Shown here piece by piece: positions 1 to 64,000 of a stretch of 64,000 nt of DNA. Numbering within the stretch: the stretch's first letter is position 1; each line of letters begins with the position of its first letter. Both the position numbers and the translations under genes were made by a program. The stretch lies in contig NZ_LMKB01000005.1 of assembly GCF_001421165.1 (NCBI RefSeq), forward strand, positions 1,346,827-1,410,826. Direction: 5' to 3'. This DNA comes from Frigoribacterium sp. Leaf8. Lineage in GTDB: Bacteria > Actinomycetota > Actinomycetes > Actinomycetales > Microbacteriaceae. A model generated the notes under the pieces. It had not been told where the DNA came from. It worked only from the letters and a program-made list of their open reading frames with translations, and searched no databases.

Positions 1-660
1 GGTGGTGCCGGTGGCCGAGCCGGTGGAGCCGGCGTCGGTCGCGCCTCCTGCGGGGGTGCCGGTCGTGGTGCCGGTGCTCGACGAGTCGCCCAGCACCGAG
101 ATCGCGTTGCCGCCGACCGTGACCGGCAGGGTCACGTCGACGAGGGCCTGGGTGCCCGAGCCGATCGCGTCGTCGCCCGACGTGGCGGCAGGTGCCGCCG
201 GTGCCGGTGCCGCGGGGGCCGCGGCCTGGACGGGAGCGGCCGTGCCGGCCGAGTCGCCCAGCACCGAGACCGCGTTGCCACCGACGCTGACCGGCACGTC
301 GATCGAGACGATGCCCTGGCTGCCCGAGAGCACGCCCGAGTCGCCGCTCGTCGTCGTGACGGGCGCGGCGGGCGCGGCGGGTGCAGCGGGTGCCGCAGCC
401 GGAGCGGCGGGTGCCGCAGCCGGAGCGGCAGGGGCGACAGGCGCCCCAGGGGCCGGCGCGGTGCTGCTCGAGTCGCCGAGGACGCTGACCGCGTTGCCGA
501 GCGCCGAGACCGGAGCCTCGACGACGGCGCCGACCTGGGTGCCCGAGAGCAGCCCGTCGTCGCCGGTGGTGGTCGCCGCGTTCGCGGCGGTGGTTCCGAG
601 GGCCCAGATGCCCCCGATGAAGAGCGCTCCCATGAGCCCTCTCGAGACGTACGTGTTCAT
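1..660 (-). CDS. Chaplin-like repeat surface protein (3' end outside window)
   Basis: The reading frame runs from an ATG at 660 off the left edge (220 residues seen). A signal peptide (residues 1-28, ending TTAANA) is followed by three copies of a 33-residue unit at about 33-64, 105-137 and 161-193. Each has the pattern (D/S)G-x-x-SGxQ...PVxxxGNAxSVLGDS, separated by Ala/Pro-rich linkers. The GN-x-(V/I)SVLGDS pattern resembles chaplin domains (hydrophobic, amyloid-forming surface proteins of actinobacteria), but there are no cysteines. GGAG lies 8 nt before the ATG. It lies downstream of and on the same strand as another secreted protein, so a shared cell-surface role is inferred. An LPXTG anchor, if present, would be past the edge. 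Confidence 0.7.
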   Translation of the reverse strand, partial: MNTYVSRGLMGALFIGGIWALGTTAANAATTTGDDGLLSGTQVGAVVEAPVSALGNAVSVLGDSSSTAPAPGAPVAPAAPAAAPAAPAAAPAAPAAPAAPVTTTSGDSGVLSGSQGIVSIDVPVSVGGNAVSVLGDSAGTAAPVQAAAPAAPAPAAPAATSGDDAIGSGTQALVDVTLPVTVGGNAISVLGDSSSTGTTTGTPAGGATDAGSTGSATGTT

Positions 661-759
661 GGTCTTCTCCAAGAGATGAGGTGTGTGGCGCCGCGGAGTC
701 GCGGCGGGGTCGCTGATGTCGCCGGCAGCCGGGAGGCTGCAGGGGCGACGCGACCGGCC

Positions 760-1812
760 TCAGTCGGGGGAAGAGTCGGTGTCGTACGCAGGCGTCGACG
801 GGAGGTCGTCGTCGCCGTCCGCGGACCCCGCCGAGACGGCGAGTCCGGGAAGCAGGGAGGCGCGGGTCGCGTCGAGCGCGACGGCACCGCCGGCCGCTCC
901 GCCGCCCGAGGCCTGACCGTTCGCGCTTCCGCCGGTGCCCGAGGGCAGGGCGGGCGTGCCGTGGTCGTCACCGGCAGGAAGCGGTGCGGGGCCGGGGGTG
1001 GGCGCCAGGGGTGCGCTGGCCGCGTCGGCCGACGAGGACGGACCCGAGGCGATCTGCGCCCGCAGGATGCCGACCGCGTCGGTCGATGCGGTCGTGCCGG
1101 ACACGTCGGACGCGTCGGCCACCGCGGCGACGGCGAGCTCGTCGGCGGCGACGACTCCGAGGCCGTCGGCTCCGCCGACGTCCGCGTCCGCCCCGGCGGG
1201 CACGTCGCCCGCGGGGACCGTGACGCCCGGTCGGGGCGTGACGCCCCCGGGCACGACCGGCGGGAGCACGGGGGCGGCGGGGGCCGCAGCCGAGTCGCCG
1301 ACGGCGGTCAGACCCTCGTCGACGACGCCGGTCAGCGGATCGGTCACGGTCGAGACGGGCGCCGGGCCGGTGACGGCAGGCACCACGGGGACGGACGCGA
1401 CGACCTGGTCCACGGTCTGCGCGACGGGCGCGACGACCGACGAGACCGGTGCGGCGGCTGCGACCTGCTGCACGACCTGGGGCACCACGGGGGCGGCGGC
1501 CTGCACGACCTGCTGCACCGGGGGTGCGACGGCCGTGGCCTGGACGGCGACGCCCGTGACCTGTGACACCGCGCCTCCTGCGGTCTGACCGACGGCGGCC
1601 ACGGGGGCGTCGAGCGATCCGGCGACCTGGCCGACGGCCGAGGTGACGCCGCCGAGGAGGGACGACGGGGCCTCGTCGGCCGAGGCCGACGGGGACGAGA
1701 AGGCGAGTCCGAGACCGACCATGCCGATCGCGGCGAGACCCGAGAAGCCGAGGAGGCGCACGAGACGGAGCGGGGCGGGTCGCCTCGTCGTCGTCTCGGC
1801 CGTCTGATCCAC
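760..1812 (-). CDS. Ala/Val/Pro-rich secreted protein, function unknown
   Basis: 350 residues from a GTG at 1812, chosen because GAAGAAGG lies 6 nt upstream; longer in-frame extensions are Arg-rich and non-protein-like. A basic N-terminus plus a hydrophobic segment (about 17-40) ending in SPSASA-DEAP is a Sec signal peptide. The mature part is low-complexity: Val-Gln-Ala and Pro-Val repeats (about 45-170), then an Ala/Gly/Ser/Asp-rich tail. No catalytic motif, cysteine pair or sortase signal is seen. It precedes the chaplin-like gene on the same strand, 99 nt away, so both may be surface or aerial-layer proteins (inference). Confidence 0.6.
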   Translation of the reverse strand: MDQTAETTTRRPAPLRLVRLLGFSGLAAIGMVGLGLAFSSPSASADEAPSSLLGGVTSAVGQVAGSLDAPVAAVGQTAGGAVSQVTGVAVQATAVAPPVQQVVQAAAPVVPQVVQQVAAAAPVSSVVAPVAQTVDQVVASVPVVPAVTGPAPVSTVTDPLTGVVDEGLTAVGDSAAAPAAPVLPPVVPGGVTPRPGVTVPAGDVPAGADADVGGADGLGVVAADELAVAAVADASDVSGTTASTDAVGILRAQIASGPSSSADAASAPLAPTPGPAPLPAGDDHGTPALPSGTGGSANGQASGGGAAGGAVALDATRASLLPGLAVSAGSADGDDDLPSTPAYDTDSSPD

Positions 1813-1991
1813 GGCGTACCTTCTTCGGTCGCATCTCACCGGGGTGGTGGGTCCCGGCGTCGGGGTCGTGCCCCTCATCGCGCTGGTGAGACGCGATGTG
1901 CCGTCTTTTCTACGCCGACGACGCCGGATTGTCCATGAGCCTGTCTCAGATGTACCCCGATCGCCTCGACGACGCGTCGGCGAGGGACGGC

Positions 1992-2678
1992 TCAGACCAG
2001 CTCGAGGTCCCAGGAGGGCGGCACGTAGACGGAGCCCCACCCGGCGCGCAGGCGCGTGATCGCCCGGTCGAACGACTCCACGACGTCCATGTCACGTCGG
2101 ACCATGGACTGCAGCTGCAGTCCCTCGTAGAGGGCGATCAACTGCTCGGCACCCCTGGCCGGCTGCATCGTGTCGGGCTCGCGCCCGAGCTCGACGTCCT
2201 GCGCGAGCGAGCTGTGGATCAACCGGTAGAACTGCTGCCACTGGTCGTGCAACAGCGGCGCCAGCGGGTGGCCGGGGGTCGCCGCGACGTTGACGGTGGC
2301 ACTCAGCAAGCGCATCAACGCGGGTTCGGCGGCGTTCGCGGCGACGATCGCGCGCAGCAGGGCGATCGTGCCGTGCGTCCGGGCGAGGGGGAGCAGCGGC
2401 CGGGTGCGGCGGCCGACCCAGAGGTCGACGGTCGCCAGGACCAGGCCGTTCCAGTGGGTGAACTCGTCGCTCACGGTCTTGACGGGCAGATCGGCGGCTC
2501 GGGCGACCAACTCGAACGACGCCTCGTGGAAGGCGTGCTCGGTGAAGACGCGCATGGCCGCCTCGACGATGGCGATGCGTCGCTCGACGGCGGCGGACGG
2601 GGCTCCGAACGGGGTGGCGGGGGTGGTCGTCGTGGCTGTCGGGGCGTCCGACGACTCGGGGTGGGTCTCGTGGATCAC
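1992..2678 (-). CDS. TetR/AcrR-family transcriptional regulator
   Basis: 228 residues. An N-terminal helix-turn-helix typical of TetR proteins spans about 33-80 (EAAMRVFTEHAFHEASFELVARAADLPVKTVSDEF), preceded by a Thr/Pro-rich tail; the C-terminal helical half would bind a ligand and dimerise. The start is a GTG at 2678 without a Shine-Dalgarno, but TAACGT (2685-2690) lies exactly 6 nt upstream, so the mRNA is probably leaderless. It is divergent from the ice-binding-like gene, which it might control; the ligand is unknown. Confidence 0.85.
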   Translation of the reverse strand: MIHETHPESSDAPTATTTTPATPFGAPSAAVERRIAIVEAAMRVFTEHAFHEASFELVARAADLPVKTVSDEFTHWNGLVLATVDLWVGRRTRPLLPLARTHGTIALLRAIVAANAAEPALMRLLSATVNVAATPGHPLAPLLHDQWQQFYRLIHSSLAQDVELGREPDTMQPARGAEQLIALYEGLQLQSMVRRDMDVVESFDRAITRLRAGWGSVYVPPSWDLELV

Positions 2679-2684
2679 GCATCG

Positions 2685-2690
2685 ACGTTA
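2685..2690 (-). promoter_or_regulatory. -10 element of leaderless TetR gene
   Basis: TAACGT (fits TANNNT) read on the minus strand, with 6 nt between it and the GTG at 2678, which places the expected transcription start on the start codon. No good -35 is seen. Confidence 0.4.
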
Positions 2691-2777
2691 CGGACCGCGC
2701 GGCGCACGAGTCGACGCCCAGTCCGGGGTACACGGGTGCCGCTGCGTCGGTCGCGTCGCCGGATGACACGTCAAGGA

Positions 2778-2806
2778 TTGAGTTCTCAGGGAGACCCGCG
2801 TATACC
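2778..2806 (+). promoter_or_regulatory. Promoter of ice-binding-like protein gene
   Basis: TTGAGT (2778-2783) and TATACC (2801-2806) are separated by 17 nt in the divergent intergenic region. This predicts a start near 2813 and a leader of about 68 nt. Confidence 0.4.
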
Positions 2807-2880
2807 TCAGGTAACGGGGAACGCCCGCACGAACCGATCACGTGTGTCCAGGTGCCTCCTCTTCCCAGTCAGGTGGCGCC

Positions 2881-4191
2881 ATGCCCCGTTCGACGTCCCC
2901 TTCCCTCCTCGCCCGCTCGGGGCTCGTCCTCGGCGTCGCCGCCGCCCTCACGGTGGCCTCGGCCCTCCCCGCGAGCGCCGCGAACGTCATCGACGGCCCC
3001 GTCGACCTCGGGTCGGCCCGCAGCTACGCCGTGCTCGCCTCCTCGACGGTCACCAACACCGGCCCCAGCGTGGTGAACGGCGACGTCGGCCTCAGCCCCG
3101 GCTCCTCGGTCACCGGGTTCGACGCCGGTGGCCCCGGCGTGATCGTCGGGGGCGTGCAGCACGTGGCCGACGAACCCGCGCGGCTCGCGCAGCAGGACCT
3201 CACCTCGGCCTACGACGTGGCCGCGGCCCTCACCCCGCAGGAGAGCAACGTCGTCGACCTGGCCGGTCGGTCGCTGTCGCCCGGCGTCTACTCGGGGGAC
3301 GCGGTGCAGCTCACCGAGAACGGCAGCCTCGCGTTCGCCGGCTCCGATCGGTCGGTCTGGGTCATCCAGGCCGCCAGCACCCTGACCATCGGCGCGAACA
3401 CGACCATGACCTTCTCCCAGGGCGCCAGCGCGTGCAACGTCTTCTGGCAGGTCGGCAGCTCGGCCACCCTCCTCGCCGACGCGGACTTCCGCGGGACCAT
3501 CCTCGCGCAGGAGTCCATCACCGCGACGACGGGTGCGACCGTCGTCGGACGGCTCCTCGCCCGCACCGGCGCCGTGACGCTCGACACCAACACCCTCACC
3601 GTGCCCGCGGCCTGCCCCACGGTCGGCACGCCGTCCGAGACCGTCGCACCGACCATCACGTCGGGCAGTCCGACGGCCGCGACCGAGGGCACCCCGTACT
3701 CGTTCACCGTCACGGCGACCGGTGCCCCGGCCCCGACCTTCACCGTCACCACCGGCACCCTGCCGGCCGGCCTCACGCTGAACGACACCACCGGCGAGAT
3801 CTCGGGCACCCCGACCACCCCCGGCGACACCACCGTCACCATCACGGCCGACAACGGCACGACGCCGCCCGACACCGCGGACTACACGATCACGGTCACC
3901 CCGGCCGACGTCGTCACGCCGCCCCCGGGCGACGGCGGCACCCCTCCCGGCACCGTGACTCCCCCCGGCGCGACCACGCCTCCCGGGACGACCACGCCGC
4001 CCGGGACGACCACGCCGTCGACCCCGGCCGTCCCCGTCTCCGACCGGAACGGCACCGGCCCCCGCGGCGACCTCGCCTACACGGGTGCGGACACCACGCT
4101 GCCGGTGATCGGCGCCGGCCTGGTCCTGCTCCTCGGTGCCGCCCTCGTCACCGTCACCGCCATCCGACGCCGCCGCCTCGCCCGGTCCTGA
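2881..4191 (+). CDS. Secreted, wall-anchored DUF3494 ice-binding-like protein
   Basis: 436 residues from ATG 2881 (AGGTGG upstream; an in-frame GTG at 2842 would spoil the signal peptide). Order: signal peptide (ending ASALPASA); a domain of about 210 residues starting [20 protein letters not shown], with SPGVYSG and the [10 protein letters not shown] segment typical of DUF3494 ice-binding proteins; an Ig-like putative-cadherin repeat (about 205-300, with [12 protein letters not shown] and [11 protein letters not shown]); a Pro/Thr stalk; and a sorting signal LAYTG followed by a hydrophobic helix and RRRR. The family adsorbs to ice and inhibits recrystallisation; sortase anchoring to peptidoglycan is inferred from LAYTG. 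No sortase gene is in the window. Confidence 0.85.
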
Positions 4192-4205
4192 CCGGCGGGT
4201 CCACC

Positions 4206-4237
4206 GGAGGCGCCTCGCTCGACCGACCCGCGCCTCC
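4206..4237. terminator. Inverted repeat between convergent genes
   Basis: GGAGGCGC (4206-4213) pairs with GCGCCTCC (4230-4237). The right arm is part of a copy of the dispersed GGAGGCGCGG motif. Further GC hairpins follow (about 4242-4280). It lies between the convergent ice-binding gene and the SipW-LamG gene and probably stops transcription from both sides; there is no U-tract. Confidence 0.45.
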
Positions 4238-4315
4238 TGACCGAGGCCCCGGGCCCGGATCCCCGGGCCCGGGTCCCCGGACGCCGGACGCCGGTCGACG
4301 GCCGCCGGTCGACGT

Positions 4316-5731
4316 TCACCGGCCGGCCGCGTACCGCGCGCTCACCTCGGCCGCCGTCGAGGCGACGTCGAGGACCGTCGTGTCGTCGAGGTCGCCCCGG
4401 AAGTGCTTGCTGGTCGGCGGCGAGGGCCAGGGCGCGTTCACCGCGTCGTAGCCGATCCGCCAGTAGCCTCGGGCGTTCTCGGCCGCCGCCTGGGACGACG
4501 ACCCGACCGGTGCGCCGTCCACGTAGAGCGTCATGCCCGAGGAGTCCAGGGTCGCCGTCGCGAGGTGCCACGCACCGTCGGTGTACGTCGACGGGCTCTG
4601 CAGGGTGAAGTACCCGCCGCTGTAGACGCCGAAGATCAGCGTGCCCCGGTCGGTCAGGTAGAGGTGACGGTCGTACTGTCCCGACGCGCCCGCCTGGCTG
4701 TTCCCGAAGCCGATCAGCTTGCCGCCCGTCGTCGTGGTCGTGCGGAACCAGGTCTCGACGGTGAAGACCTGGGGGCCGTCGACGTTCAGCCCCGTCGTGA
4801 CCTGACCGTCCACGCCGTCGAGCCTCAGGAACGGGCCGTCACCGGGGGCGCACGTGCCGCCCGTGATCGTGGCCCCGGGGGTGAGGGTGCCCGGTCGTCC
4901 GTTGCCGCTGCTGTCGCGCGCGGTCGTGCCGACCCCGTCGTTGAACTGGTAGGCGAATCGCGCCTGCGCCGCGACCGGGCGGTCGAGGCAGGCGAACCGC
5001 GAGGTGGCGAGCACGGTCGAGGTCGAGGTCGTGGCCGAGAACGCCGCGTGGCTCGAGCCGACGACGAGGAACAGCACGGCCACCCCGGCCACCACGGTGA
5101 GGGCGACGCCCGAGACCCGGGCCGCGCGCGACCGCCCCGACGGCTGCGTGGGCGCACGGTGACGGGACGGGGCGAGGGGGTCGACGACGTCCTCGCTGGT
5201 CGGCTCGAGCCGCATCGCCGCGAGCAGGAGCAGCACGACGAGGGACACGACGAGCACGCCCACGACGCGGTCGCCGCCGTGCCAGAGCATCGGCGACCCG
5301 ATGGACGGCACGAGCAGGACCCCGACGCCGTGCACGGCCTCGGCGGCGACGGGGCTCGAGTCGACCTCGGCGTTCGCGTCGCCCTTGAGTCGCAACGACC
5401 CGTCGTCGGTCGTGTCGACCAGACGGTGCAGCCGCAGCTCCCCGGCCCGGTCCGGATCGTCGACGAGCAGCACCTGCCCCGCGTCGAGGTCGGTCGTGTC
5501 GACGGGCATCGCCACGACCACGTCCCCGGCGGCGATCGCGGGCGACATCGACCCCGTGACCACGGTCGTGGGCGACCAGCCCCAGAGGGCCGGGACGGCC
5601 GCCCAGAGCAGGAGGCACACGGCCGTCGTCAGGACGACCCGCGCGATCGTCGCCAGGCACAGCGCACCCCAGAACGACAGGTCGGAGCGGACCTGCGGGG
5701 TGGTGGCGGCGGGGGCCGCGAGGGTCGTCAT
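4316..5731 (-). CDS. SipW-type signal peptidase I fused to a LamG-like domain
   Basis: 471 residues. The N-terminal half is an ER/SipW-type S26 signal peptidase: membrane helix at about 28-50, catalytic Ser61 in TGSMSP, His102 in LRLHRL (His in place of the bacterial Lys), GDAN at 117-120, and a second helix at about 155-172. A third hydrophobic segment (about 205-226) runs into SHAAFSATTS (227-236), which is the same kind of sequence as the processing region of the neighbouring TasA-like substrate. A LamG/concanavalin-like beta-sandwich follows (about 255-465). The gene starts 35 nt after the TasA-like gene and probably matures it. The fusion suggests the enzyme may also cut itself and release the LamG domain (inference). 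Confidence 0.8.
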   Translation of the reverse strand: MTTLAAPAATTPQVRSDLSFWGALCLATIARVVLTTAVCLLLWAAVPALWGWSPTTVVTGSMSPAIAAGDVVVAMPVDTTDLDAGQVLLVDDPDRAGELRLHRLVDTTDDGSLRLKGDANAEVDSSPVAAEAVHGVGVLLVPSIGSPMLWHGGDRVVGVLVVSLVVLLLLAAMRLEPTSEDVVDPLAPSRHRAPTQPSGRSRAARVSGVALTVVAGVAVLFLVVGSSHAAFSATTSTSTVLATSRFACLDRPVAAQARFAYQFNDGVGTTARDSSGNGRPGTLTPGATITGGTCAPGDGPFLRLDGVDGQVTTGLNVDGPQVFTVETWFRTTTTTGGKLIGFGNSQAGASGQYDRHLYLTDRGTLIFGVYSGGYFTLQSPSTYTDGAWHLATATLDSSGMTLYVDGAPVGSSSQAAAENARGYWRIGYDAVNAPWPSPPTSKHFRGDLDDTTVLDVASTAAEVSARYAAGR

Positions 5732-5766
5732 GTCGGCGTGTTCCGGCTCGGGCGTCGTCTCCCGCG

Positions 5767-6372
5767 TCAGCGGGTCTGGGCCTCCCAGGTGAAGGCGATC
5801 GCCGCGCGCGAGTCCTGACCGGTGTTCGGCGTCGACTGGCTGAGCGCGTACGTGAACTTGAACGAGCGCGACTCGGCGGCCGTCCCGTCCGGTGACCAGG
5901 TCGGGGCGCCGGTCGCGTAGCCGGTCCGCTGGCTGGCGAAGTCGGCGAGGGTGCCCGAGAAGACCTGCGCACCCTGGCTCGCCGGGGTGAAGCCGTCACA
6001 CGAGGCGCTGGAGGCGCCCGATCCCTGTTGGATCGTCAGGTCGAGGAAGGACGAGAGCGAGTTGGTCGTGGTCGCCGCGGTGCCGTAGAGCCGGACCGAC
6101 GAGGGCAGGCTGCCCGTCGAGGTGACCGTGATGCACCTCGTGCCGGTGTCACCGGGCATCAGGCCCGAGGCCGAGAACAGGGCGACGTCGGAATCGTCGT
6201 CCGTGAGCTGCACGGTGCCGGTCGACCAGTTGCTCGTCGGGTTCGAGGTGGTGGCCGAGAAGGCCGAGTACGACGCCGTCGAGATGATGGCGCCGGAGGC
6301 GATGACGGCGACGGGCACGGCGGCCCAGCGGGCACGGCGGGTCCAGCGGGCGCGGCGGAGCGATCGGGACAT
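5767..6372 (-). CDS. TasA/CalY-like SipW-dependent surface protein
   Basis: 201 residues. A basic N-terminus and hydrophobic segment (18-35) end in SYSAFSATTS (35-43), the signature around the SipW cleavage site in TasA/camelysin-like proteins. The mature part has a beta-rich sequence starting WSTGTVQLTDDDS, two cysteines (about 79 and 124) and a C-terminal IAFTWEAQ strand. TasA proteins form biofilm fibres after SipW processing. It is the first gene of a two-gene unit with the SipW-LamG fusion. Confidence 0.8.
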   Translation of the reverse strand: MSRSLRRARWTRRARWAAVPVAVIASGAIISTASYSAFSATTSNPTSNWSTGTVQLTDDDSDVALFSASGLMPGDTGTRCITVTSTGSLPSSVRLYGTAATTTNSLSSFLDLTIQQGSGASSASCDGFTPASQGAQVFSGTLADFASQRTGYATGAPTWSPDGTAAESRSFKFTYALSQSTPNTGQDSRAAIAFTWEAQTR

Positions 6373-6511
6373 GTCGGGGAGTCCTTCGGGTGGGGGGCGC
6401 CGAGGCCCCCGTGGTGCCTGTCGGGAGGGGGCTGTGACGTCTCGGCACGGTGCCGATGGGGCGACGGTACCGAGGGATCGTCGACTCGGTAAGGGGCGTC
6501 GTGTCCCCAGT

Positions 6512-6527
6512 CAGGGGGAACCCCCTG
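6512..6527 (-). terminator. Short GC hairpin after the ABC1 kinase gene
   Basis: CAGGGG-GAAC-CCCCTG, a 6-bp stem with a 4-nt loop, about 30 nt past the kinase stop codon and before the TasA-like gene. No U-tract, so it is only a probable terminator. Confidence 0.35.
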
Positions 6528-6555
6528 TACCCCGCCGGGGCGTACCGGCCGGAGG

Positions 6556-8268
6556 TCAGCGTCCGCGGCCGGCCAGCAGCGCGTGCAGCAGGGGCACCGC
6601 CGAGGTGGCCATGAGCACCGTGCCGACCACGTCGTCCCCGCTTCGCAGGACGGCCCCCGCGATCAGCAGGGCGGCGAAGAGCACGGCCGAGACCACCCGC
6701 CGGGCGGTCCGCTCGATGCGGGTCAACTGGCGCTCGATCCGGGGGCTGCCCACCTCGAGCGTGCCGTCCTCGAGGCGCGTGACGAGGTGGTCGAGTCGGC
6801 CGGGCAGACGCACGGCCACCGTGGCGGCGTCGAGGGTGCGGCGCGTGACGTCCTGCACCGCGTTGCCGCGTTCGTCGCGGATCAGCTGGGCCGCGTAGGG
6901 CTCGACCGAGTCCCACAGGTTGAACGCCGGGTCGAGCGCGCTGGCGACCCCCGAGGTCAGCGTCATCGCCCGCAGCACGAGCAGGAAGTCCTCGGGCAGC
7001 TGGAACGGCAACGACCGGATGAGGTCGCCGAACTGCCCGGCGAACTCGCGGTACTCCCGCGGGTCGACCTGCCGGAGTTCGGCGAACCCCATGCCGCCGA
7101 ACCGGGCGAAGGTGGCGGTCACGGCCCGCTCGAGCCCGAGAGTGTCGGCGCTCGGCAGAAGGACGCCGAGGTCGCGCATGGCGTTCACCATGCCCGAACC
7201 GTCACGCGAGGCCGCCGCGATCAGCAGCTTGCGCAAGCCCGTCCGGGTGCCCGTCGGCACCTCGCCCATCATGCCGAAGTCGATGAAGGTGAGCTTCCAC
7301 GGTCGCTGCCCGTCGACCGCGTCGGGCACGGGCGTGACGAAGATGTTGCCGGGATGCGGGTCGGCGTGGAAGAACCCGTGGGTGAAGAGCTGGTCGAACA
7401 TCACCGCGGCGAAGACGGGGGCGACCTCGGCGGGGTCGATGCCGGCGGCGGCGAGCGCGTCGACGTCGGAGATCTTGATGGCCGAGACGTCGTCCAGCAC
7501 GAGGACGCGACGCGTGGTGCGCTCCCACACGACGTCGGGCACGCTCACCCGGTCGTCGTCGGCGAAGTCGGCGGCGAAGCGGGCCGAGTTGGCGGCCTCG
7601 TTGAGGTAGTCGATCTCTTCGAGGCTGGTGCGCGCGAACTCCTCGACGAGGGCGGGGGCGTCGACCCGGTCCGACACCAGCCGGACGTGGCTGAGCCAGC
7701 CGCCGACGCGGCGGAGTGCGGCGAGGTCGACGTCGACCACGGCGTCGATGCCGGGCCGCTGCACCTTGAGCACGACGTCCGTGAGGCCCGTGTCGGCGGC
7801 GTCGACGGGCCCGAGCGTCGCCCGATGCGCCTGGCCGAGCGAGGCGGCGGCGATGGGCGACTCGGCGACGGTGGCGAAGACCTGCCCGAGGGGTCGGCCC
7901 AGCTCGGCCTCGGCCAGGGCGCGGATGCCCGAGAAGGGCACGGGCGTGACCTCGTCCTGCAGCCCCTCGAGCTCTTTGGTGATCTCGGGCGGCAGCACGT
8001 CGAGGCGGGACGACAGGTACTGGCCGACCTTGATCATCAGACCGCCGAGGTCGAGGGCCAGGGCGTGGAAGCCCCGAGCGAAGCGCCGCATGCGCCGGGC
8101 ACGCGTGCGCTCCGCGAGCCGCCGCAGGCCGAAGCGGGGCAGGACGAGTTCGAACCACCAGGTGACGGCGAGGTGCCGCGACGCGAACCGCAGGATGCGA
8201 CGGTAGCGCGCGCGACCGGCCCGGTCACGCACCGGAGGACTGGACGCGGAGGGGTCGGTCGACGCCAC
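6556..8268 (-). CDS. ABC1/AarF/UbiB-family atypical kinase
   Basis: 570 residues from GTG 8268. Family motifs are all present: KVGQYLSSR (KxGQ, N-terminal extension), the Ala-rich loop AAASLGQAH replacing the P-loop, the catalytic Lys in VVLKVQRPG, the ExD-region EEIDYLNEAAN, FFHADPHPGN and FIDFGMMG (metal-binding Asp). Two membrane helices close the C-terminus (about 520-565). ABC1 proteins are ATPases/kinases linked to isoprenoid-quinone and membrane-lipid metabolism in other bacteria; the substrate here is unknown. It starts 5 nt after the PadR gene stop, so the two are coupled and PadR probably controls it. Confidence 0.88.
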   Translation of the reverse strand: MASTDPSASSPPVRDRAGRARYRRILRFASRHLAVTWWFELVLPRFGLRRLAERTRARRMRRFARGFHALALDLGGLMIKVGQYLSSRLDVLPPEITKELEGLQDEVTPVPFSGIRALAEAELGRPLGQVFATVAESPIAAASLGQAHRATLGPVDAADTGLTDVVLKVQRPGIDAVVDVDLAALRRVGGWLSHVRLVSDRVDAPALVEEFARTSLEEIDYLNEAANSARFAADFADDDRVSVPDVVWERTTRRVLVLDDVSAIKISDVDALAAAGIDPAEVAPVFAAVMFDQLFTHGFFHADPHPGNIFVTPVPDAVDGQRPWKLTFIDFGMMGEVPTGTRTGLRKLLIAAASRDGSGMVNAMRDLGVLLPSADTLGLERAVTATFARFGGMGFAELRQVDPREYREFAGQFGDLIRSLPFQLPEDFLLVLRAMTLTSGVASALDPAFNLWDSVEPYAAQLIRDERGNAVQDVTRRTLDAATVAVRLPGRLDHLVTRLEDGTLEVGSPRIERQLTRIERTARRVVSAVLFAALLIAGAVLRSGDDVVGTVLMATSAVPLLHALLAGRGR

Positions 8269-8273
8269 CCTCG

Positions 8274-8816
8274 TCAGTCTCGGGCGAGGATCGAGTAGAT
8301 GCGACGACGGGCCTCGTCGAGCACCGCCACCGCCTCGTCGACCTGCTCGGGCGAGCCCGTCCGGCCGACCTGCGCCGTGGCGCGGGCCAGCTCGACGCCG
8401 GCCTTGGGCAGGGCGCGGAACCGGTCGCCGGTGGCGGAGCGCTCGGGCTCCCACGGAGCCGACGGGTCGACCCCGGCGGCGGCGCGACCGGCCTCGGTGA
8501 GCGAGTAGACCTTGCGGCCGTCGGTCTCCTCCGCGGCGACGAGCCCCTCGTCGGAGAGCAACTGCAGGGTCGGGTACACGGACCCGGCGCTGGGCTTCCA
8601 GTCGCCGCCGCTGCGCTCGTCGATCTCGCGGATGATCTGGTAGCCGTGCATGGGGCGTTCGGCCAGCAGCGCGAGGATCGCGGCCCGCACCTCGCCCCGC
8701 GGGGCACGGGTGCCCTCGCGGCGGTCGAAGGTCGAGCGGAGCTGCTCCATGGCCTGCCACATGCCGTCGAGGCCGGTGCCGAAGCCGAAGGTGCCGGGTG
8801 CTGACGTGCTGCTCAT
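8274..8816 (-). CDS. PadR-family transcriptional regulator
   Basis: 180 residues from ATG 8816, with AAGGAG 7 nt upstream (the ORF continues upstream but without protein-like sequence). The winged helix spans about 37-110: RAAILALLAERPMHGYQIIREIDERS followed by SAGSVYPTLQLLSDEGLV and a wing YSLTEAGR, all PadR hallmarks. The C-terminal helices (about 125-178) should dimerise. A Gly/Phe-rich N-terminal extension of about 30 residues precedes the DNA-binding domain. It is the first gene of an operon with the ABC1 kinase; PadR proteins usually repress their own operon. Confidence 0.85.
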   Translation of the reverse strand: MSSTSAPGTFGFGTGLDGMWQAMEQLRSTFDRREGTRAPRGEVRAAILALLAERPMHGYQIIREIDERSGGDWKPSAGSVYPTLQLLSDEGLVAAEETDGRKVYSLTEAGRAAAGVDPSAPWEPERSATGDRFRALPKAGVELARATAQVGRTGSPEQVDEAVAVLDEARRRIYSILARD

Positions 8817-9202
8817 GGTGTTCTCCTTCTCGAGGGTGGAACGGGGTCGAACGATACCCGGACGATATACCCCCACGGGTGGCCCGTCAGGGCTGACGCC
8901 CAGGCAGGAGGCGCGGCCGCCGAGATCCCGAACGGTCCTGTTCTGGGGGTCCCCACGCACTCGTTCGGGGGGTTCGGGCGACCGGGCGAGGGTGGTTGAG
9001 TTCCATTCGTGGGTATGAACCCCCACCGACGGCGCGTTGCCGTCACCTCTCCGGCGTTCCCCGACGTCCGCCGGCGAGCCCTGCTGCCTCGGCGTTCCCC
9101 GACGTCCGCCGAGGCGGCAGGACCTCCGTCGTTCCCCGACGTCCGACGGAGTCGTACGTCCCTCGGTGACGGTCCGCGCCTCCGAGATCCCTGGAGTCCG
9201 CC
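8817..9202. other. 386-nt intergenic region between divergent genes
   Basis: No gene seen. From left to right it holds the PadR leader; an A/T-rich stretch with two similar boxes (about 8853-8873, CGATACCCGGACGATATACC) that may be the PadR promoter or operator; one copy of the dispersed motif (8907-8916); and the three-hairpin element (9047-9151) in the leader of the protease gene. A GGAG lies 7 nt before the protease ATG at 9203. Confidence 0.5.
9047..9151. repeat. Three tandem hairpins with an identical 14-nt loop
   Basis: GTTCCCCGACGTCC occurs at 9056-9069, 9094-9107 and 9131-9144 (38 and 37 nt apart). Each copy is flanked by a different but self-complementary stem: CCGGC/GCCGG plus CTC/GAG after one mismatch (unit 1); a 14-bp stem from 9080 to 9121 with one G-T pair, inner part GCCTCGGC/GCCGAGGC (unit 2); CTCCGTC/GACGGAG (unit 3). 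The loop is constant while the stems vary with compensation, which indicates selection on a folded DNA or RNA. It sits 52 nt before the protease start codon. Confidence 0.8.
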
Positions 9203-11224
9203 ATGCCCTCGTTCCCGACCCGCCGCCTCGCGGCGACCGCCGCCGCCGCGGCCCTGCTGTTCACCGTCCTGGTGACCGCCCCCGCCCAGGCCGCGACCCC
9301 GTCGCCCGCCCCGGCCGCCACCGTCCCCACCACGACGGCCGCCGCCTCGACGGCCACGTCGGGCGTCTCGGCCGACCTGTCCGGCGACATGATGACGGTG
9401 CCCGCGGCGCCCCTGCTGAGGGCCCAGACCGACGACGACGTGTCGCCGACGACCGGGGTGACGGACCACCCGGTGTACGTCAGCGTCGCGGCGGCGACGG
9501 CCGCGACCTCGGACGACTCCCCCACGCCTCCCGACGACGCCTCGATCCGGGCCGCCGTGACGCAGCTGCACGACTACTGGTGGGCGGAGTCGGGTCACAC
9601 CGTGAACGTGACGCTCGCCGGCATCGAGACCCGGTCGCTCGACCAGGCGTCGTGCGTCCCGGCCACGGTGCTCAACACGGTCCACACCTCGGCCTTCGGC
9701 GGACGGTTCGCCCGGTACGCGTGGGCCGGCACGAACGAGCACCTGATCGTCCTGAGCCGCGAGACCTGCGGGACGACGGCGACCGCGTTCGGCACGGTCG
9801 GCGGCGACGGCGGCGAGGTCTTCAGCTCGTACGGAGCGGGCAGCACGCTGGGCGTCCCCGTGCTGCTGCACGAGTTCGGCCACAACCTCGGCTTCGGCCA
9901 CGCCGGTGCCGGCATGTGCCGCAGCACGACGTCGTTCGACGGGGCCGCGAGCGACTACCGGTACGCCACGTCGACCGACTCCCCCGCCACCTGCCCCGTG
10001 CTCGAGTACGGGGACTTCCTCGACATCATGGGCTACTCGGTCTCGTCGTCCCGCCCCCACCTGTCGTCCGTCCAGCGGGTCCGCGCCGGTTACCTGACCG
10101 ACGTCACCACGCTCAGCGGGGCGGGCACGACCCGCCAGGTCACCGTCGCGTCGCTCGACGGTGCCGCGAAGGGCCGCGCCGTCAAGGTGGTCGACCCGGT
10201 CAGCGGTCAGGACTACTACGTCGAGTACCGCACCGCGACCGGGACGGACGCCACCAGCCCGGAGTTCGGCGGACGTTCTCCGTCCTGCGCCCTCGTCGGA
10301 TCGGGCTTCACGCGCTGCGCGCTCACCAGCGACAAGACGACCGGCAGCGTTCGGGTGCTCCGACCCCTCACCCTCGCGGGCAGCACGGTGTCGACCGTCG
10401 CCCTGGCGGTCGGCCTCGACGCCGGGCGCGACCCCAGCCGTCGCGACACGCACCTCGACGCGGGCGAGTCGTTCACCAGCGCGAACGGCGGGTTCACGGT
10501 GTCGGTCCGCTCGATGACCCCGTCGGGCGGAGCGGTCCTCGACGTGAGCCTCGCCGGGGGGTCCGCCAAGGTGCCCGCCTCCGCTCCGGCCCCGACCCTG
10601 TCGGCCCCGGCGCCCGCGACCGCACCCGCGACGACGACCAGTCGCCTGAGCGTCGACCGCACCCGCCAGACCCACGGCTCGAGCACCCCGATCACGACGA
10701 CCACCCAGGTCGTCGCGTCGGACGGCTCGGCCCCGAGCGGGACGGTGACGCTCCGGGACGGCACGGCCGTCGTCGGCAGCACGAAGGTCGGGTCCGACGG
10801 GCGCGCCACGGTGACCCTGCCGGGGACGACCGCGGCGGGCACCCACCAGCTGCGCGCCTCCTTCGTCCCTGCCACGACGACGCAGTCCGGCTCGGACTCG
10901 GCGGTCGTCGGAGTGACCGTCGACAAGGCCTCCTCGTCCAGCGCGCTGACCCGCGGGACGACGGCGATCACCAAGAACAAGGCGGCGACGGTCACGGTCA
11001 CGGTGTCGGCCCCCGGCGTCCCCCGCCCCACCGGCACCGTGACCGTGACCTCGGGCGGCAGGACCGTCGGCACCGCCACCGTCTCGGCCGACGGAGCAGG
11101 ACGCGTCACCGTGCCGGTGGGGACCTTCACCCGCGGGGGCACGTACGTCTTGTCCGCGTCGTACGCCGGGTCGGGCAACGTGTCGGCCAGCGTCTCGAAG
11201 CGGATGATCGTCGTCCTGCGCTGA
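9203..11224 (+). CDS. Secreted metzincin-type zinc metalloprotease with Ig-like repeats
   Basis: 673 residues. Signal peptide 1-30 (ending APAQA). A propeptide-like region leads to the catalytic domain with the zinc motif HEFGHNLGFGH (223-233; Glu224 catalytic) and the Met-turn DIMGYS (274-279), which places it among metzincins. Four cysteines in the catalytic region probably form disulfides. After a beta-rich region (about 310-470) come two Ig-like repeats (about 480-575 and 580-673) with the pattern SGTVTLRDGT...GRATVTLPG...G-x-H-x-L-x-A-x-F, typical adhesion or spacing modules. No membrane anchor, so it is secreted. Likely role: degradation of host or environmental protein (inference). Confidence 0.85.
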   Translation: MPSFPTRRLAATAAAAALLFTVLVTAPAQAATPSPAPAATVPTTTAAASTATSGVSADLSGDMMTVPAAPLLRAQTDDDVSPTTGVTDHPVYVSVAAATAATSDDSPTPPDDASIRAAVTQLHDYWWAESGHTVNVTLAGIETRSLDQASCVPATVLNTVHTSAFGGRFARYAWAGTNEHLIVLSRETCGTTATAFGTVGGDGGEVFSSYGAGSTLGVPVLLHEFGHNLGFGHAGAGMCRSTTSFDGAASDYRYATSTDSPATCPVLEYGDFLDIMGYSVSSSRPHLSSVQRVRAGYLTDVTTLSGAGTTRQVTVASLDGAAKGRAVKVVDPVSGQDYYVEYRTATGTDATSPEFGGRSPSCALVGSGFTRCALTSDKTTGSVRVLRPLTLAGSTVSTVALAVGLDAGRDPSRRDTHLDAGESFTSANGGFTVSVRSMTPSGGAVLDVSLAGGSAKVPASAPAPTLSAPAPATAPATTTSRLSVDRTRQTHGSSTPITTTTQVVASDGSAPSGTVTLRDGTAVVGSTKVGSDGRATVTLPGTTAAGTHQLRASFVPATTTQSGSDSAVVGVTVDKASSSSALTRGTTAITKNKAATVTVTVSAPGVPRPTGTVTVTSGGRTVGTATVSADGAGRVTVPVGTFTRGGTYVLSASYAGSGNVSASVSKRMIVVLR

Positions 11225-11230
11225 CGAGCG

Positions 11231-11369
11231 CGGCGCCGAGTCCTCGGCGCCGGGTCCGCGACCCGGGCGCCGGAGCGTCAGGAGGCGCGGGTCGCGACCA
11301 CAGAGGGGCGGTGCGTCATGGCCCGGGACCGTGACGCACCGCCCGGCCCGACAGGAAGAGCTGTCGGGC
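11231..11369. terminator. Cluster of three strong hairpins between convergent genes
   Basis: CGGCGCCGAG/CTCGGCGCCG (11231-11252), a 13-bp stem GGGCGGTGCGTCA/TGACGCACCGCCC (11306-11344) and GCCCGACAG/CTGTCGGGC around GAAGAG (11346-11369). The region lies between the ends of the protease gene and the convergent glycosidase gene, and a copy of the dispersed motif (11281-11290) sits between the hairpins. Bidirectional termination is inferred. Confidence 0.6.
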
Positions 11370-11407
11370 GGCCGGGCCTTCTCAGGAGCCCGGCGGCCTG
11401 CCGGCGG

Positions 11408-13120
11408 CTACCGCGGAGTCACCGTGATCGAGTCGAGCTCGGCGAATCCGGTGCCCCCGGCGAAGTTCGGAGAACCCTTCGCCAGACGGATCACGTTGAC
11501 CCCGGCCTTGAGCGTGACGGGTGTGGCCGCCGAGGTGGCGAACCGCCCCCAGCCACCCGTCGGTGCGTACGACACCGTCGAGAACGCACCACCGTTGAAG
11601 GCGAGGCCCTGCGTCGACGTCGTTGCGCCTCCGTTCGCGTAGCGGGTCGTCAACGAGTAGCTGCCGGCCGTCGGCACCTCGACCACGAAATCGACGAACG
11701 AGTTCGACCGGCCGTCACCCAGACCGTCGATGCGACCCACGTAGCCGGAGTTGGACGCCGAGGACGACGACAGGATCGACGCGTTGACCACCGTCGCGTT
11801 CTCGGCCTCGTAGGTCTGCTGGTAGCTCGTGGCCGGGCCCGAGGCGGGCGTGACGACCACCTGGTAGGCGCCGAGGTAGTCCTGGTTCGGGATGGGGACG
11901 GTGACGGCCCCGTTCACGACGGCGACGGTGGTACTCGACAGCTGGGTCGGGGCAGCGACGTTCGCCATGCGTCCCGAGCGCGGCGTGTAGTTCACCGTCA
12001 CCCTGACCTGCGACCCGAGAGCGGCCAGTCCCTTGACCTGTACGGCGTTGTCACCGAACGTCCCGCCGAACGCGACGTTGACGATCCCGCGTGTCGAGTC
12101 GTACGAGGCGAACCCGTCGAGATCGCCCGAGGGCGTCACGTCGACCATGGAGCCCGCCATCTCGCCGTACCACTTGTAGAGCCAGTACGACCCGGTCGGA
12201 GCGTTGTTCCAGACGAGTCCCCCGACCGTCCCGGATTCGTACCAGTACGCGCGTTCGGCGTCCTTGATGCCGGTGCGCTCGAACTGCGCGATGAAGTGGG
12301 CCGCGACGCTGGGGGTGTCGACCTGGTTCGGCGAACCGTATTCGTTGATCGAGATCGGACGCGGGCTGATGCCGAGGTCACGCTCGATCGATCGGTAGTC
12401 GGCCACGTGCTCGTCGACGTCGGCCCACCCGCCGTCGTCCAGTTCGTGCCAGACGACGACGTCCGGCAGGGTGCCGTCGGCCTTCGCCCTGGCCATGAAC
12501 TCGCGCATGCGGTCGGGGTAGTAGCGGCTGTAGCTCGGACCCACGATCGGCGTCACCGTGTCCTGCAGCTTCACCTGGCGGTAGGTCCGGGTCCACCCGT
12601 CCAGGAACGGGCCCGCCTTCGCGGTGTCCCAGGTGCCGTCGGGCTCGTTCCACAGCTCCCAGCCGTTGATGTTCGTCGTGCCCGCCGCGGCGACCCGGGC
12701 CCCGACCATCGTGTCGATCTTCTGCGTCCAGTCCTGCCAGCTGATCCAGCGGTACGGGAAGTCCGGGTAGACGTCGGGCATGCGGGCGTACGACTGTGCA
12801 CCGTCGCGGGTGAACGCGTTCGCCGTCTTCAGCACGTCGCCGGTCGGCACGGTGGCACCGTTGCCGAGCTGCTGCACGCCGGGAGCGGGCTGCGTGTGCT
12901 GCTTCAGCCGCAACGGCGTCAGCAGACCAGGGGCCGGCGTCGTGTCGGACGCCACGGCGTACAGCCCCCCGGCTCCGACGTGGGTGACGGGCCTGATGCT
13001 CGTCGAGGCGTCGACGACGAGCGTGTTGCCCGCCGCTTCTGCGGGTGCCGCCGGTGCGACGAGCGCCGCGAGGACCGCCGTCGCCGCCAGCAGTCCCGTC
13101 GTGATCTTCGTTCGGTTCAC
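11408..13120 (-). CDS. Secreted clan GH-A glycoside hydrolase with C-terminal CBM6/35-like domain
   Basis: 570 residues from GTG 13120 (AAAGGAG 8 nt upstream). Signal peptide 1-30 (ending APAEAA). A TIM-barrel domain (about 35-345) carries WELWNEPDG with Glu159 as likely acid/base and ISINEYG with Glu260 as likely nucleophile, the clan GH-A arrangement closest to GH39-like enzymes. A beta-domain follows, then a carbohydrate-binding module (about 430-570) starting YEAENATV with GYVGRIDGLGDG and a final ELDSITVTPR strand, as in CBM6/CBM35. It lies just downstream of the GH127 gene on the same strand, suggesting joint attack on arabinose-containing plant glycans. Exact substrate is not predictable. 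Confidence 0.75.
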   Translation of the reverse strand: MNRTKITTGLLAATAVLAALVAPAAPAEAAGNTLVVDASTSIRPVTHVGAGGLYAVASDTTPAPGLLTPLRLKQHTQPAPGVQQLGNGATVPTGDVLKTANAFTRDGAQSYARMPDVYPDFPYRWISWQDWTQKIDTMVGARVAAAGTTNINGWELWNEPDGTWDTAKAGPFLDGWTRTYRQVKLQDTVTPIVGPSYSRYYPDRMREFMARAKADGTLPDVVVWHELDDGGWADVDEHVADYRSIERDLGISPRPISINEYGSPNQVDTPSVAAHFIAQFERTGIKDAERAYWYESGTVGGLVWNNAPTGSYWLYKWYGEMAGSMVDVTPSGDLDGFASYDSTRGIVNVAFGGTFGDNAVQVKGLAALGSQVRVTVNYTPRSGRMANVAAPTQLSSTTVAVVNGAVTVPIPNQDYLGAYQVVVTPASGPATSYQQTYEAENATVVNASILSSSSASNSGYVGRIDGLGDGRSNSFVDFVVEVPTAGSYSLTTRYANGGATTSTQGLAFNGGAFSTVSYAPTGGWGRFATSAATPVTLKAGVNVIRLAKGSPNFAGGTGFAELDSITVTPR

Positions 13121-13198
13121 AGAGAAGCTCCTTTGCTTTCTTCGAGGGATGGAACCGGGTCGCACCGCCCTCACGGGCGGGACGTCAGGAGGCGCGGG

Positions 13199-15118
13199 TC
13201 AGCCCTCGACCCGGGCGACGGGCAGCCAGACCCTCATGGTCGACGGCCCGCGGTTCGCCCAGGTGGCGTAGGGCACGAGGGCGACCGCGCCGAGCGGGCC
13301 GGTCGCGTCGCCGGGCTCGCCGTACGGCCAGTCGGCGGTGGCCGCGGCCAGACGTGACACCTCGACCGTGGCACCCCGCTCGGTGGTCACCGGTTCGACC
13401 GAGGTGTCGACGACCACGTCGTTGACGTCGCCGTCGGGCAGGTCGGTCGACTCGAGCGCCAGCACGAGCGGGCCGCGCTGAACGGCGACCTGGCCGCGCA
13501 CCGCGTCGATCCGGGGGTCGGGCAGGCTCCACCGGGCCTGCATCGGCAGGTCGACCGTGACGACGTCGCCCGCCGCGAACCGGCCCCGGACGGTCGTCGA
13601 GCGTCCGTCCCGCACGGACGGTGTCTGGCCGGGCGCCTCGATGCGTGCCGAGCCCGCCCACGAGGGAATGCGCAGGTCGAGGTCGACCTCGCGTCGCGTG
13701 TCGTCGCGCCAGGTGATGCGGACCGCGCCGTCGTAGGGGTAGCCGCTGCGCACCGACAGGGCGATCGGCGTGCCGTCGGAAAGGGTGGTGTCGACGTCGT
13801 ACTCGCCGTACTGGTGCACCTGCAGCCCGGCCGGCGTCTTGGTCGCGAAGGTCGACTCGACGCTCGCGAGCGTGCGGGCGACGTTCGTCGGGCAGCACGA
13901 GACCTCGAACCAGGGCGCCCGGAGGCTCGACAGGGCGCGGGCGTTCAGCTCGTCCTCGTCGGGGGCGACGCCGTCGGTGCGCTGGTGCAACGTGTTCGTG
14001 TAGAAGAAGGCACGCCCGTCCTCGCGGGGCGAGGCCATCACGTTGTTGAACAGCGTGCGTTCGATCAGGTCCGCGTAGCGCGGGTCGCCTTCCTGCAGCA
14101 GCAGGCGCCACGACAGCATGTTCGAGGCGATGCCGGCGCAGGTCTCCGAGTAGGCGCGATCCGGCGGAAGCTCGAAGTCGGCACCGTACGCCTCGTCCTG
14201 GTGGTGCGAGCCCATCCCGCCGGTGACGTACGTGCGGCGCGCGACGGTCGCCTCCCACTGCCGCCGGACGGCGTCGGCGAGTTCGTCGTCGCCGGTCTCG
14301 ACGGCCACGTCGAGGGCCCCGGCCGCCAGGTACAACGCCCGCACCGCGTGCCCACGCAGCACCTCGGCCTCCCGCACCGGCACGTCGTCCTGGAAGTACT
14401 CCTGGCCGTACTCGATCGGCGCCAGCAGGCCGCGGCCGCGGCGCTCGACGAAGAGGCGCGCGAGCTCGACGTAGCGGGGCTCGTCGAGGGCGCGGCCGAA
14501 CTCGACGAGCGCGACCTCGATCTCGGGGTGCCCGCAGACCGCCACCCGCCCGTCGGGCCCGAACTCGACCCAGAGGTGGTCGGCCAGGCGGCGGGCGACG
14601 TCGACCAGGGCGCTCTCGATGCCGGTCCTCTCGGCCGCGACGGCCGCCTGGACGAGGTGGCCGAAGCTGTAGAGCTCGTGGCCCCATTCGAGGTTCGAGT
14701 AGCGGGCGGGCTGCCAGGGACGACCGAAGCTGGTGTGCAGGTAGCCGTCGTCGTCCTGCGCCGAGGCGACCCGGTACACCAGCTGGTCGTAGCGCGACGA
14801 GAGGTCGGCGTCGTGCGATCGGCCGAGCTCCCACGCCATGCCCTCGAGCAGCTTGTAGACCTCGCTGTCGACGAACTCGATGCCGGCGTGCACCCAGCCG
14901 GCCTGATGGGACGCGGCCCGGTCGAAGTTGCCCGTCCAGCCGATGCGCTCCATCCAGTCCTCGCAGTGGCGCAGCACGACGTCGGCGTTCAGGCGTTGCT
15001 TCTCGGCCCAGTACCCGCCGGTCAGGCGGATCTCGGACGAGTCGAGCGGGGTCAGGGTCGACCGGCCGGGCCGGACCGGGCCCGAGAACGGTGCGGTCGA
15101 GGTGTGGATGGTGGTCAC
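13199..15118 (-). CDS. GH127-family beta-L-arabinofuranosidase
   Basis: About 639 residues. GTG 15118 was chosen because GAGGAG lies 7 nt upstream; an ATG at 15151 is the alternative. The sequence follows GH127 (DUF1680) throughout: GGYWAEKQRLNAD near the start, DGYLHT, VTGGMGSHHQDEAYG, the SETCAGIASNMLSWR segment (Glu and Cys of the active site) and FEVSCCPTNVAR (Cys pair, nucleophile and zinc ligand in characterised members). GH127 enzymes release L-arabinofuranose from beta-1,2-linked arabino-oligosaccharides such as those on plant hydroxyproline-rich proteins. No signal peptide, so it works in the cytoplasm on what the adjacent ABC importer brings in. Confidence 0.88.
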   Translation of the reverse strand: MTTIHTSTAPFSGPVRPGRSTLTPLDSSEIRLTGGYWAEKQRLNADVVLRHCEDWMERIGWTGNFDRAASHQAGWVHAGIEFVDSEVYKLLEGMAWELGRSHDADLSSRYDQLVYRVASAQDDDGYLHTSFGRPWQPARYSNLEWGHELYSFGHLVQAAVAAERTGIESALVDVARRLADHLWVEFGPDGRVAVCGHPEIEVALVEFGRALDEPRYVELARLFVERRGRGLLAPIEYGQEYFQDDVPVREAEVLRGHAVRALYLAAGALDVAVETGDDELADAVRRQWEATVARRTYVTGGMGSHHQDEAYGADFELPPDRAYSETCAGIASNMLSWRLLLQEGDPRYADLIERTLFNNVMASPREDGRAFFYTNTLHQRTDGVAPDEDELNARALSSLRAPWFEVSCCPTNVARTLASVESTFATKTPAGLQVHQYGEYDVDTTLSDGTPIALSVRSGYPYDGAVRITWRDDTRREVDLDLRIPSWAGSARIEAPGQTPSVRDGRSTTVRGRFAAGDVVTVDLPMQARWSLPDPRIDAVRGQVAVQRGPLVLALESTDLPDGDVNDVVVDTSVEPVTTERGATVEVSRLAAATADWPYGEPGDATGPLGAVALVPYATWANRGPSTMRVWLPVARVEG

Positions 15119-15199
15119 GGGCGTGCTCCTCGCGGGATGTGTGGTGGTCATGTCGGTTCGGTCCTGTCGGCCAGGCGCTGTCGTCTCGGGGAGGCCGGC

Positions 15200-16078
15200 T
15201 CAGTCCTTGACGGCACCGGCGGTGACGCCGGCGGCGACGTACCGCTGGGCGACGACGAGCAGGACGGTGGCGGGGATCGACGCGACCACGGCGGTCGCCA
15301 TGATCGAGTTCCACTCCTGGTTGTTGTTGCCGATGTAGCGGTAGATGCCGAGGGTGATGGTCTGGGCCGAGCCTCCGCTGTTGAGCGTCGACGAGAAGAC
15401 GAAGTCCGACCAGGCCCACAAGAACGCGAACAGCCCGACGGTGACGGCCGAGTTGCGGCTGACCGGAAGCACCACCGAGACGAACGTCCGCCACGAGCCG
15501 GCCCCGTCGAGCTTCGCGGCGCTCAGCAACTCGTCGGGGATGCCGCTCATGAACGCGGTGAAGATCAGCACGCCGAACGGCACCGCGAGCGTCGAGTCGG
15601 CGATCACGAGACCCCACCACTCGTTGAGGATGCCGAGGTTGAGGTAGATCGCGTAGAAGCCCATCGCCATGATGACCTGGGGGATCATCTGCGCGACCAG
15701 CAGGACGAAGCTGAGCGCGCCTCCCCCCTTGGGCCGCAGCTTGGCGAGCGAGTACGCGGCCGGTGCCGACAGGGCGACCGTCACGACGACGGTGCCGAGC
15801 CCGACCAGCAGGCTCGTGCCGAGGTAGGGCAGCTGCTCGGACACGACGGCCGCGTAGCCGTCGAGCGTGGGATTCGTCGGGAACCACGACGGCGGGCTCT
15901 GCCGCATCTGCGCCGTCGGCGTCAGCGAGACGTTGATCATCCAGTAGATGGGGAACAACATGATCGCCGTGAAGACGACGCCGAGGACGGTCGTGGCCAG
16001 GCTGCGCCGGCCGGCCCGCCGCGAGGAGGCGCGGCGCACGTCCGATCGCGGGGCGGGGGTCCGGGTGATGACGCTCAT
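15200..16078 (-). CDS. ABC sugar transporter permease (MalG type)
   Basis: 292 residues, six predicted membrane helices. The EAA loop that docks the ATPase reads SAAKLDGAGSWRTFVSVVLP (about 190-210). The C-terminal end YVAAGVTAGAVKD is typical of MalG/AraQ-like permeases. The start codon overlaps the stop of the partner permease (ATGA at 16075-16078). No ATPase gene is in the cluster; actinobacterial importers of this kind normally share a common MsiK-type ATPase encoded elsewhere. The substrate is probably arabino-oligosaccharide, from the neighbouring GH127 gene (inference). Confidence 0.87.
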   Translation of the reverse strand: MSVITRTPAPRSDVRRASSRRAGRRSLATTVLGVVFTAIMLFPIYWMINVSLTPTAQMRQSPPSWFPTNPTLDGYAAVVSEQLPYLGTSLLVGLGTVVVTVALSAPAAYSLAKLRPKGGGALSFVLLVAQMIPQVIMAMGFYAIYLNLGILNEWWGLVIADSTLAVPFGVLIFTAFMSGIPDELLSAAKLDGAGSWRTFVSVVLPVSRNSAVTVGLFAFLWAWSDFVFSSTLNSGGSAQTITLGIYRYIGNNNQEWNSIMATAVVASIPATVLLVVAQRYVAAGVTAGAVKD

Positions 16079-17061
16079 GACCGACTCTGCTTCCTCTGCA
16101 CGCGCAGGTAGACGAATCCGCAGATCAGGGCCATCACGATCAGCAGGTTGCCGACGGCGGCCGCGGGGCCGAAGGTCGGGAGGGTCGAGCCGAAGCCCAG
16201 CTGGTACGACCAGATGGCGAAGGTGGTCGAGGCGTCGCCCGGGCCGCCCCGGGTCATGATCCAGATGATGTCGAAGACCTTCAGCGTGTAGACGAGGCCG
16301 AGCAGGATGGTGATGGCCGACACCGGGCGCAGCAGCGGGAACGTGATGCGCCAGAACTTCTGCCAGGCGTTCGCGCCGTCGAGCGCCGCCGCTTCGTAGA
16401 GGTCACCCGAGATGTTCTGCAGGCCGCTGTAGAGGATGACCAGGTTGAACGGGATGCCGATCCAGATGTTGGCGACGATCACGCTCGTCAACGCCCACTG
16501 CGGAGAGGTGAGCCAGTTGACCTGGCTGCCGCCGAAGGTCTCGATCACCGAGTTGACGACGCCGCTCTCGCTGTTGAGCATCCAGGACCAGGTCGACGCG
16601 CTGACGATCAACGGCAGCAGCCACGGCACGAGGAACAACGCGCGCAACGTCGACGACAGCGGGAACCTCTGGAAGAAGAAGACCGCGAGTGCCATGCCGA
16701 TCGAGAACTGGAACGCGATCGAGACGCCCGTGAACAGCAGCGTGTTGACGAGGGCCGGGCCGAACGTCGGGCTGGCGAAGACGTCGGTGAAGTTCTCGAA
16801 CCCGATGAACGGTGCCGTGCCGTCGATGAACGACCGCACGGTGTAGTCGCGGACCGACAGGTCGACGTTGCGGATCAACGGGTAGGCGTAGAAGACCGCG
16901 AGGTAGAGGACGACCGGGGCGATGAAGGCCCAGGCGGTCAGCTGGCCCGCGTCGGGGCGACGGCGACGCCTCGGGCGGCCGGGGCCGGCGGGCGGGACGT
17001 GCGTCCCGCCCGACCGTCCGTCGGGCACGGCCTCGCGACGTTCGAGGATGTCGGTGCTCAT
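16075..17061 (-). CDS. ABC sugar transporter permease (MalF type)
   Basis: 328 residues from ATG 17061, 19 nt after the binding-protein gene. An Arg-rich cytoplasmic N-terminus (about 1-42) precedes six membrane helices; the EAA loop reads YEAAALDGANAWQKFWRITFPLLRP. Forms the heteromeric channel with the MalG-type partner, whose start overlaps its stop codon. Confidence 0.87.
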   Translation of the reverse strand: MSTDILERREAVPDGRSGGTHVPPAGPGRPRRRRRPDAGQLTAWAFIAPVVLYLAVFYAYPLIRNVDLSVRDYTVRSFIDGTAPFIGFENFTDVFASPTFGPALVNTLLFTGVSIAFQFSIGMALAVFFFQRFPLSSTLRALFLVPWLLPLIVSASTWSWMLNSESGVVNSVIETFGGSQVNWLTSPQWALTSVIVANIWIGIPFNLVILYSGLQNISGDLYEAAALDGANAWQKFWRITFPLLRPVSAITILLGLVYTLKVFDIIWIMTRGGPGDASTTFAIWSYQLGFGSTLPTFGPAAAVGNLLIVMALICGFVYLRVQRKQSRS

Positions 17062-17080
17062 GGTCGCTCGTCCCGGGCGG

Positions 17081-18337
17081 TCACTTCGTGGCCGACTCGG
17101 CGGCCTGCTGGGCCTCGTCGAGGGCGTCCTGGGCCGACGACGACCCGCTGAGGCTGTTCTGGACGGCCTTCCAGAGCTGCTCCGAGATCTTCGGGTACTC
17201 GGTGCCGAGGTCGTCGCTCGTGCGCCCCTTGGCATCGCCGACGGCGGTGACCCACGGTTCGAGGTCGGGGTCGGCCTGCACCTGCTGCTCCTGCGCGTCC
17301 TTCGTCGGCGCGACGTACGACAGGGTCGTGTCGGTGGCCACGAGGTTGTCGGTGCTCGTCAGGCACGCCCGGATCTTCTCGCTGACGTCGTACCGGGCGT
17401 CGTCGCTCTGGACGGGGACCGTCAGGAACTCACCGCCCGTGGGGGCCGGTGCCGCGCCTCCGTCCTTCGCGGGGATCGAGATGATGCCGTAGTCGATGCC
17501 CGAGTCCTTGACGCCGGCCAGTTGCCAGGTGCCGTTCTCGCCGAAGGCGTACTCCCCCGTGAGGAACTCCTGCCAGCTCGTGGTCTGCGTGTTGCCGATG
17601 ACCGAGTTCGGGGCGTAGCCGTCCTCGACCCACCCGGTCCAGAGGTCGAGCGCCGACACGGCGTCGTCGGACGAGAGGTCGGTCAGCTCGGCACCGGACC
17701 CCCAGTACCAGGGCAAGAACTGGAAGCTTCCTTCTTCGGTGCCGATGGCCGAGAAGGTGATGCCCTTCCCGCCGGAAGCCGAGACCTTCTCGAGGGCCGA
17801 GGTCAGGGTGTCCCAGTCGGTGATCGACGCGGGGTCGACGCCCGCCGCGTCCAGGACGGTCTTGTTGTAGTACAGCGCCAGGGTGTTGGCGCCGATGGGC
17901 ACCCCGTACGTCGCACCGTCGATCTGTCCGGCCGCGAGGATGTTCTGCTCGATGTCCGAGGTGTCGGCACCGGTCTCGTCGGTGTCGGTCAGCAGGCCCG
18001 CCTCGGCCAGCGTCGAGACGACGGGGTTGTCGACGAGCAGCAGGTCGGGCGAGTTGCCCTGCTGGCCGGCGAGGAGGGCCTTGCTCGTCAGGTCGGAGGT
18101 GTCGTAGCCGGTGCGTTCGACGGTGACGCCGGCCTCGGTGCCACAGGCCTGCACCAGCTTCGCCCAGTCGGACGAGTCGTCGAACTGCGGGTACGGGTCC
18201 CAGAAGGTGTACGTCCCCGACGCGGCCGAGCTGCTGCCGCCCGACGAGCCACCGGCACACCCGGTCAGGGCGAGCGACACGGCGGCCAGACCCACGACGG
18301 CGACGGCCGTCTTCTTGCTGCGGATGAACGAGATCAC
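17081..18337 (-). CDS. ABC sugar transporter substrate-binding lipoprotein
   Basis: 418 residues from GTG 18337 (GAGAGGA upstream). A lipobox LALTGC (cleavage before the Cys at about 26) and a Gly/Ser-rich linker precede a MalE-like extracellular binding protein: TYTFWDPYPQF, LLAGQQGNSPDLLLVDN, YGVPIGANTLALYYNK, FLTGEYAFGENGTWQL. It is first in the operon SBP-MalF-MalG-GH127-GHA, transcribed from the LacI-controlled promoter at 18431-18459. It should capture arabinose-containing oligosaccharides at the cell surface (inference from the operon). Confidence 0.88.
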   Translation of the reverse strand: MISFIRSKKTAVAVVGLAAVSLALTGCAGGSSGGSSSAASGTYTFWDPYPQFDDSSDWAKLVQACGTEAGVTVERTGYDTSDLTSKALLAGQQGNSPDLLLVDNPVVSTLAEAGLLTDTDETGADTSDIEQNILAAGQIDGATYGVPIGANTLALYYNKTVLDAAGVDPASITDWDTLTSALEKVSASGGKGITFSAIGTEEGSFQFLPWYWGSGAELTDLSSDDAVSALDLWTGWVEDGYAPNSVIGNTQTTSWQEFLTGEYAFGENGTWQLAGVKDSGIDYGIISIPAKDGGAAPAPTGGEFLTVPVQSDDARYDVSEKIRACLTSTDNLVATDTTLSYVAPTKDAQEQQVQADPDLEPWVTAVGDAKGRTSDDLGTEYPKISEQLWKAVQNSLSGSSSAQDALDEAQQAAESATK

Positions 18338-18430
18338 AGGAATTCCTCTCTGAATGCTGCGGGTTCCTCGTTCGGAGAGCGCCGCGCGGTGCAGGGGGAT
18401 GCCGGTGCGCGACCGTCTCGTCGTCGAGAA

Positions 18431-18459
18431 GTTGTAACCGAAACCGGTTTCGGGTTGAA
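18431..18459 (-). promoter_or_regulatory. Promoter with LacI operator in its spacer
   Basis: On the minus strand, TTCAAC (18459-18454) and TACAAC (18436-18431) are 17 nt apart, and the whole spacer is filled by the perfect 16-bp palindrome CCGAAACCGGTTTCGG (18438-18453). This is a classic LacI/GalR-family operator position for repression of the importer-glycosidase operon. The predicted leader is about 87 nt. Confidence 0.7.
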
Positions 18460-18476
18460 AACTACATTTGGCACAG

Positions 18477-18506
18477 TTGCTTGTCAACACGTTCGTGAAC
18501 TATTTT
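18477..18506 (+). promoter_or_regulatory. Promoter of leaderless LacI gene
   Basis: TTGCTT (18477-18482) and TATTTT (18501-18506) with 18 nt spacing; the -10 ends 6 nt before ATG 18513, where no Shine-Dalgarno is present. Confidence 0.45.
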
Positions 18507-18512
18507 CGCTAC

Positions 18513-19538
18513 ATGGGTACGAGCAGCGGTGGTCGAGGGACGGGGGCGCCCGTCACGCTCGCGGATGTGGCCCGGGCCGCTGGCGTCTCGGTGGCGACCG
18601 CGTCGAAGGCCCTCAACGGGCGGGCCCAGGTGCGCGAGAGCACGCGCGTCAAGGTGCGAGAGGCCGCCGCCGCCCTGTCGTTCACCCCGAACTTCTTCGC
18701 CCAGGCCCTCAACTCCCAGCGCACCGGCACGATCGGCATGGTCACGAGCGACCTCGACAACCGTTTCGTCCTGCCCGTGCTGCTCGGCGCCGAGGACGCC
18801 TTCGGCTCGGGGTCGCTCTCGGTGCTGCTGGCCGACGCCCGCGACGACGCCCTGCGCGAGCAGTTGCACCTGCAGAACCTGCTCACCCGACGCGTCGACG
18901 GGCTCCTGATCGTGGGCCGCACCACCAACCCCCGCCCCCCGGCTCCCGTCCTCGCCGACGTGCCGGTGGTCTACGTCTACGCGCCGTCGACCGACCCGAC
19001 CGACGCGTCCTTCACCCCCGACAACGTGCAGGCCGGCCGTCTCGCCGCCGAGCACCTCATCGCCAAGGGTCGGCGGCGCATCGCGCTCGTGAACGGCGAG
19101 TCGTCTTACGCCGCCTCACGCGACCGGGCGGCGGGGGTGCTGGCCGCCACGCAGGCCGCCGGGCTCGAGCTCGTCGGCGGCGCCTCGTTGTACGGGCAGT
19201 GGGGCGAGGCCTGGGGGCGGGACTGCGCGCGCCTCCTCGTCCGGGGCGACGAGACCGTCGACGCGATCGTCGCGGGCAGCGACCACATCGCCCGCGGCGT
19301 GCTCGACGCGCTGCGCGACGAGGGCCGGTCGGTGCCGGGCGACGTCGCCGTCATCGGCTTCGACAACTGGGACGTCCTCGTCCGCGAGTCACGCCCGACG
19401 CTGACCAGCGTGGACATGAACCTCGAACAGCTCGGCCGGGCGGCCGCCCAACACCTGGTCGACGCGATCGGGGGCTCGACCTCGGCGGGCGTGACCTACG
19501 GAGCCGTGCGCGTGCACGAACGCGAGTCGACCGGCTGA
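18513..19538 (+). CDS. LacI-family repressor of the arabinoside uptake operon
   Basis: 341 residues from ATG 18513; an upstream in-frame ATG at 18468 lies within the promoter region and adds non-family sequence. The LacI DNA-binding region VTLADVARAAGVSVATASKALNGR occupies about 13-36, followed by a hinge and a periplasmic-binding-protein-like sensor (GTIGMVTSDLDNRF, AIVAGSDHIARGVLDAL, VAVIGFDNW). It is divergent from the importer operon and should bind the palindrome at 18438-18453, released by an imported sugar. Confidence 0.9.
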   Translation: MGTSSGGRGTGAPVTLADVARAAGVSVATASKALNGRAQVRESTRVKVREAAAALSFTPNFFAQALNSQRTGTIGMVTSDLDNRFVLPVLLGAEDAFGSGSLSVLLADARDDALREQLHLQNLLTRRVDGLLIVGRTTNPRPPAPVLADVPVVYVYAPSTDPTDASFTPDNVQAGRLAAEHLIAKGRRRIALVNGESSYAASRDRAAGVLAATQAAGLELVGGASLYGQWGEAWGRDCARLLVRGDETVDAIVAGSDHIARGVLDALRDEGRSVPGDVAVIGFDNWDVLVRESRPTLTSVDMNLEQLGRAAAQHLVDAIGGSTSAGVTYGAVRVHERESTG

Positions 19539-19634
19539 CGCGCGGCGCGCCTCCTGCTCTGGCCCTCCGCGCCGGCCCGGTGGCCTTCTTGCCGGCCCGG
19601 TGCCGCCCCCTGCCGGCCTGCAGCGCGACGAAGA

Positions 19635-19690
19635 ACCCGGTTCCGAACGATGCACCCAGAAGCAACGGGGTGCATGGTTCGGAACCGGGT
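19635..19690. terminator. Long two-part hairpin after the LacI gene
   Basis: Outer 14-bp stem ACCCGGTTCCGAAC/GTTCGGAACCGGGT, one G-G mismatch, inner 8-bp stem ATGCACCC/GGGTGCAT, 10-nt loop. It lies between the convergent LacI and SDR genes and probably terminates both. The 3' half (AACGGGGTGCAT) matches a second hairpin at 20711-20770. Confidence 0.6.
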
Positions 19691-19701
19691 GCGAGGCGGC
19701 A

Positions 19702-19753
19702 GGAGGCGCGGGTCGGCCGGCGGAGGCGCGGGTCGGCGACGGCGGAGGCGCGG
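19702..19753 (+). repeat. Three tandem copies of the dispersed GGAGGCGCGG motif
   Basis: Copies at 19702-19711, 19722-19731 and 19744-19753, each followed by GTCGG or GCCGG, 20 and 22 nt apart, directly after the hairpin at 19635-19690 and before the SDR stop codon. Confidence 0.75.
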
Positions 19754-19767
19754 GCCGGCGGGGTGCC

Positions 19768-20553
19768 TCAGTACTTGGCGGACTGCCCGCCGTCGATGGG
19801 CACGACGGCCGCGTTGACGTAGGTGGCGTCGTCCGACAGCAGGAAGGCGACGACCGAGGCGATCTCGTCGGCCTTGCCGTAGCGCTTGGTCGGGTTGATC
19901 TGGATGAACTGCTCGGCGGCCTTCTCGGGGTTCTCGGCGTCGATCTGACGCATCGAGGCCTCGACCATGGGCGTCCAGATGGCGCCGGGGGCGATCGCGT
20001 TGACGCGGATGCCGAACTCGCCGTACTCGACGGCCGAGTTGCGGGTCAGGCCGACGACGCCGTGCTTGGCCGCGGCGTAGCCCGACTGGTTGCCGACGCC
20101 GCGGATGCCGCCGACGCTCGCGGTGTTGACCACGGCACCGCCGTCGCCCTGCGAACGCATGACGCCGAGCACCTTCTCGAGGCCGAGGAACACCCCGCGC
20201 AGGTTGATCGAGACGACCTTGTCGAACTCGTCGGCGCCGAACCGCTCGGTGAGGTTCTGCTTGCCCTCGATGCCGGCGTTGTTGAAGAACGCGTCGATGC
20301 GCCCGAAGCGCTCGACCGTCGCCGACACGTAGCGCGCGACGTCGTCCTCGCTCGACACGTCGGCGACGACGGTCAGCACCTCGGCCCCGGGGACGGCCTC
20401 GAGCACGGCGGCCTGCGAGTCGGCGAGGCCCTTCTCCGAGACGTCGACGAGGGCGAGCTTCGCGCCCTCGCTCGCGACGCGGACGGCGGCGGCCCGGCCG
20501 AGGCCCGACCCTCCGCCGGTGATGAGGACGACCTTGTCGGTGAAACGCTCCAT
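19768..20553 (-). CDS. Short-chain dehydrogenase/reductase (SDR)
   Basis: 261 residues from ATG 20553 (GGAG 8 nt upstream). Classical SDR motifs: TGGGSGLG (about 12-19, nucleotide binding), D in LALVDVSE (NAD preference), NNAG (about 90), the catalytic Ser in NTASVGG and YAAAK (about 160), then RVNAIAPGAIWTPM and a C-terminal VPIDGGQSAKY. The length is normal for the family. It oxidises or reduces an unidentified alcohol/ketone. It stands alone with its own upstream palindrome (20634-20657). Confidence 0.9.
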   Translation of the reverse strand: MERFTDKVVLITGGGSGLGRAAAVRVASEGAKLALVDVSEKGLADSQAAVLEAVPGAEVLTVVADVSSEDDVARYVSATVERFGRIDAFFNNAGIEGKQNLTERFGADEFDKVVSINLRGVFLGLEKVLGVMRSQGDGGAVVNTASVGGIRGVGNQSGYAAAKHGVVGLTRNSAVEYGEFGIRVNAIAPGAIWTPMVEASMRQIDAENPEKAAEQFIQINPTKRYGKADEIASVVAFLLSDDATYVNAAVVPIDGGQSAKY

Positions 20554-20633
20554 GGGACGGGCTCCGGTTCTCTCGTTCGGTGAGGCCCGACACGGCGCCG
20601 GGCCAGTGGTCGCGCGACCGTGCGCGACTCGCC

Positions 20634-20657
20634 GTAAGGCTACACATGTCGCCTTAC
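20634..20657. promoter_or_regulatory. 24-bp near-palindrome upstream of the SDR gene
   Basis: Arms GTAAGGC (20634-20640) and GCCTTAC (20651-20657), with inner ACA/TGT, make a 24-bp imperfect palindrome. On the minus strand it contains TAGCCT, a possible -10. The size fits a TetR- or GntR-type operator, but no regulator gene is adjacent. Confidence 0.5.
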
Positions 20658-20710
20658 TGCGCCCTGACCGCGGTCGCCGCGCCGCGCCTCCCGCCGCCCC
20701 GCGACGCGAC

Positions 20711-20770
20711 GAACCCCGTTCACGAAGACGAACCACGAGAAAACGGGGTTCATCTTCGTGAACGGGGTTC
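20711..20770. repeat. Long two-part hairpin, homologous to the one at 19635
   Basis: Outer 18-bp stem from GAACCCCGTTCACGAAGA to its complement ending at 20770, a C-A mismatch, then inner GAACC/GGTTC, loop ACGAGAAAACGG. It shares AACGGGGT(T/G)CAT with the hairpin at 19635-19690, so the two belong to one small family flanking the SDR gene. Confidence 0.6.
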
Positions 20771-20778
20771 GGGGCGCA

Positions 20779-20834
20779 GGAGGCGCGGGCCGGCGACCCG
20801 AGGAGGCGCGGGTCGACCACCCGAGGAGGCGCGG
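20779..20834 (+). repeat. Three tandem copies of the dispersed GGAGGCGCGG motif
   Basis: Copies at 20779-20788, 20802-20811 and 20825-20834, each followed by G(T/C)C, spaced 23 nt, between a hairpin and the GH3 stop codon. Confidence 0.75.
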
Positions 20835-20835
20835 G

Positions 20836-23253
20836 TCAGCGCCCGGCGCGCGTCCCGATCTCGACGCCCACGATCCGCTCGTCGGCGATCGTCACGGGGT
20901 ACACGTCGCCCGTCAGCCGCACCGTCGCCTCGGCCTCCCGCTCGGCGCACGAGCCGCCGACCCAGAGCTCGACGTCCCCGGGCTCGACGACCCGTCGGTG
21001 CTGCCGGTCGGTCAGCGCCAGACGGGTGGTGGGGACGCGGAAGACGACCCGCGCCTCCTCACCGGGTCCGAGCGCGACGCGCGCGTAGCCGAGCAGCTGC
21101 GCGACGGGCCGGGTGACCGAGCCGACGACGTCGTGGGCGTAGAGCTGCACGAGGTCGGTGCCGGGGCGGTCGCCCGTGTTGGCGACCGTCACCGAGGCGA
21201 CGAACGAGCCACCCGCCGGCACCTCGGCCGAGTCGACGACCAGGTCGGAGCGTCGCCACGAGGTGTACGACAGCCCGTGCCCGAACGGCAGCACGGGCGT
21301 GCTGTCGGCGCTCGTCACCTCGGACGGCCCGCCGAGCACCGGGTGCAGGTACGAGAACGGCTGCGCGCCGGCCGACCGCGGCAACGACACGGGCAGGTGC
21401 CCGGACGGCTCGACGCTGCCGGTCAGGACGCCGGCGACGGCGGCCCCGCCCTCCTCCCCCGGGAAGAACGCCTGGACGACGGCGGCGGGCGCCCCCGCAC
21501 CCGACACCGCCCACCCGATGGCGTACGGCCGGCCCGAGAGCACGACCATGACGGTCGGCGTGCCGGTGGCGACGACGGCCTCGACGAGCTCGCGCTGCAC
21601 CCCGGGCAGCTCGAGGCTCTCGACGTCGTTGCCCTCGCCGACGGTGCCCCGGCCGAAGAGGCCGGCCCGGTCGCCGACCACGACGACCACGACGGAGGCG
21701 GCGCGGGCGGCCTCGACGGCCGCGTCGATGCGTGACCGGTCGTCGCCCTCGACGTCGCAGCCGGCCTCGACGACCACCTCGGCGGTGGGCAGCTCGATGC
21801 GGAGGGAGGCGGCGACGGTCGGCAGGTCGATGCCGAGCGGCACGCCGGGGTGGTGCGCCAGCACGTGGTTGACGAACGAGTAGCAGCCCATCAGGGCCTC
21901 GGCGCTGTCACCGTTCGGGCCGACCACCGCGACCGACGCAGGGCCGGTACCGGCGGCCCCGGCGCCTCCGGTGGCCCCCGTCGCCCCCCGCACGAGCGGG
22001 AGCACGCCGTCGTTCGTCAGCACGACGACCGACTCGTCGGCCAGCCGCCGCGCGACCGCCCGGTGCTCGGCCGAGTCGAGGTCGATCGCGGTCGGCGGCG
22101 GCGTCTCGAACGTCTCGTCGAGCAGCCCGAGCTCCTCCTTCTCGGCGAGCACGCGGATCACCGCCCGGTCGACCAGCGCCTCGTCCACGTCTCCGGCGCG
22201 CACCCGCTCGGCGAGGGGCGCGAGGTAGGCGTCACCGGTGGGCAACTCGACGTCGATGCCGGCCTCGAGGGCCAGCGCGGCGGCCTCGCCCCGGTCGGCC
22301 GCGACGGCGTGCATCACCTGCAGGAACGCCACCGAGAAGTAGTCCGACACGACCACGCCGTCGAACCCCCATCTGCGGCGCAGCACCTCGGTCAGGTACG
22401 ACGGCGTCCCGGCGACCGGCACCCCGTCGATCTCGGCGTACGAGTTCATCACCGACCGCACCCCGCCGTCGAGCACGGCCATCTCGAACGGCGGCAACAG
22501 CACGTCCTCGACGAACCGCGGTCCGACCTGCGCCGGTGCGTGGTTGCGCCCCGCCGCCGAGGTCGAGTAGCCGACGAAGTGCTTGAGCGTCGCGTGCACG
22601 CCGGCCGCCTGCAGCCCCTTCACGTAGGCGGTGCCGATCGTGCCGACGACGTAGGGGTCCTCGGCGATGCACTCGTCGACCCGACCCCAGCGGGTGTCAC
22701 GGATGACGTCGAGCACGGGTGCGAGCCCCTGGTGCACGCCGAGGTCGCGCATGGACCCGCCGATCAGCCGGGCCATCTCCTCGACCAGCTCGGGGTCGAA
22801 CGACGCGCCCCAGGCGAGCGGCGTCGGGAACGTCGCGGCCTGCCAGGCGGCGAGGCCGGTCAGGCACTCCTCGTGCACCAGCGCGGGGATGCCCAGTCGG
22901 GTCTCGTCCCGCAGGCGGCGCTGTTCGCGCCACAACCAGGAGGCGCGCTCGACGGGGTCCACCGGCCGCGTCCCGTAGACCCGCGTCAGGTGCCCGAGCC
23001 CGTGTCGGGTCGCCTCGACGTAGTCGCCCGACGTCGCCATCTCGCCCTGCATCGGGGCGACGTTCTCGGCCCCCTGGTCGACCCACCAGCCGACCAGCTG
23101 GGCGAGCTTCTCGTCGAGGGTCATCTCGGCCAGCAGCGACGCCACCCGGTCGGAGGCGCGGGGTTCGCCGACCGTGAGGGCCTGCGGTCGGTGAGCGGTG
23201 TCGGTCATGTCGGCTCGCGCCTCCTGGTCTGTGACGGTGTCGGTGGCGGTCAT
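20836..23253 (-). CDS. GH3-family beta-glycosidase
   Basis: 805 residues. ATG 23253 overlaps the permease stop (ATGA), arguing for translational coupling; ATG 23208 is an alternative. The GH3 N-terminal barrel includes GHLTRVYGTRPVDP, DTRWGRVDECIAEDPYVVG, LKHFVGYS (KHF) and VVVSDYFSV with Asp304 as nucleophile. The alpha/beta-sandwich domain (ESVVVLTNDGVLPL, VVGPNGDSAEALMGCYS) and a C-terminal fibronectin-III-like domain (LVQLYAHDVVGSVTRPVAQLLGYARV) complete a full-length enzyme. No signal peptide, so it hydrolyses imported beta-glucosides or xylosides in the cytoplasm. The N-terminal QEARA is encoded by a near-copy of the dispersed motif. Confidence 0.9.
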   Translation of the reverse strand: MTATDTVTDQEARADMTDTAHRPQALTVGEPRASDRVASLLAEMTLDEKLAQLVGWWVDQGAENVAPMQGEMATSGDYVEATRHGLGHLTRVYGTRPVDPVERASWLWREQRRLRDETRLGIPALVHEECLTGLAAWQAATFPTPLAWGASFDPELVEEMARLIGGSMRDLGVHQGLAPVLDVIRDTRWGRVDECIAEDPYVVGTIGTAYVKGLQAAGVHATLKHFVGYSTSAAGRNHAPAQVGPRFVEDVLLPPFEMAVLDGGVRSVMNSYAEIDGVPVAGTPSYLTEVLRRRWGFDGVVVSDYFSVAFLQVMHAVAADRGEAAALALEAGIDVELPTGDAYLAPLAERVRAGDVDEALVDRAVIRVLAEKEELGLLDETFETPPPTAIDLDSAEHRAVARRLADESVVVLTNDGVLPLVRGATGATGGAGAAGTGPASVAVVGPNGDSAEALMGCYSFVNHVLAHHPGVPLGIDLPTVAASLRIELPTAEVVVEAGCDVEGDDRSRIDAAVEAARAASVVVVVVGDRAGLFGRGTVGEGNDVESLELPGVQRELVEAVVATGTPTVMVVLSGRPYAIGWAVSGAGAPAAVVQAFFPGEEGGAAVAGVLTGSVEPSGHLPVSLPRSAGAQPFSYLHPVLGGPSEVTSADSTPVLPFGHGLSYTSWRRSDLVVDSAEVPAGGSFVASVTVANTGDRPGTDLVQLYAHDVVGSVTRPVAQLLGYARVALGPGEEARVVFRVPTTRLALTDRQHRRVVEPGDVELWVGGSCAEREAEATVRLTGDVYPVTIADERIVGVEIGTRAGR

Positions 23254-24155
23254 CCCTTGACCGCCCCGGTGAGCCCGCCGACGATGCGGCGTTCGAAGAG
23301 GCTGAAGAAGATCAACGCGGGCAGCATCGAGAGCGCCGTGAAGGCGAGCACCCGTGCCGTGTCGACCGAGTACTGCGACGAGAACGCCTGCACGCCGAGC
23401 GGCAGGGTGAACGTCGACGGGTCGTTGAGGATGAACAGCGGCAGCAGGTACGAGTTCCAGGCACCGATGAAGGCGAGGATGCCGACCGTGATCACGCCGG
23501 GCAACGACAGCCGGACGACCATCCGGAAGAAGAAGCCGAGGCGGCTGCAGCCGTCGATGAACGCGGCCTCCTCGATCTCGTCGGGGATCGCGCGGAGGAA
23601 CGGCACGAGGATGATGATCGTCGTCGGCAGGGCGAAGGCGATCTGCGGCAGGATGACGCCGGCCAGCGAGTTCGTCAGGCCCAGGTCGCGGATCACGAGG
23701 TACAGCGGCGTGATCGCGACGGTCATCGGGAACATCAGGCCCGCCGCGAAGAGCGCGTAGAGCACCCCGCGACCGGCGAACCGGTACCGCGCCAGGACGT
23801 AGCTGGCGGCCAGGCCGAGCGCCACCGTGCCGATCGTGGTCGCCCCGGCCGAGATCAGCGAGTTGCCGACCTGTCGCCAGAACGTGCCGCCGGTCAGGAC
23901 GTCGAGGTAGTTGCCGACCTGCCACGGGCTCGGGAACCCGGACGGGTCCGTCGTGATCTGCGCGTTGGTGCGGAACCCGCCGATCACGATGAACGCGACG
24001 GGCGCGAGCATCGCCACGATGACGACCACCGCGACCACGTACGCGACGCCGCGGCCGGGGTCGGCGATGCCGCGCCTCCTGCGGGTCGACGGCCGGGGCG
24101 CCGCGGGCGCGGGGGTGCCGCCGCGGGGGCGGGCGGGCAGGGTGCTGGCGGTCAT
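23250..24155 (-). CDS. ABC sugar transporter permease (MalG type)
   Basis: 301 residues from ATG 24155 (AGGAG 8 nt upstream), overlapping the MalF-type stop by ATGA. Six membrane helices after a basic N-terminus; EAA loop IEEAAFIDGCSRLGFFFRMVVRLSLPG; C-terminal GGLTGAVKG. Partner of the permease at 24152-25186; the GH3 gene follows with a 4-nt overlap. Confidence 0.88.
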   Translation of the reverse strand: MTASTLPARPRGGTPAPAAPRPSTRRRRGIADPGRGVAYVVAVVVIVAMLAPVAFIVIGGFRTNAQITTDPSGFPSPWQVGNYLDVLTGGTFWRQVGNSLISAGATTIGTVALGLAASYVLARYRFAGRGVLYALFAAGLMFPMTVAITPLYLVIRDLGLTNSLAGVILPQIAFALPTTIIILVPFLRAIPDEIEEAAFIDGCSRLGFFFRMVVRLSLPGVITVGILAFIGAWNSYLLPLFILNDPSTFTLPLGVQAFSSQYSVDTARVLAFTALSMLPALIFFSLFERRIVGGLTGAVKG

Positions 24156-25186
24156 CGTTCTTCTCCTGCGGTGGTGGCGGAGGTCGTGACGGCCCCGGCC
24201 GTGTCGCGTCGCAGCACGAAGCGCTGGTAGACGAGGGCGACGACGAGCGAGATGAGGAACAGCACGACCGCGACGGCGTTGCCGTAGCCGTAACTGCCCG
24301 AGGTGCGGCCGTTGGCCACCATGTAGGTCGCCATGGTCGACGTGCCGGCGGTGGCCGCGATGTACTGACCCCAGATGATGTAGACGAGGTCGAACAGCTG
24401 CAGTGAGCCGATGATCGACAGGAACGCCCAGATGCGCAGCGTCGGTCCGAGCAGCGGCAGCGTGATGCGGCGCTGGATCTGCCACCAGCTCGCGCCGTCG
24501 ATGGCCGCGGCCTCGCTGAGCTCCTCGGGCACGCCCTGCAGCCCGGCCAGGAAGAGGATGACGGCGAAGCCGACGTACTTCCAGGTGATGATGACGAGCA
24601 GGGTCCAGATCGCGATGCTCGGGTCGGCGAGCCAGTCGGTCGCGAACGAGCCGAGGCCGACCTTGGTGAGCAGGTCGTTGACGGCGCCGCTGCCCTGGAG
24701 CATGAGGCTCCAGCCCGTACCGACGACGACCTCGCTGATGACGTAGGGCACGAAGATCAGCACGCGGATGAGCGACTGACCGCGCAGCTTGCGGTTGAGC
24801 AGCAACGCGAGCCCGATGGCCACCGGGCCCTGCAGCACGAGCGAGAGCACGACGATCGTGGCGTTGTGCCGCAACGCGTCGAGGAAGGTCGGGTCCTGGA
24901 AGATCGTGACGTAGTTGCGGAACCCGACGAAGTCGGTCGGCGGACCGAAGCCCGACCAGCTGAAGAAGCCGTAGTAGGCGGCCATCACGATCGGGAAGAC
25001 CACGAACGCCAGGAACACCACGAGGGCGGGACCGACGAGCAGGGCGATCTCGAGGCCGCGGGCGCCACGCCCCTTCCGGGACACGGCCCGGGAGGCCGCC
25101 GGGGGCGAGGCGAGTGCCTCGCCCCCGGCGGTGGCGTGAGGCCGCGAGGGTGCGGCGGGCCGCACGGAGGGTTCGCGGAGACTCAC
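24152..25186 (-). CDS. ABC sugar transporter permease (MalF type)
   Basis: 344 residues from GTG 25186 (GAGG 8 nt upstream), 10 nt after the binding-protein gene. N-terminal basic tail of about 45 residues, six membrane helices, EAA loop SEAAAIDGASWWQIQRRITLPLLGP. Forms the channel with the MalG-type protein. As in the first importer, no ATPase gene is present. Confidence 0.88.
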   Translation of the reverse strand: MSLREPSVRPAAPSRPHATAGGEALASPPAASRAVSRKGRGARGLEIALLVGPALVVFLAFVVFPIVMAAYYGFFSWSGFGPPTDFVGFRNYVTIFQDPTFLDALRHNATIVVLSLVLQGPVAIGLALLLNRKLRGQSLIRVLIFVPYVISEVVVGTGWSLMLQGSGAVNDLLTKVGLGSFATDWLADPSIAIWTLLVIITWKYVGFAVILFLAGLQGVPEELSEAAAIDGASWWQIQRRITLPLLGPTLRIWAFLSIIGSLQLFDLVYIIWGQYIAATAGTSTMATYMVANGRTSGSYGYGNAVAVVLFLISLVVALVYQRFVLRRDTAGAVTTSATTAGEER

Positions 25187-25196
25187 GATCCGACCT

Positions 25197-26483
25197 CTAC
25201 GCCTTCTTGGCGGCGGCGTCGACGGCGTCGACGAACTGCTGCGGCGTGCCGTCACCCGAGAGCAGGTCGACCACGGCGACGTTCATCGCGTTGCCGACGT
25301 TCAGGCCGTAGACGGTGTCGAGCCACTGCGAGACGAAGGGGGCGTCGTTGTAGGCGCTGAGCACGTCCTGCAGGTAGGGCTCGGTGACGGCCTCCTGGGC
25401 GACCGTGTTGACGGGAGGCGCGTTGAAGGCCTTGTAGTAGGCCGTCTGCACGTCGGGGGTCGCCAGGTAGTTCAGGAAGTCGACGCACGAGTCGGGCGCA
25501 CCGGCCGAGCACGAGTACCCGTCGACCCCGCCCATGATGGCGCCGGTCTCGCCGTCACCGCCGTCGACGGCGGGGAAGGGGAACCAGCCCAGGTCGGACA
25601 GCGGCTGCTGGTCGGGCGTGAGCGAGGCGATGACGCCGGGGTTCCAGGCACCCATGAGCTCCATGCCCGCCTGGTGGTTGGCGATCAGGCCGGCCGAGCT
25701 GCCGGCGCCCTGCTGGGCCGCCGTGGTGAGGAACCCGTCGTTGAACGGCTCGGTGTCGCGGAAGTCGGCGAGGTCCTCGGCCGCCTTGACCCAGCAGTCG
25801 TCGCTGAAGTCACGGTCGGTCGCGGCCTTCTCGAGCACGTCCGAGCTGCACGAGCGCAGCGCGAAGAAGAAGTACCAGTGGGCGGCGGGCCAGGCGTCCT
25901 TGCCACCGAGGGCGACGGGCGAGACGCCCGAGCCCTCCAGGGCGGTGACGGCCTGGTCGAGCTCGTCCATCGTCTTCGGGGCCTCGGTGATGCCGGCGGC
26001 GTCGAAGAGGTCCTGGCTGTACCAGAAGCCACCGGGGAGCACGGCGACGGGCATCGAGTACACCTTGCCGTCGACCGAGCCCGACCCGAAGGTCCCCTCG
26101 CTGATGTCCTTCTTGGCGTCGTCCGAGATGACGTCGGTGAGGTCCTTGACCTGTCCGGCCGAGACCATGGCCTGGAGCTTGCCGCCGCCGCGCTGCAGGA
26201 ACACGTCGGGGGCGTCGCCCGAGTTGAGGGCGGTCTGCAGCTTGCTGTCGAAGTCCTCGTTCTGCACGGTCTGGACGTCGATCTTCACGTCCGGGTTGGC
26301 CTTCTCGAAGTCGGCCGCGGTGGCCGTCCAGAAGTCCTGGCCGGGGCCGGTCGTCGAGTTCTGCCAGAGGGTGAGCGTGCCGTCGTCCGACCCGCTTCCG
26401 CCCCCGGTGCTGCAGCCGGTCAGCAGTCCCGCTCCGATCAGCAGGGCCGCAGACCCGGCCAGGAGCCGTCGAGATGTGGTCAT
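25197..26483 (-). CDS. ABC sugar transporter substrate-binding lipoprotein
   Basis: 428 residues from ATG 26483 (AAGGTGG 6 nt upstream). Lipobox GLLTGC (Cys at about 24) and a Gly/Ser linker, then a MalE-like fold: LTLWQNSTTGPGQDFW, ALNSGDAPDVFLQRGGGKL, KVYSMPVAVLPGGFWYSQDLF, AGMELMGAWNPGV. It is first in the operon SBP-MalF-MalG-GH3 and probably binds a beta-linked disaccharide or oligosaccharide (inferred from the GH3 gene). Confidence 0.88.
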   Translation of the reverse strand: MTTSRRLLAGSAALLIGAGLLTGCSTGGGSGSDDGTLTLWQNSTTGPGQDFWTATAADFEKANPDVKIDVQTVQNEDFDSKLQTALNSGDAPDVFLQRGGGKLQAMVSAGQVKDLTDVISDDAKKDISEGTFGSGSVDGKVYSMPVAVLPGGFWYSQDLFDAAGITEAPKTMDELDQAVTALEGSGVSPVALGGKDAWPAAHWYFFFALRSCSSDVLEKAATDRDFSDDCWVKAAEDLADFRDTEPFNDGFLTTAAQQGAGSSAGLIANHQAGMELMGAWNPGVIASLTPDQQPLSDLGWFPFPAVDGGDGETGAIMGGVDGYSCSAGAPDSCVDFLNYLATPDVQTAYYKAFNAPPVNTVAQEAVTEPYLQDVLSAYNDAPFVSQWLDTVYGLNVGNAMNVAVVDLLSGDGTPQQFVDAVDAAAKKA

Positions 26484-26558
26484 GGTTCCACCTTTTCCTC
26501 TTCGTTGAGCGGCCGTGGTCGACCGAGCGTGCCGTGCTCCGATGCGCGGCATGGCCTC

Positions 26559-26601
26559 AGTGTCGAAAACGTCCGGACCGGTGTCAAACGTTTTCGAAAA
26601 C
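26559..26601 (-). promoter_or_regulatory. Promoter and LacI operators of the GH3 importer operon
   Basis: On the minus strand TTGACA (26587-26582) and GACACT (26564-26559) are 17 nt apart. The perfect palindrome GTTTTCGAAAAC (26590-26601) abuts the -35, and an inverted copy of its half, TCGAAAACGT (26563-26572), overlaps the -10. Together they form a 10-bp inverted repeat with ACGTTTTCGA (26588-26597) around the promoter. A LacI dimer or tetramer binding both would block it. Confidence 0.65.
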
Positions 26602-26615
26602 CATTTCCGTCGGGC

Positions 26616-26621
26616 TAGGCT
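26616..26621 (+). promoter_or_regulatory. -10 element of second leaderless LacI gene
   Basis: TAGGCT, ending 6 nt before GTG 26628; no Shine-Dalgarno upstream of the start. Confidence 0.45.
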
Positions 26622-26627
26622 GCCGAC

Positions 26628-27638
26628 GTGATGACGGCACGGGTGACGATCCACGACGTGGCACGAGCTGCCGGGGTGTCGGTCGCGACGGTGTCCAAGG
26701 CGGTCAACGGCCGCTACGGCGTCTCGGCCCAGGCGATCGAGCGCGTGATGGCGGCGGTGGACGAGCTCGGTTACGAGTCGAGCCTGGTGGCCAGCAGCAT
26801 GCGGGCCCGCCGCACCGGGGTGATCGGCGTGCTCGTGGCCGACTTCGAGCCGTTCAGCTCGGAGGTGCTCAAGGGGGTCGGGGCGGCCGTCCGGTCGAGG
26901 GGCGCCGAGTACGACCTGCTGGCCTACAGCGGGGCGCACCGCGGCGAGAACACCGGGTGGGAGCGTCGCTCGCTCAGCCGGTTGAGCGGCACGCTGATCG
27001 ACGGCGCGATCCTCGTCACGCCCTCGGTGCTGACCACCGCCGCGAGCATCCCCGTGGTGGCCGTCGACCCGCACACCGGGCGCACCGACCTGCCGTCGGT
27101 CGAGGGCGACAGCCGGGGCGGGGCGCTGCTCGCCGTCGAGCACCTTCTCGGCCTGGGGCACCGGCGCATCGGCTTCCTGGCCGGGCGTCCCGACCTGCGC
27201 TCGGCGTCGTTGCGCGAGGTGGGCTACGTGCAGGCGCTCCGGGCGGCCGGCATCACCCGCGACCCGGCGCTGACCCGCAACGGCGACTTCGAGTTGACGG
27301 CCTCGCGCCAGGCGGCCCGCTCGCTGCTGACGAGCCCCGACCGGCCGACGGCCGTCTTCGCCGCCAACGACCTCTCGGCCATCGCCCTGCTGCGCACCGC
27401 GCTCGACCTCGGCCTGCGGGTGCCCGACGACCTCAGCATCGTCGGGTTCGACGACATCCCCGAGGCCTCCCGCGAGTCGCCTCCGCTGACCACCGTGCAG
27501 CAGCCGATGCAGCGGCTCGGCAGCGCGGCGGCGGGCATGCTCTTCACGATGCTCGAGGGCGGCGAACCGGCCGCGCCCGAGGTGCAGCTGCCGACGCGGC
27601 TCGTGGTGCGCGGGACGACGGGGCCGCCGCGCGGGTGA
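26628..27638 (+). CDS. LacI-family repressor of the GH3 importer operon
   Basis: 336 residues from GTG 26628 (ATG follows immediately). DNA-binding region VTIHDVARAAGVSVATVSKAVNGRYGVS at about 6-33, then hinge and sensor domain (GVIGVLVADFEPF, HLLGLGHRRIGFLAGRPDLRSASLREVGY, TAVFAANDLSAIALL, LSIVGFDDIPEA). Divergent from the importer operon; the CGAAAACG boxes in between are its likely operators. Confidence 0.9.
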   Translation: MMTARVTIHDVARAAGVSVATVSKAVNGRYGVSAQAIERVMAAVDELGYESSLVASSMRARRTGVIGVLVADFEPFSSEVLKGVGAAVRSRGAEYDLLAYSGAHRGENTGWERRSLSRLSGTLIDGAILVTPSVLTTAASIPVVAVDPHTGRTDLPSVEGDSRGGALLAVEHLLGLGHRRIGFLAGRPDLRSASLREVGYVQALRAAGITRDPALTRNGDFELTASRQAARSLLTSPDRPTAVFAANDLSAIALLRTALDLGLRVPDDLSIVGFDDIPEASRESPPLTTVQQPMQRLGSAAAGMLFTMLEGGEPAAPEVQLPTRLVVRGTTGPPRG

Positions 27639-27660
27639 GCCCGGCGGAACCGGTTGCCTG

Positions 27661-27690
27661 TTTACACTTCCCTACGCCCCGGCGTACCCT
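27661..27690 (+). promoter_or_regulatory. Promoter with inverted repeat for the AbiE-like operon
   Basis: TTTACA (27661-27666) and TACCCT (27685-27690), 18 nt apart, 7 nt before ATG 27698 (leaderless). The inverted repeat TACGCC-CC-GGCGTA (27673-27686) runs from the spacer into the -10, an ideal place for autorepression by the antitoxin's helix-turn-helix. Confidence 0.5.
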
Positions 27691-27697
27691 TGTGTGC

Positions 27698-28339
27698 ATG
27701 CCTGAGCAGAGCGTGGCCGACTACGCCGCCAAGAACGGCCTGTCGGTTCGACGTGTCCAGGCCCAGGCTGCGAGCGGCGCACTGCCCGCACGACGGGTCG
27801 CGGGGCGTTGGCTGATCGATGAGTCGCTCGAACACCGTGCCGTCGCACGGCGCCCTCTCGGTGCGCGCATGCAGAAGGCCCTGTCCGCACGACTCGAGGA
27901 TCTCGACGACGGGTTGACGCCTACGGAGAAGGTGCGCCTCGTGAGGCACCTCGACGACTTGCGGTCAGCCGACGACCCCGCCGACCTGATCTGGGCGTGG
28001 TTCCGACCTCGGCAGCCCCTGCGACTCGACGGACTCGCGAGCGACGTCGCCGACCTCCCCGGCGACGCCCGAATCGTCCCGTCCGGGTTCAGCGACCCGC
28101 GCGCCGGGATCGCGGCCGCCGGAATGCTCGAGGCCCACGTCGGCACCGACGACCTCGACGCCGTACTCGACGACTTCATCCTCGAACCCTCCGACCGGCC
28201 GACCGTCCTGTTGCACGTCGACGACGCCCGCCCCGTCCATCCGGTGCCACTAGCGGTCCTTCTCGTGGATCTCGCACAGAGTCCCGGGCCGCGCGAGCGT
28301 GCCCAGGTGGGCCGTCTCGTGGCCGAGCGCCTGTCATGA
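27698..28339 (+). CDS. Helix-turn-helix protein, AbiEi-like antitoxin candidate
   Basis: 213 residues. The N-terminus (about 4-46, SVADYAAKNGLSVRRVQAQA...GRWLID) is an excisionase/MerR-like helix-turn-helix. The rest (about 75-213) has no clear enzyme motif; its middle (PSGFSDPRAGIAAAGMLEAHV) and end (VLLHVDD...PLAVLLVDLAQSPGPRERAQVGRLV) recall the C-terminal part of AbiEi-type antitoxins. The stop overlaps the start of the nucleotidyltransferase gene (ATGA). Order, coupling and a palindrome in the promoter fit an autoregulated antitoxin; the assignment is inferred and rather remote. Confidence 0.55.
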   Translation: MPEQSVADYAAKNGLSVRRVQAQAASGALPARRVAGRWLIDESLEHRAVARRPLGARMQKALSARLEDLDDGLTPTEKVRLVRHLDDLRSADDPADLIWAWFRPRQPLRLDGLASDVADLPGDARIVPSGFSDPRAGIAAAGMLEAHVGTDDLDAVLDDFILEPSDRPTVLLHVDDARPVHPVPLAVLLVDLAQSPGPRERAQVGRLVAERLS

Positions 28340-29061
28340 CGATCGTCGCCCCCGTCATGACCCCGGCTCAGGCAGCCGCATGGCATTCCCTCTTCGCCGT
28401 CCACCGACGACTGCCGACCGGCTGGTGCCTCGTCGGAGGCCAGATGGTCCATTCGTTGTGCTGGGAGCACGGAATCACCGCATCCCGCCCCACCGAGGAC
28501 GCCGACGCCGCACTCGACGTCCGGGCACACCCCCGGATGCTCTACGACTTCACCCGCAGCCTGGCGGACCTCGGTTACGGGCCGGACGGTGAATCGTGGA
28601 ACGGGCACCACCACCGGTGGGTCAACGGGTCGGCACAGATCGACGTCCTGATCCCTCGCTTCCTCGGCGAGCGTGCCGATTCCCGACGTGGCGCATCAGG
28701 TGGGACGACGATCGCTTCCGCGGGCGCACAAGGGGCGCTGAACCGAGCAGGGCCCGTGCGGATCGAGGTCGCCGGTGTCGTCGGGACGGTTCTCCGGCCG
28801 ACGTTGCAAGGAGCCTTGTTCGCGAAGGCGGCTGCTCTCGTCAACGACGATCCGAATCCCGACCGCCATCTTCTCGACATCGCCTTGCTCGGCACGGCGG
28901 TGGGCAGGACCGTGCGTCTCGCCGAAGGCGCGACCACCGTCGAGAAGCGTCGCCTGCTCTCCGCCCTGGAACGGCTCGATCGCCGCCCGGCTCTGACGGC
29001 CGGGATCGACCGCGGCCCCGGGGTGACCCGCCGACTCCGACTCGCCCTGGACCGGACCTGA
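28336..29061 (+). CDS. Nucleotidyltransferase-fold protein, AbiEii-like toxin candidate
   Basis: 241 residues. CLVGGQMVHSL (31-41) gives the Gly-Gly turn, RPTEDADAAL (51-60) the paired metal-binding Asp55 and Asp57, and AQIDVLIP (100-107) the third carboxylate Asp103, the active-site pattern of minimal nucleotidyltransferases such as AbiEii/MenT toxins. A Lys-containing segment (LFAKAAALVNDDPNPDRHLLDIALL) and a helical C-terminus follow. Translationally coupled to the upstream antitoxin candidate. Such toxins modify tRNA or other targets; the target here is unknown. It could also be a stand-alone nucleotidyltransferase. Confidence 0.6.
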   Translation: MTIVAPVMTPAQAAAWHSLFAVHRRLPTGWCLVGGQMVHSLCWEHGITASRPTEDADAALDVRAHPRMLYDFTRSLADLGYGPDGESWNGHHHRWVNGSAQIDVLIPRFLGERADSRRGASGGTTIASAGAQGALNRAGPVRIEVAGVVGTVLRPTLQGALFAKAAALVNDDPNPDRHLLDIALLGTAVGRTVRLAEGATTVEKRRLLSALERLDRRPALTAGIDRGPGVTRRLRLALDRT

Positions 29062-29077
29062 CGACCCCGCAGACCCC

Positions 29078-29095
29078 GGTGTCGCCCTTGACACC
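29078..29095 (+). terminator. Small hairpin after the nucleotidyltransferase gene
   Basis: GGTGTC-GCCCTT-GACACC begins 16 nt past the stop codon. Stem 6 bp, no U-tract. Confidence 0.35.
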
Positions 29096-29260
29096 AGAGT
29101 CCGTGCCGAGAGTTCGGGCTCCCGACCGTGCCGACGGTTCGGGCCGCCGACGGCGTGCCGCGACAGGGTCGGTCGGACACGGGGCACCCCGGGAGGCACC
29201 CGGGCATGTCTTCGGAGCGGCCCGCCTCCCCCGTTTGGGCGACGTCGCGAGAAAACGGGA

Positions 29261-29300
29261 ACGCAGGAGGCGCGGGTCACGCGACCCGCGCCTCCTGCGT
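29261..29300. terminator. Perfect 18-bp hairpin built from the dispersed motif
   Basis: Two inverted copies of the motif form an 18-bp perfect stem (ACGCAGGAGGCGCGGGTC and its complement) with a 4-nt loop ACGC. The same 40 nt recur at 35121-35160. It lies between the convergent nucleotidyltransferase and MatC genes. A smaller hairpin (CCCGTTT/AAACGGG, 29230-29259) precedes it. Confidence 0.6.
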
Positions 29301-29339
29301 CCCCGGGGCCGTCAGGCCCGGCCGATCAGGCCCGACCGG

Positions 29340-30704
29340 TCAGGCCCAGAGGAACGGCACCACGAACACCAGCAACGTGACGACCGGCCCGATGACCACC
29401 ATCGAGAGGCCCCATCGGGTCAGGTGCCGGTAGAGGCGCGGACGGTCCTCTTCCACGCCCGAGGCGACGATGGTCGCGCCGGTCGTGCCGAACGGGGCGC
29501 AGTCGACGAGCGACGCGGAGATCGCCAGGGCGTAGATGAAGCCGGTCATCTCGAGTCCGCCGCCCGGCACGAGCAAGGGGACGGCGAGCGGGATGAGCGC
29601 ACCCAGGATGCCGATGGTCGACGCGAAGGCCGACACCAGTCCGGCGATCACGCAGATGACGAACGCGGCGAGCAGCGGCGACGAGACCGACCGGGCGACC
29701 TCGCCGAGCTGGTCGATGGCACCGAGCCGCGCCAGCACGCCGACGTACGTGATGATCCCGCCGAGCAGCAGGATGGTGTTCCAGTCGACGCGCGCCAGCG
29801 ACGCCCGGCCCACGTCGGGCTTCACGAAGGCGAGGAAGACGGCGAGCGTCAGCGCGACGGCACCGAGGTTCAGGTCGACGTCGAGCAGCGTGATCGTGAA
29901 GAAGCCGACGATCAGCACGGGGATGCTCACGAGCACGACGACCTGGTAGGCGCCCAGCCGGGTGGCCGTGGCCGGCTCCGTCAGCACGGCCGTGCCGCCC
30001 GCACCGCGCCCCGTACCTGCACCGGCACCGCGCCCGGCACCGCGCGTGCCGCCGGTCCCGCCGCCTGCCGTCGTGGCCCGGGCCGCGCCCGCCGCCCGGG
30101 TCCGGGCGATCAGCTCGCGACCGCCGAACAGGAAGAACGCGACCAGCACGACGAGCGTGTTGACGCCCACCGAGAGGCCGAACATGAGACCCGGGTTGTA
30201 GGGGATGCCCGAGGCCCGCGCCACCGTCATGACCGTGATGCCGTTGATGCTGGTCGGGGCGAGGGCGCCACCGACGATGGCCGAGCTCATGACGATGCCC
30301 ATCATCGTCGAGTGGATCTTGTGCTTGTGCGCCAGGCTCATCGCGATCGGCACGATCGTGAACGCCGCGTGCGACGTGCCGAGGCAGGCGACCAGCGTGC
30401 CGATGACGAACATCGCCCACGGGATCAGCGCCACGCGGTCGCCGATCAACCCGACCGAGCGGTCGACCAGCCAGTCGACCACCCCGGTCTCGCGGGCGAT
30501 GCCGAACAGGTAGGTGATGCCGAGCAGGATCAACAGGGCGTCGACCGGGAATCCGCCGAGGACGCCGTCCAGGCTCTCGCCCACGACGAGCACGCCGACG
30601 AGGAGGGCCGCGACGAGCGCCAGGGCTCCCATGTGCACGTTGCGGATCGCCGAGAGGGCGAAGACCGCCACCAGGACGATCAGCGCGACGAGCTCGACGC
30701 TCAC
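29340..30704 (-). CDS. MatC-type dicarboxylate carrier (SLC13/ion-transporter superfamily)
   Basis: 454 residues, about 12 membrane helices. The N-terminus (VELVALIVLVAVFALS...NVHMGALALVAALLVG) and TYLFGIARETGVVDWLV match the MatC N-terminal family; two symmetrical halves are joined by a Gly/Ala/Arg-rich loop (about 203-240). Conserved loops GTSHAAFTIVPIAM and DCAPFGTTGATIVASG are probably the substrate-binding hairpins. GTG 30704 overlaps a tiny upstream ORF. Placed with sugar-acid kinase and aldolase genes, it probably imports a four-carbon sugar acid. Confidence 0.8.
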   Translation of the reverse strand: MSVELVALIVLVAVFALSAIRNVHMGALALVAALLVGVLVVGESLDGVLGGFPVDALLILLGITYLFGIARETGVVDWLVDRSVGLIGDRVALIPWAMFVIGTLVACLGTSHAAFTIVPIAMSLAHKHKIHSTMMGIVMSSAIVGGALAPTSINGITVMTVARASGIPYNPGLMFGLSVGVNTLVVLVAFFLFGGRELIARTRAAGAARATTAGGGTGGTRGAGRGAGAGTGRGAGGTAVLTEPATATRLGAYQVVVLVSIPVLIVGFFTITLLDVDLNLGAVALTLAVFLAFVKPDVGRASLARVDWNTILLLGGIITYVGVLARLGAIDQLGEVARSVSSPLLAAFVICVIAGLVSAFASTIGILGALIPLAVPLLVPGGGLEMTGFIYALAISASLVDCAPFGTTGATIVASGVEEDRPRLYRHLTRWGLSMVVIGPVVTLLVFVVPFLWA

Positions 30705-30751
30705 GAGGTCGCCGCCGGGGTGGGTTCGGTCGGGTCGGGGGTGTAGGGCAT
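30701..30751 (-). CDS. Possible 16-residue leader peptide
   Basis: MPYTPDPTEPTPAATS, from ATG 30751 with AGGAG 10 nt upstream; the stop overlaps the MatC GTG start (GTGA). It could be a small carrier-associated peptide or simply couple translation of MatC, which lacks a good ribosome-binding site. Weak evidence. Confidence 0.3.
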   Translation of the reverse strand: MPYTPDPTEPTPAATS

Positions 30752-30821
30752 CGTCGTCGATCTCCTGGTTCGGGGTGTCGCGGGTCGGGAGGGGGAAGGG
30801 GAAAGGTCGAGGAGGCGCGGG

Positions 30822-32183
30822 TCAGCGACCCAGCGCGAGCCCGGCCCGGTAGGCCGCCAGCGCCGCCTCGGGCACGTCGGCGAGGTCGTCCAGTCGCACG
30901 AGGTCGCCGGGGGCCACGTCGGCCACGAGCCGCGCGCCGCCGAGCAGGTAGTAGGGCGCGATGCCGTCGTCGTCGGGGTCGACGATGACGGGGGCGACAC
31001 CGGCGATCTCGTGGTGGTGGCCCTCGACGCGGAAGGCGGTGCCGGCCGACAGGGCCTCGCCGGCACGGGCCGCGAGGACCGTGTGCTGCCGGGGCTCGGG
31101 CAGGCGTGACGTCCCGTCGACGGCGGCGACGATGCTCAGCGGGGTCTCGACGCCCATGAAGTGGTACGGCCAGTAGATGCAGGCGTGACGGCCGTCGCGG
31201 CTGACGACGTGCCCCTTGCCGCGCAGCGTCTCCCAGGTGACGGGGTCGCCGGTGCGCACGATCACGAACACGCCGCCGGCGAAGCTGGCCTCACCCGGCA
31301 GGCGGAGCATCGAGAAGACGTCGACGACGCCGGTGCGGCCGAGCAGACCGCCGTCCTCGCGTGCCGTGTAGAGGTCGGCGAGCTCGTCCGGGCGGGCGAC
31401 GGGGTAGTGCAGGGCCTCCACGTCGGCGCGGGCGCCGGTGTAGAGCGAGACGACGTTCATCTCGCAGGAGTCGGCGGCCGCCGCCCGCTTGAGGCCGGCG
31501 ACCGCCGCGGCACGCGCCTCGACCGTCGCCAGGGGGTCGTCGCCCAGGTCGAGCAGCGATGCCAGGGAGGGGGCGTGCACGGTCGTGCCGGCCTGGTCGA
31601 CGACGCCCGTGGCCGGGTCGAACGCGAGGTCGTACTCGCCCGACTTGCCGAGGGCCACGACGTCGAAGCCGCACTCGAGCACCCACGCCACGAGACGCAA
31701 CAGGTTCGCGGGCTGGTCGCCGTCGCCGGGCAGGTACCGCAGACCGGCCGCACGGGCCTTGGCGCTCAGCGCCACGCCGGCGACGGACTCGACCTCCTTG
31801 CTGACCATGACGACGTGCACCCCGCGGTCGAGCGCGGTGTCCGCGTAGCCGTGCCCGGCCTCGATGCGACCGGTGGCCTCGACGAGGACGTCGACACCGT
31901 CCCAGTCGACGGCCGAGGCATCGGCGATCACGGCGATCGAGCCGGCCGAGACCGCCTCGGCGGTCGCCGCCGCCGTCGACGGCGTCGCGACGGACGAGGT
32001 GGGTACCCCGAGCTCGTGGAGCATGGCCGTCACCCCGTCGACGTCGGGGTCGACGAGCTGCGTGGCCGTCAGGTCGGGCAGGCGGCGCAGCTGGTCGAGC
32101 AGCGTGCGGCCGTAGCCACCGTTCGCGCCGGTGAGGAGGACGCGGACCGGAGTCGCGCGAGACGTCGTCGAGTGGAGGATCAC
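30822..32183 (-). CDS. DRL/homoserine-dehydrogenase-like NAD(P) oxidoreductase with SAF domain
   Basis: 453 residues from GTG 32183. Rossmann motif VRVLLTGANGGYGRTLL (13-29), DVLVEATGRIEAG and VVMVSKEVESVAG resemble homoserine dehydrogenase; LRYLPGDGDQPANLLRLVAWVLECGFDVVALGKSGEYD and the C-terminal SAF-like part (HTVLAARAGEALSAGTAFRVEGHHHEIAGVAPV...LLGGARLVADVAPGDLVRLDD) mark the family that includes Brucella DRL (DXP reductoisomerase-like). Here it is the first gene of an operon with the MatC carrier, facing OtnK/OtnC, so an oxidoreductase or isomerase step on a sugar acid is more likely than isoprenoid synthesis (inference). Confidence 0.75.
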   Translation of the reverse strand: MILHSTTSRATPVRVLLTGANGGYGRTLLDQLRRLPDLTATQLVDPDVDGVTAMLHELGVPTSSVATPSTAAATAEAVSAGSIAVIADASAVDWDGVDVLVEATGRIEAGHGYADTALDRGVHVVMVSKEVESVAGVALSAKARAAGLRYLPGDGDQPANLLRLVAWVLECGFDVVALGKSGEYDLAFDPATGVVDQAGTTVHAPSLASLLDLGDDPLATVEARAAAVAGLKRAAAADSCEMNVVSLYTGARADVEALHYPVARPDELADLYTAREDGGLLGRTGVVDVFSMLRLPGEASFAGGVFVIVRTGDPVTWETLRGKGHVVSRDGRHACIYWPYHFMGVETPLSIVAAVDGTSRLPEPRQHTVLAARAGEALSAGTAFRVEGHHHEIAGVAPVIVDPDDDGIAPYYLLGGARLVADVAPGDLVRLDDLADVPEAALAAYRAGLALGR

Positions 32184-32234
32184 CGTTGTTCCCGTTCGTT
32201 CAAGAGGCCAGGAGCGGCCCGGGCGAGCATGGCA

Positions 32235-32262
32235 ACTGTAGCGAGACTTATCAAATTGTCAA
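32235..32262 (-). promoter_or_regulatory. Promoter of the DRL-MatC operon
   Basis: On the minus strand TTGACA (32262-32257) and TACAGT (32240-32235), 16 nt apart. The region 32248-32290 is unusually A/T-rich (ATCAAATTGTCAAAC, ACCAAATAGTCACATAGACT) and probably also holds the OtnK promoter and the DeoR operator. Confidence 0.5.
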
Positions 32263-32350
32263 ACATCGCACCAAATAGTCACATAGACTGTCCTCGCCCA
32301 CCCGCCCAGACCGAGGCGTCGTGAGCCCGCCCGCCACCGAGAGGTCCCGC

Positions 32351-33613
32351 ATGTTGATAGGTGCCGTCGCCGACGACTTCACCGGAGCCACCGATCTCGC
32401 CTCGGGCTTCCGCCGCCGCGGCCTCGAGACGGTCGTCGTCGTCGACCCCGCCGTCGTCGAGCCGGCGACGTACGCCGGCGTCGACGCGGTGGTGGTGGCC
32501 CTGAAGACCCGCACGGCCCGGGTCGACGAGGCCGTCGCGCGGTCCACCGCCGCCCTGTCCTGGCTGGTCGAGGCGGGTGCCGAGCGGTTCGCCCTGAAGT
32601 ACTGCTCGACCTTCGACTCGACCGACGAGGGCAACATCGGGCCCGTCCTCGACGCCTTCCGCGACCGGCTCGGGGTCGAGCGCGTGATCGTCGTCCCCGC
32701 GTTCCCCGCCAACGGCCGGACCGTCCGAGAGGGTCGCCTGTTCGTCGGCGACGACCTGCTCGAGGACTCGCCGATGCGTCACCACCCGTTGACGCCCATG
32801 ACGCGCTCGAGGCTGCGCGACCTGCTCGCGCCGCAGACCCGGGCCACCGTCACCGAGGTCCCCCTGCGGGACGTCCGCGCCGGGGCCGACGCCCTCCGTT
32901 CGACCCTCGACGACGCGCCGGCCGGCTACCTCGTCGTCGACGCGGTGGACGACGACGACCTCGTGACCATCGGCCGCGCGACGGCACACCACCGCCTCCT
33001 CAGCGGCGGTGCGGGCCTCGCCCTCGGCGTCGGTGCCGACCACGCACCCGCCCCCGCCCTGCCCGCCGAGTTCTCGCACGTGACGGGGCGTCGCCTCGTG
33101 GTCTGCGGTTCGGCGTCCACCGCCACCCGTGGCCAGATCGCCCACGCGGCGGCCACGCACCCCACGCGCAAGGTCGACCTCGAGGCCGCCACGACCGACC
33201 CCGCTGCCGAGATCGCCGAGTTGACCGCGTGGGTGCGCGGCCTCGACGCCGACGCGGTCCCCGTCGTCTACTCGGTCGGCGACCCGTCCGACGTCGTGGC
33301 GGCCACCGACCGCGCCACGTCCGACGCCACCCCCGACGCGGCGGCCCTGGTCGAGGCGGTCCTGTCGACCCTGGTGCACGACCTCGTCGCCGACGGCACC
33401 GTGGGGCGGGTCGTCGTCGCCGGTGGCGAGACCAGCGGCGCCGTCGTCACGGCGCTCGGGGCACCCGCCCTGGTCATCGGACCACCGCTCGGCCCCGGCG
33501 TCTGCTGGAGCGCCGCGACGACGAGCGGCGGCCGACCGGTCGCCCTCGTCCTGAAGAGCGGCAACTTCGGTGCCGCCGACCTGTTCTCGACCGCCTGGGA
33601 GGCCCTCTCGTGA
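32351..33613 (+). CDS. otnK: Four-carbon acid sugar kinase (OtnK-type, DUF1537)
   Basis: 420 residues from ATG 32351 (GAGAGG upstream; GTG 32321 is less likely). The N-terminal DUF1537 domain starts LIGAVADDFTGATDLASGF and has YCSTFDSTDEGNIGPV and FPANGRTVREG; the C-terminal nucleotide-binding domain has VVAGGETSGAVVTAL and GPPLGPGVCWSA...LKSGNFGAADLF. The family phosphorylates 3-oxo-tetronate (or related acids) at the 4-position. The stop overlaps OtnC (GTGA). Placement next to the OtnC-type enzyme supports OtnK over other DUF1537 kinases. Confidence 0.85.
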   Translation: MLIGAVADDFTGATDLASGFRRRGLETVVVVDPAVVEPATYAGVDAVVVALKTRTARVDEAVARSTAALSWLVEAGAERFALKYCSTFDSTDEGNIGPVLDAFRDRLGVERVIVVPAFPANGRTVREGRLFVGDDLLEDSPMRHHPLTPMTRSRLRDLLAPQTRATVTEVPLRDVRAGADALRSTLDDAPAGYLVVDAVDDDDLVTIGRATAHHRLLSGGAGLALGVGADHAPAPALPAEFSHVTGRRLVVCGSASTATRGQIAHAAATHPTRKVDLEAATTDPAAEIAELTAWVRGLDADAVPVVYSVGDPSDVVAATDRATSDATPDAAALVEAVLSTLVHDLVADGTVGRVVVAGGETSGAVVTALGAPALVIGPPLGPGVCWSAATTSGGRPVALVLKSGNFGAADLFSTAWEALS

Positions 33614-34287
33614 CCGCCACGACCACGAAGTCCGCGAAGACCGCGGCCGAACGACTCGTCGACGCCGGCCGCGCCCTCGTCGCCGCCGGTCTGAGCCCCG
33701 GCAGCTCGGGCAACGTCAGCGTCCGCGACGGTGAGCAGCTGCTGATGACCGGCACGGGCACCATGCTCGGGTCGCTCACGGTCGACGACCTCTCGGTGCT
33801 CGCCCTCGACGGCACGGTGCTCGCCGGCCCCAAGCCGTCGAAGGAGGTCGCCCTGCACCTGGCGCTCTACCTCAAGAACCCCGGGCACCGGGCCGTCGTG
33901 CACGTCCACTCCCCGTCCGCGGTCGCCCTGTCCTGCCTCGAGCCCTGGTCCGAGCACTGCGCCGTGCCCCCGCTGACGCCGTACTCGCTCATGCGGGTCG
34001 GCCAGGTCCCGCTGCTGCCCTTCGTCGCCCCCGGCGACCCGGCCATGGGGTCGTTGGTCACCGACAGTCCGCTGCCGTTCCGCGCCGCACTGCTGTCGAA
34101 CCACGGCAGCGTCGTGAGCGGCGAGGACGTCGACCGGGCCGTCCTCGGTGCCGTCGAGGTCGAGGAGGCCTGCCGGATCGCCCTGCTGACCCAGGGCGCC
34201 GACCGCCGCCTCATCCCTGCCGACCAGGTGGCCGCCATCACCGCGGCGTCGGGCATGCCGTGGACGGGTCCCACCGCACTAGGCTGA
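33610..34287 (+). CDS. otnC: Class II aldolase/adducin enzyme, OtnC-type decarboxylase
   Basis: 225 residues from GTG 33610 (GGGAGG 7 nt upstream). Class II aldolase features: LVAAGLSPGSSGNVSVRDGEQLLMTGTG, KPSKEVALHLALY (catalytic Glu), VVHVHSPSAVALSCL (two metal-binding His) and LLSNHGSVVSGEDV (third His). OtnC decarboxylates 3-oxo-tetronate 4-phosphate to dihydroxyacetone phosphate. Coupled to OtnK by a 4-nt overlap; the DeoR gene follows after 20 nt. Confidence 0.85.
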   Translation: MTATTTKSAKTAAERLVDAGRALVAAGLSPGSSGNVSVRDGEQLLMTGTGTMLGSLTVDDLSVLALDGTVLAGPKPSKEVALHLALYLKNPGHRAVVHVHSPSAVALSCLEPWSEHCAVPPLTPYSLMRVGQVPLLPFVAPGDPAMGSLVTDSPLPFRAALLSNHGSVVSGEDVDRAVLGAVEVEEACRIALLTQGADRRLIPADQVAAITAASGMPWTGPTALG

Positions 34288-34307
34288 CCGACGCGAGAAA
34301 GGCCGAC

Positions 34308-35105
34308 GTGTCCCCCACAGCCCCCCTCATCCCCGAGCAGCGGCGCGAGAGCATCGTCGAGCACCTGCAGCGCGAGCGCGTCCTGAGCTACCGGCAGCTG
34401 ACCGACCTCCTCGGCGTCAGCCAGATGACGGTCCGACGCGACGTCGCGACCCTAGAGGACGAGGGTCGCGTCACGGCCACGCCCGGCGGGGCCAAGCTCA
34501 CCCCGCGACTGCTGGTCGAGGCGAGCCGGGACGTCAAGCAGGACGTCGACGTCGCCCAGAAACGGTCCATCGCCCGCGAGGCCGCGGCGCTCGTGCGCGA
34601 CCACATGACCGTCTACCTCGACGCCGGCACGACCGTGCAGGCGATGCGCGAGCACCTCGACGACCTCACCGGCCTGACGGTCGTCACGAACGACCTCGCG
34701 ACCGTCCGGTCGTTCTTCGACCACCCCGACGTCGACCTCATCGTCGTCGGGGGCCGGGTCGACAGTGCGAACCAGTCGACGCTGGGGCGGCTGACCCGGT
34801 TGACGCTCACCGAGCTGTCGCTCGACCTCGCCTTCATCTCGTCGAGTTCGTGGGACCTCACGCACGGCGTCACCACGCCGGTCGAGGCCAAGGTCGAGGT
34901 CAAGCGGGCCGCGCTCGAGGTGGCCGAACGCTCGGTGCTCGTCGCGGACAGTTCGAAGTACGGGCGCTTCGGCAAGTACCGTGCCCTCCGCCTGGCCGAA
35001 CTCGACACGATCGTGACCGACGACCGCCTGGGCGACGAGGCCACGGCGGCCCTGGTCGACGCCGGTCTCGACCTCGTGGTCGCCGCCCCGGGCGAGCCCG
35101 CCTGA
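34308..35105 (+). CDS. DeoR-family regulator of the sugar-acid locus
   Basis: 265 residues from GTG 34308 (GAAAGG 6 nt upstream). Winged helix at about 11-65: RRESIVEHLQRERVLSYRQLTDLLGVSQMTVRRDVATLEDEGRV; sensor domain with VYLDAGTTVQAM, LTVVTNDLATV, DLIVVGGRVDS and VLVADSSKYGRFGKYRALRLAELDTIVTDD, the phosphosugar-binding DeoR pattern. Last gene of otnK-otnC-deoR; probably controls the divergent promoters at about 32235-32290. Confidence 0.9.
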   Translation: MSPTAPLIPEQRRESIVEHLQRERVLSYRQLTDLLGVSQMTVRRDVATLEDEGRVTATPGGAKLTPRLLVEASRDVKQDVDVAQKRSIAREAAALVRDHMTVYLDAGTTVQAMREHLDDLTGLTVVTNDLATVRSFFDHPDVDLIVVGGRVDSANQSTLGRLTRLTLTELSLDLAFISSSSWDLTHGVTTPVEAKVEVKRAALEVAERSVLVADSSKYGRFGKYRALRLAELDTIVTDDRLGDEATAALVDAGLDLVVAAPGEPA

Positions 35106-35114
35106 CGCGAGTTC

Positions 35115-35166
35115 CCGGGGACGCAGGAGGCGCGGGTCACGCGACCCGCGCCTCCTGCGTCCCCGG
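35115..35166. terminator. Perfect 24-bp hairpin built from the dispersed motif
   Basis: Stem from CCGGGGACGCAGG outward to its complement ending CCCCGG, 24 bp, loop ACGC. The central 40 nt (35121-35160) are identical to 29261-29300. It lies between the convergent DeoR and GH26-OpgC genes. Confidence 0.65.
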
Positions 35167-35177
35167 CGGCCCGCCGC

Positions 35178-37724
35178 TCAGCGGGGGATGACCGAGAACA
35201 GGAACTTCTTCTTCACCATCACCCAGAGCAGCAGCACCGAGACCACGTGGACGATCGTGCCGACGACCACATCCGAGCGGTCCAGCCCGGGGATCGACGC
35301 GACGGCGAGCACGAAGAAGACCTGCCAGATGAACACGTAGAGGCTGGCCTGCCCGAGGGGGACGTAGAACCAGCCGAGGGCCGCCGAGATCGGCTTCCAG
35401 AACACCGTGAGGATCGCGTAGACGCAGACGACCACGAGGGCCACGTCGACCAGCCGGCCCCACTGCATGTCGACCCGCTGGTAGCCGGTCGCGTACAGCG
35501 TGTCGTAGAGGCCCGTCGGGATCGGCCCCGGGGCGAACCCGTAGGCGTGCCCGGCCCAGATCAGCGCGAGGAACCCGGCGTAGCCGACGACCCCCACGCC
35601 GACCAGCACCTTGCCGAGGCGGGTGGTCAGCGCCGTCACGATCCGACGCCGGTACCAGCCGATGACGAGACCGTGGGTGAAGAGCACCTGCCAGGCGAAG
35701 AGCGGGAACACCGGCTCGAACTGCGACGGCAGGAGGTGGACGTCGGGGAAGACCACGCCGACGGCGTAGACCGCCCAGCTGACCAGCAACACGGCCCACC
35801 AGGCACGCCGCTTGATCGCCCACATCAGGGCGGGGATCGTCAGGCTCAGCACGACGAACAGGCCCATGATGTTGAACGGCCACGGCCCCATCTCGAGCAG
35901 CAACAGCTGACGCACGGCGTACCACGGCGGCGGGTAGTCGAGCAGGCGGTCGACGTTCGGGTACAGGTCGTAGACCCGCCCCTCCGCCGAGGTGCCGGTC
36001 ATGCCCGTGCCGCGGTCGGTGAAGGTCGTGACCGCGTCCGTGTTCAGCAGCGGCACGAAGCTCAGCGCGAAGACGACCAGGATGACCGCGAGGGTCACGA
36101 CGTACTGCTTGCGCGCCCGGACGAACGCGCCGATCGCGGCGGCCTTCTCGCCGTACTTCTTGATGCCGAGCGGGTAGACCATGCCGAGCACGATGCCGCT
36201 GAGGAACACGAACATCTCTGCGCCCGTGATCGCCCCGACGGCCTTCAGCGTGACGAACGAGAACGGCCCCGCGACCTCGATGTGCGTGATGACGACGGCC
36301 AGGATGATGAACCCGCGGAAGAGGTCGATGCGCAGGTCGCGACCGGGTGATCCGTCGTCGGGGTAGCGCCAGCGGGGCAGCAGGCGCCCGACGACGCCGC
36401 TCACCAGGAAGACCAGGGCGAGCACCACGGCACAGGCCACGATCCAGCCCATCTCGTCGCCGCCGCCGTCGCGGACCTGCACGGTCGCGGCGTCGCCGTC
36501 GGTCGAGGTCACGCGGTCGGTGACCGGCCCGAGGTCGATCCGGTCGGACGCCTCGAGATCGGTGCGCAGCGCCCCGGCGATGCCCGACTCGGCCGTGGCC
36601 CGCCAGTCGACGGGTCGGTCGCCCGCCTCGGCCTCGTCCCGCTCGACCTCGAGCCAGGTGACGCCGGAGATCCGGTCGTGGGTCGGCAGGGCGTCCAGCA
36701 CCTGACGCCACCAGCCCTGCTTGACGTCGAGCTCGGGGGCACCGTCGAACCCGGCGGCGTAGAGGGCGCCCGTGTCGAGCAGCATGGGTCGGTCGCGCCC
36801 CTCGGCGAAGCGCTCGTAGAACGTCGACGGCTGAGCCTCGGCGTAGCCCCAGGTCTCGTCGAAGCGTGCCTCGACCTCGCCCGCCGCCGGGGCCTGGTTC
36901 TCGACCAACGGCACCGACGTGCCGGCGGCCGTCGAGGCGCTGCCCTTGGCGAAGAAGAACATGGACTGGCCGACCCAGTCGACCGCGTCGTCGCCGGGGT
37001 AGTACGGCCCGTACGGGTCGTCGGCCTCGGTGACCCGCCCGTCGTCGTTCGTGTCGAGCAGGTCGACGTCGCCCGAGGGGGTCTCGGTGAGGCGGCCGAC
37101 GGCGTCCGAGAACGGATAGCCCGCACCGTAGGACGGAGCCCACACCATGCGGGCCTGCGAGTCCCCGGCGTGCACGACGTCGGCGAGGGCCCGGAACGCC
37201 CCGACGAACGCCGTGGGCTGCTGCCCCCAGCGCTGCCAGTTGCCGTTCATCTCGGGCGCGAAGCGCACCAGCTGGAGCGTGCCGTACTGCCGGTCGATCT
37301 CGGTCAGCAGGTCGTCGGCCCGGCGCGCGTCCGCGGCGTCCAGGTCGGCGAGCCGCCCGGTGGGCTCCAGGCTGACCACGAGCACGGCGCCCTGGGCGGC
37401 CGCGGCACGGGCCGACCGGCGCCACTCCTCGACCGCGCCCTGGTCGAGCGGGTAGTCGATGTTGACGCCGTACAGCGACGGCGTCGCGCCGAGTCGGCCG
37501 GCGTAGCCGTCGGGTCCGTCCGAGCCCCAGTCGAGGTCCGGGCCGAACCACGTGTCCGAGGGTTCAGGAGGCGCGGCTGCGGCCGACGCGGACGTCGCGT
37601 CCCCGAGCACCGCCGGCCCCAGCACCAGCGGCACGAACGCCGCGACGGCGAGCAGGGCCGCGCCGATCCGGCGGGCCGCCCGCCGACGTGGCACCGTCGC
37701 CGACGGGTGCCTCAGCGTCGGCAC
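35178..37724 (-). CDS. GH26-like glycosidase fused to an OpgC-type membrane acyltransferase
   Basis: 848 residues from GTG 37724 (overlaps the anti-sigma kinase gene by 13 nt; no better start nearby). Order: basic N-terminus and signal/anchor helix (about 14-38); extracytoplasmic GH26/mannanase-like barrel (about 50-405) with VRFAPEMNGNWQRWG (likely acid/base Glu) and GVTWLEVERDE near the end; a membrane helix (about 455-475); then OpgC (IDLFRGFIILAVVITHIE, about 490, followed by about ten helices to the C-terminus VKKKFLFSVIPR). OpgC proteins add succinyl groups to glucans. As the last gene of a polysaccharide-synthase operon it may trim and acylate the polymer outside the membrane (inference). 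Confidence 0.75.
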   Translation of the reverse strand: MPTLRHPSATVPRRRAARRIGAALLAVAAFVPLVLGPAVLGDATSASAAAAPPEPSDTWFGPDLDWGSDGPDGYAGRLGATPSLYGVNIDYPLDQGAVEEWRRSARAAAAQGAVLVVSLEPTGRLADLDAADARRADDLLTEIDRQYGTLQLVRFAPEMNGNWQRWGQQPTAFVGAFRALADVVHAGDSQARMVWAPSYGAGYPFSDAVGRLTETPSGDVDLLDTNDDGRVTEADDPYGPYYPGDDAVDWVGQSMFFFAKGSASTAAGTSVPLVENQAPAAGEVEARFDETWGYAEAQPSTFYERFAEGRDRPMLLDTGALYAAGFDGAPELDVKQGWWRQVLDALPTHDRISGVTWLEVERDEAEAGDRPVDWRATAESGIAGALRTDLEASDRIDLGPVTDRVTSTDGDAATVQVRDGGGDEMGWIVACAVVLALVFLVSGVVGRLLPRWRYPDDGSPGRDLRIDLFRGFIILAVVITHIEVAGPFSFVTLKAVGAITGAEMFVFLSGIVLGMVYPLGIKKYGEKAAAIGAFVRARKQYVVTLAVILVVFALSFVPLLNTDAVTTFTDRGTGMTGTSAEGRVYDLYPNVDRLLDYPPPWYAVRQLLLLEMGPWPFNIMGLFVVLSLTIPALMWAIKRRAWWAVLLVSWAVYAVGVVFPDVHLLPSQFEPVFPLFAWQVLFTHGLVIGWYRRRIVTALTTRLGKVLVGVGVVGYAGFLALIWAGHAYGFAPGPIPTGLYDTLYATGYQRVDMQWGRLVDVALVVVCVYAILTVFWKPISAALGWFYVPLGQASLYVFIWQVFFVLAVASIPGLDRSDVVVGTIVHVVSVLLLWVMVKKKFLFSVIPR

Positions 37725-38131
37725 ACGAGCGTCCACACGTTGCGGCCGTCCTCGTGGCGGTAGTCGAGGCTCTCGAGGCTGAGGAGCGCCAGGGCCAGGC
37801 CGCGACCGTCCTCGTCCTCGAGGTCGGCCATCGAGACGGCGCTGAGGTCGATCTCGCTGGGCATGCCGTTGTCGTGGAAGACGGCGGTCAGCCGGTCGTC
37901 GGTGGCGGAGAGCTCGAGGGTGAAGCGGCGACCGCGGTCGGCCTCGGACCGGCGCGAGTGCTCGACGACGTTCGCCGCGATCTCGACGATCGCGGTCTCG
38001 AACGAGAAGCGCGTCTCGAGCGAGTCGTCGCCGAGCGAGGTCCACCACGCCTCGAAGGCGTTCTGCACCAGGTCGATGCTCTCGGGTTCGACGGCCACGT
38101 CGATGACGACCGGGCCGGGACGCTCAGTCAT
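37712..38131 (-). CDS. Anti-sigma-factor serine kinase-like ATPase (RsbW family)
   Basis: 139 residues. HATPase_c fold with N-box EIAANVVEHS (about 50-59), G1 box VFHDNGMPSEID (about 84-95), G2 GRGLALALLSLESLDY (about 109-124) and the closing strand NVWTLVC. RsbW/SpoIIAB-type proteins phosphorylate a STAS partner and bind a sigma factor or another target. It overlaps the STAS gene by 8 nt and the downstream GH26-OpgC gene by 13 nt. No sigma factor is in the operon, so the target may be a biosynthetic protein. Confidence 0.85.
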   Translation of the reverse strand: MTERPGPVVIDVAVEPESIDLVQNAFEAWWTSLGDDSLETRFSFETAIVEIAANVVEHSRRSEADRGRRFTLELSATDDRLTAVFHDNGMPSEIDLSAVSMADLEDEDGRGLALALLSLESLDYRHEDGRNVWTLVCRR

Positions 38132-38456
38132 CGAGGGCGGCCGAGACCGAGGCGCGGGGCTTGAGGATGCGGTCGAGGTTCGTGAGGCGCAGCACCATCG
38201 AGACCTGCTCGGTGGGGGCCACCAGCCGCAGGTCTCCCCCGGCCTGGCGTGCCGACTTGAGGCACGACACGAGGGCCCCGAGGCCCGACGAGTCCACGAA
38301 GGTCGTGCCCGAGAGGTCGACGATGATGAGGCGGTCGCCGGCCGCGAGACGTGCGGCCACCTCGTCGCGGAGTTGTGGTGTCGAGACCACGGTGAGGCGC
38401 CCCTGTGGGGAGAGCACGCAGCCGCCTTCGACGGCCTCGACGGTGACGGTCATCAT
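38124..38456 (-). CDS. STAS-domain anti-anti-sigma factor
   Basis: 110 residues from ATG 38456 (AAGGA 6 nt before; ATG 38453 also possible). STAS motifs: VVSTPQLRDEVAARL, LIIVDLSGTTFVDSSGLGALVSCLKSA with Ser-Ser at about 59-60 as the phosphorylation site, and VSMVLRLTNLDRIL. Acts as the switch protein between the PP2C phosphatase and the RsbW-like kinase of the same operon. Start overlaps the GT2 stop by 4 nt. Confidence 0.88.
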   Translation of the reverse strand: MMTVTVEAVEGGCVLSPQGRLTVVSTPQLRDEVAARLAAGDRLIIVDLSGTTFVDSSGLGALVSCLKSARQAGGDLRLVAPTEQVSMVLRLTNLDRILKPRASVSAALDD

Positions 38457-40465
38457 GATTGTTCCTTGTCGTGGGGTGCCGAGGGCCCCGGGTAGAGAAC
38501 GGCCCGGACGATGATGCTGAAGATCACCAGGTCGAAGAGCACCCAGGCGATGTTGACGAGCGGCGCGAGGCCCTCGGCCTGCCCGGTGGCGTAGCGGACG
38601 CCAACCAGGACGAGTGCGGCGACGAGGCAGGCGACGGCCCAGATCTGCGGTCGGACGAGGTCCCACCGGGGGCCGGTGGCCGCCTGCTTCGTCTTGGGCG
38701 TCACCGAGAAGCCGAGCGCGCGGCCGCGGTAGACGTTCTGGAACGCCGTGGTGACCGAGGCGATCCAGACCGGGAAGAGCGCCAGCGAGTACTGCTGCCC
38801 CCGCCAGGTCGGCCTGCCCGCCGCGACCACCCAGAAGAGCAGCTGGTTGAACACCAGGAAGGGGATCAGGCGGGCGAAGAAGTCGACGCTGTAGGCCTGC
38901 ACCGGCACGACGCCGAACGACAGGCAGAGCACGGGCGCCGCGATGTAGACCACGGCGGCGAAGCCCGAGAGGTAGCTCCACATGGTGGAGAAGTACATGA
39001 GGCGCTGACCCCACGACAGGCCCTTCTGCACGAGCGGGTTCTCGCGGAAGAACACCTGCATGGTGCCCTGGGCCCAGCGCAGACGCTGCGTCATCATGGT
39101 CGCGAGGTCCTCGGGCGCGAGCCCGATCGCGAGGATCTCGTCGTGGTAGACCGACCTCCAGCCCAGCCCGTGGAGGCGCATCGCCGTGGCCATGTCCTCG
39201 GTGACCGAGATCGTGGCCAGGGGCATGATCGCCTGCGCCTCGGAGCCGCGGTCGACGTCGAGCGCCCCGACGAGCAGCGAGATCGACTCGATGGCGGCGA
39301 GCGGGGAGGACGATCGCTGCGCGAGCAGGTCGAGGGCCGCCTCGTCGAGGGCGTCGAACGTGTCGGGGCCGAGCGACATGGCGGCGAGCTCGGCGAGGTC
39401 GCCCTTCATGGCCGCGAGGTCGGCGTCGGCGAAACGGAAGGCGATCGTGTCGATGCTGCGCTGGAACCGGTAGGTGACGTCGCCGATGGACTCCCCCGCG
39501 GCGAACTCGGCCCGGGCCCGCTCGACCACGGTCTCGGCGTCGTCCAACGCCTCGAGCACGCGGGGCTGGCCGACGGCCTCCTCGCGTGCCCGCACCAGCA
39601 GCTTGCGCGACGTGCGGACGGCTCGACGCACGGCCGCCTCGACCTCGGTGACGTACCGCGCGACGCCCAGCTGCATCAGCGCCTCCCGACGGAGGACCGC
39701 GTTCGACCCGCAGAAGAACGCACTGTTCCAGCCGTCCTTCGACTGCTGGATGGGGCCGTAGAACAGCGGCGCCTGACTGCCCAGGGGGTCGGACTCCGGC
39801 ACGTTCTCGAACCACTGCGGCGTCTGCACGAGAGCGATCCGCTCGTCCTTGAAGTAGCCGAGGGTGCGGTCGAGGATCTCGGGCTTCGGCACCTGGTCGG
39901 CGTCGAGGATCAGCAGGAACTCGCCCTCGGTCGACAGGAGGGCGTTGTTGAGGTTGCCGGCCTTCGCGTGGCGCGGCCGGTCGGCCCAGTCGTCGGACCG
40001 GGTGATGACGCCGATGCCCGCGGCCTCGGCGGCGGCACGGATCTCGGGGCGACCCCCGTCGTCGAGGATCCACGTCGTGTGCGGGTAGTCGATGCGCTGT
40101 GCCGCGAGGGCGGTACGCATGACGAGTTCGACCTCCTCGTTGTACGTGGTGACGAAGACGTCGACCGTGACCCGCGTCTCGAGGCCCTCGGGGTCGGGAG
40201 CGGTCGGTGGCTCGCCACGTTCACGCAGCCGCCAGGCCCCGAGGCCGAACAGCAGCGAGTCGATCACGCTGTACGTCTCGGCGAGGATCAGCGGCACCGC
40301 GATCCACCACGACGACCAGTTCACCGAGGCGGCCCAGCGCCAGACGATGTAGTTCAGGCCGGCGAGCGACGCCAGCAGGACCGCCACCCGGATCGCGACG
40401 ATGCGGCGACCCGGGGTGGTCCGGTCGAGCAGCCGCTGGTCGCGGCGACTCAGGGTGTCGGTCAC
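38453..40465 (-). CDS. Cellulose-synthase-like family 2 glycosyltransferase
   Basis: 670 residues from GTG 40465 (GTGA overlap with the phosphatase). Two N-terminal membrane helices (about 25-77), GT2 catalytic domain with VDVFVTTYNEE (102-111), ILDDGG (133-138), ILDADQ (186-191), FFCGSNAVLRREAL (250-263), SVTEDMATA (420-428) and QRLRWAQG (460-467), then about five C-terminal helices. The D,D,D,Q(Q/R)xRW set of processive synthases is complete. Odd: about 145 mostly helical residues (about 270-415) are inserted just before TED, where BcsA proteins have a short loop. No PilZ domain is visible. The product is unknown (cellulose, mannan or other beta-glycan). Confidence 0.87.
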   Translation of the reverse strand: MTDTLSRRDQRLLDRTTPGRRIVAIRVAVLLASLAGLNYIVWRWAASVNWSSWWIAVPLILAETYSVIDSLLFGLGAWRLRERGEPPTAPDPEGLETRVTVDVFVTTYNEEVELVMRTALAAQRIDYPHTTWILDDGGRPEIRAAAEAAGIGVITRSDDWADRPRHAKAGNLNNALLSTEGEFLLILDADQVPKPEILDRTLGYFKDERIALVQTPQWFENVPESDPLGSQAPLFYGPIQQSKDGWNSAFFCGSNAVLRREALMQLGVARYVTEVEAAVRRAVRTSRKLLVRAREEAVGQPRVLEALDDAETVVERARAEFAAGESIGDVTYRFQRSIDTIAFRFADADLAAMKGDLAELAAMSLGPDTFDALDEAALDLLAQRSSSPLAAIESISLLVGALDVDRGSEAQAIMPLATISVTEDMATAMRLHGLGWRSVYHDEILAIGLAPEDLATMMTQRLRWAQGTMQVFFRENPLVQKGLSWGQRLMYFSTMWSYLSGFAAVVYIAAPVLCLSFGVVPVQAYSVDFFARLIPFLVFNQLLFWVVAAGRPTWRGQQYSLALFPVWIASVTTAFQNVYRGRALGFSVTPKTKQAATGPRWDLVRPQIWAVACLVAALVLVGVRYATGQAEGLAPLVNIAWVLFDLVIFSIIVRAVLYPGPSAPHDKEQS

Positions 40466-41652
40466 GCGCGACGGTCCATGACGACGACGGTGACGTCGTC
40501 GCGCGAGAGGCGTCGCTCGGTCAGGGCCGCCATCGACCCGAGCAGGCCGAGGCCGTCGGCACCGCCGGTGGCGGGCCGCGTCGCGAGCCGCCCGACCTCG
40601 AGGGCCCAGTCGAACTCGTCGTCGAGGACGTCGAGGACGCCGTCGCTCATGACGATCAGCTGGTCGCCGACGCCGAGGCGGGTCGTCTCGGTGACGTGCT
40701 GTTGCTGCTCGTCGAGCCCGAGCGGCAGCCCCGTGCCCGCGAGGTGCTGCACGCTGCCGTCGGCCCGGACGATGATCGACAGCCCCGCCCCGGCGTCGAC
40801 GAACGAGAGTTCGTCCGTGTCGAGGTCGAGGACGGCGTGGAAGTACGTGACGAACGTCCCGGTGCGCTGCAGGTCGGTCCGCACGGCTCGTTCGATGCGG
40901 TCGACCGCGAGGCCGAGTTCGCGTCCCGCGGCGACCTGCGGTGAGGCCGCACGACAGGCCGCCCGGACGGAGGACCCGATGATGGCCGCCCCGACGCCCT
41001 TGCCCATCACGTCGCCGACGGCCACGTGCACGAACCGGCCGACGAGTCCGTAGTCGTAGTAGTCGCCCCCGACGCTCAGCGAGGGCAGGCAGATGCCCTC
41101 GACCCGGACGCCCTCGACCTCGAGGGGCTGGGCCGGCAACAGCGCCTGCTGCGTCGAGCGGGCGGCCGAGGCGTCGGCGTCGGCGAGGAGCTCGACCTGG
41201 GCCCAGGCGGCCAGGTCGCGGAACTCGGCCATCTCGTCTGCCGAGAGCTGCCGGGGCTCGGCGTCCATCAGGCAGAACGAGCCCACGACGTTGCCCGATC
41301 CGTCGCGCAGCGGGTGACCGACGTAGAACCGCAGCCCGTTGTCGTTGAAGGCGCCCAGGTGGGCGAACCGCGGGTCGAGGCGGGCGTCGTCGGTGGTGAC
41401 GATCTCGCCCGTGTCGGTCACGAGGCTGCACGGGGTGTCGGTGCGCCCGGACTCGGGGTCGTCGAAGCCCGCCCGGCCGACGAAGAGCGCGCGCTCGTGG
41501 TCCATGACGGTGACCGACGACAGCGGCACCCCGAACACGGCCCGGGCGACGCGGGTCACGCGGTCGAGGCGGGCCTCGTGGCCCGACTCGACGATGCCGA
41601 GCGTCTCGACCGCTCGCTGCCGACGTTCTTCGCGGACTTCGTCCCTGATCAC
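40462..41652 (-). CDS. GAF-domain PP2C/SpoIIE-type serine phosphatase
   Basis: 396 residues from GTG 41652 (GGGAG upstream). An N-terminal GAF domain (about 22-165; VFGVPLSSVTVMDHERALFVGR, GLRFYVGHPLRDGSGNVVGSFCLMD) senses a small molecule or redox state; the SpoIIE/RsbU phosphatase domain (about 185-396) has SVGGDYYDYG, VAVGDVMGKGVGAAI, FVDAGAGLSIIVR, VMSDGVLD and SRDDVTVVVM with the metal-binding Asp residues in place. First gene of the operon phosphatase-GT2-STAS-kinase-GH26/OpgC; it should dephosphorylate the STAS protein. Confidence 0.88.
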   Translation of the reverse strand: MIRDEVREERRQRAVETLGIVESGHEARLDRVTRVARAVFGVPLSSVTVMDHERALFVGRAGFDDPESGRTDTPCSLVTDTGEIVTTDDARLDPRFAHLGAFNDNGLRFYVGHPLRDGSGNVVGSFCLMDAEPRQLSADEMAEFRDLAAWAQVELLADADASAARSTQQALLPAQPLEVEGVRVEGICLPSLSVGGDYYDYGLVGRFVHVAVGDVMGKGVGAAIIGSSVRAACRAASPQVAAGRELGLAVDRIERAVRTDLQRTGTFVTYFHAVLDLDTDELSFVDAGAGLSIIVRADGSVQHLAGTGLPLGLDEQQQHVTETTRLGVGDQLIVMSDGVLDVLDDEFDWALEVGRLATRPATGGADGLGLLGSMAALTERRLSRDDVTVVVMDRRA

Positions 41653-41783
41653 ACGGCTCCCTCTCGCTGGGCGCGCCTGGTGGGAGCGTGCCGTCTCCGA
41701 ACCCTGCAACGATGCCACAGAGCCCTCGCCACGTCATGCCCACCATTAGGGGGACACCGAGGAGGCGCGGTGCCGGTCAGCGC

Positions 41784-41812
41784 ATGACAAACCTTGCCAT
41801 CGCGCCTAGGAT
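41784..41812 (+). promoter_or_regulatory. Promoter of leaderless parDE operon
   Basis: ATGACA (41784-41789) and TAGGAT (41807-41812) with 17 nt spacing; the -10 ends 6 nt before ATG 41819. No Shine-Dalgarno. Confidence 0.5.
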
Positions 41813-41818
41813 CGGTCC

Positions 41819-42064
41819 ATGGCCACCATGAACGTCTCGCTGCCCGACGGTCTGAAGCACTTCGTCGAGGCCCAGGTCGACGAGCGCGGTTACGGGACGA
41901 GCAGCGAGTTCATCCGCGAGCTGATCCGTCGCGAGCAGGCGCGCGCCCGCCTCCGCGAACTCGTGGTGGACGGCATGGCGTCCGGGGCGGGCTCGGACCT
42001 CGACGAGCAGTACCTCGACCGCCTCCGGGACCGCGTGCACCGCGCCGGGGCCGACCGCGCGTGA
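41819..42064 (+). CDS. parD: ParD-like type II antitoxin
   Basis: 81 residues. Ribbon-helix-helix at about 3-40 (MNVSLPDGLKHFVEAQVDERGYGTSSEFIRELIRRE), then a charged C-terminal tail (about 41-81) that would wrap the toxin. Overlaps the toxin gene by GTGA. The dimer probably represses its own leaderless promoter. Confidence 0.88.
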   Translation: MATMNVSLPDGLKHFVEAQVDERGYGTSSEFIRELIRREQARARLRELVVDGMASGAGSDLDEQYLDRLRDRVHRAGADRA

Positions 42065-42378
42065 GCCGCCGCGTCGTGACCTCGCGACGCGCCGACCACG
42101 ACATCGAGTCGGCCGTCGACCACTACCTCGACGAGGGGGCGCACGCAGCCGCGCTCGACTTCGTCGACGCCATCGACGACGCGCGGTCGCTCATCTCGGC
42201 GCATCCCACCCTGGGGTCGGCCCGGTTCGCCGTCGAGACCGGGATCGACGGCCTGCGGAGCCTGGCGCTCCGCCGCTTCCCGTTCGTGGTGCTCTACACC
42301 GACGACACGGACGCCATGCGGGTCCACCGGGTGCTGCACACCAGCCGAGACCTCCCGGTCGAGTTCTCCGGAGCCTGA
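42061..42378 (+). CDS. parE: ParE/RelE-superfamily toxin
   Basis: 105 residues from GTG 42061 (GTG 42076 possible). ParE pattern: SRRADHDIESAVDHYLDEGAHAAALDFVDAIDDARSLISAHPTLGSARF, then LRSLALRRFPFVVLYTDDTDAMRVHRVLHTSRDLP with the beta-strands and the late Arg/His typical of the family. ParE toxins inhibit gyrase. Paired with the ParD-like gene by a 4-nt overlap. Confidence 0.87.
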   Translation: MSRRVVTSRRADHDIESAVDHYLDEGAHAAALDFVDAIDDARSLISAHPTLGSARFAVETGIDGLRSLALRRFPFVVLYTDDTDAMRVHRVLHTSRDLPVEFSGA

Positions 42379-42381
42379 CGA

Positions 42382-42425
42382 CCGAGGAGGCGCGGTGCCG
42401 GTCGACCGGCACCGCGCCTCCTCGG
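42382..42425. terminator. 44-bp perfect palindrome between convergent genes
   Basis: Two inverted copies of the GGTGCCGGTC-ending version of the motif meet with no spacer (left arm starts CCGAGGAGGCGCGGTGCC, centre GGTCGACC). A 22-bp arm length makes a strong hairpin for both strands, 3 nt after the ParE stop and 9 nt before the lipoprotein stop. Confidence 0.65.
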
Positions 42426-42434
42426 GGCCTCGCG

Positions 42435-43043
42435 TCAGTCGAGGAAGTCGAAGACGAGATCGAGCGATCGGGCGGGATCGATCGGAGCGGTCGACCCGGC
42501 CGGAGCCGCGACGATGACGCTCAGGAGCCCGTGGGGCGTCAGCAGGATCGACCCGCCCCCGACGACCGGTGACCCGTCCTGGGCCGTCGCGACGAAGGCG
42601 CGCCCGTCGAAGGCGTCGGCCCGTTCGTCCTCGACCTGCTCGAGCGACAGCCCGTCGACGCCGCCCCCTGCGGGGACCTCGGCGTCCATGCCCGCCTGGT
42701 CGAGTTCCTGGACCGTGGCGATGAAGCCGACCCGGGACCCGTCGGCCTCGCTGGTCCACGTGCAGTTCGCCTCGTCGGACCCGATGGTCGAGGTCTCCGC
42801 CACGAGGGTCCGCCCCGTGACGAGATCGCCGAGGACGGCCCCCGCCGCCTCGCAGTCGGCGGGCAGGGTGAACTCGCCGGTCGGCTGGTCGGCGGCGTCC
42901 GCCGTGGCGGTCGCCTGCCCCGGGGACGACGACCGACCGGCGTCACCGGAGTCGGCGCCGCCTCCGGTGCAGCCCGCGAGCAGGAGGGTCACGGCGACGG
43001 CTCCGACGATGGCCGAGAGTGCGGGCGTGGTGGTGGTGCGCAT
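42435..43043 (-). CDS. Lipoprotein of unknown function
   Basis: 202 residues from ATG 43043 (GGGGGA 5-6 nt upstream). Lipobox LLLAGC (Cys25), a Ser/Gly/Asp-rich linker to about 58, then a domain of about 140 residues with two further cysteines in DCEAAG and NCTWTS (probable disulfide), resembling small actinobacterial sensor/DUF3558-like lipoproteins in layout only. No catalytic motif. Stands alone. Confidence 0.7.
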   Translation of the reverse strand: MRTTTTPALSAIVGAVAVTLLLAGCTGGGADSGDAGRSSSPGQATATADAADQPTGEFTLPADCEAAGAVLGDLVTGRTLVAETSTIGSDEANCTWTSEADGSRVGFIATVQELDQAGMDAEVPAGGGVDGLSLEQVEDERADAFDGRAFVATAQDGSPVVGGGSILLTPHGLLSVIVAAPAGSTAPIDPARSLDLVFDFLD

Positions 43044-43121
43044 GGTGGTCCCCCGGTGGTGCGCCGGACCCCTTCCGACGACCGCCTCAGCCTAGACGGG
43101 TCGGTCCACCTCGGGGGCGGG

Positions 43122-43535
43122 TCAGGTGCCGGGCCAGAAGCGGGTGAACAGGTCCTGGATGAACGGGATCAGGTCCTGCACCTGGTCGACGCCGGCGATC
43201 GCGACGGCCACGAGGGGCCACAGCGACACCACGAGCGTCGAGATCACGGCCGCCACCCCGAGCACCCAGGCCAGGGCACCGTTGCGCACCTTCACGATGA
43301 GCAGCAGCACGACCAGGGCCAGGACGTAACCGATGGCGATCGCCGCGACGATCGAGCCGACGGGCACGTCGAGGGCGCCGGCCGTGCCGCCGTCCGCCGC
43401 ACCGATCAGGGTGAGCACGGGCAGCAGCACGCCGACGACGATCAGCACGCAGAGGACCGCCGAGGTCACCAGGGCCGCCCAGACGGCCCGCGGCCGGGGG
43501 CGTCGGGTCGTCATCGTCGTGCGCCGCCCGAACAT
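43122..43535 (-). CDS. Membrane protein of the Asp23 cluster, unknown function
   Basis: 137 residues; ATG 43535 (TGATG junction; GTG 43538 possible) with GGAG upstream. Three predicted helices (about 16-40, 57-81, 86-112) and an amphipathic C-terminal end DLIPFIQDLFTRFWPG. Last gene after the Asp23-coiled protein, to which it is translationally coupled; may anchor it to the membrane (inference). Confidence 0.65.
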   Translation of the reverse strand: MFGRRTTMTTRRPRPRAVWAALVTSAVLCVLIVVGVLLPVLTLIGAADGGTAGALDVPVGSIVAAIAIGYVLALVVLLLIVKVRNGALAWVLGVAAVISTLVVSLWPLVAVAIAGVDQVQDLIPFIQDLFTRFWPGT

Positions 43536-44602
43536 CACTTCTCCGTCGTGGCGACGTCGTCGCCGTCGACGACGACCTGCGCGTCGCTGTCGGAGTCGAC
43601 CTCGACCGTGACCGTTCCGCCGTCGACCGTCACGGTGACGTCGGCACCGTCGGCGTCGCGTGCGTCGCGGGCGTCCTCCGAGGAGGCGCGGGTGGCGTCG
43701 CCGTCCGAGGCCCGGTTCTCCTCCACCGCGTCGGCCACGCCGTCCACGGCGTCGGCGGCCTTCTCACGGGCGCCGACGACGACCTCGGACGTCGTGTCCA
43801 GTGCGGCGTCGGTGGCGTCGGCGGTCGTCGAGCGGGCGTCCTCGCGACGGTCCGCCACGGAGTCGAGGGCGTCGGCAGCAGCGTCCCGCGCCTGGTCGGC
43901 CACGTCGCGGGCATCGTCGGCGACGTCGTCCGCCTTGGCAGCCGCCTCCTCGCCGACCTCGCCCGCGGTGGCCTTCGCCTGCTCGGCGACCTCGCCGGCC
44001 TTGTCGCCCAGCTCGCGGGCCTTGTCGGACAGGTCGCCCGCGGCCGTCCGAGCCTTGTCGGACAGGTCGCCCGCGGCGGTCGCGGCGCGGTCGCGTGCCT
44101 CGCCGGCGGCGGCCTTGGTCTTCTCGCCGGCCTCCTTCGCCCGGTCACCGGCGTCGGACACGGTCTGCTTCGCCTTGTCCGCGGCGGCGTTCACCTTGTC
44201 GGCGGCGTCCTCGTCCGAGTCGAACGGGCCGTGCACGTCCGTGACGGTCACGTTGACCGTGACCTCCTCGCCGTCGAGCTGCCCGACGGCATGCTTGACC
44301 TGCGTCCGGACGGTGTCGGCGAGCGTGGTGACGTTCGTCGGGTACTCGGCGACGACGGCGATGTCGACCACGAGTCCCTCGTCGGTGGTGCCGGCGCGGA
44401 CGCCGGGGACGGAGCCCGTGCCGATCGCCGTGCGCAAGGCGCCGGCGAGCCGCTGGGACGCGGTGCCGAGGGCGTGGACGCCCGAGACGCCGAGGACGGT
44501 GACGCCGATCGTGTGCTCGAGGACCTCTTCGGGCGAGGTGGCCCGGGTGGACGCCGCGGCGTCGATGTCGATGGGGGTGACGTGGTGGGTGGACTCGCTC
44601 AT
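43535..44602 (-). CDS. Asp23/Gls24 domain fused to a long LEA-like amphipathic repeat
   Basis: 355 residues. The Asp23 domain (about 22-130) has VTVLGVSGVHALG, VDIAVVAEYPTNVTTLADTVRTQVKHAVGQLDG and VTVNVTVTDVHGPF. Then about 190 residues of Ala/Asp/Lys/Glu-rich repeats (AADKAKQTVSDAGDRAKEAG, GDLSDKARTAAGDLSDKARE, DVADDARDVADQARDAAADA) with 11-residue periodicity like group-3 LEA and apolipoprotein helices, and an acidic end. LEA-type helices fold on drying or on membranes; linked to Asp23, this suggests an envelope-protection role (inference). Confidence 0.75.
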   Translation of the reverse strand: MSESTHHVTPIDIDAAASTRATSPEEVLEHTIGVTVLGVSGVHALGTASQRLAGALRTAIGTGSVPGVRAGTTDEGLVVDIAVVAEYPTNVTTLADTVRTQVKHAVGQLDGEEVTVNVTVTDVHGPFDSDEDAADKVNAAADKAKQTVSDAGDRAKEAGEKTKAAAGEARDRAATAAGDLSDKARTAAGDLSDKARELGDKAGEVAEQAKATAGEVGEEAAAKADDVADDARDVADQARDAAADALDSVADRREDARSTTADATDAALDTTSEVVVGAREKAADAVDGVADAVEENRASDGDATRASSEDARDARDADGADVTVTVDGGTVTVEVDSDSDAQVVVDGDDVATTEK

Positions 44603-44638
44603 GAGACCGGCCTTTCATCGTGGAACGTGGGTGGGGCG

Positions 44639-44681
44639 ACGGACGGCCCCCGTCCTCGGGTCGAGGGCGAGGGCCGTCCGT
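44639..44681 (-). terminator. 11-bp hairpin inside the Asp23 gene cluster
   Basis: ACGGACGGCCC (44639-44649) pairs with GGGCCGTCCGT (44671-44681) in the 97-nt gap between the AmaP-like gene and the Asp23-LEA gene. It may end or attenuate the upstream operon. Confidence 0.5.
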
Positions 44682-44699
44682 GCGGTGGGGCGAGGGAGG

Positions 44700-45302
44700 T
44701 CAGTCGAGCCGCGTCGCGGACGACATCTGGCTGCGCAGACCGCCGTTGATCTGGATCACGACGGGCGTCTCGGTCCCGAGGACGCCGTCCCAGTGGGCGA
44801 CGGCCTGGTCGATGCTCCGGCGGATGTCGGTCGGCGAGACGCCGCGACGCGCGTTGGCGGTGACGCGCAGGACCGACTCGCGCTTGACGCGGAAGGCGGT
44901 CACGTCCACCGAGACGATGCCCGGGGTGTCGGCCAGCGCCTCCTCGAGGACCTGTTCGGCGACCTTCGCGTCGACGACCAGGCGACCGCCGGTGGTCTGG
45001 TCGCGACGCGACCCCTCGTCGACGGTGAGCAGCGTGCCGGTCTGGCCGTGTCCCTGTCGCAGGGCGAACCAGGCGAGCAGGACGATCAGCACGAGGCTGG
45101 CCACCGCGACGACCCAGAGGATCCACGGCTGGTCGCCGAGGGCGTCGGTCGCGGGGCCCCTCGCATCGGAGGCGCCCTGCGAGACGGTCTTCTGGACGTC
45201 GGGCACGAGGGCCCCGACGGCGACGGCTCCGCCGGCGAGCAGCAGCACGAGGCCGATGACGAAGACGACGATGCGGTTCAGAGCGCGATTGGTGCTGTTC
45301 AT
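44700..45302 (-). CDS. AmaP-like alkaline-shock membrane anchor protein
   Basis: 200 residues from ATG 45302 (ATGA overlap). Two membrane helices (about 9-31 and 62-83) followed by a cytoplasmic Asp23-like domain (VVDAKVAEQVLEEALADTPGIVSVDVTAFRVKRESVLRVTANARRGVSPTDIRRSIDQAVAHW). The arrangement matches AmaP, which tethers Asp23 to the membrane in Staphylococcus aureus. Part of a five-gene coupled operon starting at 46846. Confidence 0.75.
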   Translation of the reverse strand: MNSTNRALNRIVVFVIGLVLLLAGGAVAVGALVPDVQKTVSQGASDARGPATDALGDQPWILWVVAVASLVLIVLLAWFALRQGHGQTGTLLTVDEGSRRDQTTGGRLVVDAKVAEQVLEEALADTPGIVSVDVTAFRVKRESVLRVTANARRGVSPTDIRRSIDQAVAHWDGVLGTETPVVIQINGGLRSQMSSATRLD

Positions 45303-45877
45303 GACCCGACCGTTCCTTTCTCGGACAGCTTGACCTTGTGACGCAGTGCCGGGCTGAAGTCGTAGGCGCCCAGTTCGTCGCGGACGGCCTCGTCGATGCT
45401 GCGGACGTCGGTCTGACGGCCGGAGGTGCGGGTGACCTCGATCAGGGCGCTGCGCTTGCCCACGCTGACGCTGACCTGCGAGGGGTCGACGTCGCCGGCG
45501 TAGCTCGCGGTGCGGGCCAGCGAGCGGGCGATGACCCGGTCGTCGACCACGGCCACGGTGCGCTCGGCCTTCGCGCCACGACGGCCACGACGGCCCGGCG
45601 CGAGCGACACGACGATCAGGACGAGCCCGATCAGCGCGACGACGACCGCGACGGCGGTCAGCACGCCGACCGGAGCACTCGCGGCGTCCAGGGTCGAACC
45701 GACGAGGTCGGTCGGAGCCAGGAGCAGCGGAGCCGTCCCGACGGCGGCGAGGACCGCCTCGGTGCCGATCCACGCCAGGGCGACGATCAGCAGGACGGCG
45801 AGGGTGATGGCGATGCCGGCCCGCGACGAGTGCGTCTCACGGCGCACGATGCGCTTGTAGAGCGATGCGGTGCTCAT
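45299..45877 (-). CDS. DUF6286-like membrane protein of the Asp23 operon
   Basis: 192 residues. Basic N-terminus with YKRIVRRETHSSR, two membrane helices (about 20-45 and 70-92), then a soluble domain (RTVAVVDDRVIARSLARTASYAGDVDPSQVSVSVGKRSALIEVTRTSGR). Similar proteins regularly lie in actinobacterial Asp23/AmaP operons. GTGA/ATGA overlaps on both sides. Confidence 0.65.
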   Translation of the reverse strand: MSTASLYKRIVRRETHSSRAGIAITLAVLLIVALAWIGTEAVLAAVGTAPLLLAPTDLVGSTLDAASAPVGVLTAVAVVVALIGLVLIVVSLAPGRRGRRGAKAERTVAVVDDRVIARSLARTASYAGDVDPSQVSVSVGKRSALIEVTRTSGRQTDVRSIDEAVRDELGAYDFSPALRHKVKLSEKGTVGS

Positions 45878-46227
45878 GCGACGCGCTTCCTCTCTCGGAT
45901 GTCGGCACCGGTGATCTGCAGGTCGACCTTGTCGATGCTCGACCCGGTCAGCTGCAGCACGCGGTCACGGATGGTGGACTGGGCCGCCGTGAGGCGGTCC
46001 AGCAGGGTGCCCGAACGACGCTCGGAGACGCCCAGGGGCGAGACCCGGATGGGGGTCTTGGCGATCACGCTGAGAGCGCCGTCGTGGTCGGCCAGCTCGA
46101 CCGACACCTTCGACGCGGAGACCTCGAGGGCCTCCGCGGTGACGGCCGAGACGACCCGACGCACGGCACGTGACGTGATCTTGTTCCGGCCGTGGAGGGC
46201 CCGGTCGGCCGTCACCGCCGCGGTCAC
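45874..46227 (-). CDS. Small Asp23-operon protein
   Basis: 117 residues from GTG 46227 (overlap with the DUF2273-like gene). Contains ITSRAVRRVVSAVTAEALEVSASKVSVELADHDGALSVIAKTPIRVSP and RDRVLQLTGSSIDKVDLQITG, a degenerate Asp23-like alpha/beta pattern without membrane helices. Probably an additional cytoplasmic partner of Asp23. Confidence 0.55.
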   Translation of the reverse strand: MTAAVTADRALHGRNKITSRAVRRVVSAVTAEALEVSASKVSVELADHDGALSVIAKTPIRVSPLGVSERRSGTLLDRLTAAQSTIRDRVLQLTGSSIDKVDLQITGADIRERKRVA

Positions 46228-46412
46228 GACGACCGCCGCCCGCGGAGTGCGTCGGCGAGGCCGCGGACGTCGAGCTTGCCCTCGACGACACGGCCGACGC
46301 CGAACCCGATCGCCATGGCGATCGCGACGAACACGAACGCCCAGAAGCCGAAGGCCAGGGCGGTCAGCGCCAGGACGGCGCCGACCAGCATGCCGGTGGT
46401 CGTGGCGGTCAC
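46224..46412 (-). CDS. DUF2273-like small membrane protein
   Basis: 62 residues from GTG 46412, overlapping Asp23 (GTGA). Two closely spaced hydrophobic segments (about 6-45), GFGVGR and a short basic tail. Small proteins of this kind (DUF2273) accompany Asp23 and AmaP in many Gram-positive bacteria. Confidence 0.7.
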   Translation of the reverse strand: MTATTTGMLVGAVLALTALAFGFWAFVFVAIAMAIGFGVGRVVEGKLDVRGLADALRGRRSS

Positions 46413-46846
46413 TTGACGCGGCTGTCGTCGGCGTCGTCGTCGTTGTCCTCGGAGGGGATGTACACGTCGGAGACGGTGACGTTCACCTCGGTGACCTCCA
46501 TGCCGACGACCTGCGAGATGGCGTCGGTGACGGACTTGCGCACGTCGTCGGCGACCTTCTGCAGTTCGACGGGGTACTCGGCGACGATGACGATGTCGGC
46601 GGCGACCTGCTTCTCGCCGACCTCGACCGAGACGCCCTGGCCGCGGTCCTGCTGGTTGATCACGTTGCGGATCGCGCCGATGGCACGGGCGGCACCGTTG
46701 CCCAGGTCGTGGACGCCGCGCACCTCGCGGGCCGCGATGCCGGCGACCTTCGAGACGACGCCCTCGGCGATGGTGTTCTTGCCGGCGGCGTGGGACTGCG
46801 TGGTCTTGGCAGCGGCGGTGCTGGTGGAGGGGGTCACGTTGCTCAT
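46409..46846 (-). CDS. Asp23/Gls24 envelope-stress protein
   Basis: 145 residues from ATG 46846 (AAGGAG 6 nt upstream). The whole central part is an Asp23 domain: NTIAEGVVSKVAGIAAREVRGVHDLG, VAADIVIVAEYPVELQKVADDVRKSVTDAISQVVGMEVTEVNVTVSDVYIP, then an acidic tail. First gene of the operon asp23-DUF2273-Asp23-like-DUF6286-amaP, divergent from the ECF sigma gene. Family role: membrane-associated cell-envelope stress protein. Confidence 0.88.
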   Translation of the reverse strand: MSNVTPSTSTAAAKTTQSHAAGKNTIAEGVVSKVAGIAAREVRGVHDLGNGAARAIGAIRNVINQQDRGQGVSVEVGEKQVAADIVIVAEYPVELQKVADDVRKSVTDAISQVVGMEVTEVNVTVSDVYIPSEDNDDDADDSRVK

Positions 46847-47129
46847 GGTTGCTCCTTGCTCTGGACCGGTGGGACCGGTCGGTGTCGGGGTGCCCGTGAA
46901 GCGGGTCACATCATTCAGACGCACGGGGCACGGCAGGTGTCATGGTGGGTCAGCCAGCTTTCAGGGAACGATTCACCACCACTCACATTTCGGCCATCAC
47001 GTCCCCCGATCCGGGCACGGGGTGGTAGTCAAGAGGCATGACGCGGGCCGTCCGGGCCTCGTCCCGGGGTCCCCCCCGCGTCCCGTCCCGCCGGGCCCAG
47101 TCCCGCCCGTCCGATCGCAGGAGGTCGTC

Positions 47130-47687
47130 ATCACCACCGACGACCCCCTCCTCGACGCCGCGGACGCGACGTTGGCCGTGCGGGCCCGCGACGGCGACGT
47201 CCACGCCTACGAGGTCATCGCGCGCCGACACGGACCGCTGATGCGCGTGTACGCCGCGCGCCTCCTGGGCTCCGACCTCGAGTCGGACGACGTCGTGCAG
47301 GACGCCTTCATGACGGCCTGGCGACGCCTGGCCGACCTCGACGACCCGTCGCGGGTGCGCAACTGGCTGATGCGCATCGTCAGCAACAAGGCGGTCGACC
47401 GTCTGCGCGTGCGACGCGACCACGACGACGTCGACCGGCTCGAGGTGTCGGCTCCGCGCCACGAGACGCCCGAACGCGTGGTCGAGGCCCGGTTGCAGCT
47501 CGACGCCATGTGGTCGGCCCTCGACAAGCTCCCCCTCGACCAGCGACGGTGTTGGCTGTTGCGTGAGACCGCCGACTACTCGTACGCGGACATCGCCGAG
47601 GCCCTCGACCTGCCCGTCTCGACGGTCCGGGGCAAGATCGCGCGGGCCCGGGTGTTCCTCATGACCGAGATGGAGGCGTGGCGATGA
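47130..47687 (+). CDS. ECF-type RNA polymerase sigma factor
   Basis: 185 residues. Region 2 (about 12-80: YEVIARRHGPLMRVYAARLLGSDLESDDVVQDAFMTAWRRL...VSNKAVDRLR) and region 4 (about 125-180: ALDKLPLDQRRCWLLRETADYSYADIAEALDLPVSTVRGKIARARVFL) are intact. The start is odd: a perfect AGGAGG (47119-47124) stands 5 nt before ATC 47130, with no ATG, GTG or TTG at that place; the next in-frame candidates are a TTG at 47172 and GTG at 47178. Faces the Asp23 operon and is coupled (ATGA) to an Asp23-type protein, so it probably drives both. Confidence 0.85.
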   Translation: MTTDDPLLDAADATLAVRARDGDVHAYEVIARRHGPLMRVYAARLLGSDLESDDVVQDAFMTAWRRLADLDDPSRVRNWLMRIVSNKAVDRLRVRRDHDDVDRLEVSAPRHETPERVVEARLQLDAMWSALDKLPLDQRRCWLLRETADYSYADIAEALDLPVSTVRGKIARARVFLMTEMEAWR

Positions 47688-48292
47688 CGACCGACGACCG
47701 CTCCCCCCTCGACGTGCCCGAGGACGACGACACGGTGGACGGCATCCCCGCCGACCGCCTCGCGGACTACCTCGACGCCGGACGCATGCCCCGCGACCCG
47801 GCCATCGAGGGCTCGGCGGCCTGCCGCCTGTACCTGCAGTCGTTGGCCCGGGTGCACGACCTGTCCCGCGCCTCCCTCGAGCACGAGGCCCGCCGCGAAC
47901 CCGACCGGGACGGCGCCTGGATCGACGGCCTCCTCGACTCGATCCGTCGAGAGGTCGTCGGCGGCCGGGTGATCCCGATCGGCCACCCCGACCCCGCGGT
48001 CCGGTTGAGCGTCACCGAGGCCGCGGCGCGCGGGCTCGTGCGACGGGCGGGCGACGAGCAGTCCGGCGTCGTGCTCGGGTCGACGACCTTCGACGGCGAC
48101 CTGACGACGGCGGGGGCCGACGTGGTCGTGCGGGTGACCGCCGCGGCCCGGTACGGACTCGACCTCGGCGCCGTCGCGGACGAGCTGCGCACCCGCATCA
48201 CCGAGACGCTGACGCGGCACACCGGGCTGACCGTCGTCCGGGTCGACGTGCTCGTCGACGACGTCTTCGTGGCGGGAGAGGACGACCGATGA
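47684..48292 (+). CDS. Asp23-domain protein, possible anti-sigma partner
   Basis: 202 residues from ATG 47684 (GGAGG 8 nt upstream, ATGA overlap with the sigma gene). The N-terminal part (ADRLADYLDAGRMPRDPAIEGSAACRLYLQSLARVH, about 22-60) is helical and resembles the short sigma-binding heads of anti-sigma factors; the C-terminal part (about 120-197: VLGSTTFDGDLTTAGADVVVRVTAAARYGLDLGAVADELRTRITETLTRHTGLTVVRVDVLVDDVF) is an Asp23 domain. No membrane helix. Position right after the sigma gene suggests it regulates the sigma factor (inference). Confidence 0.65.
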   Translation: MTTDDRSPLDVPEDDDTVDGIPADRLADYLDAGRMPRDPAIEGSAACRLYLQSLARVHDLSRASLEHEARREPDRDGAWIDGLLDSIRREVVGGRVIPIGHPDPAVRLSVTEAAARGLVRRAGDEQSGVVLGSTTFDGDLTTAGADVVVRVTAAARYGLDLGAVADELRTRITETLTRHTGLTVVRVDVLVDDVFVAGEDDR

Positions 48293-48621
48293 GCGACGAC
48301 CTGCTCTCCCGTGACCTGACCGAGGTGCTGCGCGGCGTCGAGGGCGTGGTCGACGTGTTCGACGCGCACCCCGTCGTCGAGGGGGCGGTGCGGGCCGTCG
48401 CGGCCGGCCTCGACCTCGCGGGCTCGACCGGCCTCGTCGAGATCTCGCGGGCGGCCGGTTCGGTGTCCGTCACCGCCCACGTGGCGACCGGACTCGACGT
48501 CCCGACGCCCGAGACGCTGGCCCGGGCGGCCGACGCGCTGCGGGGACGCCTGGCCGCCTCCGGCGTGACGGGCGACGTCGTGGTGTCGGTCTCGGCCCGT
48601 CTGGTCGACGCATCCCGCTGA
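48289..48621 (+). CDS. Small protein of the sigma/Asp23 operon
   Basis: 110 residues, ATGA overlap with the preceding gene. Alternating strands and helices (LTEVLRGVEGVVDVFDAHPVVEGAVRAVAAGL, VEISRAAGSVSVTAHVATG, RLAASGVTGDVVVSVSARLV) give an Asp23-like alpha/beta outline. No known motif; probably a partner of the 202-residue protein. Confidence 0.55.
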   Translation: MSDDLLSRDLTEVLRGVEGVVDVFDAHPVVEGAVRAVAAGLDLAGSTGLVEISRAAGSVSVTAHVATGLDVPTPETLARAADALRGRLAASGVTGDVVVSVSARLVDASR

Positions 48622-48634
48622 CCGCGGGACGACG

Positions 48635-48673
48635 AGGAGGCGCGGTGCCGGTCCGACCGACACCGCGCCTCCT
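48635..48673. terminator. Hairpin built from two inverted motif copies
   Basis: AGGAGGCGCGGTG...CACCGCGCCTCCT with one mismatch in the inner part and a CGGTC-C-GACCG top. Between the convergent small gene (stop 48621) and hexulose-phosphate synthase (stop 48721). Confidence 0.6.
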
Positions 48674-48720
48674 GCGCGTCAGCGCTCTCTCGTGAGCCGC
48701 TGCGGGTGGTGCTGGTGCTG

Positions 48721-49344
48721 CTACTTGATGGCGGCGCGGATCTCGGCGGCGGCACCGGCGACGTCGTCGGCCGAGTAGATCGCGGCACCGGCGACGGCGA
48801 CGTCTGCTCCGGCGTCCTGGACCGAGCCGACCGTGGCGGCCTTGACGCCACCGGCGACCGAGAACGGCACGCCCGAGGCCTTGCCGGCCTCGAGCAGCTT
48901 CTCGAACGTGAAGCCTTCTTCGGCCTGCTCGTCGAGCCCGGCGTGCATCTCGACGAACTCGGCGCCGAGTGCGACGACCTCCTTGGCACGGGCGGCCTTG
49001 TCGCCGACGCCGATGAGATCGACGACGATGCCCTTGCCGTGGGCCTTGGCAGCCTTGACCGCACCGGCGATGGTGCTGTCACCGGCGACGCCGAGCACGG
49101 TCACCAGGTCGGCGCCGGCCTTGAACGCCTCGCCCGCCTCGAGCTCGCCCGCGTCCATCGTCTTGAGGTCGGCGAAGACGATCTTGTCGGGGTGCGCCTC
49201 TTTGATCGCGGTGATGGCGCGGAAGCCCTCGGCCTTGATCAGCGGAGTGCCGAGCTCGATGATGTCGACGCTCGGCGAGGCGGCGGCGGCCAGCTCGAGG
49301 GCGGCGTCGGTGGTCAGGGTGTCCATGGCGAACTGCAGCTTCAT
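48721..49344 (-). CDS. hxlA: 3-hexulose-6-phosphate synthase
   Basis: 207 residues from ATG 49344 (AGGAG 7 nt upstream). Orotidine-decarboxylase-like barrel: LQFAMDTLTTDAALELA, DIIELGTPLIKAEG, KIVFADLKTMDAG (DxKxxD metal/phosphate site), ADLVTVLGVAGDSTI, VDLIGVGDKAARAKEV, FVEMHAGLDEQA, SVAGGVKAATV, VAVAGAAIYSADD. Condenses formaldehyde with ribulose 5-phosphate, or runs in reverse. No hxlB isomerase is adjacent. The related 3-keto-L-gulonate-phosphate decarboxylase cannot be excluded. Confidence 0.82.
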   Translation of the reverse strand: MKLQFAMDTLTTDAALELAAAASPSVDIIELGTPLIKAEGFRAITAIKEAHPDKIVFADLKTMDAGELEAGEAFKAGADLVTVLGVAGDSTIAGAVKAAKAHGKGIVVDLIGVGDKAARAKEVVALGAEFVEMHAGLDEQAEEGFTFEKLLEAGKASGVPFSVAGGVKAATVGSVQDAGADVAVAGAAIYSADDVAGAAAEIRAAIK

Positions 49345-49508
49345 GTGGTGCTCCTCGTGGGGGCGACGGGGCCCGATCGGGCCTCTGGTACGTCGTCGAT
49401 CCCGTTGCCTTCGATCCTGGTCCGACGATGCTGTGAGAGCAGCCCCTCGACGGGGGCGTCCCACCCACCCGTTCGGGTAGGGAGGGTGGCGTCGGGTAGG
49501 CGGACGCC

Positions 49509-49514
49509 TAGGGT
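49509..49514 (+). promoter_or_regulatory. -10 element of leaderless HATPase-LuxR gene
   Basis: TAGGGT, ending 6 nt before ATG 49521; no Shine-Dalgarno and no clear -35. Confidence 0.4.
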
Positions 49515-49520
49515 GGGCGC

Positions 49521-50372
49521 ATGAGCCACACCGTGCACGACGTCCCCGGTCGGGCCGGTTCCGACACCCTGGCCCGCACCCTGGCGTCCGAGCACGCGCG
49601 GGCGACCGCCGACCTGGTCGACCGGCATGCGATGACGCTCGAGTCCGTGCTGGCCGCCCTGCGCTCACGACGCCTCGACGACCGGGCGGCACGGGCCGAG
49701 GCCATCGACGTCGCGGCGGGGGCCCTGGTCGCCCTCCGGACGGGTTCCGACCGTGACCGCGGGACCACCCTCGAGCCGGTCGTCGGGGCCTTCGCGCGCC
49801 TCCGGTCCGACCTCCGGCCGCTCGTGCGCTTCGGCGACCTGGACGTCCAGTTCGTCGAGCCTCCGGCGACGGGTCGGGCCCTGCCGGGGGACGTCGCGCA
49901 CGTGGCCCGGGCCGTCGTCCGGAACGCCGTGCTCACCTTCGTCGACGCGGGGGACGCACGTCGGGTGCGCATCCAGTGGGACTGCGACGGCCTGAACCTG
50001 CTGATCGCGATCCGGGACGACGGCGCGGGCGAGTTGACGGCACACGACGACGCGCTGCGGCCGATCACCGAGCAGGTCTCGGGGGTCGGGGGCGAGCTGA
50101 CGGTGGCGTCGACCGTGGGGTGGGGCTCGGAGTTGACGGTGCGCCTGCCGCTCGACCCGCCGCCGTCGAACGAGCCGTGGGAGCTGGTCGCGGCCCTGAG
50201 CGAGCGGGAACGCGAGGTGCTGCACCGGGTCGCGGCCGGCGACCGGAACCGCGACATCGCGACGGTGCTCGGCATCAGCGACAACACGGTGAAGTTCCAC
50301 GTGTCGAACCTGTTGCGCAAGCTCGGGGCCCGCAGCCGCACCGAGCTCGCCGCCCTCGCCTCGTCCCCCTGA
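49521..50372 (+). CDS. Single-protein HATPase-LuxR transcriptional regulator
   Basis: 283 residues. N-terminal helical part (about 18-75), a sensor-kinase-like ATPase domain (about 110-215; AVVRNAVLTF as N-box, IRDDGAGEL as G1, VGGELTVASTVGWGSELTVRLPL as G2 region) and a LuxR/FixJ helix-turn-helix (about 225-283; LSEREREVLHRVAAGDRNRDIATVLGISDNTVKFHVSNLLRKLGARSRTELA). There is no receiver domain, no obvious phosphorylatable H-box motif and no membrane helix. It may gate DNA binding by ATP or ligand instead of a phosphorelay (inference). Confidence 0.8.
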   Translation: MSHTVHDVPGRAGSDTLARTLASEHARATADLVDRHAMTLESVLAALRSRRLDDRAARAEAIDVAAGALVALRTGSDRDRGTTLEPVVGAFARLRSDLRPLVRFGDLDVQFVEPPATGRALPGDVAHVARAVVRNAVLTFVDAGDARRVRIQWDCDGLNLLIAIRDDGAGELTAHDDALRPITEQVSGVGGELTVASTVGWGSELTVRLPLDPPPSNEPWELVAALSEREREVLHRVAAGDRNRDIATVLGISDNTVKFHVSNLLRKLGARSRTELAALASSP

Positions 50373-50386
50373 CCCGGAGGCCGCAC

Positions 50387-50467
50387 TCTGCCCACTCGGC
50401 CCCTGCGCCGATCGAGTGGGCAGAAAACGTCCTTCATCTCGACGGGAAGGACACCTTCTGCCCACTC
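50387..50467. repeat. Three-armed repeat with two mutually exclusive hairpins
   Basis: Arm A TCTGCCCACTC (50387-50397), arm B GAGTGGGCAGAA (50414-50425), arm C TTCTGCCCACTC (50456-50467). B can pair with A (15-16-nt loop) or with C (with inner stem GTCCTT/AAGGAC). It follows the HATPase-LuxR stop codon and precedes the convergent permease gene, so it may be a terminator or a switch. Confidence 0.6.
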
Positions 50468-50601
50468 GGCGCCCGGGGTGCGGAGCCGACCCCCGTGGTG
50501 CCCGTGGCGAGCGACGCGGCTGGTGGAGTCAGAGAGGATCACCTCTCGCCAGCGATCATGCGGTGACAGTGGCTTTGGCCGTGGCGCGCGTCACGTCGTC
50601 G

Positions 50602-51663
50602 CTAGGTCCGCCGCCTCGCCATCACGGCGCGCTGCAGGAGCACGAAGACCAGGAGGATGCCGCCGGTGATGATGGTGGTGGCCTCGGGCGGGATGCCTCC
50701 ATCTCGCGTGATGAGCACGTTCATGAGGCCGAGCACGAGCGCTCCCACGACGGACCCGAGCACGAAGCCGACGCCGCCGGTGAGGAGGGTGCCACCGATC
50801 ACCGTGGCGGCGATCGAATCGAGCTCCCACCCGATGCCGGTGATGTTCTGCGCGCTCCCGAGCCGGGCCGTGTAGATGACCGAGGCGAGCCCCGCCAGCG
50901 ATCCGCTGATCACGTAGACGGCGAGCTTCGTGCGGCGCACCGGGAGGCCCATGAGGGCGGCCGACTGCTCCGACCCTCCGATCGCGTACACGGTGCGACC
51001 CAGACGCGTGCGGTGCAGCACGAAGAACGCGACGGCGACCACCACGAGCGCGATGAGCACGCCAGGAGTCGTCACGACGTCGTTCACCTTCGGACCGTCG
51101 ACGACCTTTATGTTCGTCGCGAGCGAGCGGATGGGCGACTCGTCGGCGAGTCGCTCGGGCACCGTGCTGAGGATGGAGGCGAGGCCCCGTCCGAGGAACA
51201 TCATCGCGAGCGTCGCGATGAACGGCTGCACGTCGAAGAACTGGATCAGCACGCCCGAGACGACGCCGGATGCCGTGCCGATGAGGATCATCAGCACCAT
51301 CACGACCCAGGGGTTCCAGCCGGCGTTCGCGAGCAGCACGCCCGCGACGCTGCTGACCGCGACGATCGCACCGACGGAGAGGTCGATGCCCCCCGTGAGG
51401 ATCACGAACGTGAGCCCCACGGCCAGGACGATCACATGGGCGTTGTTGATGAGCAGGTTCGACAGGGTCGCGGCCTGCACGATGCGGCCGTAGGCGATCT
51501 CTCCGTAGGCCAGCATTGCGATCAGGATCACCAGGGCGGCGACCGTCGGCAGGGAATCGAGTCGGAGCCGCATGCGGCGACGCGGTTCGAGGGGCCCGTT
51601 GCCGGGGCCCGGGCCGGGGGTCGGCGTGGGGGTGAGGGGCGGGCGGATCGTCGTGGCGCTCAT
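50602..51663 (-). CDS. ABC sugar permease, YjfF type
   Basis: 353 residues from ATG 51663 (ATGA overlap). BPD_transp_2 permease with about ten helices: VIVLAVGLTFVILTGGIDLSVGAIVAVSSV, DVQPFIATLAMMFLGRGLASI, TRLGRTVYAIGGSEQSAALMGLPVRRTKLAVYVISG, ARLGSAQNITGIGWELDSIAATVIGGTLLTGG. Ribose/galactofuranose-class permease, closest in order and sequence to YjfF. Last gene of the operon. Confidence 0.85.
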   Translation of the reverse strand: MSATTIRPPLTPTPTPGPGPGNGPLEPRRRMRLRLDSLPTVAALVILIAMLAYGEIAYGRIVQAATLSNLLINNAHVIVLAVGLTFVILTGGIDLSVGAIVAVSSVAGVLLANAGWNPWVVMVLMILIGTASGVVSGVLIQFFDVQPFIATLAMMFLGRGLASILSTVPERLADESPIRSLATNIKVVDGPKVNDVVTTPGVLIALVVVAVAFFVLHRTRLGRTVYAIGGSEQSAALMGLPVRRTKLAVYVISGSLAGLASVIYTARLGSAQNITGIGWELDSIAATVIGGTLLTGGVGFVLGSVVGALVLGLMNVLITRDGGIPPEATTIITGGILLVFVLLQRAVMARRRT

Positions 51664-52751
51664 GCGGACACGGCCTCCTTCTCGGTCGGCACGGAGGTCG
51701 GCGCCGGGCGGCGGCGCCTCGTGAACAGGGCGCGGACGCGCCGGGACTGCAGCAGCACGATCGCCACGATCACGATCGCCTTGAAGGCGGGCGTCGCCGA
51801 GGAGGAGACGCCGAGGAACACGACGGTCTTGTCGAGCGTCGCGATGAGGAGCGCCCCGACCGCGGCTCCGAGCAGGTGGAACTTGCCGCCGGCCAGCGAC
51901 GTCCCGCCGATGACGACCGCGAGGATGGCGTCGAGCTCGAGTTGGTAACCGGTGCGCGAGACGTCGACCGTCATGACGCTGGACGTGGCGAAGATCCCGG
52001 CCACGCCGGCGAGCAGGCCGCTCCCGATGTAGGCGGTGAACAGAAGGGCTCGGCGGTCCAGCCCCGCGAGGCGCGCGGCCTTCGGGTCCATTCCGATCGC
52101 TTCGATCATGAGCCCCAGGGCGCTGCGCCGCACGAGGGCGGCGACGCCGAGCGTGATCAGCACGGCCAGCAGGAACACGACGGGTAGTCCGACGAGGTAA
52201 CCGTTGGCGACCCAGCGGAAGGGCTCGTTGGCCGCGGCCGTGTTCTGGCCTCCCGTGATGACCTTGGCCAGGCCACGGCCGGCGAGCATGATCACGAGTG
52301 TGCTGATGAACGGCTGCAGCCCGACGACCGACACGAGCATGCCGTTGACCGCGCCGAGGACCCCGGCGATGAGGAGCGCCAGGCCCATCGCGGCGAGCGC
52401 GACGCCGAGGGAGTCGGAGCCGGCCGCCTTCAGGAACTCCATCGAGACGGCACCGGCGACGACCATGATCGAGCCGACGCTCAGGTCGATGCCGCCGGTG
52501 GCGACCACGAGGCACATGCCCACCGCGATCATGAGCACGGGGGCAGCGGCCCGGAGGATGTCGACGAGGTTGCCCACGAGGTTGCCCGTGTCCGGGTTGA
52601 CGGACAGTGCGAGGTAACCGGGGTCCTTCGCCACGTTGATCGCCAGCAGCAGCACGATCGCGACCGTGCCCCAGACCCAGGGCCGGTGCAACAGGTCACC
52701 GAGCCCGTGGGCGCCCAGGCGCCTGGTCATGGTGGTCGTCGGGTCACTCAT
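51660..52751 (-). CDS. ABC sugar permease, YtfT type
   Basis: 363 residues from ATG 52751 (AGGAGG upstream, ATGA overlap with the ATPase). Permease of the RbsC class: VLMIAVGMCLVVATGGIDLSVGSIMVVAG, VVGLQPFISTLVIMLAGRGLAKVITGG, ALGLMIEAIGMDPKAARLAGLDRR, YQLELDAILAVVIGGTSLAGG. Forms the heteromeric channel with the YjfF-type protein. Confidence 0.85.
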   Translation of the reverse strand: MSDPTTTMTRRLGAHGLGDLLHRPWVWGTVAIVLLLAINVAKDPGYLALSVNPDTGNLVGNLVDILRAAAPVLMIAVGMCLVVATGGIDLSVGSIMVVAGAVSMEFLKAAGSDSLGVALAAMGLALLIAGVLGAVNGMLVSVVGLQPFISTLVIMLAGRGLAKVITGGQNTAAANEPFRWVANGYLVGLPVVFLLAVLITLGVAALVRRSALGLMIEAIGMDPKAARLAGLDRRALLFTAYIGSGLLAGVAGIFATSSVMTVDVSRTGYQLELDAILAVVIGGTSLAGGKFHLLGAAVGALLIATLDKTVVFLGVSSSATPAFKAIVIVAIVLLQSRRVRALFTRRRRPAPTSVPTEKEAVSA

Positions 52752-54322
52752 CGGGTTGCCTCCTCGGGCGTGGTGCGGGGGATGGTCTCGAGGGGGATCT
52801 CGGAGACGCCCTCCTCGGCGATGGCGGCGACGATGGACTCGGCGGTGACGTCCGGTCCCGCCGCGAGCTCGGCGATCTTGCGGTGGTCCTTCAGCACGAC
52901 GATCCGATCGCTGAGCCGGACGACCTCCTCGAGCTCCGAGGAGATGAACACGACGGCGACTCCCGTGTCGGCGAGGGCGGCGACCTGTTCCTGGATCTCG
53001 GCCTTGGCACCGACGTCGATGCCGCGTGTGGGCTCGTCGAGGATCAGCAGCTCCGGCTCGGTCGCCAGCCACCGGCCGAGCAGGACCTTCTGCTGGTTGC
53101 CGCCGGAGAGGTTGCTGATGGGTCGATCGGGATCTGCGGGTCGCACGTTGAGCTCGGTGAGATATTTCGTCACCATGCGGTCCTTCTCCTTGGCCGAGAG
53201 CGGGCGGGCCCAGCCCCGTTTCGCCTGCACGGCGAGCACGAGGTTCTCGCGGACGCTCAGGTCGCGGATGATCCCCTCGTCTCGACGGTTCTCGCTCGAG
53301 AACGCGATGCGGTGCTTCAGGGCCTTCGCAGGGGACGAGATCGCCACGGGGACGCCGTCCATGGTCACGGATCCCGAGTCGGGGCGATCGACTCCGTAGA
53401 GGAGACGGGCGAGTTCCGTGCGGCCGGAGCCGAGGAGGCCGGCGAGGCCCACGACCTCGCCGCGACGCAGGTCGACGTCCGTCGCGTCGAGCGAGCCCTT
53501 GCGGCCGATCCCGGTGGCCCGGTAGACGGGCTCGCCCTCGGCGACCTGTCGGCTCGCCCGGTCCCGGTCGAGGGAGCGGAGGCTCTGCAGGTCCTTGCCG
53601 ATCATCTCCGAGATGAGGCCGGCACGATCGATGTCTCGTGTGAGGTGCTCAGCCACGAACTTGCCGTTGCGCAGCACGGTGAGTCGGTCGCTGATCGCGA
53701 AGACCTGGTCGAGGAAGTGAGAGACGAAGAGGATGGCGACGCCTTCGTCACGAAGGCGTCGCATGACCCGGAAGAGACCTTCGACCTCGTCCGCGTCGAG
53801 GCTCGAGGTCGGCTCGTCGAGGATCAGCACCTTCGCCTCGACGACCGTGGCGCGGCTGATCGCGACGAGCTGCTGGAGGGCGAGGCTGAGCGACGAGAGG
53901 GGGGTGCGCGCGTCCAGGTGACCGAGTCCCACACGCGCCAGGACCTCGGAGGCGGCGGCGTGCGTCCCCTTCCAGTCGATGCCGAACCGGCCGCGCTTCT
54001 CGTGGCCGAGCATGACGTTCTCACCGATGGTGAGGTTGCTGCACAGGTTGACCTCTTGGTAGACCGTCGAGATTCCCGCAGCCTGCGCGTCCGCGGTGCC
54101 CGAGAGGCGACGTTCGACGCCGTCGACGACGACGCGTCCGGAGTCGATGGCGTAGACGCCCGTGAGCGCCTTGATGAGCGTCGATTTACCGGCGCCGTTC
54201 TCGCCCATGAGCGTGTGGACCTCGCCGGGGTAGAGACGGAGGTCGACCCCGTCGAGGGCTTTGACCCCGGGAAAAGCGATGGTGATGGCTTGCATCTCGA
54301 CGATGGGGCCGGGTGCCTGCAT
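52748..54322 (-). CDS. Sugar ABC transporter ATPase, YtfR type (two nucleotide-binding domains)
   Basis: 524 residues from ATG 54322 (AAGGAG 8 nt upstream). Domain 1 (about 8-245): Walker A GENGAGKST, degenerate signature LSLALQQL, Walker B VLILDEPTSSLD. Domain 2 (about 260-500): GLLGSGRTEL (degenerate Walker A), signature LSGGNQQK, LLILDEPTRGID. Energises uptake with the two permeases downstream. 117 nt after the binding-protein gene. Confidence 0.88.
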   Translation of the reverse strand: MQAPGPIVEMQAITIAFPGVKALDGVDLRLYPGEVHTLMGENGAGKSTLIKALTGVYAIDSGRVVVDGVERRLSGTADAQAAGISTVYQEVNLCSNLTIGENVMLGHEKRGRFGIDWKGTHAAASEVLARVGLGHLDARTPLSSLSLALQQLVAISRATVVEAKVLILDEPTSSLDADEVEGLFRVMRRLRDEGVAILFVSHFLDQVFAISDRLTVLRNGKFVAEHLTRDIDRAGLISEMIGKDLQSLRSLDRDRASRQVAEGEPVYRATGIGRKGSLDATDVDLRRGEVVGLAGLLGSGRTELARLLYGVDRPDSGSVTMDGVPVAISSPAKALKHRIAFSSENRRDEGIIRDLSVRENLVLAVQAKRGWARPLSAKEKDRMVTKYLTELNVRPADPDRPISNLSGGNQQKVLLGRWLATEPELLILDEPTRGIDVGAKAEIQEQVAALADTGVAVVFISSELEEVVRLSDRIVVLKDHRKIAELAAGPDVTAESIVAAIAEEGVSEIPLETIPRTTPEEATR

Positions 54323-54439
54323 GCGTGTAACTCCTTGTCTGCCGATGCCCACCCGCCCGCTGCCGTGGCAGCGGGTGGGTGGCGGGGGCGGCGAGGCGGA
54401 CTCGTCCGCCTCGCCGCCGGGTGTGGCCGTGCGGGCTGG

Positions 54440-55423
54440 TCAGAACTTCCGGTCGGGCAGTGCCGTGGCGGCTGCCTCGGGCGAGTCGAACGTGGCCGAC
54501 TCGACGACGATCGACGACTCGACGGTGTCGCCGTCGAGCAGCTTCTGCACTGCCTCGAGGGCCGTGTCGCCGAACAGCGGGTTGTACTCGGCGACGAAGC
54601 TGAGCTTGGACTCGGACAACGCCTCGAGGGCGCTCTTCGTGCCGTCGATGGTGGCGATCTTCACGTCCTTGCCGGGCGTGAGGCCCGCCTCCTCGACCGC
54701 CTGCACGGCGCCGAGTCCCATCTCGTCGTTCTGGGCGAAGACCATCTGGACGTCGTTGCCGTTCGACTTCAGCACCGTCTCGAAGACGCTCTTGGCCTCT
54801 TCGGTCGACCAGTTGGCCGTCTGCGCGCCGATCTTCGTGAATGCGCTGTCTGCGCCGATCACCTCGTCCCAACCTTCGTTGCGTTCGTTCACGACCGAGA
54901 CGCCCGCCGGGCCCTCGAGGGTGAAGTACTTGCCACCCTCGGGAAGCGCGCCCTTGGCCCACTCGGCGACGGACTCGCTGACGGCGATGTTGTCGGGCGC
55001 GATCCGGGTCGCGTAGAGCGAGGTGTCGTCCGGCTCGATGCCACGGTCGATGAGGACGACGGGGATCTCGGCTTCCTTCGCCCGCTCGAGCGAGTCCTCC
55101 CAGCCGGAGCCCTCGGTGGCCGAGAGAAGGATCACGTCGACACCCTCGTCCACGAACGACGTGAACGCGTCGATCTGCGACTTCTGGTCGTTGTTGGTCG
55201 CCGGGGCGTACTTGAGATCGAACCCGGCGTCTCTCGTGAAGGTGTCCTGGATGTTCGTCTCGTTGGCCTGACGCCAGGCGCCCTCGGGGCCGACCGCGAC
55301 GAAGCCGACCGTTGCCAGGTCGTCACCGCCGTCCGTCGAACCGGTGCCGGAACTGCAGGCCGCGAGACCGAGGGCAATGGCCCCTGCGGCGGCGATGGTG
55401 GCGATGCGCCTCTTCGTGGACAT
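54440..55423 (-). CDS. YtfQ-like sugar-binding lipoprotein
   Basis: 327 residues from ATG 55423 (AAGGAGGAG upstream). Lipobox GLAAC (Cys at about 23). Type I periplasmic binding fold with VGFVAVGPEGAWRQANETNIQDTF, SFVDEGVDVILLSATEGSGWEDSLERAKEAEIPVVLIDRGI and SLYATRIAPDN, which parallels YtfQ (galactofuranose-binding) in E. coli; also AQNDEMGLGAVQAVEEAGLTPGKDVKIATIDG. Its own promoter with an operator lies at 55518-55547. Confidence 0.87.
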   Translation of the reverse strand: MSTKRRIATIAAAGAIALGLAACSSGTGSTDGGDDLATVGFVAVGPEGAWRQANETNIQDTFTRDAGFDLKYAPATNNDQKSQIDAFTSFVDEGVDVILLSATEGSGWEDSLERAKEAEIPVVLIDRGIEPDDTSLYATRIAPDNIAVSESVAEWAKGALPEGGKYFTLEGPAGVSVVNERNEGWDEVIGADSAFTKIGAQTANWSTEEAKSVFETVLKSNGNDVQMVFAQNDEMGLGAVQAVEEAGLTPGKDVKIATIDGTKSALEALSESKLSFVAEYNPLFGDTALEAVQKLLDGDTVESSIVVESATFDSPEAAATALPDRKF

Positions 55424-55517
55424 GGATCTCCTCCTTGAGATGACCGGACGTCTTCGTCCGGTCGTGGCCATGAGGCCGGTCGTGCTGCGTGGGCTCGGGT
55501 GCTTCCGCGTGCTGGGA

Positions 55518-55547
55518 ATGTTACCGGTAACAGTTTCGCGAGTGCAA
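55518..55547 (-). promoter_or_regulatory. Promoter and LacI operator of the YtfQ-like operon
   Basis: On the minus strand TTGCAC (55547-55542) and TAACAT (55523-55518), 18 nt apart. The perfect 14-bp palindrome TGTTACCGGTAACA (55519-55532) covers the -10. Leader about 90 nt to ATG 55423. Likely target of the LacI protein at 57390-58427. Confidence 0.65.
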
Positions 55548-55594
55548 GAGTGCTCGAGAACATCCGCCCGTCGGGAAGGGATCGACTGCGAGCC

Positions 55595-57283
55595 TCAGCG
55601 GCGTGACGGCGCTGCAGGCGGCAGGAGGGGCCCGCCCTGCCACACCGGCGGGAAGTCGTCGCCCTCGTCGCTCTCGTCGTCCGGTGCGGCGATGAGCTCG
55701 ACGAGGGTGTCGACCGTGACGCCCGGCCCGTTGCTGAGCTCGCCGATCTTCTCCCGGTCCTTGAGGACGACGATCCGGTCGCTCACCCGCACGAGCTCGT
55801 CGAACGCGCTCGAGATGAACACGACGGCGACACCCTCGAGCGCGAGCTGCGCGATGTGCGCCTGGATGTCGACCTTGGCGCCGATGTCGACGCCGCGCGT
55901 CGGCTCGTCGAGGATCAGCACGCGGGGCCGGATCGCCAGCCAGCGAGCGAGGAGCACCTTCTGCTGGTTGCCGCCCGAGAGCTCGCCGGCGGGTGTCGCC
56001 GGATCGACCGGCGTGATGTCGAAGTGCTCGATGTGCCGCTCGACGAGGTCCTCGCGCTCGGCCTTGGAGAGCGGGTGCGCCCACCCACGCAGAGCCTGCA
56101 ACGCGAGGACGATGTTCTCCCGCACGCTGAGGTCGTTGATGAGGCCCTCCGCCCCTCGATCCTCGGCAGACAACGCCACCCGGTTCCGCAGTGCGTCCGC
56201 AGGGCGGTCGATCACGACGGTCCGACCACCGAGCGTGACCACGCCGCCGTCAGCTCGGTCGGCGCCGGCCAGCAGGCGCGCGAGCTCGGTTCGCCCGGAG
56301 CCGCGAAGCCCCGCGATGCCGACCACCTCTCCCGCGTGCAGCTCGAAGTCGACCGGCCGCAACATCCCGCGGCGTCCTACACCGGTGGCGCGGTACAGCG
56401 GCGGGCCGACCGGATCCACACGATGGGCGCGGCGCTCTGACCCGATGCGTTGCAGGTGCGCGATGTCCTTGCCGATCATCCGCGCGACCAGTTCGGCGCG
56501 GCCGATCTCGTGCGGCAGGTAGTCGCCCTTCTTCACACCGCCTCGAAGGATCGTCATCCGGTCGCTGAGTGCCAGCACCTGCTCGAGGAAGTGCGAGACG
56601 AAGAGGATGGCCACACCCTGGTCGCGGAGGCGGCGGATCACCTCGAAGAGCTGCGCGACGTCGACGGCATCGAGGCTCGACGTGGGCTCGTCCAGCACGA
56701 GCACCCGTGGTCGGTCGACCATGGCGCGGGCGATGGAGACGAGCTGGCGGCTGGCGGGAGTGAGGTCCGCCAGCAGGGCTCGCGGGTCCAGCTCGGCCAG
56801 TCCGAGCTCGGCCAGCATCGTGGCGGCGCGTTCATGCGTCGCACGCCAGGAGATGCCGACGCGACCGTGCACCTCGTGGCCCAGCATCACGTTCTCACCG
56901 ACGCTCAGGTTCTCGACCAGGTGCGATTCCTGGAACGCGGCCTGGATGCCGAGGGCCCGCGCGTCAGCCGGACCGCCGAGACGGACGGGCTCGCCGTCCA
57001 CGAGGACCTCCCCTGCTTCGATCGGGTACACGCCGAGCAGCGCCTTGATGAGCGTGGACTTCCCCGCTCCGTTCTCGCCGAGGAGAGCGTGCACCTCGCC
57101 CGAGTGGAGGTCGAGGTCGACCCTGTCGAGCGCGACGCCGTTCGAGAACGCGACGGTGATCCCCCGCATCTGCACCGTGGGGTGGGCAGGTCCGTCCCGC
57201 CGCTCGTCGTGACCGGACCAGGTCGGGCCAGCGGCCTGAGGGCCGATCGGGTGCATCGTCGTCGATGCCCGTACGTGACGCAC
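55595..57283 (-). CDS. Second sugar ABC transporter ATPase (two nucleotide-binding domains)
   Basis: 562 residues from GTG 57283 (GAGGAG 7 nt upstream). Domain 1: MRGITVAFSNGVALDRVDLDL, GENGAGKST, signature replaced by LTPASRQLVS, VLVLDEPTSSLD. Domain 2: GLRGSGRTEL, LSGGNQQKVLLARWL, VLILDEPTRGVD. A Pro-rich C-terminal tail of about 35 residues is unusual. It is a paralogue of the ATPase at 52748-54322, yet no further permease is present; it either serves the same permeases or one encoded elsewhere. Confidence 0.85.
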   Translation of the reverse strand: MRHVRASTTMHPIGPQAAGPTWSGHDERRDGPAHPTVQMRGITVAFSNGVALDRVDLDLHSGEVHALLGENGAGKSTLIKALLGVYPIEAGEVLVDGEPVRLGGPADARALGIQAAFQESHLVENLSVGENVMLGHEVHGRVGISWRATHERAATMLAELGLAELDPRALLADLTPASRQLVSIARAMVDRPRVLVLDEPTSSLDAVDVAQLFEVIRRLRDQGVAILFVSHFLEQVLALSDRMTILRGGVKKGDYLPHEIGRAELVARMIGKDIAHLQRIGSERRAHRVDPVGPPLYRATGVGRRGMLRPVDFELHAGEVVGIAGLRGSGRTELARLLAGADRADGGVVTLGGRTVVIDRPADALRNRVALSAEDRGAEGLINDLSVRENIVLALQALRGWAHPLSKAEREDLVERHIEHFDITPVDPATPAGELSGGNQQKVLLARWLAIRPRVLILDEPTRGVDIGAKVDIQAHIAQLALEGVAVVFISSAFDELVRVSDRIVVLKDREKIGELSNGPGVTVDTLVELIAAPDDESDEGDDFPPVWQGGPLLPPAAPSRR

Positions 57284-57340
57284 GTGGTGCTCCTCGGGTC
57301 GGAGGCCTTGACGGCCTCGCGCCGGGCGGTGCCCGACGTG

Positions 57341-57359
57341 CACGACTGTAGCTGTCGTG
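57341..57359. promoter_or_regulatory. Small inverted repeat before the second ATPase gene
   Basis: CACGAC-TGTAGCT-GTCGTG in the 106-nt gap between the LacI gene and the ATPase gene; it contains TACAGT on the minus strand, a possible -10. Either a local promoter/operator or a weak attenuator. Confidence 0.3.
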
Positions 57360-57389
57360 ATGCACGCGGGCGAACGACGACGAGCTGGA

Positions 57390-58427
57390 TTACCTCAGAT
57401 GGCCATCTCGGTCGAGAGGGCGCGCAGCCGCGCTGGAGTCACGCACCACGAGCTCGGCGGGAATCCGGCTGTTCTGCGGGATCTCTCGGCCCTCGATCGC
57501 GGCGATCAGGACGTCCACCACGAGCGACCCGAGCGCCGGGAAGTCCTGCCGCACGGTCGTGAGCGGCGGGAGGAAGTGGCGCGAGACGGGCAGGTCGTCG
57601 AAGCCGACGACGCTCAGGTCCTCCGGCACGCGGATGCCGCGGTCGTGGAGGCCGTGGATCACCCCGAGCGCCATCTCGTCATTGGCGACGAACACGGCGG
57701 TGTATTCCGGAACTCCGGTCAGTCCGCGTGCGTAGTCGTAGCCGAAGTCGCTCGACCAGTCACCGATGACGATGGGCCGCTCGTGCATGCCCCATGCCCG
57801 GGTGCGCGCATGGAAGGCACGCTCGCGAGCGCGGGCGTCGAACCAGTCGAGGGGCCCTGAGAGATGGAGGACGTCGCGGTGACCCAGCGACGCGAGGTGA
57901 TCCACGGCCAGCTTCGTGCCGGCAGCCTGGTCGACGGAGACCGTGAGGAAGGCCGGGTCCTTCTCGGCCTTGACGACCAGGGTCGGCAGCCCCGTCGTGA
58001 TGGTCCGGAGCACGGCCACGGACGACGAGCGCGGAGCGACCACGCAGAGTGCGTCGATGCCCTGGCCTGTGAGGTGGCGCACGGCCTCCTCGGGAGTCGC
58101 CGAGTCGTCGCGGAGCGCGAACGACGCCACGGAGTACCCGCCGTCGCGCGCCGATCGCTCGATGGCCCGCAAGATGCTCGACGGACCGAACTCGACGGCG
58201 CTCTCGATCAGCACGCCGATCCGGAGGGCCCGCTGGGTGACGAGCTCGCGCGCAGCACTGTTGGGACGGAAGTCGAGCTCGGCGACGACCTCGAGCACGC
58301 GTTGGCGCGTGGACTCCTTGACCTGCGGGTGACCATTGAGCACGCGTGACACGGTCATGTGCGACACACCAGCACGCTCGGCAACCTCGCGAAGACCGAG
58401 ACGTTCACCGCCGCCTCTGACGCTCAC
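57390..58427 (-). CDS. LacI-family repressor of the YtfQ-like locus
   Basis: 345 residues from GTG 58427 (GGAG 6 nt upstream; TTG 58454 also in frame). DNA-binding region LGLREVAERAGVSHMTVSRVLNGHPQV (about 10-36); sensor domain with LRIGVLIESAVEFGPSS, DHLASLGHRDVLHLSGPLDWFDARARERAF, AVFVANDEMALGVIHGLHDRGIRVPEDLSVVGFDDLPVSRHFLPPLTTVRQDF. Upstream of the transporter genes on the same strand; likely binds TGTTACCGGTAACA. Confidence 0.9.
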   Translation of the reverse strand: MSVRGGGERLGLREVAERAGVSHMTVSRVLNGHPQVKESTRQRVLEVVAELDFRPNSAARELVTQRALRIGVLIESAVEFGPSSILRAIERSARDGGYSVASFALRDDSATPEEAVRHLTGQGIDALCVVAPRSSSVAVLRTITTGLPTLVVKAEKDPAFLTVSVDQAAGTKLAVDHLASLGHRDVLHLSGPLDWFDARARERAFHARTRAWGMHERPIVIGDWSSDFGYDYARGLTGVPEYTAVFVANDEMALGVIHGLHDRGIRVPEDLSVVGFDDLPVSRHFLPPLTTVRQDFPALGSLVVDVLIAAIEGREIPQNSRIPAELVVRDSSAAARPLDRDGHLR

Positions 58428-58644
58428 CCGGGCTCCATCCTGCACGCTCCGCAACGCAGCTTGGCGTCATCTGCGCCGGCGTGGACGTGGCTCCATGGCG
58501 CTGGCTCATTGTACGGGGGCCTTGCTCACGTGGCGGTCGGCTTCCGTGACGAACACGACGGGTACCGCCGTCACGGGGCGTAGCGGACGGACATGATGGG
58601 ACACGAGACACCGACCGAGGGGTGAACGGTGTCAAGGTCTCCGC

Positions 58645-59271
58645 ATGGCGCTCATCTGCTTGGTCCTCTCCGGGGCCGCCCTCCTGGTCAACGGCCTCAC
58701 CCTGCTCGGGCGCGTGCCCGGCCGGGACAGCGGCGTGTTCAACGTCCTGGTCGGCGGTCTGCAGCTCGTCCTCTGCGTGGCCGTGGCCGTGTCAGCCGAC
58801 GGTTCCCTGCCCATCCTCTTCGGGATCTCGGGCACCTTCTTGTTCGGCATCACGTACCTCTACGTCGGCGTGGACTCCCTCCTCGGCCTCGGCGCCGTGG
58901 GCCCGGGCTGGTTCTGCGGCCTGGTCGCCGCTCTCGCCGTCGCCTTCGCGATCGTCCACGTCGCGGACGACCCTTTCCTCGCCGTGCTCTGGACGGGATG
59001 GGCGGCGCTCTGGGCGCTGTTCTTCGTCCTGCTCGCCCTCGGCCGATCGGCCATCAGCACCTACACCGGGTGGGCCCTCGTCCTCGCGAGCCAGGTGACC
59101 ACCACGGTCCCCGCGCTCCTCGGCCTCACCGGGCACTGGCCGACCGGCTCGGTCGCCACGACGGCTGCACTCCTGGCGCTCGTCGGGGTGTTCGGCGGCG
59201 CCGTCCTTCTCACCCGCCGAGCCGCCACACGTCCCCAGCCGGAACACACGCCTGCCCCTGCCGCTGCCTGA
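58645..59271 (+). CDS. AmiS/UreI-family membrane channel
   Basis: 208 residues, about six to seven helices, of normal family length. MALICLVLSGAALLVNGLTLLG opens helix 1; FGISGTFLFGITYLYVGVDSLLGL and GWFCGLVAALAVAFAIV...WTGWAALWALFFVLLALGRS match AmiS/UreI proteins, proton-gated urea/short-amide channels. No urease or amidase gene is next to it; the downstream flavin enzyme 24 nt away is its only partner, so the transported compound is unknown. Confidence 0.82.
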   Translation: MALICLVLSGAALLVNGLTLLGRVPGRDSGVFNVLVGGLQLVLCVAVAVSADGSLPILFGISGTFLFGITYLYVGVDSLLGLGAVGPGWFCGLVAALAVAFAIVHVADDPFLAVLWTGWAALWALFFVLLALGRSAISTYTGWALVLASQVTTTVPALLGLTGHWPTGSVATTAALLALVGVFGGAVLLTRRAATRPQPEHTPAPAAA

Positions 59272-59295
59272 CCCACCAGAACGGAACCGAGACCC

Positions 59296-60534
59296 ATGAC
59301 CACGACGACCACCACCTCCACCACGTCCGTCACCACGGCGTCACCCACCGACGACGCCCTGTCCGCGCGTTTCCGCCCGCTCTTCGACCGCATCGCCGCC
59401 GGTGCCGCGGAACGCGACCGTGAGCACCGCCTCCCCGTGGCCGAGATCCGCGAGCTCGCCGACGCGGGCTTCGGAGCCCTCCGTGTCCCCGTCGAGTTCG
59501 GGGGCTCCGGCGCCACCCTCCCGCAGCTGTTCGAGTTGCTCACCGAGCTCGCGGCGGCGGACAGCAACATCCCCCAGGCCTTGCGCGGCCACTTCGCTCT
59601 CGTCGAGGACCGCCTCGTCGCCCGGTCCGGACCGCGCGACGTCTGGCTCGAACGGTTCGGCCGCGGCGAGATCGCCGGGAACTCCTGGACCGAAGTGGGC
59701 ACGGTGCAGGTCGGCGACGTCGCGACGAAGGTCAGCCCGGACCCGGGCGGCGGATTCCGCATCACCGGGCAGAAGTACTACTCCACCGGCAGCATCTTCG
59801 CCGACTGGATCGACACGTACGCCGAACGCACGGACACCGGCGACCGGGTCATCGCGATCGTCGACGCCCGCCAGGAAGGCGTCACCCACACCGACGACTG
59901 GGACGGGTTCGGGCAGCGGACGACGGGGTCGGGCACGAGCACCTTCCGAGATGCTCGTGTCGGTGCCGACGACGTCGTGCTCTTCGACGAGCGATTCAGG
60001 TACCAGACGGCCTTCTACCAGGCCGTGCTGCTGAGCGTCCTCGCCGGCTCCGTCGTGGCAGCCGAGCGGGACATCGCGTTCGAGGTCAGGAACCGCACCC
60101 GGGTGTTCTCCCACGGCAACGCCGACACGTTCGCCGCCGACCCGCAGATCCTGCAGGTCGTCGGCGAGGTCTCAGCCGCCGGCTTCGCCGCACGGGCGGT
60201 CGTCGACCGCGCCGCCCAGGCCCTCCAGGGCGCCTACGAGGGTGCCTTCCTGGACGAGACCGAGGACGAACAGCGGAACGACCGCGCCGAACTCGCCACC
60301 GCGCAGGCCCAGGTCGCCCTGACATCGCTCGCGACCCAGGCGACCTCGCACCTGTTCGACGCGCTGGCGGCATCCGGCGTGAGCACCACGAAGAACCTGG
60401 ACCGGCACTGGCGAAACGCCCGGACCGCCGGCAGCCACAACCCGTGGGTGTTCAAAGCACGCATCGTCGGCGACCACGCCGTCAACGACGTCCAGCCGCC
60501 ACGGGTCTGGGCCATCGGCGCGACCCGCCGCTGA
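59296..60534 (+). CDS. Acyl-CoA-dehydrogenase-like flavin monooxygenase (DszC/SfnB family)
   Basis: 412 residues after a Thr/Ser-rich tail of about 18. Pattern: RLPVAEIRELADAGFGALRVPVEFGGSGATLPQLFELLTELAAADSNIPQAL, GNSWTEVGT, GFRITGQKYYSTGSIFADWIDTYA, TTGSGTSTFRDARVGADDVVLF, and a C-terminal helical domain ending HWRNARTAGSHNPWVFKARIVGDHAVN. This fits the FMNH2-dependent monooxygenases and dehydrogenases of organosulfur use (DszC, SfnB) rather than true acyl-CoA dehydrogenases (no catalytic Glu evident). No flavin reductase is adjacent. Probably cotranscribed with the AmiS-like gene. Confidence 0.8.
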   Translation: MTTTTTTSTTSVTTASPTDDALSARFRPLFDRIAAGAAERDREHRLPVAEIRELADAGFGALRVPVEFGGSGATLPQLFELLTELAAADSNIPQALRGHFALVEDRLVARSGPRDVWLERFGRGEIAGNSWTEVGTVQVGDVATKVSPDPGGGFRITGQKYYSTGSIFADWIDTYAERTDTGDRVIAIVDARQEGVTHTDDWDGFGQRTTGSGTSTFRDARVGADDVVLFDERFRYQTAFYQAVLLSVLAGSVVAAERDIAFEVRNRTRVFSHGNADTFAADPQILQVVGEVSAAGFAARAVVDRAAQALQGAYEGAFLDETEDEQRNDRAELATAQAQVALTSLATQATSHLFDALAASGVSTTKNLDRHWRNARTAGSHNPWVFKARIVGDHAVNDVQPPRVWAIGATRR

Positions 60535-60564
60535 TCTCAGAAGACGAGCACCGAGGACGAGAAA

Positions 60565-60588
60565 AGCCCTGCCGCGTAGGGCAGGGCT
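60565..60588. terminator. Hairpin after the flavin monooxygenase gene
   Basis: AGCCCTGCC-GCGTAG-GGCAGGGCT, preceded by AAA and followed by CTT. The surroundings are a diverged duplicate of the tRNA-Arg terminator at 60651-60680. Confidence 0.65.
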
Positions 60589-60650
60589 CTTCGGGTCCGC
60601 ACCGAAGGCGCACGCCGCCGGAGGCGGCAAGACAAGCACCGAAGACGAGG

Positions 60651-60680
60651 AAAGCCCCTGCCATGTTGGGCAGGGGCTTT
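60651..60680 (-). terminator. Terminator of tRNA-Arg
   Basis: AAAGCCCCTGCC-ATGTTG-GGCAGGGGCTTT, a 12-bp stem, begins 8 nt after the tRNA 3' end on the minus strand and ends in TTT (minus-strand sense). Confidence 0.8.
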
Positions 60681-60688
60681 CGAGTCTG

Positions 60689-60761
60689 TGCGCCTGGAGG
60701 GACTCGAACCCCCAACCTTCTGATCCGTAGTCAGATGCTCTATCCGTTGAGCTACAGGCGC
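60689..60761 (-). tRNA. tRNA-Arg (anticodon ACG)
   Basis: 73 nt on the minus strand: acceptor GCGCCTG/CAGGCGC, D-arm GCTCAACGGATAGAGC, anticodon arm TCTGACTACGGATCAGA with ACG, T-arm GGGGGTTCGAGTCCCTC, discriminator A. CCA is not encoded (ACA follows). The A34 would be deaminated to inosine to read CGN codons. Confidence 0.95.
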
Positions 60762-60800
60762 GTTTCGCTGGCCGATTGGCCAGAGGAAACACTACACGAG

Positions 60801-60839
60801 GGAGGCGCGGGGCGCGAATCGAGGCCGACCCGCGCCTCC
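60801..60839. terminator. Hairpin of two inverted motif copies near tRNA-Arg
   Basis: GGAGGCGCGGG (60801-60811) pairs with CCCGCGCCTCC (60829-60839), 17-nt loop; 11 nt past the stop of the small acidic gene. Terminates that gene before tRNA-Arg. Confidence 0.55.
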
Positions 60840-60849
60840 TCGGGTCGTG

Positions 60850-61140
60850 TCAGTAGGTGTGTTTGCCTTCGCCGTCGCCCTTGTAGTCGCCGATCAGCTC
60901 GTCGACCTGGCCGGCCTCGGCCTGGCCGGGCTGGCGGGTGGGGACGGCGTCGTCGGCCGGTCCGTCGTCGAGCGAACGGGAGCCGGTGCCGCCGTCGGGG
61001 TGGTTCTCGCTGGTGATCTCGACGGGGCGGTCGTCCCGCTCTCCGACGGTGTGGTCGCCGTGACCCTCGCCACTGCTGTTGCCACGACGCTCGAGGTCGG
61101 TCTCGTCGGTGCCGTGCGGGTCGTCCGGGGTCTTCGTCAT
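60850..61140 (-). CDS. Small acidic hydrophilic protein
   Basis: 96 residues from ATG 61140 with a strong AGGAGG 6-7 nt upstream. Rich in Asp, Glu, Gly and Thr, no hydrophobic segment, likely unstructured (GSRSLDDGPADDAV, C-terminal VDELIGDYKGDGEGKHTY). No family recognised; the good ribosome-binding site argues for a real gene. Divergent from the ArsR-like gene. Confidence 0.6.
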   Translation of the reverse strand: MTKTPDDPHGTDETDLERRGNSSGEGHGDHTVGERDDRPVEITSENHPDGGTGSRSLDDGPADDAVPTRQPGQAEAGQVDELIGDYKGDGEGKHTY

Positions 61141-61286
61141 CGGGTTCCTCCTGCGCGCCGGACTGTCCGGCGGTCGTGCTCCGAGCATGCGCCGCGGGTC
61201 CGACCTCCGCCCGCGACACCCACCACACTCACGGCTCGAACGGTTGGTCGGCCCGCCCACGCCCTCGTCGAGAAGCACAACGAATC

Positions 61287-61315
61287 TTGCGCAACGGCTC
61301 TTGTGCACCTATCGT
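61287..61315 (+). promoter_or_regulatory. Promoter of leaderless ArsR-like gene
   Basis: TTGCGC (61287-61292) and TATCGT (61310-61315), 17 nt apart; 7 nt from the -10 to ATG 61323, no Shine-Dalgarno. Confidence 0.5.
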
Positions 61316-61322
61316 CGACTCC

Positions 61323-61910
61323 ATGTCCCCCCGAGAGACCTCCCGCAGCACCCTCACCGACGCCGCCTCGATGCGCGTGCTCGCCCATCCGACCCGGTTG
61401 CGCCTCCTCGGTCTGCTGCGCGAACGCGGCGCGCAGACGGCCGCCCAGCTCGGCGACGCCGTCGACGAGGCCCCGGGGACGATCAGCTACCACCTCTCGA
61501 AACTCGCCTCGATCGACCTGATCGAGGCGGCCGAGCCGCAGACCACCGACCGGCGCGAGCGCTGGTGGCAGGCCACCGCGCAGCTCACCAGTTGGGAGCC
61601 CGCCGAGTTGCTCGACGACCCCGACCGCCTCGTCGCCTCGTCCGCGCTGCAGAAGTCGATCGGCCAGGCCTACGCCGCCCGCTTCGGCGAGTACGTCGAC
61701 GCGATGCCCACCCTGCCTCGCGAGTGGATCGCGGCCGGGGCGAGCGGCGACCGCAGCCTGCGCCTCACCACGACCGAGCTCGCCGCCCTGCGCCGCGACC
61801 TCGAGGGCGTCGTCGACCGCTGGCTCGACGTCAGCGCCGCCCACGACCCGGCGGCCGACGACGGCGCCGCGCCGGTCGTGCTCGTCTACCAGGCCTACCG
61901 CCGCCCCTGA
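61323..61910 (+). CDS. ArsR-like winged-helix regulator
   Basis: 195 residues. Winged helix at about 12-85: SMRVLAHPTRLRLLGLLRERGAQTAAQLGDAVDEAPGTISYHLSKLASIDLIEAAE, then WWQATA and a C-terminal domain of about 100 residues (TTTELAALRRDLEGVVDRWL). No metal-binding cysteines, so it senses something other than a thiophilic metal. Probably controls the MFS exporter that starts 8 nt after it. Confidence 0.85.
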   Translation: MSPRETSRSTLTDAASMRVLAHPTRLRLLGLLRERGAQTAAQLGDAVDEAPGTISYHLSKLASIDLIEAAEPQTTDRRERWWQATAQLTSWEPAELLDDPDRLVASSALQKSIGQAYAARFGEYVDAMPTLPREWIAAGASGDRSLRLTTTELAALRRDLEGVVDRWLDVSAAHDPAADDGAAPVVLVYQAYRRP

Positions 61911-61918
61911 GGCGCGTC

Positions 61919-63325
61919 GTGAGCGAGAGCACGCCGGCCGAGGAGGCGCGGGGCACCGACAGCGCCACTCGCGGCGGTCGTCCGGCCCGGCCCCGCGGCG
62001 GGCGCACGGGTCACACCGTCCGCACCGAGCGCACCGACCGGGTAGCCCTGTCGTCCCTCGTCGCGGCCCACGCGATCTCACAGACGGGCAACGTCGTCAC
62101 GGCCTTCGCCGTGCCCTTCTACGTCCTGGGTCTCGGCGGGTCGGGGGCCGAGGTCGGGCTCGCGGCGGCGTTCGCGACGGCCCCGGTGATCATCGGCGGC
62201 CCGCTCGGGGGCGTCGTCGTCGACCGGGTCGGGCACCGGCGGGCCGCGATCGTCGCCGACCTCGTGAGTGGCGCCTCCGTCCTCGCGATGCCCGTGCTCG
62301 CGCTCACCGTCGGGCTGCCGTTCTGGGCCCTGCTCGCGCTCGTCTTCGTCGGCGGCCTGCTCGACAGCCCCGGACAGACGGCGCGCCGGGTGATGCTGCC
62401 CGCGCTGACCGAGCGGGCCGGAGTCCGCATCGAACGCAGCGTGGGGCTCCTCGACGGGTCCGAGCGCTTCGCCAAGCTGATCGGGGCGTCGATCGCCGGG
62501 CTCCTCGTCGCCGCCGTCGGACCGGTCGCGTCCCTGTTCGTCAACGCCGCCACCTTCGCCGTCTCGGCGGCCCTGACCGGGGCACTCGTCCCGGCGTCCG
62601 GTCCGGCACGGACCGGATCACCGAATCCGAGAGACGACCACCCGACCGACGCCACCGACGCGACCGAGCCGACCCGCGCCTCCTACCGGTCCGACCTCGT
62701 CGAGGGCGCCCGCTTCGTCGTCCGCGACCCGCTGATGCGGCTGATCGTCGCGCTCGTGCTGACCACGAACCTGCTCGACGCCGCACGCGGGTCGACCCTG
62801 CTGCCCCTCTACGCGAACGACCGACTCGGAGGCGCGGCCGCCCTGGGACTACTCGTCGCCACCATGGGCGGGTGCGCCCTCGCCGGCAACGTCGCCTTCG
62901 GTTTCGTCGCCCACCGGGTGCCGCGCCGCCTCACCTTCGTCGCCTGCTTCACCCTCGCCGGCGGGCCGTCGAGCCTGGCGTTCGCCCTCGGCGCCCCGCT
63001 GCCGGTGCTGGTCGCCGCGACCGCGCTCTCGGGTCTCGCCGCCGGCGCCCTCAACCCGATCCTCGGCACGGTGCAGCTCGAGCGCACCCCCGAGCACCTC
63101 CGCGGGCGGGTCTTCGGACTGGTCACCGCGGGAGCCTGGGCCGGCATCCCGGCCGGCGCCCTGCTCGGCGGGGTCGCGGCCGACACGATCGGGCTGACGG
63201 TCGCGTTCGGCATCGTCGCCGTGGTCTACACGACCGTCACGCTCGCCCCGCTCACCGGCGGTCACTGGCGACTGATGGAGCGTCGGGGCCCGCCCGGCGG
63301 CCGGCCACCTGCACCCTCGCTGTGA
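61919..63325 (+). CDS. MFS exporter (MFS_3/enterobactin-exporter-like)
   Basis: 468 residues from GTG 61919 (GAGG 7 nt upstream). A long hydrophilic N-terminus (about 40 residues, part of it encoded by a copy of the dispersed motif) precedes 12 helices: LSSLVAAHAISQTGNVVTAFAVPFYVL, VIIGGPLGGVVVDRVGHRRAAIVADLVSG, LDSPGQTARRVMLPALTERAG, SLFVNAATFAVSAAL, a central loop with TRASY (another motif copy), and LERTPEHLRGRVFGLVTAGAWAGIPAGALLGG. Likely drug or metabolite efflux in one operon with the ArsR-like regulator. Confidence 0.87.
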   Translation: MSESTPAEEARGTDSATRGGRPARPRGGRTGHTVRTERTDRVALSSLVAAHAISQTGNVVTAFAVPFYVLGLGGSGAEVGLAAAFATAPVIIGGPLGGVVVDRVGHRRAAIVADLVSGASVLAMPVLALTVGLPFWALLALVFVGGLLDSPGQTARRVMLPALTERAGVRIERSVGLLDGSERFAKLIGASIAGLLVAAVGPVASLFVNAATFAVSAALTGALVPASGPARTGSPNPRDDHPTDATDATEPTRASYRSDLVEGARFVVRDPLMRLIVALVLTTNLLDAARGSTLLPLYANDRLGGAAALGLLVATMGGCALAGNVAFGFVAHRVPRRLTFVACFTLAGGPSSLAFALGAPLPVLVAATALSGLAAGALNPILGTVQLERTPEHLRGRVFGLVTAGAWAGIPAGALLGGVAADTIGLTVAFGIVAVVYTTVTLAPLTGGHWRLMERRGPPGGRPPAPSL

Positions 63326-63397
63326 GTCGGGGCGACCCCGGCGCATCGGCAGGTCGGACCGAGCCTGTTTCCAGGCGACGTGTAGTTAGCTCGTCCG

Positions 63398-64000
63398 GTG
63401 ACTGCTCACCCGACCCTTTCGACGGCGCCTGCCGTCCGTCGACGGGTCACGGGTCGTTGGGTGGTCGCGTCGTCGGCCTCGCTCGTCGTGCTGGCGGGCG
63501 TCTACACGATCGCGGTCCTCACCGAGACCGGCCAGTCCATCGAGGACAGCATCCTCCGCTCGGTCGACGGCACCACGTTGTTGCAGTCCGGGGTCGCGCT
63601 CGACGCCATCTCTCCCCCGGCCGTGCTGCTGGTCGTCGCCCTCACGATGGTGGTGGCGTTCCTCCGCCGCCGGCCCGGGTCGGCCGTCCAGGCGGGCGTG
63701 CTGATCATCGGCGCGACGGTCACCACCCAGGTGCTCAAGCAGCTCGCGCCCCGCCCCGAGCTGACGGGCGAGCTCTACGGCAACAGCTTCCCCAGCGGGC
63801 ACGTCACGGTCGCCGTCGCCGCGGTCCTGGCGATCATGACCACGTTCGGCCGGCACGCCCGGCCCCTGTTCTACATGGTCGGTGCGGCGTTCGCGGCCGT
63901 CGTCGCCGAGCAGACCGTCGCCTTCGGCTGGCATCGCTGCAGCGACGTCGTCGGCGCCTGCGCCGTGGCCCTGCTCTGGCTCGGCCTCGTCCGCATCGCC
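63398..64000 (+). CDS. PAP2-family membrane phosphatase (3' end outside window)
   Basis: At least 201 residues from GTG 63398, running off the right edge. N-terminal basic segment and helix (about 22-40), then the PAP2 phosphatase motifs: KQLAPRP (motif 1), SFPSGHVTVAVAAVL (motif 2, catalytic His) and AFGWHRCSDVVGA (motif 3, nucleophile His and Asp). Between them several membrane helices. Probably dephosphorylates lipid phosphates such as phosphatidic acid or undecaprenyl pyrophosphate. Confidence 0.82.
   Translation, partial: MTAHPTLSTAPAVRRRVTGRWVVASSASLVVLAGVYTIAVLTETGQSIEDSILRSVDGTTLLQSGVALDAISPPAVLLVVALTMVVAFLRRRPGSAVQAGVLIIGATVTTQVLKQLAPRPELTGELYGNSFPSGHVTVAVAAVLAIMTTFGRHARPLFYMVGAAFAAVVAEQTVAFGWHRCSDVVGACAVALLWLGLVRIA

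Follow-up and report, generated by a model that had tools for sequence, protein, structure and literature searches.

What kind of element stands directly in front of a protease gene of Frigoribacterium sp. Leaf8 was the question raised by a 64,000-nucleotide stretch of its genome (hereafter the window), in which a first-pass annotation had described three consecutive hairpins that share one 14-nt loop sequence, 37-38 nt apart, on unrelated stems. Exact copies of GTTCCCCGACGTCC were confirmed on the forward strand at positions 9056-9069, 9094-9107 and 9131-9144 (total span 9056-9144; spacings 38 and 37 nt), and an exact search of this genome returned these three copies and none elsewhere. With the constant closing CG/CG counted as paired, the uninterrupted stems are of 6, 15 and 8 bp, and the constant unpaired loop is accordingly 12 nt long (UUCCCCGACGUC). 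Hairpin 1 (9048-9077, forward strand) gains 2 additional pairs beyond a bulge, in the form UC-(bulge)-CCGGCG / CGCCGG-(bulge)-GA; hairpin 2 (9080-9121, forward strand) is closed by the 15-bp stem CCTGCTGCCTCGGCG / CGCCGAGGCGGCAGG, and hairpin 3 (9124-9151, forward strand) by the 8-bp stem CTCCGTCG / CGACGGAG, the spacers between them being 2 nt each (9078-9079 and 9122-9123). The RNA fold predicted for 9030-9205 reached -92.9 kcal/mol (z = -4.9), a stability attained by none of 200 dinucleotide shuffles. When the window was scanned for 12-mers repeated at a distance of 18-60 nt, with a stem of at least 5 bp flanking every copy, the array was the sole match, and resampling the window 100 times under a first-order Markov model gave none. 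The gene behind it (9203-11224, forward strand) is taken to encode a secreted metzincin-like protease with the motif HEFGHNLGFGH, a Met-turn-like DIMGYS, a signal-like stretch at the N-terminus and bacterial Ig-like domains; the catalytic motif and the signal for secretion were read by eye. Only Big_3_5 (Ig-like repeats) was found by Pfam, and no Pfam model matched the catalytic part at E 0.001.

The array occupies the same place in relatives. Arrays carrying this loop, here called type A, precede the orthologous protease gene in 7 of the 16 genomes of the genus, namely the present one (G000), G005 of the same species, G004, G007, G008, G010 and G013, and all type-A counts are thus based on seven close relatives, two of them from one species. 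The 14-mer was exact in 20 of the 21 loops, the exception being the third loop of G013. Two-sided changes that preserve pairing were seen at three stem pairs, one per hairpin: U-A to C-G in hairpin 1 (G007), G-C to A-U in hairpin 2 (G013) and U-A to G-C in hairpin 3 (G007). Hairpin 2 also showed G.U variants and a broken outermost pair in G008, and in G013 the loop and one pair of hairpin 3 were degenerate. This count and covariation score were reached by 7 of 500 shuffles, and slid controls gave 0 or 1 pair with a two-sided change. Variable columns among the seven genomes numbered 2 of 36 in loops, 11 of 62 in arm stems, 2 of 24 in outer paired positions and 17 of 34 in other unpaired positions. 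The loops were therefore more constant than the unpaired columns outside them (Fisher p = 3e-5), and the comparisons with arm-stem columns (p = 0.12) and with outer paired positions (p = 1) gave no significant difference. Third codon positions over part of the gene were 0.81-0.84 identical between G000 and G004, G008, G010 and G013, a comparison made without G007 owing to an alignment offset. A coding repeat was rejected, as the copies do not share a reading frame and the distance from the first to the second (38, 39 or 40 nt among the relatives) shifts by 1-2 nt.

A second version of the array was found before more divergent orthologues. The protease gene is present in 12 of the 16 genomes, with an identity of only 58-63% in 5 of these 12, and type-B arrays of 5, 5 and 4 hairpins stand at the same position in G011, G015 and G012, where the orthologues are 60-63% identical. 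Units such as CGCACGGTC-CCGAC-GACCGTGCG and CGCGTGGTC-CCGAC-GACCACGCG have variable, complementary stems and a loop that is mostly the 5-nt CCGAC (the 7-nt CCCCGAC in 2 of 14 units); a C-C mismatch interrupts the inner arm in 2 of 14 units (G011 hairpin 4 and G015 hairpin 5). Types A and B have the core CCCGACG in common. Kissing loops formed through the type-A palindrome GACGUC were rejected as a shared mechanism, this palindrome being missing from type-B loops. For covariation, 11 distinct units of the 14 were used, one duplicate and the two opening hairpins whose loop is of 7 nt having been set aside; 93.9% of their cells were paired, 8 cells showed two-sided changes, and the score of 0.335 compared with 0.207 in shuffles, of which 0 of 500 reached either the score or the two-sided cell count. 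Of the 500 shuffles, 137 attained the 3 pairs with two-sided changes and 127 the 9 further pair types. In all 10 genomes with an array, the leader folded more stably than each of its 200 dinucleotide shuffles (z -3.4 to -6.4). The first-pass annotation had proposed that the fold itself is selected and that relatives without conserved loop or pairing would speak against this; the compensatory changes in type A and the recurrence of the loop-plus-stem arrangement, in a second version, at the same place before the protease gene bear that proposal out.

Hairpin number is itself variable, leaders having 3, 4 or 5 and, in two genomes, one. The single hairpin of G001 has the loop ACCCGAC on 7 bp, and 11 of 200 shuffles of its leader fold as well; G003 retains one degenerate hairpin remnant, and 94 of 200 shuffles of its leader do so. 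As G003 falls together with G011 and G015, both of type B (support 100/100 in a protein tree of 13 rows, built without G012), either the array was lost in G003 or it expanded in its sisters. Orthologues from other genera (G019, G089, G076 and G079, the weaker matches L156, L157 and L159 lying outside this comparison) had no array by eye and none flagged by the generic scan described below. The array is a real, selected, RNA-like element, seen within the sequence searched in this genus alone.

Which strand is under selection can be read from the pairs that are not Watson-Crick. On the protease-sense strand these comprise 13 G.U and 3 A.C cells, all three of the latter at the outermost type-B pair, whereas the opposite strand would give 3 and 13. 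This excess of G.U over A.C favours selection on the protease-sense RNA, and with it an array that acts as protease-sense RNA.

Further copies were sought in the same genome and beyond. One-mismatch versions of the 14-mer occur at 10 further sites of the Leaf8 genome, each with at most 3 flanking stem pairs. The idea of a hairpin regulon elsewhere in this genome was rejected, as these 10 sites and the 18 occurrences of GGYCCCGACGRCC have 0-4 further stem pairs and lie within open frames of at least 218 codons in 0.8-kb stretches, long frames being common in such GC-rich DNA. A covariance model of the type-B units, applied to 150 first-look candidates per genome, gave 27.0-40.7 bits for the 14 units in the arrays of G011, G012 and G015, and the best non-array match among the matches listed (G014, 28.3 bits) exceeded the two units with 7-nt loops (27.0). 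The six non-array matches inspected were dismissed, having altered loops or mismatched outer arms within long open frames. A generic scan for one core held constant over three or more different arms, run over 266 partly overlapping sources (848 kb), flagged, apart from protease leaders, a single place, L128; this was rejected as a second array because it reads as a coding, alanine-rich repeat. The scan was less than exhaustive, the arrays of G007, G013 and G015 having been missed. The two-copy type-B pattern was present in 5 of 398 genomes of the family (the 3 Frigoribacterium leaders, G273 and G409), and a loose three-copy pattern in 19 of 150 genomes, G000 and G015 among them, the remainder mostly resembling repeats by eye. 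A second gene with such a leader was not seen in the sequence scanned. Pairing of the loops with the upstream 120 nt or with the first 150 nt of the gene was likewise rejected: with both regions tested in 12 genomes, more than 5% of shuffles did equally well in all but one of the 24 tests, the exception being the gene start of G001, with 4 of 200 shuffles equal.

Each leader repeats one loop on differing arms, and CCCGACG is retained in both types; the simplest reading is that a trans-acting factor recognises the loop. We therefore favour, at about even confidence, a cis-acting leader in the protease-sense RNA whose repeated loops would be docking sites for such a factor. The tandem hairpins would present one constant C-rich loop with the core CCCGACG; the stems would hold this loop up and be free to vary while pairing is kept, the loop being the part that is read. 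Several copies of one factor, an RNA-binding protein or, less likely, a small RNA, would dock on the repeated loops and alter, in one direction or the other, the translation or the lifetime of the protease mRNA. The suggestion of the first-pass annotation that the array binds a protein or an RNA is plausible. In type A, refolding of the leader could reach translation through a Shine-Dalgarno-like GGAG (9193-9196, forward strand), for which pairing with a CUCC some 23-27 nt ahead of the start codon is predicted, at a probability of at least 0.74 in 5 of 7 type-A genomes. Confidence in docking, and in the new RNA class proposed below, is lowered somewhat by the lack of a significant difference between type-A loop and arm-stem columns. 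That in the sequence scanned the array was seen with a single gene, unusual for the site of a general regulator, counts against docking, as do the protease-bearing genomes with at most one hairpin (2 of 12).

The same non-significant difference (p = 0.12) strengthens the main rival to docking, a purely structural 5' untranslated region in which stacked hairpins shield the mRNA from decay at its 5' end or set ribosome access and no partner for the loops exists. The great stability of the folds fits such a leader, as does the differing number of hairpins among species, as if bulk structure alone counted, and the Shine-Dalgarno sequence is predicted to lie within a local helix behind the array. 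A partner-free structure leaves unexplained, however, both the exact repetition of the loop on differing arms within each leader and the core common to types A and B, and we regard it as possible though rather doubtful.

A stand-alone small RNA, or a transcript processed into one, whose C-rich loops pair with other mRNAs or which acts as a sponge, is unlikely. Loops of this kind are typical of some actinobacterial small RNAs such as 6C RNA, but no terminator-like site, nor any intrinsic attenuator (a hairpin followed by a U run), was found in 8800-9300, and the interval from array to GGAG is 41 nt in Leaf8 (after hairpin 3) and 16 nt in G011 (after the last type-B hairpin). It also stays with the protease gene despite a changed upstream neighbour, and Rfam returned no match to it.

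An element acting as DNA, either an operator array or single-stranded hairpins as the first-pass annotation had also allowed, is more improbable still. Inverted repeats in front of a gene with a divergent PadR-family regulator invite this reading; a duplex operator, however, is expected to have constant arms and a free centre, the opposite of what the array shows, and the tolerance of G.U over A.C argues against it. The PadR gene is not the neighbour in type B, the array has a single place in the Leaf8 genome, and neither phage and plasmid collections (blastn, E 1e-5) nor viral contigs (exact two-copy type A) held a match. Least likely of all is a functionless array born of chance or recent tandem duplication, which would suit the two of 12 protease-bearing genomes without a proper array and its absence from the orthologues of the four other-genus genomes, but duplication alone would yield identical stems, whereas here the stems diverge, within a genome and from one genome to the next, with their complementarity kept, and no such repeat arose in the 100 resampled windows.

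Whether the element has a name was addressed by comparison with known families. No covariance-model match was returned by Rfam (release 15), and a search of 7 leader loci gave none up to E = 1; the only sub-threshold match, leuA-Halobacteria, fell on the opposite strand inside the gene at 20.6 bits, against 47.9 required. A literature search of titles and abstract openings, with few subscription journals covered, found no such element. The opinion of the first-pass annotation that no named element corresponds to the array is upheld by Rfam and these literature listings, the general kind, hairpins presenting repeated loops, being already known. CsrB/RsmZ-type arrays are stand-alone, terminator-ended small RNAs in which many hairpins with GGA loops present repeated protein sites; the present array resembles them in its many hairpins, one short loop motif and variable stems, but it precedes a gene, and its loops are UUCCCCGACGUC or CCGAC, with no GGA. 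The 6C RNA of Actinobacteria, which has two loops with runs of C and is not known to be tied to one protease gene, shares the C-rich hairpin loops and differs in that the array is so tied.

The nearest known arrangement is that of the ANTAR-target RNAs, which consist of two stem-loops with hexanucleotide loops (A at position 1, G at position 4) and a linker of 2-25 nt, and are known across Actinobacteria, many in untranslated regions (PMC8164766). Like the RNAs described there, the array sets one short invariant loop on successive hairpins whose stems vary more freely, and its spacers of 2 nt each fall within the linker range. The A1 and G4 of the hexaloop are, by that description, lacking in the array: the type-A loop is of 12 nt, or else a hexaloop CCCGAC, with C at position 1, on a lone C-G pair, and that of type B is mostly the 5-nt CCGAC. 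The array also has 3-5 copies, whereas ANTAR-target hairpins come, in the same description, in pairs. ANTAR proteins are encoded in 16 of the 16 genomes of the genus, array-less ones too, so that their presence is weak evidence. An adjacent pair of ANTAR genes occurs in 14 of the 16, being absent from G003 and G014; G003 has the protease, no array and no ANTAR pair, G001 one hairpin and the pair, and the pair is also present in G002, G006 and G009, which have no protease. With 12 informative genomes, this pair as the partner is only a lead. In Leaf8 it lies at C5:1333288-1334173 (L264), about 22 kb from the array and outside the window, and encodes proteins of about 250-270 aa each, which we take to be GAF-ANTAR-like.

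A good deal more tentatively than docking itself, we propose that the array stands for a new, actinobacterial class of cis-regulatory RNA. An RNA-binding protein, or else a small RNA, with specificity for the CCCGACG loop would dock cooperatively on an array of variable copy number in the leader of one secreted protease, the shortening of the loop from 12 to 5 nt between clades appearing as if RNA and partner had coevolved. Should a partner exist, array and partner would add a new RNA-recognition pair to those of Actinobacteria, a group in which to our knowledge few post-transcriptional regulators of secreted enzymes have been described; leaders with 1, 3, 4 and 5 hairpins would then form a natural series for grading the effect of binding-site number on expression. 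Constraint on the loop and constraint on the stem can be distinguished cleanly in this natural case, since each leader repeats its loop on stems that differ.

An outer stem, CGTCACC/GGTGACG, was predicted to enclose the three hairpins as a junction in the Leaf8 fold (9041-9047 / 9165-9171, forward strand), where a local 5' hairpin, GACGGC...GCCGTC (9028-9044), competes for the same conserved segment. Ensemble probabilities gave 0.88 for the outer stem in 2 of 7 type-A genomes and at least 0.83 for the local hairpin in 5 of 7; the minimum-energy fold alone places the outer stem in G008 too. The predicted stem is thus equivocal and, being favoured in only 2 of 7 type-A genomes, was rejected as a conserved feature. 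The two mutually exclusive pairings of one segment (9028-9047; 9165-9171) would be compatible with a conformational switch in type A.

Upstream of the array lies a conserved block (8940-9009, forward strand), comprising GTTCTGGGGG (8940-8949), GTTCGGGGGG (8963-8972) and GTTCCATTCG (9000-9009), which by its sequence may be a promoter, with no match to the sigma-70 consensus in the upstream region. GTTSTGGGG stands upstream of the protease gene in all 12 protease-bearing genomes of the genus, G001 and G003 included, and is followed at varying distance by GTTCCAT in 8, GTTCTAT in 1 and TTTGCAT in 3. GTTSTGGGG followed by GTTBCAT at 20-46 nt was found in 2 of 16 genomes, both times at the protease gene, the spacing or the letters differing elsewhere. 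CGTTSTGGGGG was rejected as the mark of a regulon, with 75 occurrences in 16 genomes against 66 for the reversed control; among 27 of its contexts no further leader was recognised, and several lay in long open frames. The GTTSTGGGG block, the array and the gene keep together while the upstream neighbour varies, being the divergent PadR-family gene (8274-8816, reverse strand) in the seven type-A genomes and another gene in the three type-B genomes. A conserved block before the PadR gene, GGTCGAACGATACCCGGACGATATACC (8840-8875), with repeated CGATA, is likely an autoregulatory PadR operator. GTTSTGGGG occurs twice in G011 and G012, and may be an activator site.
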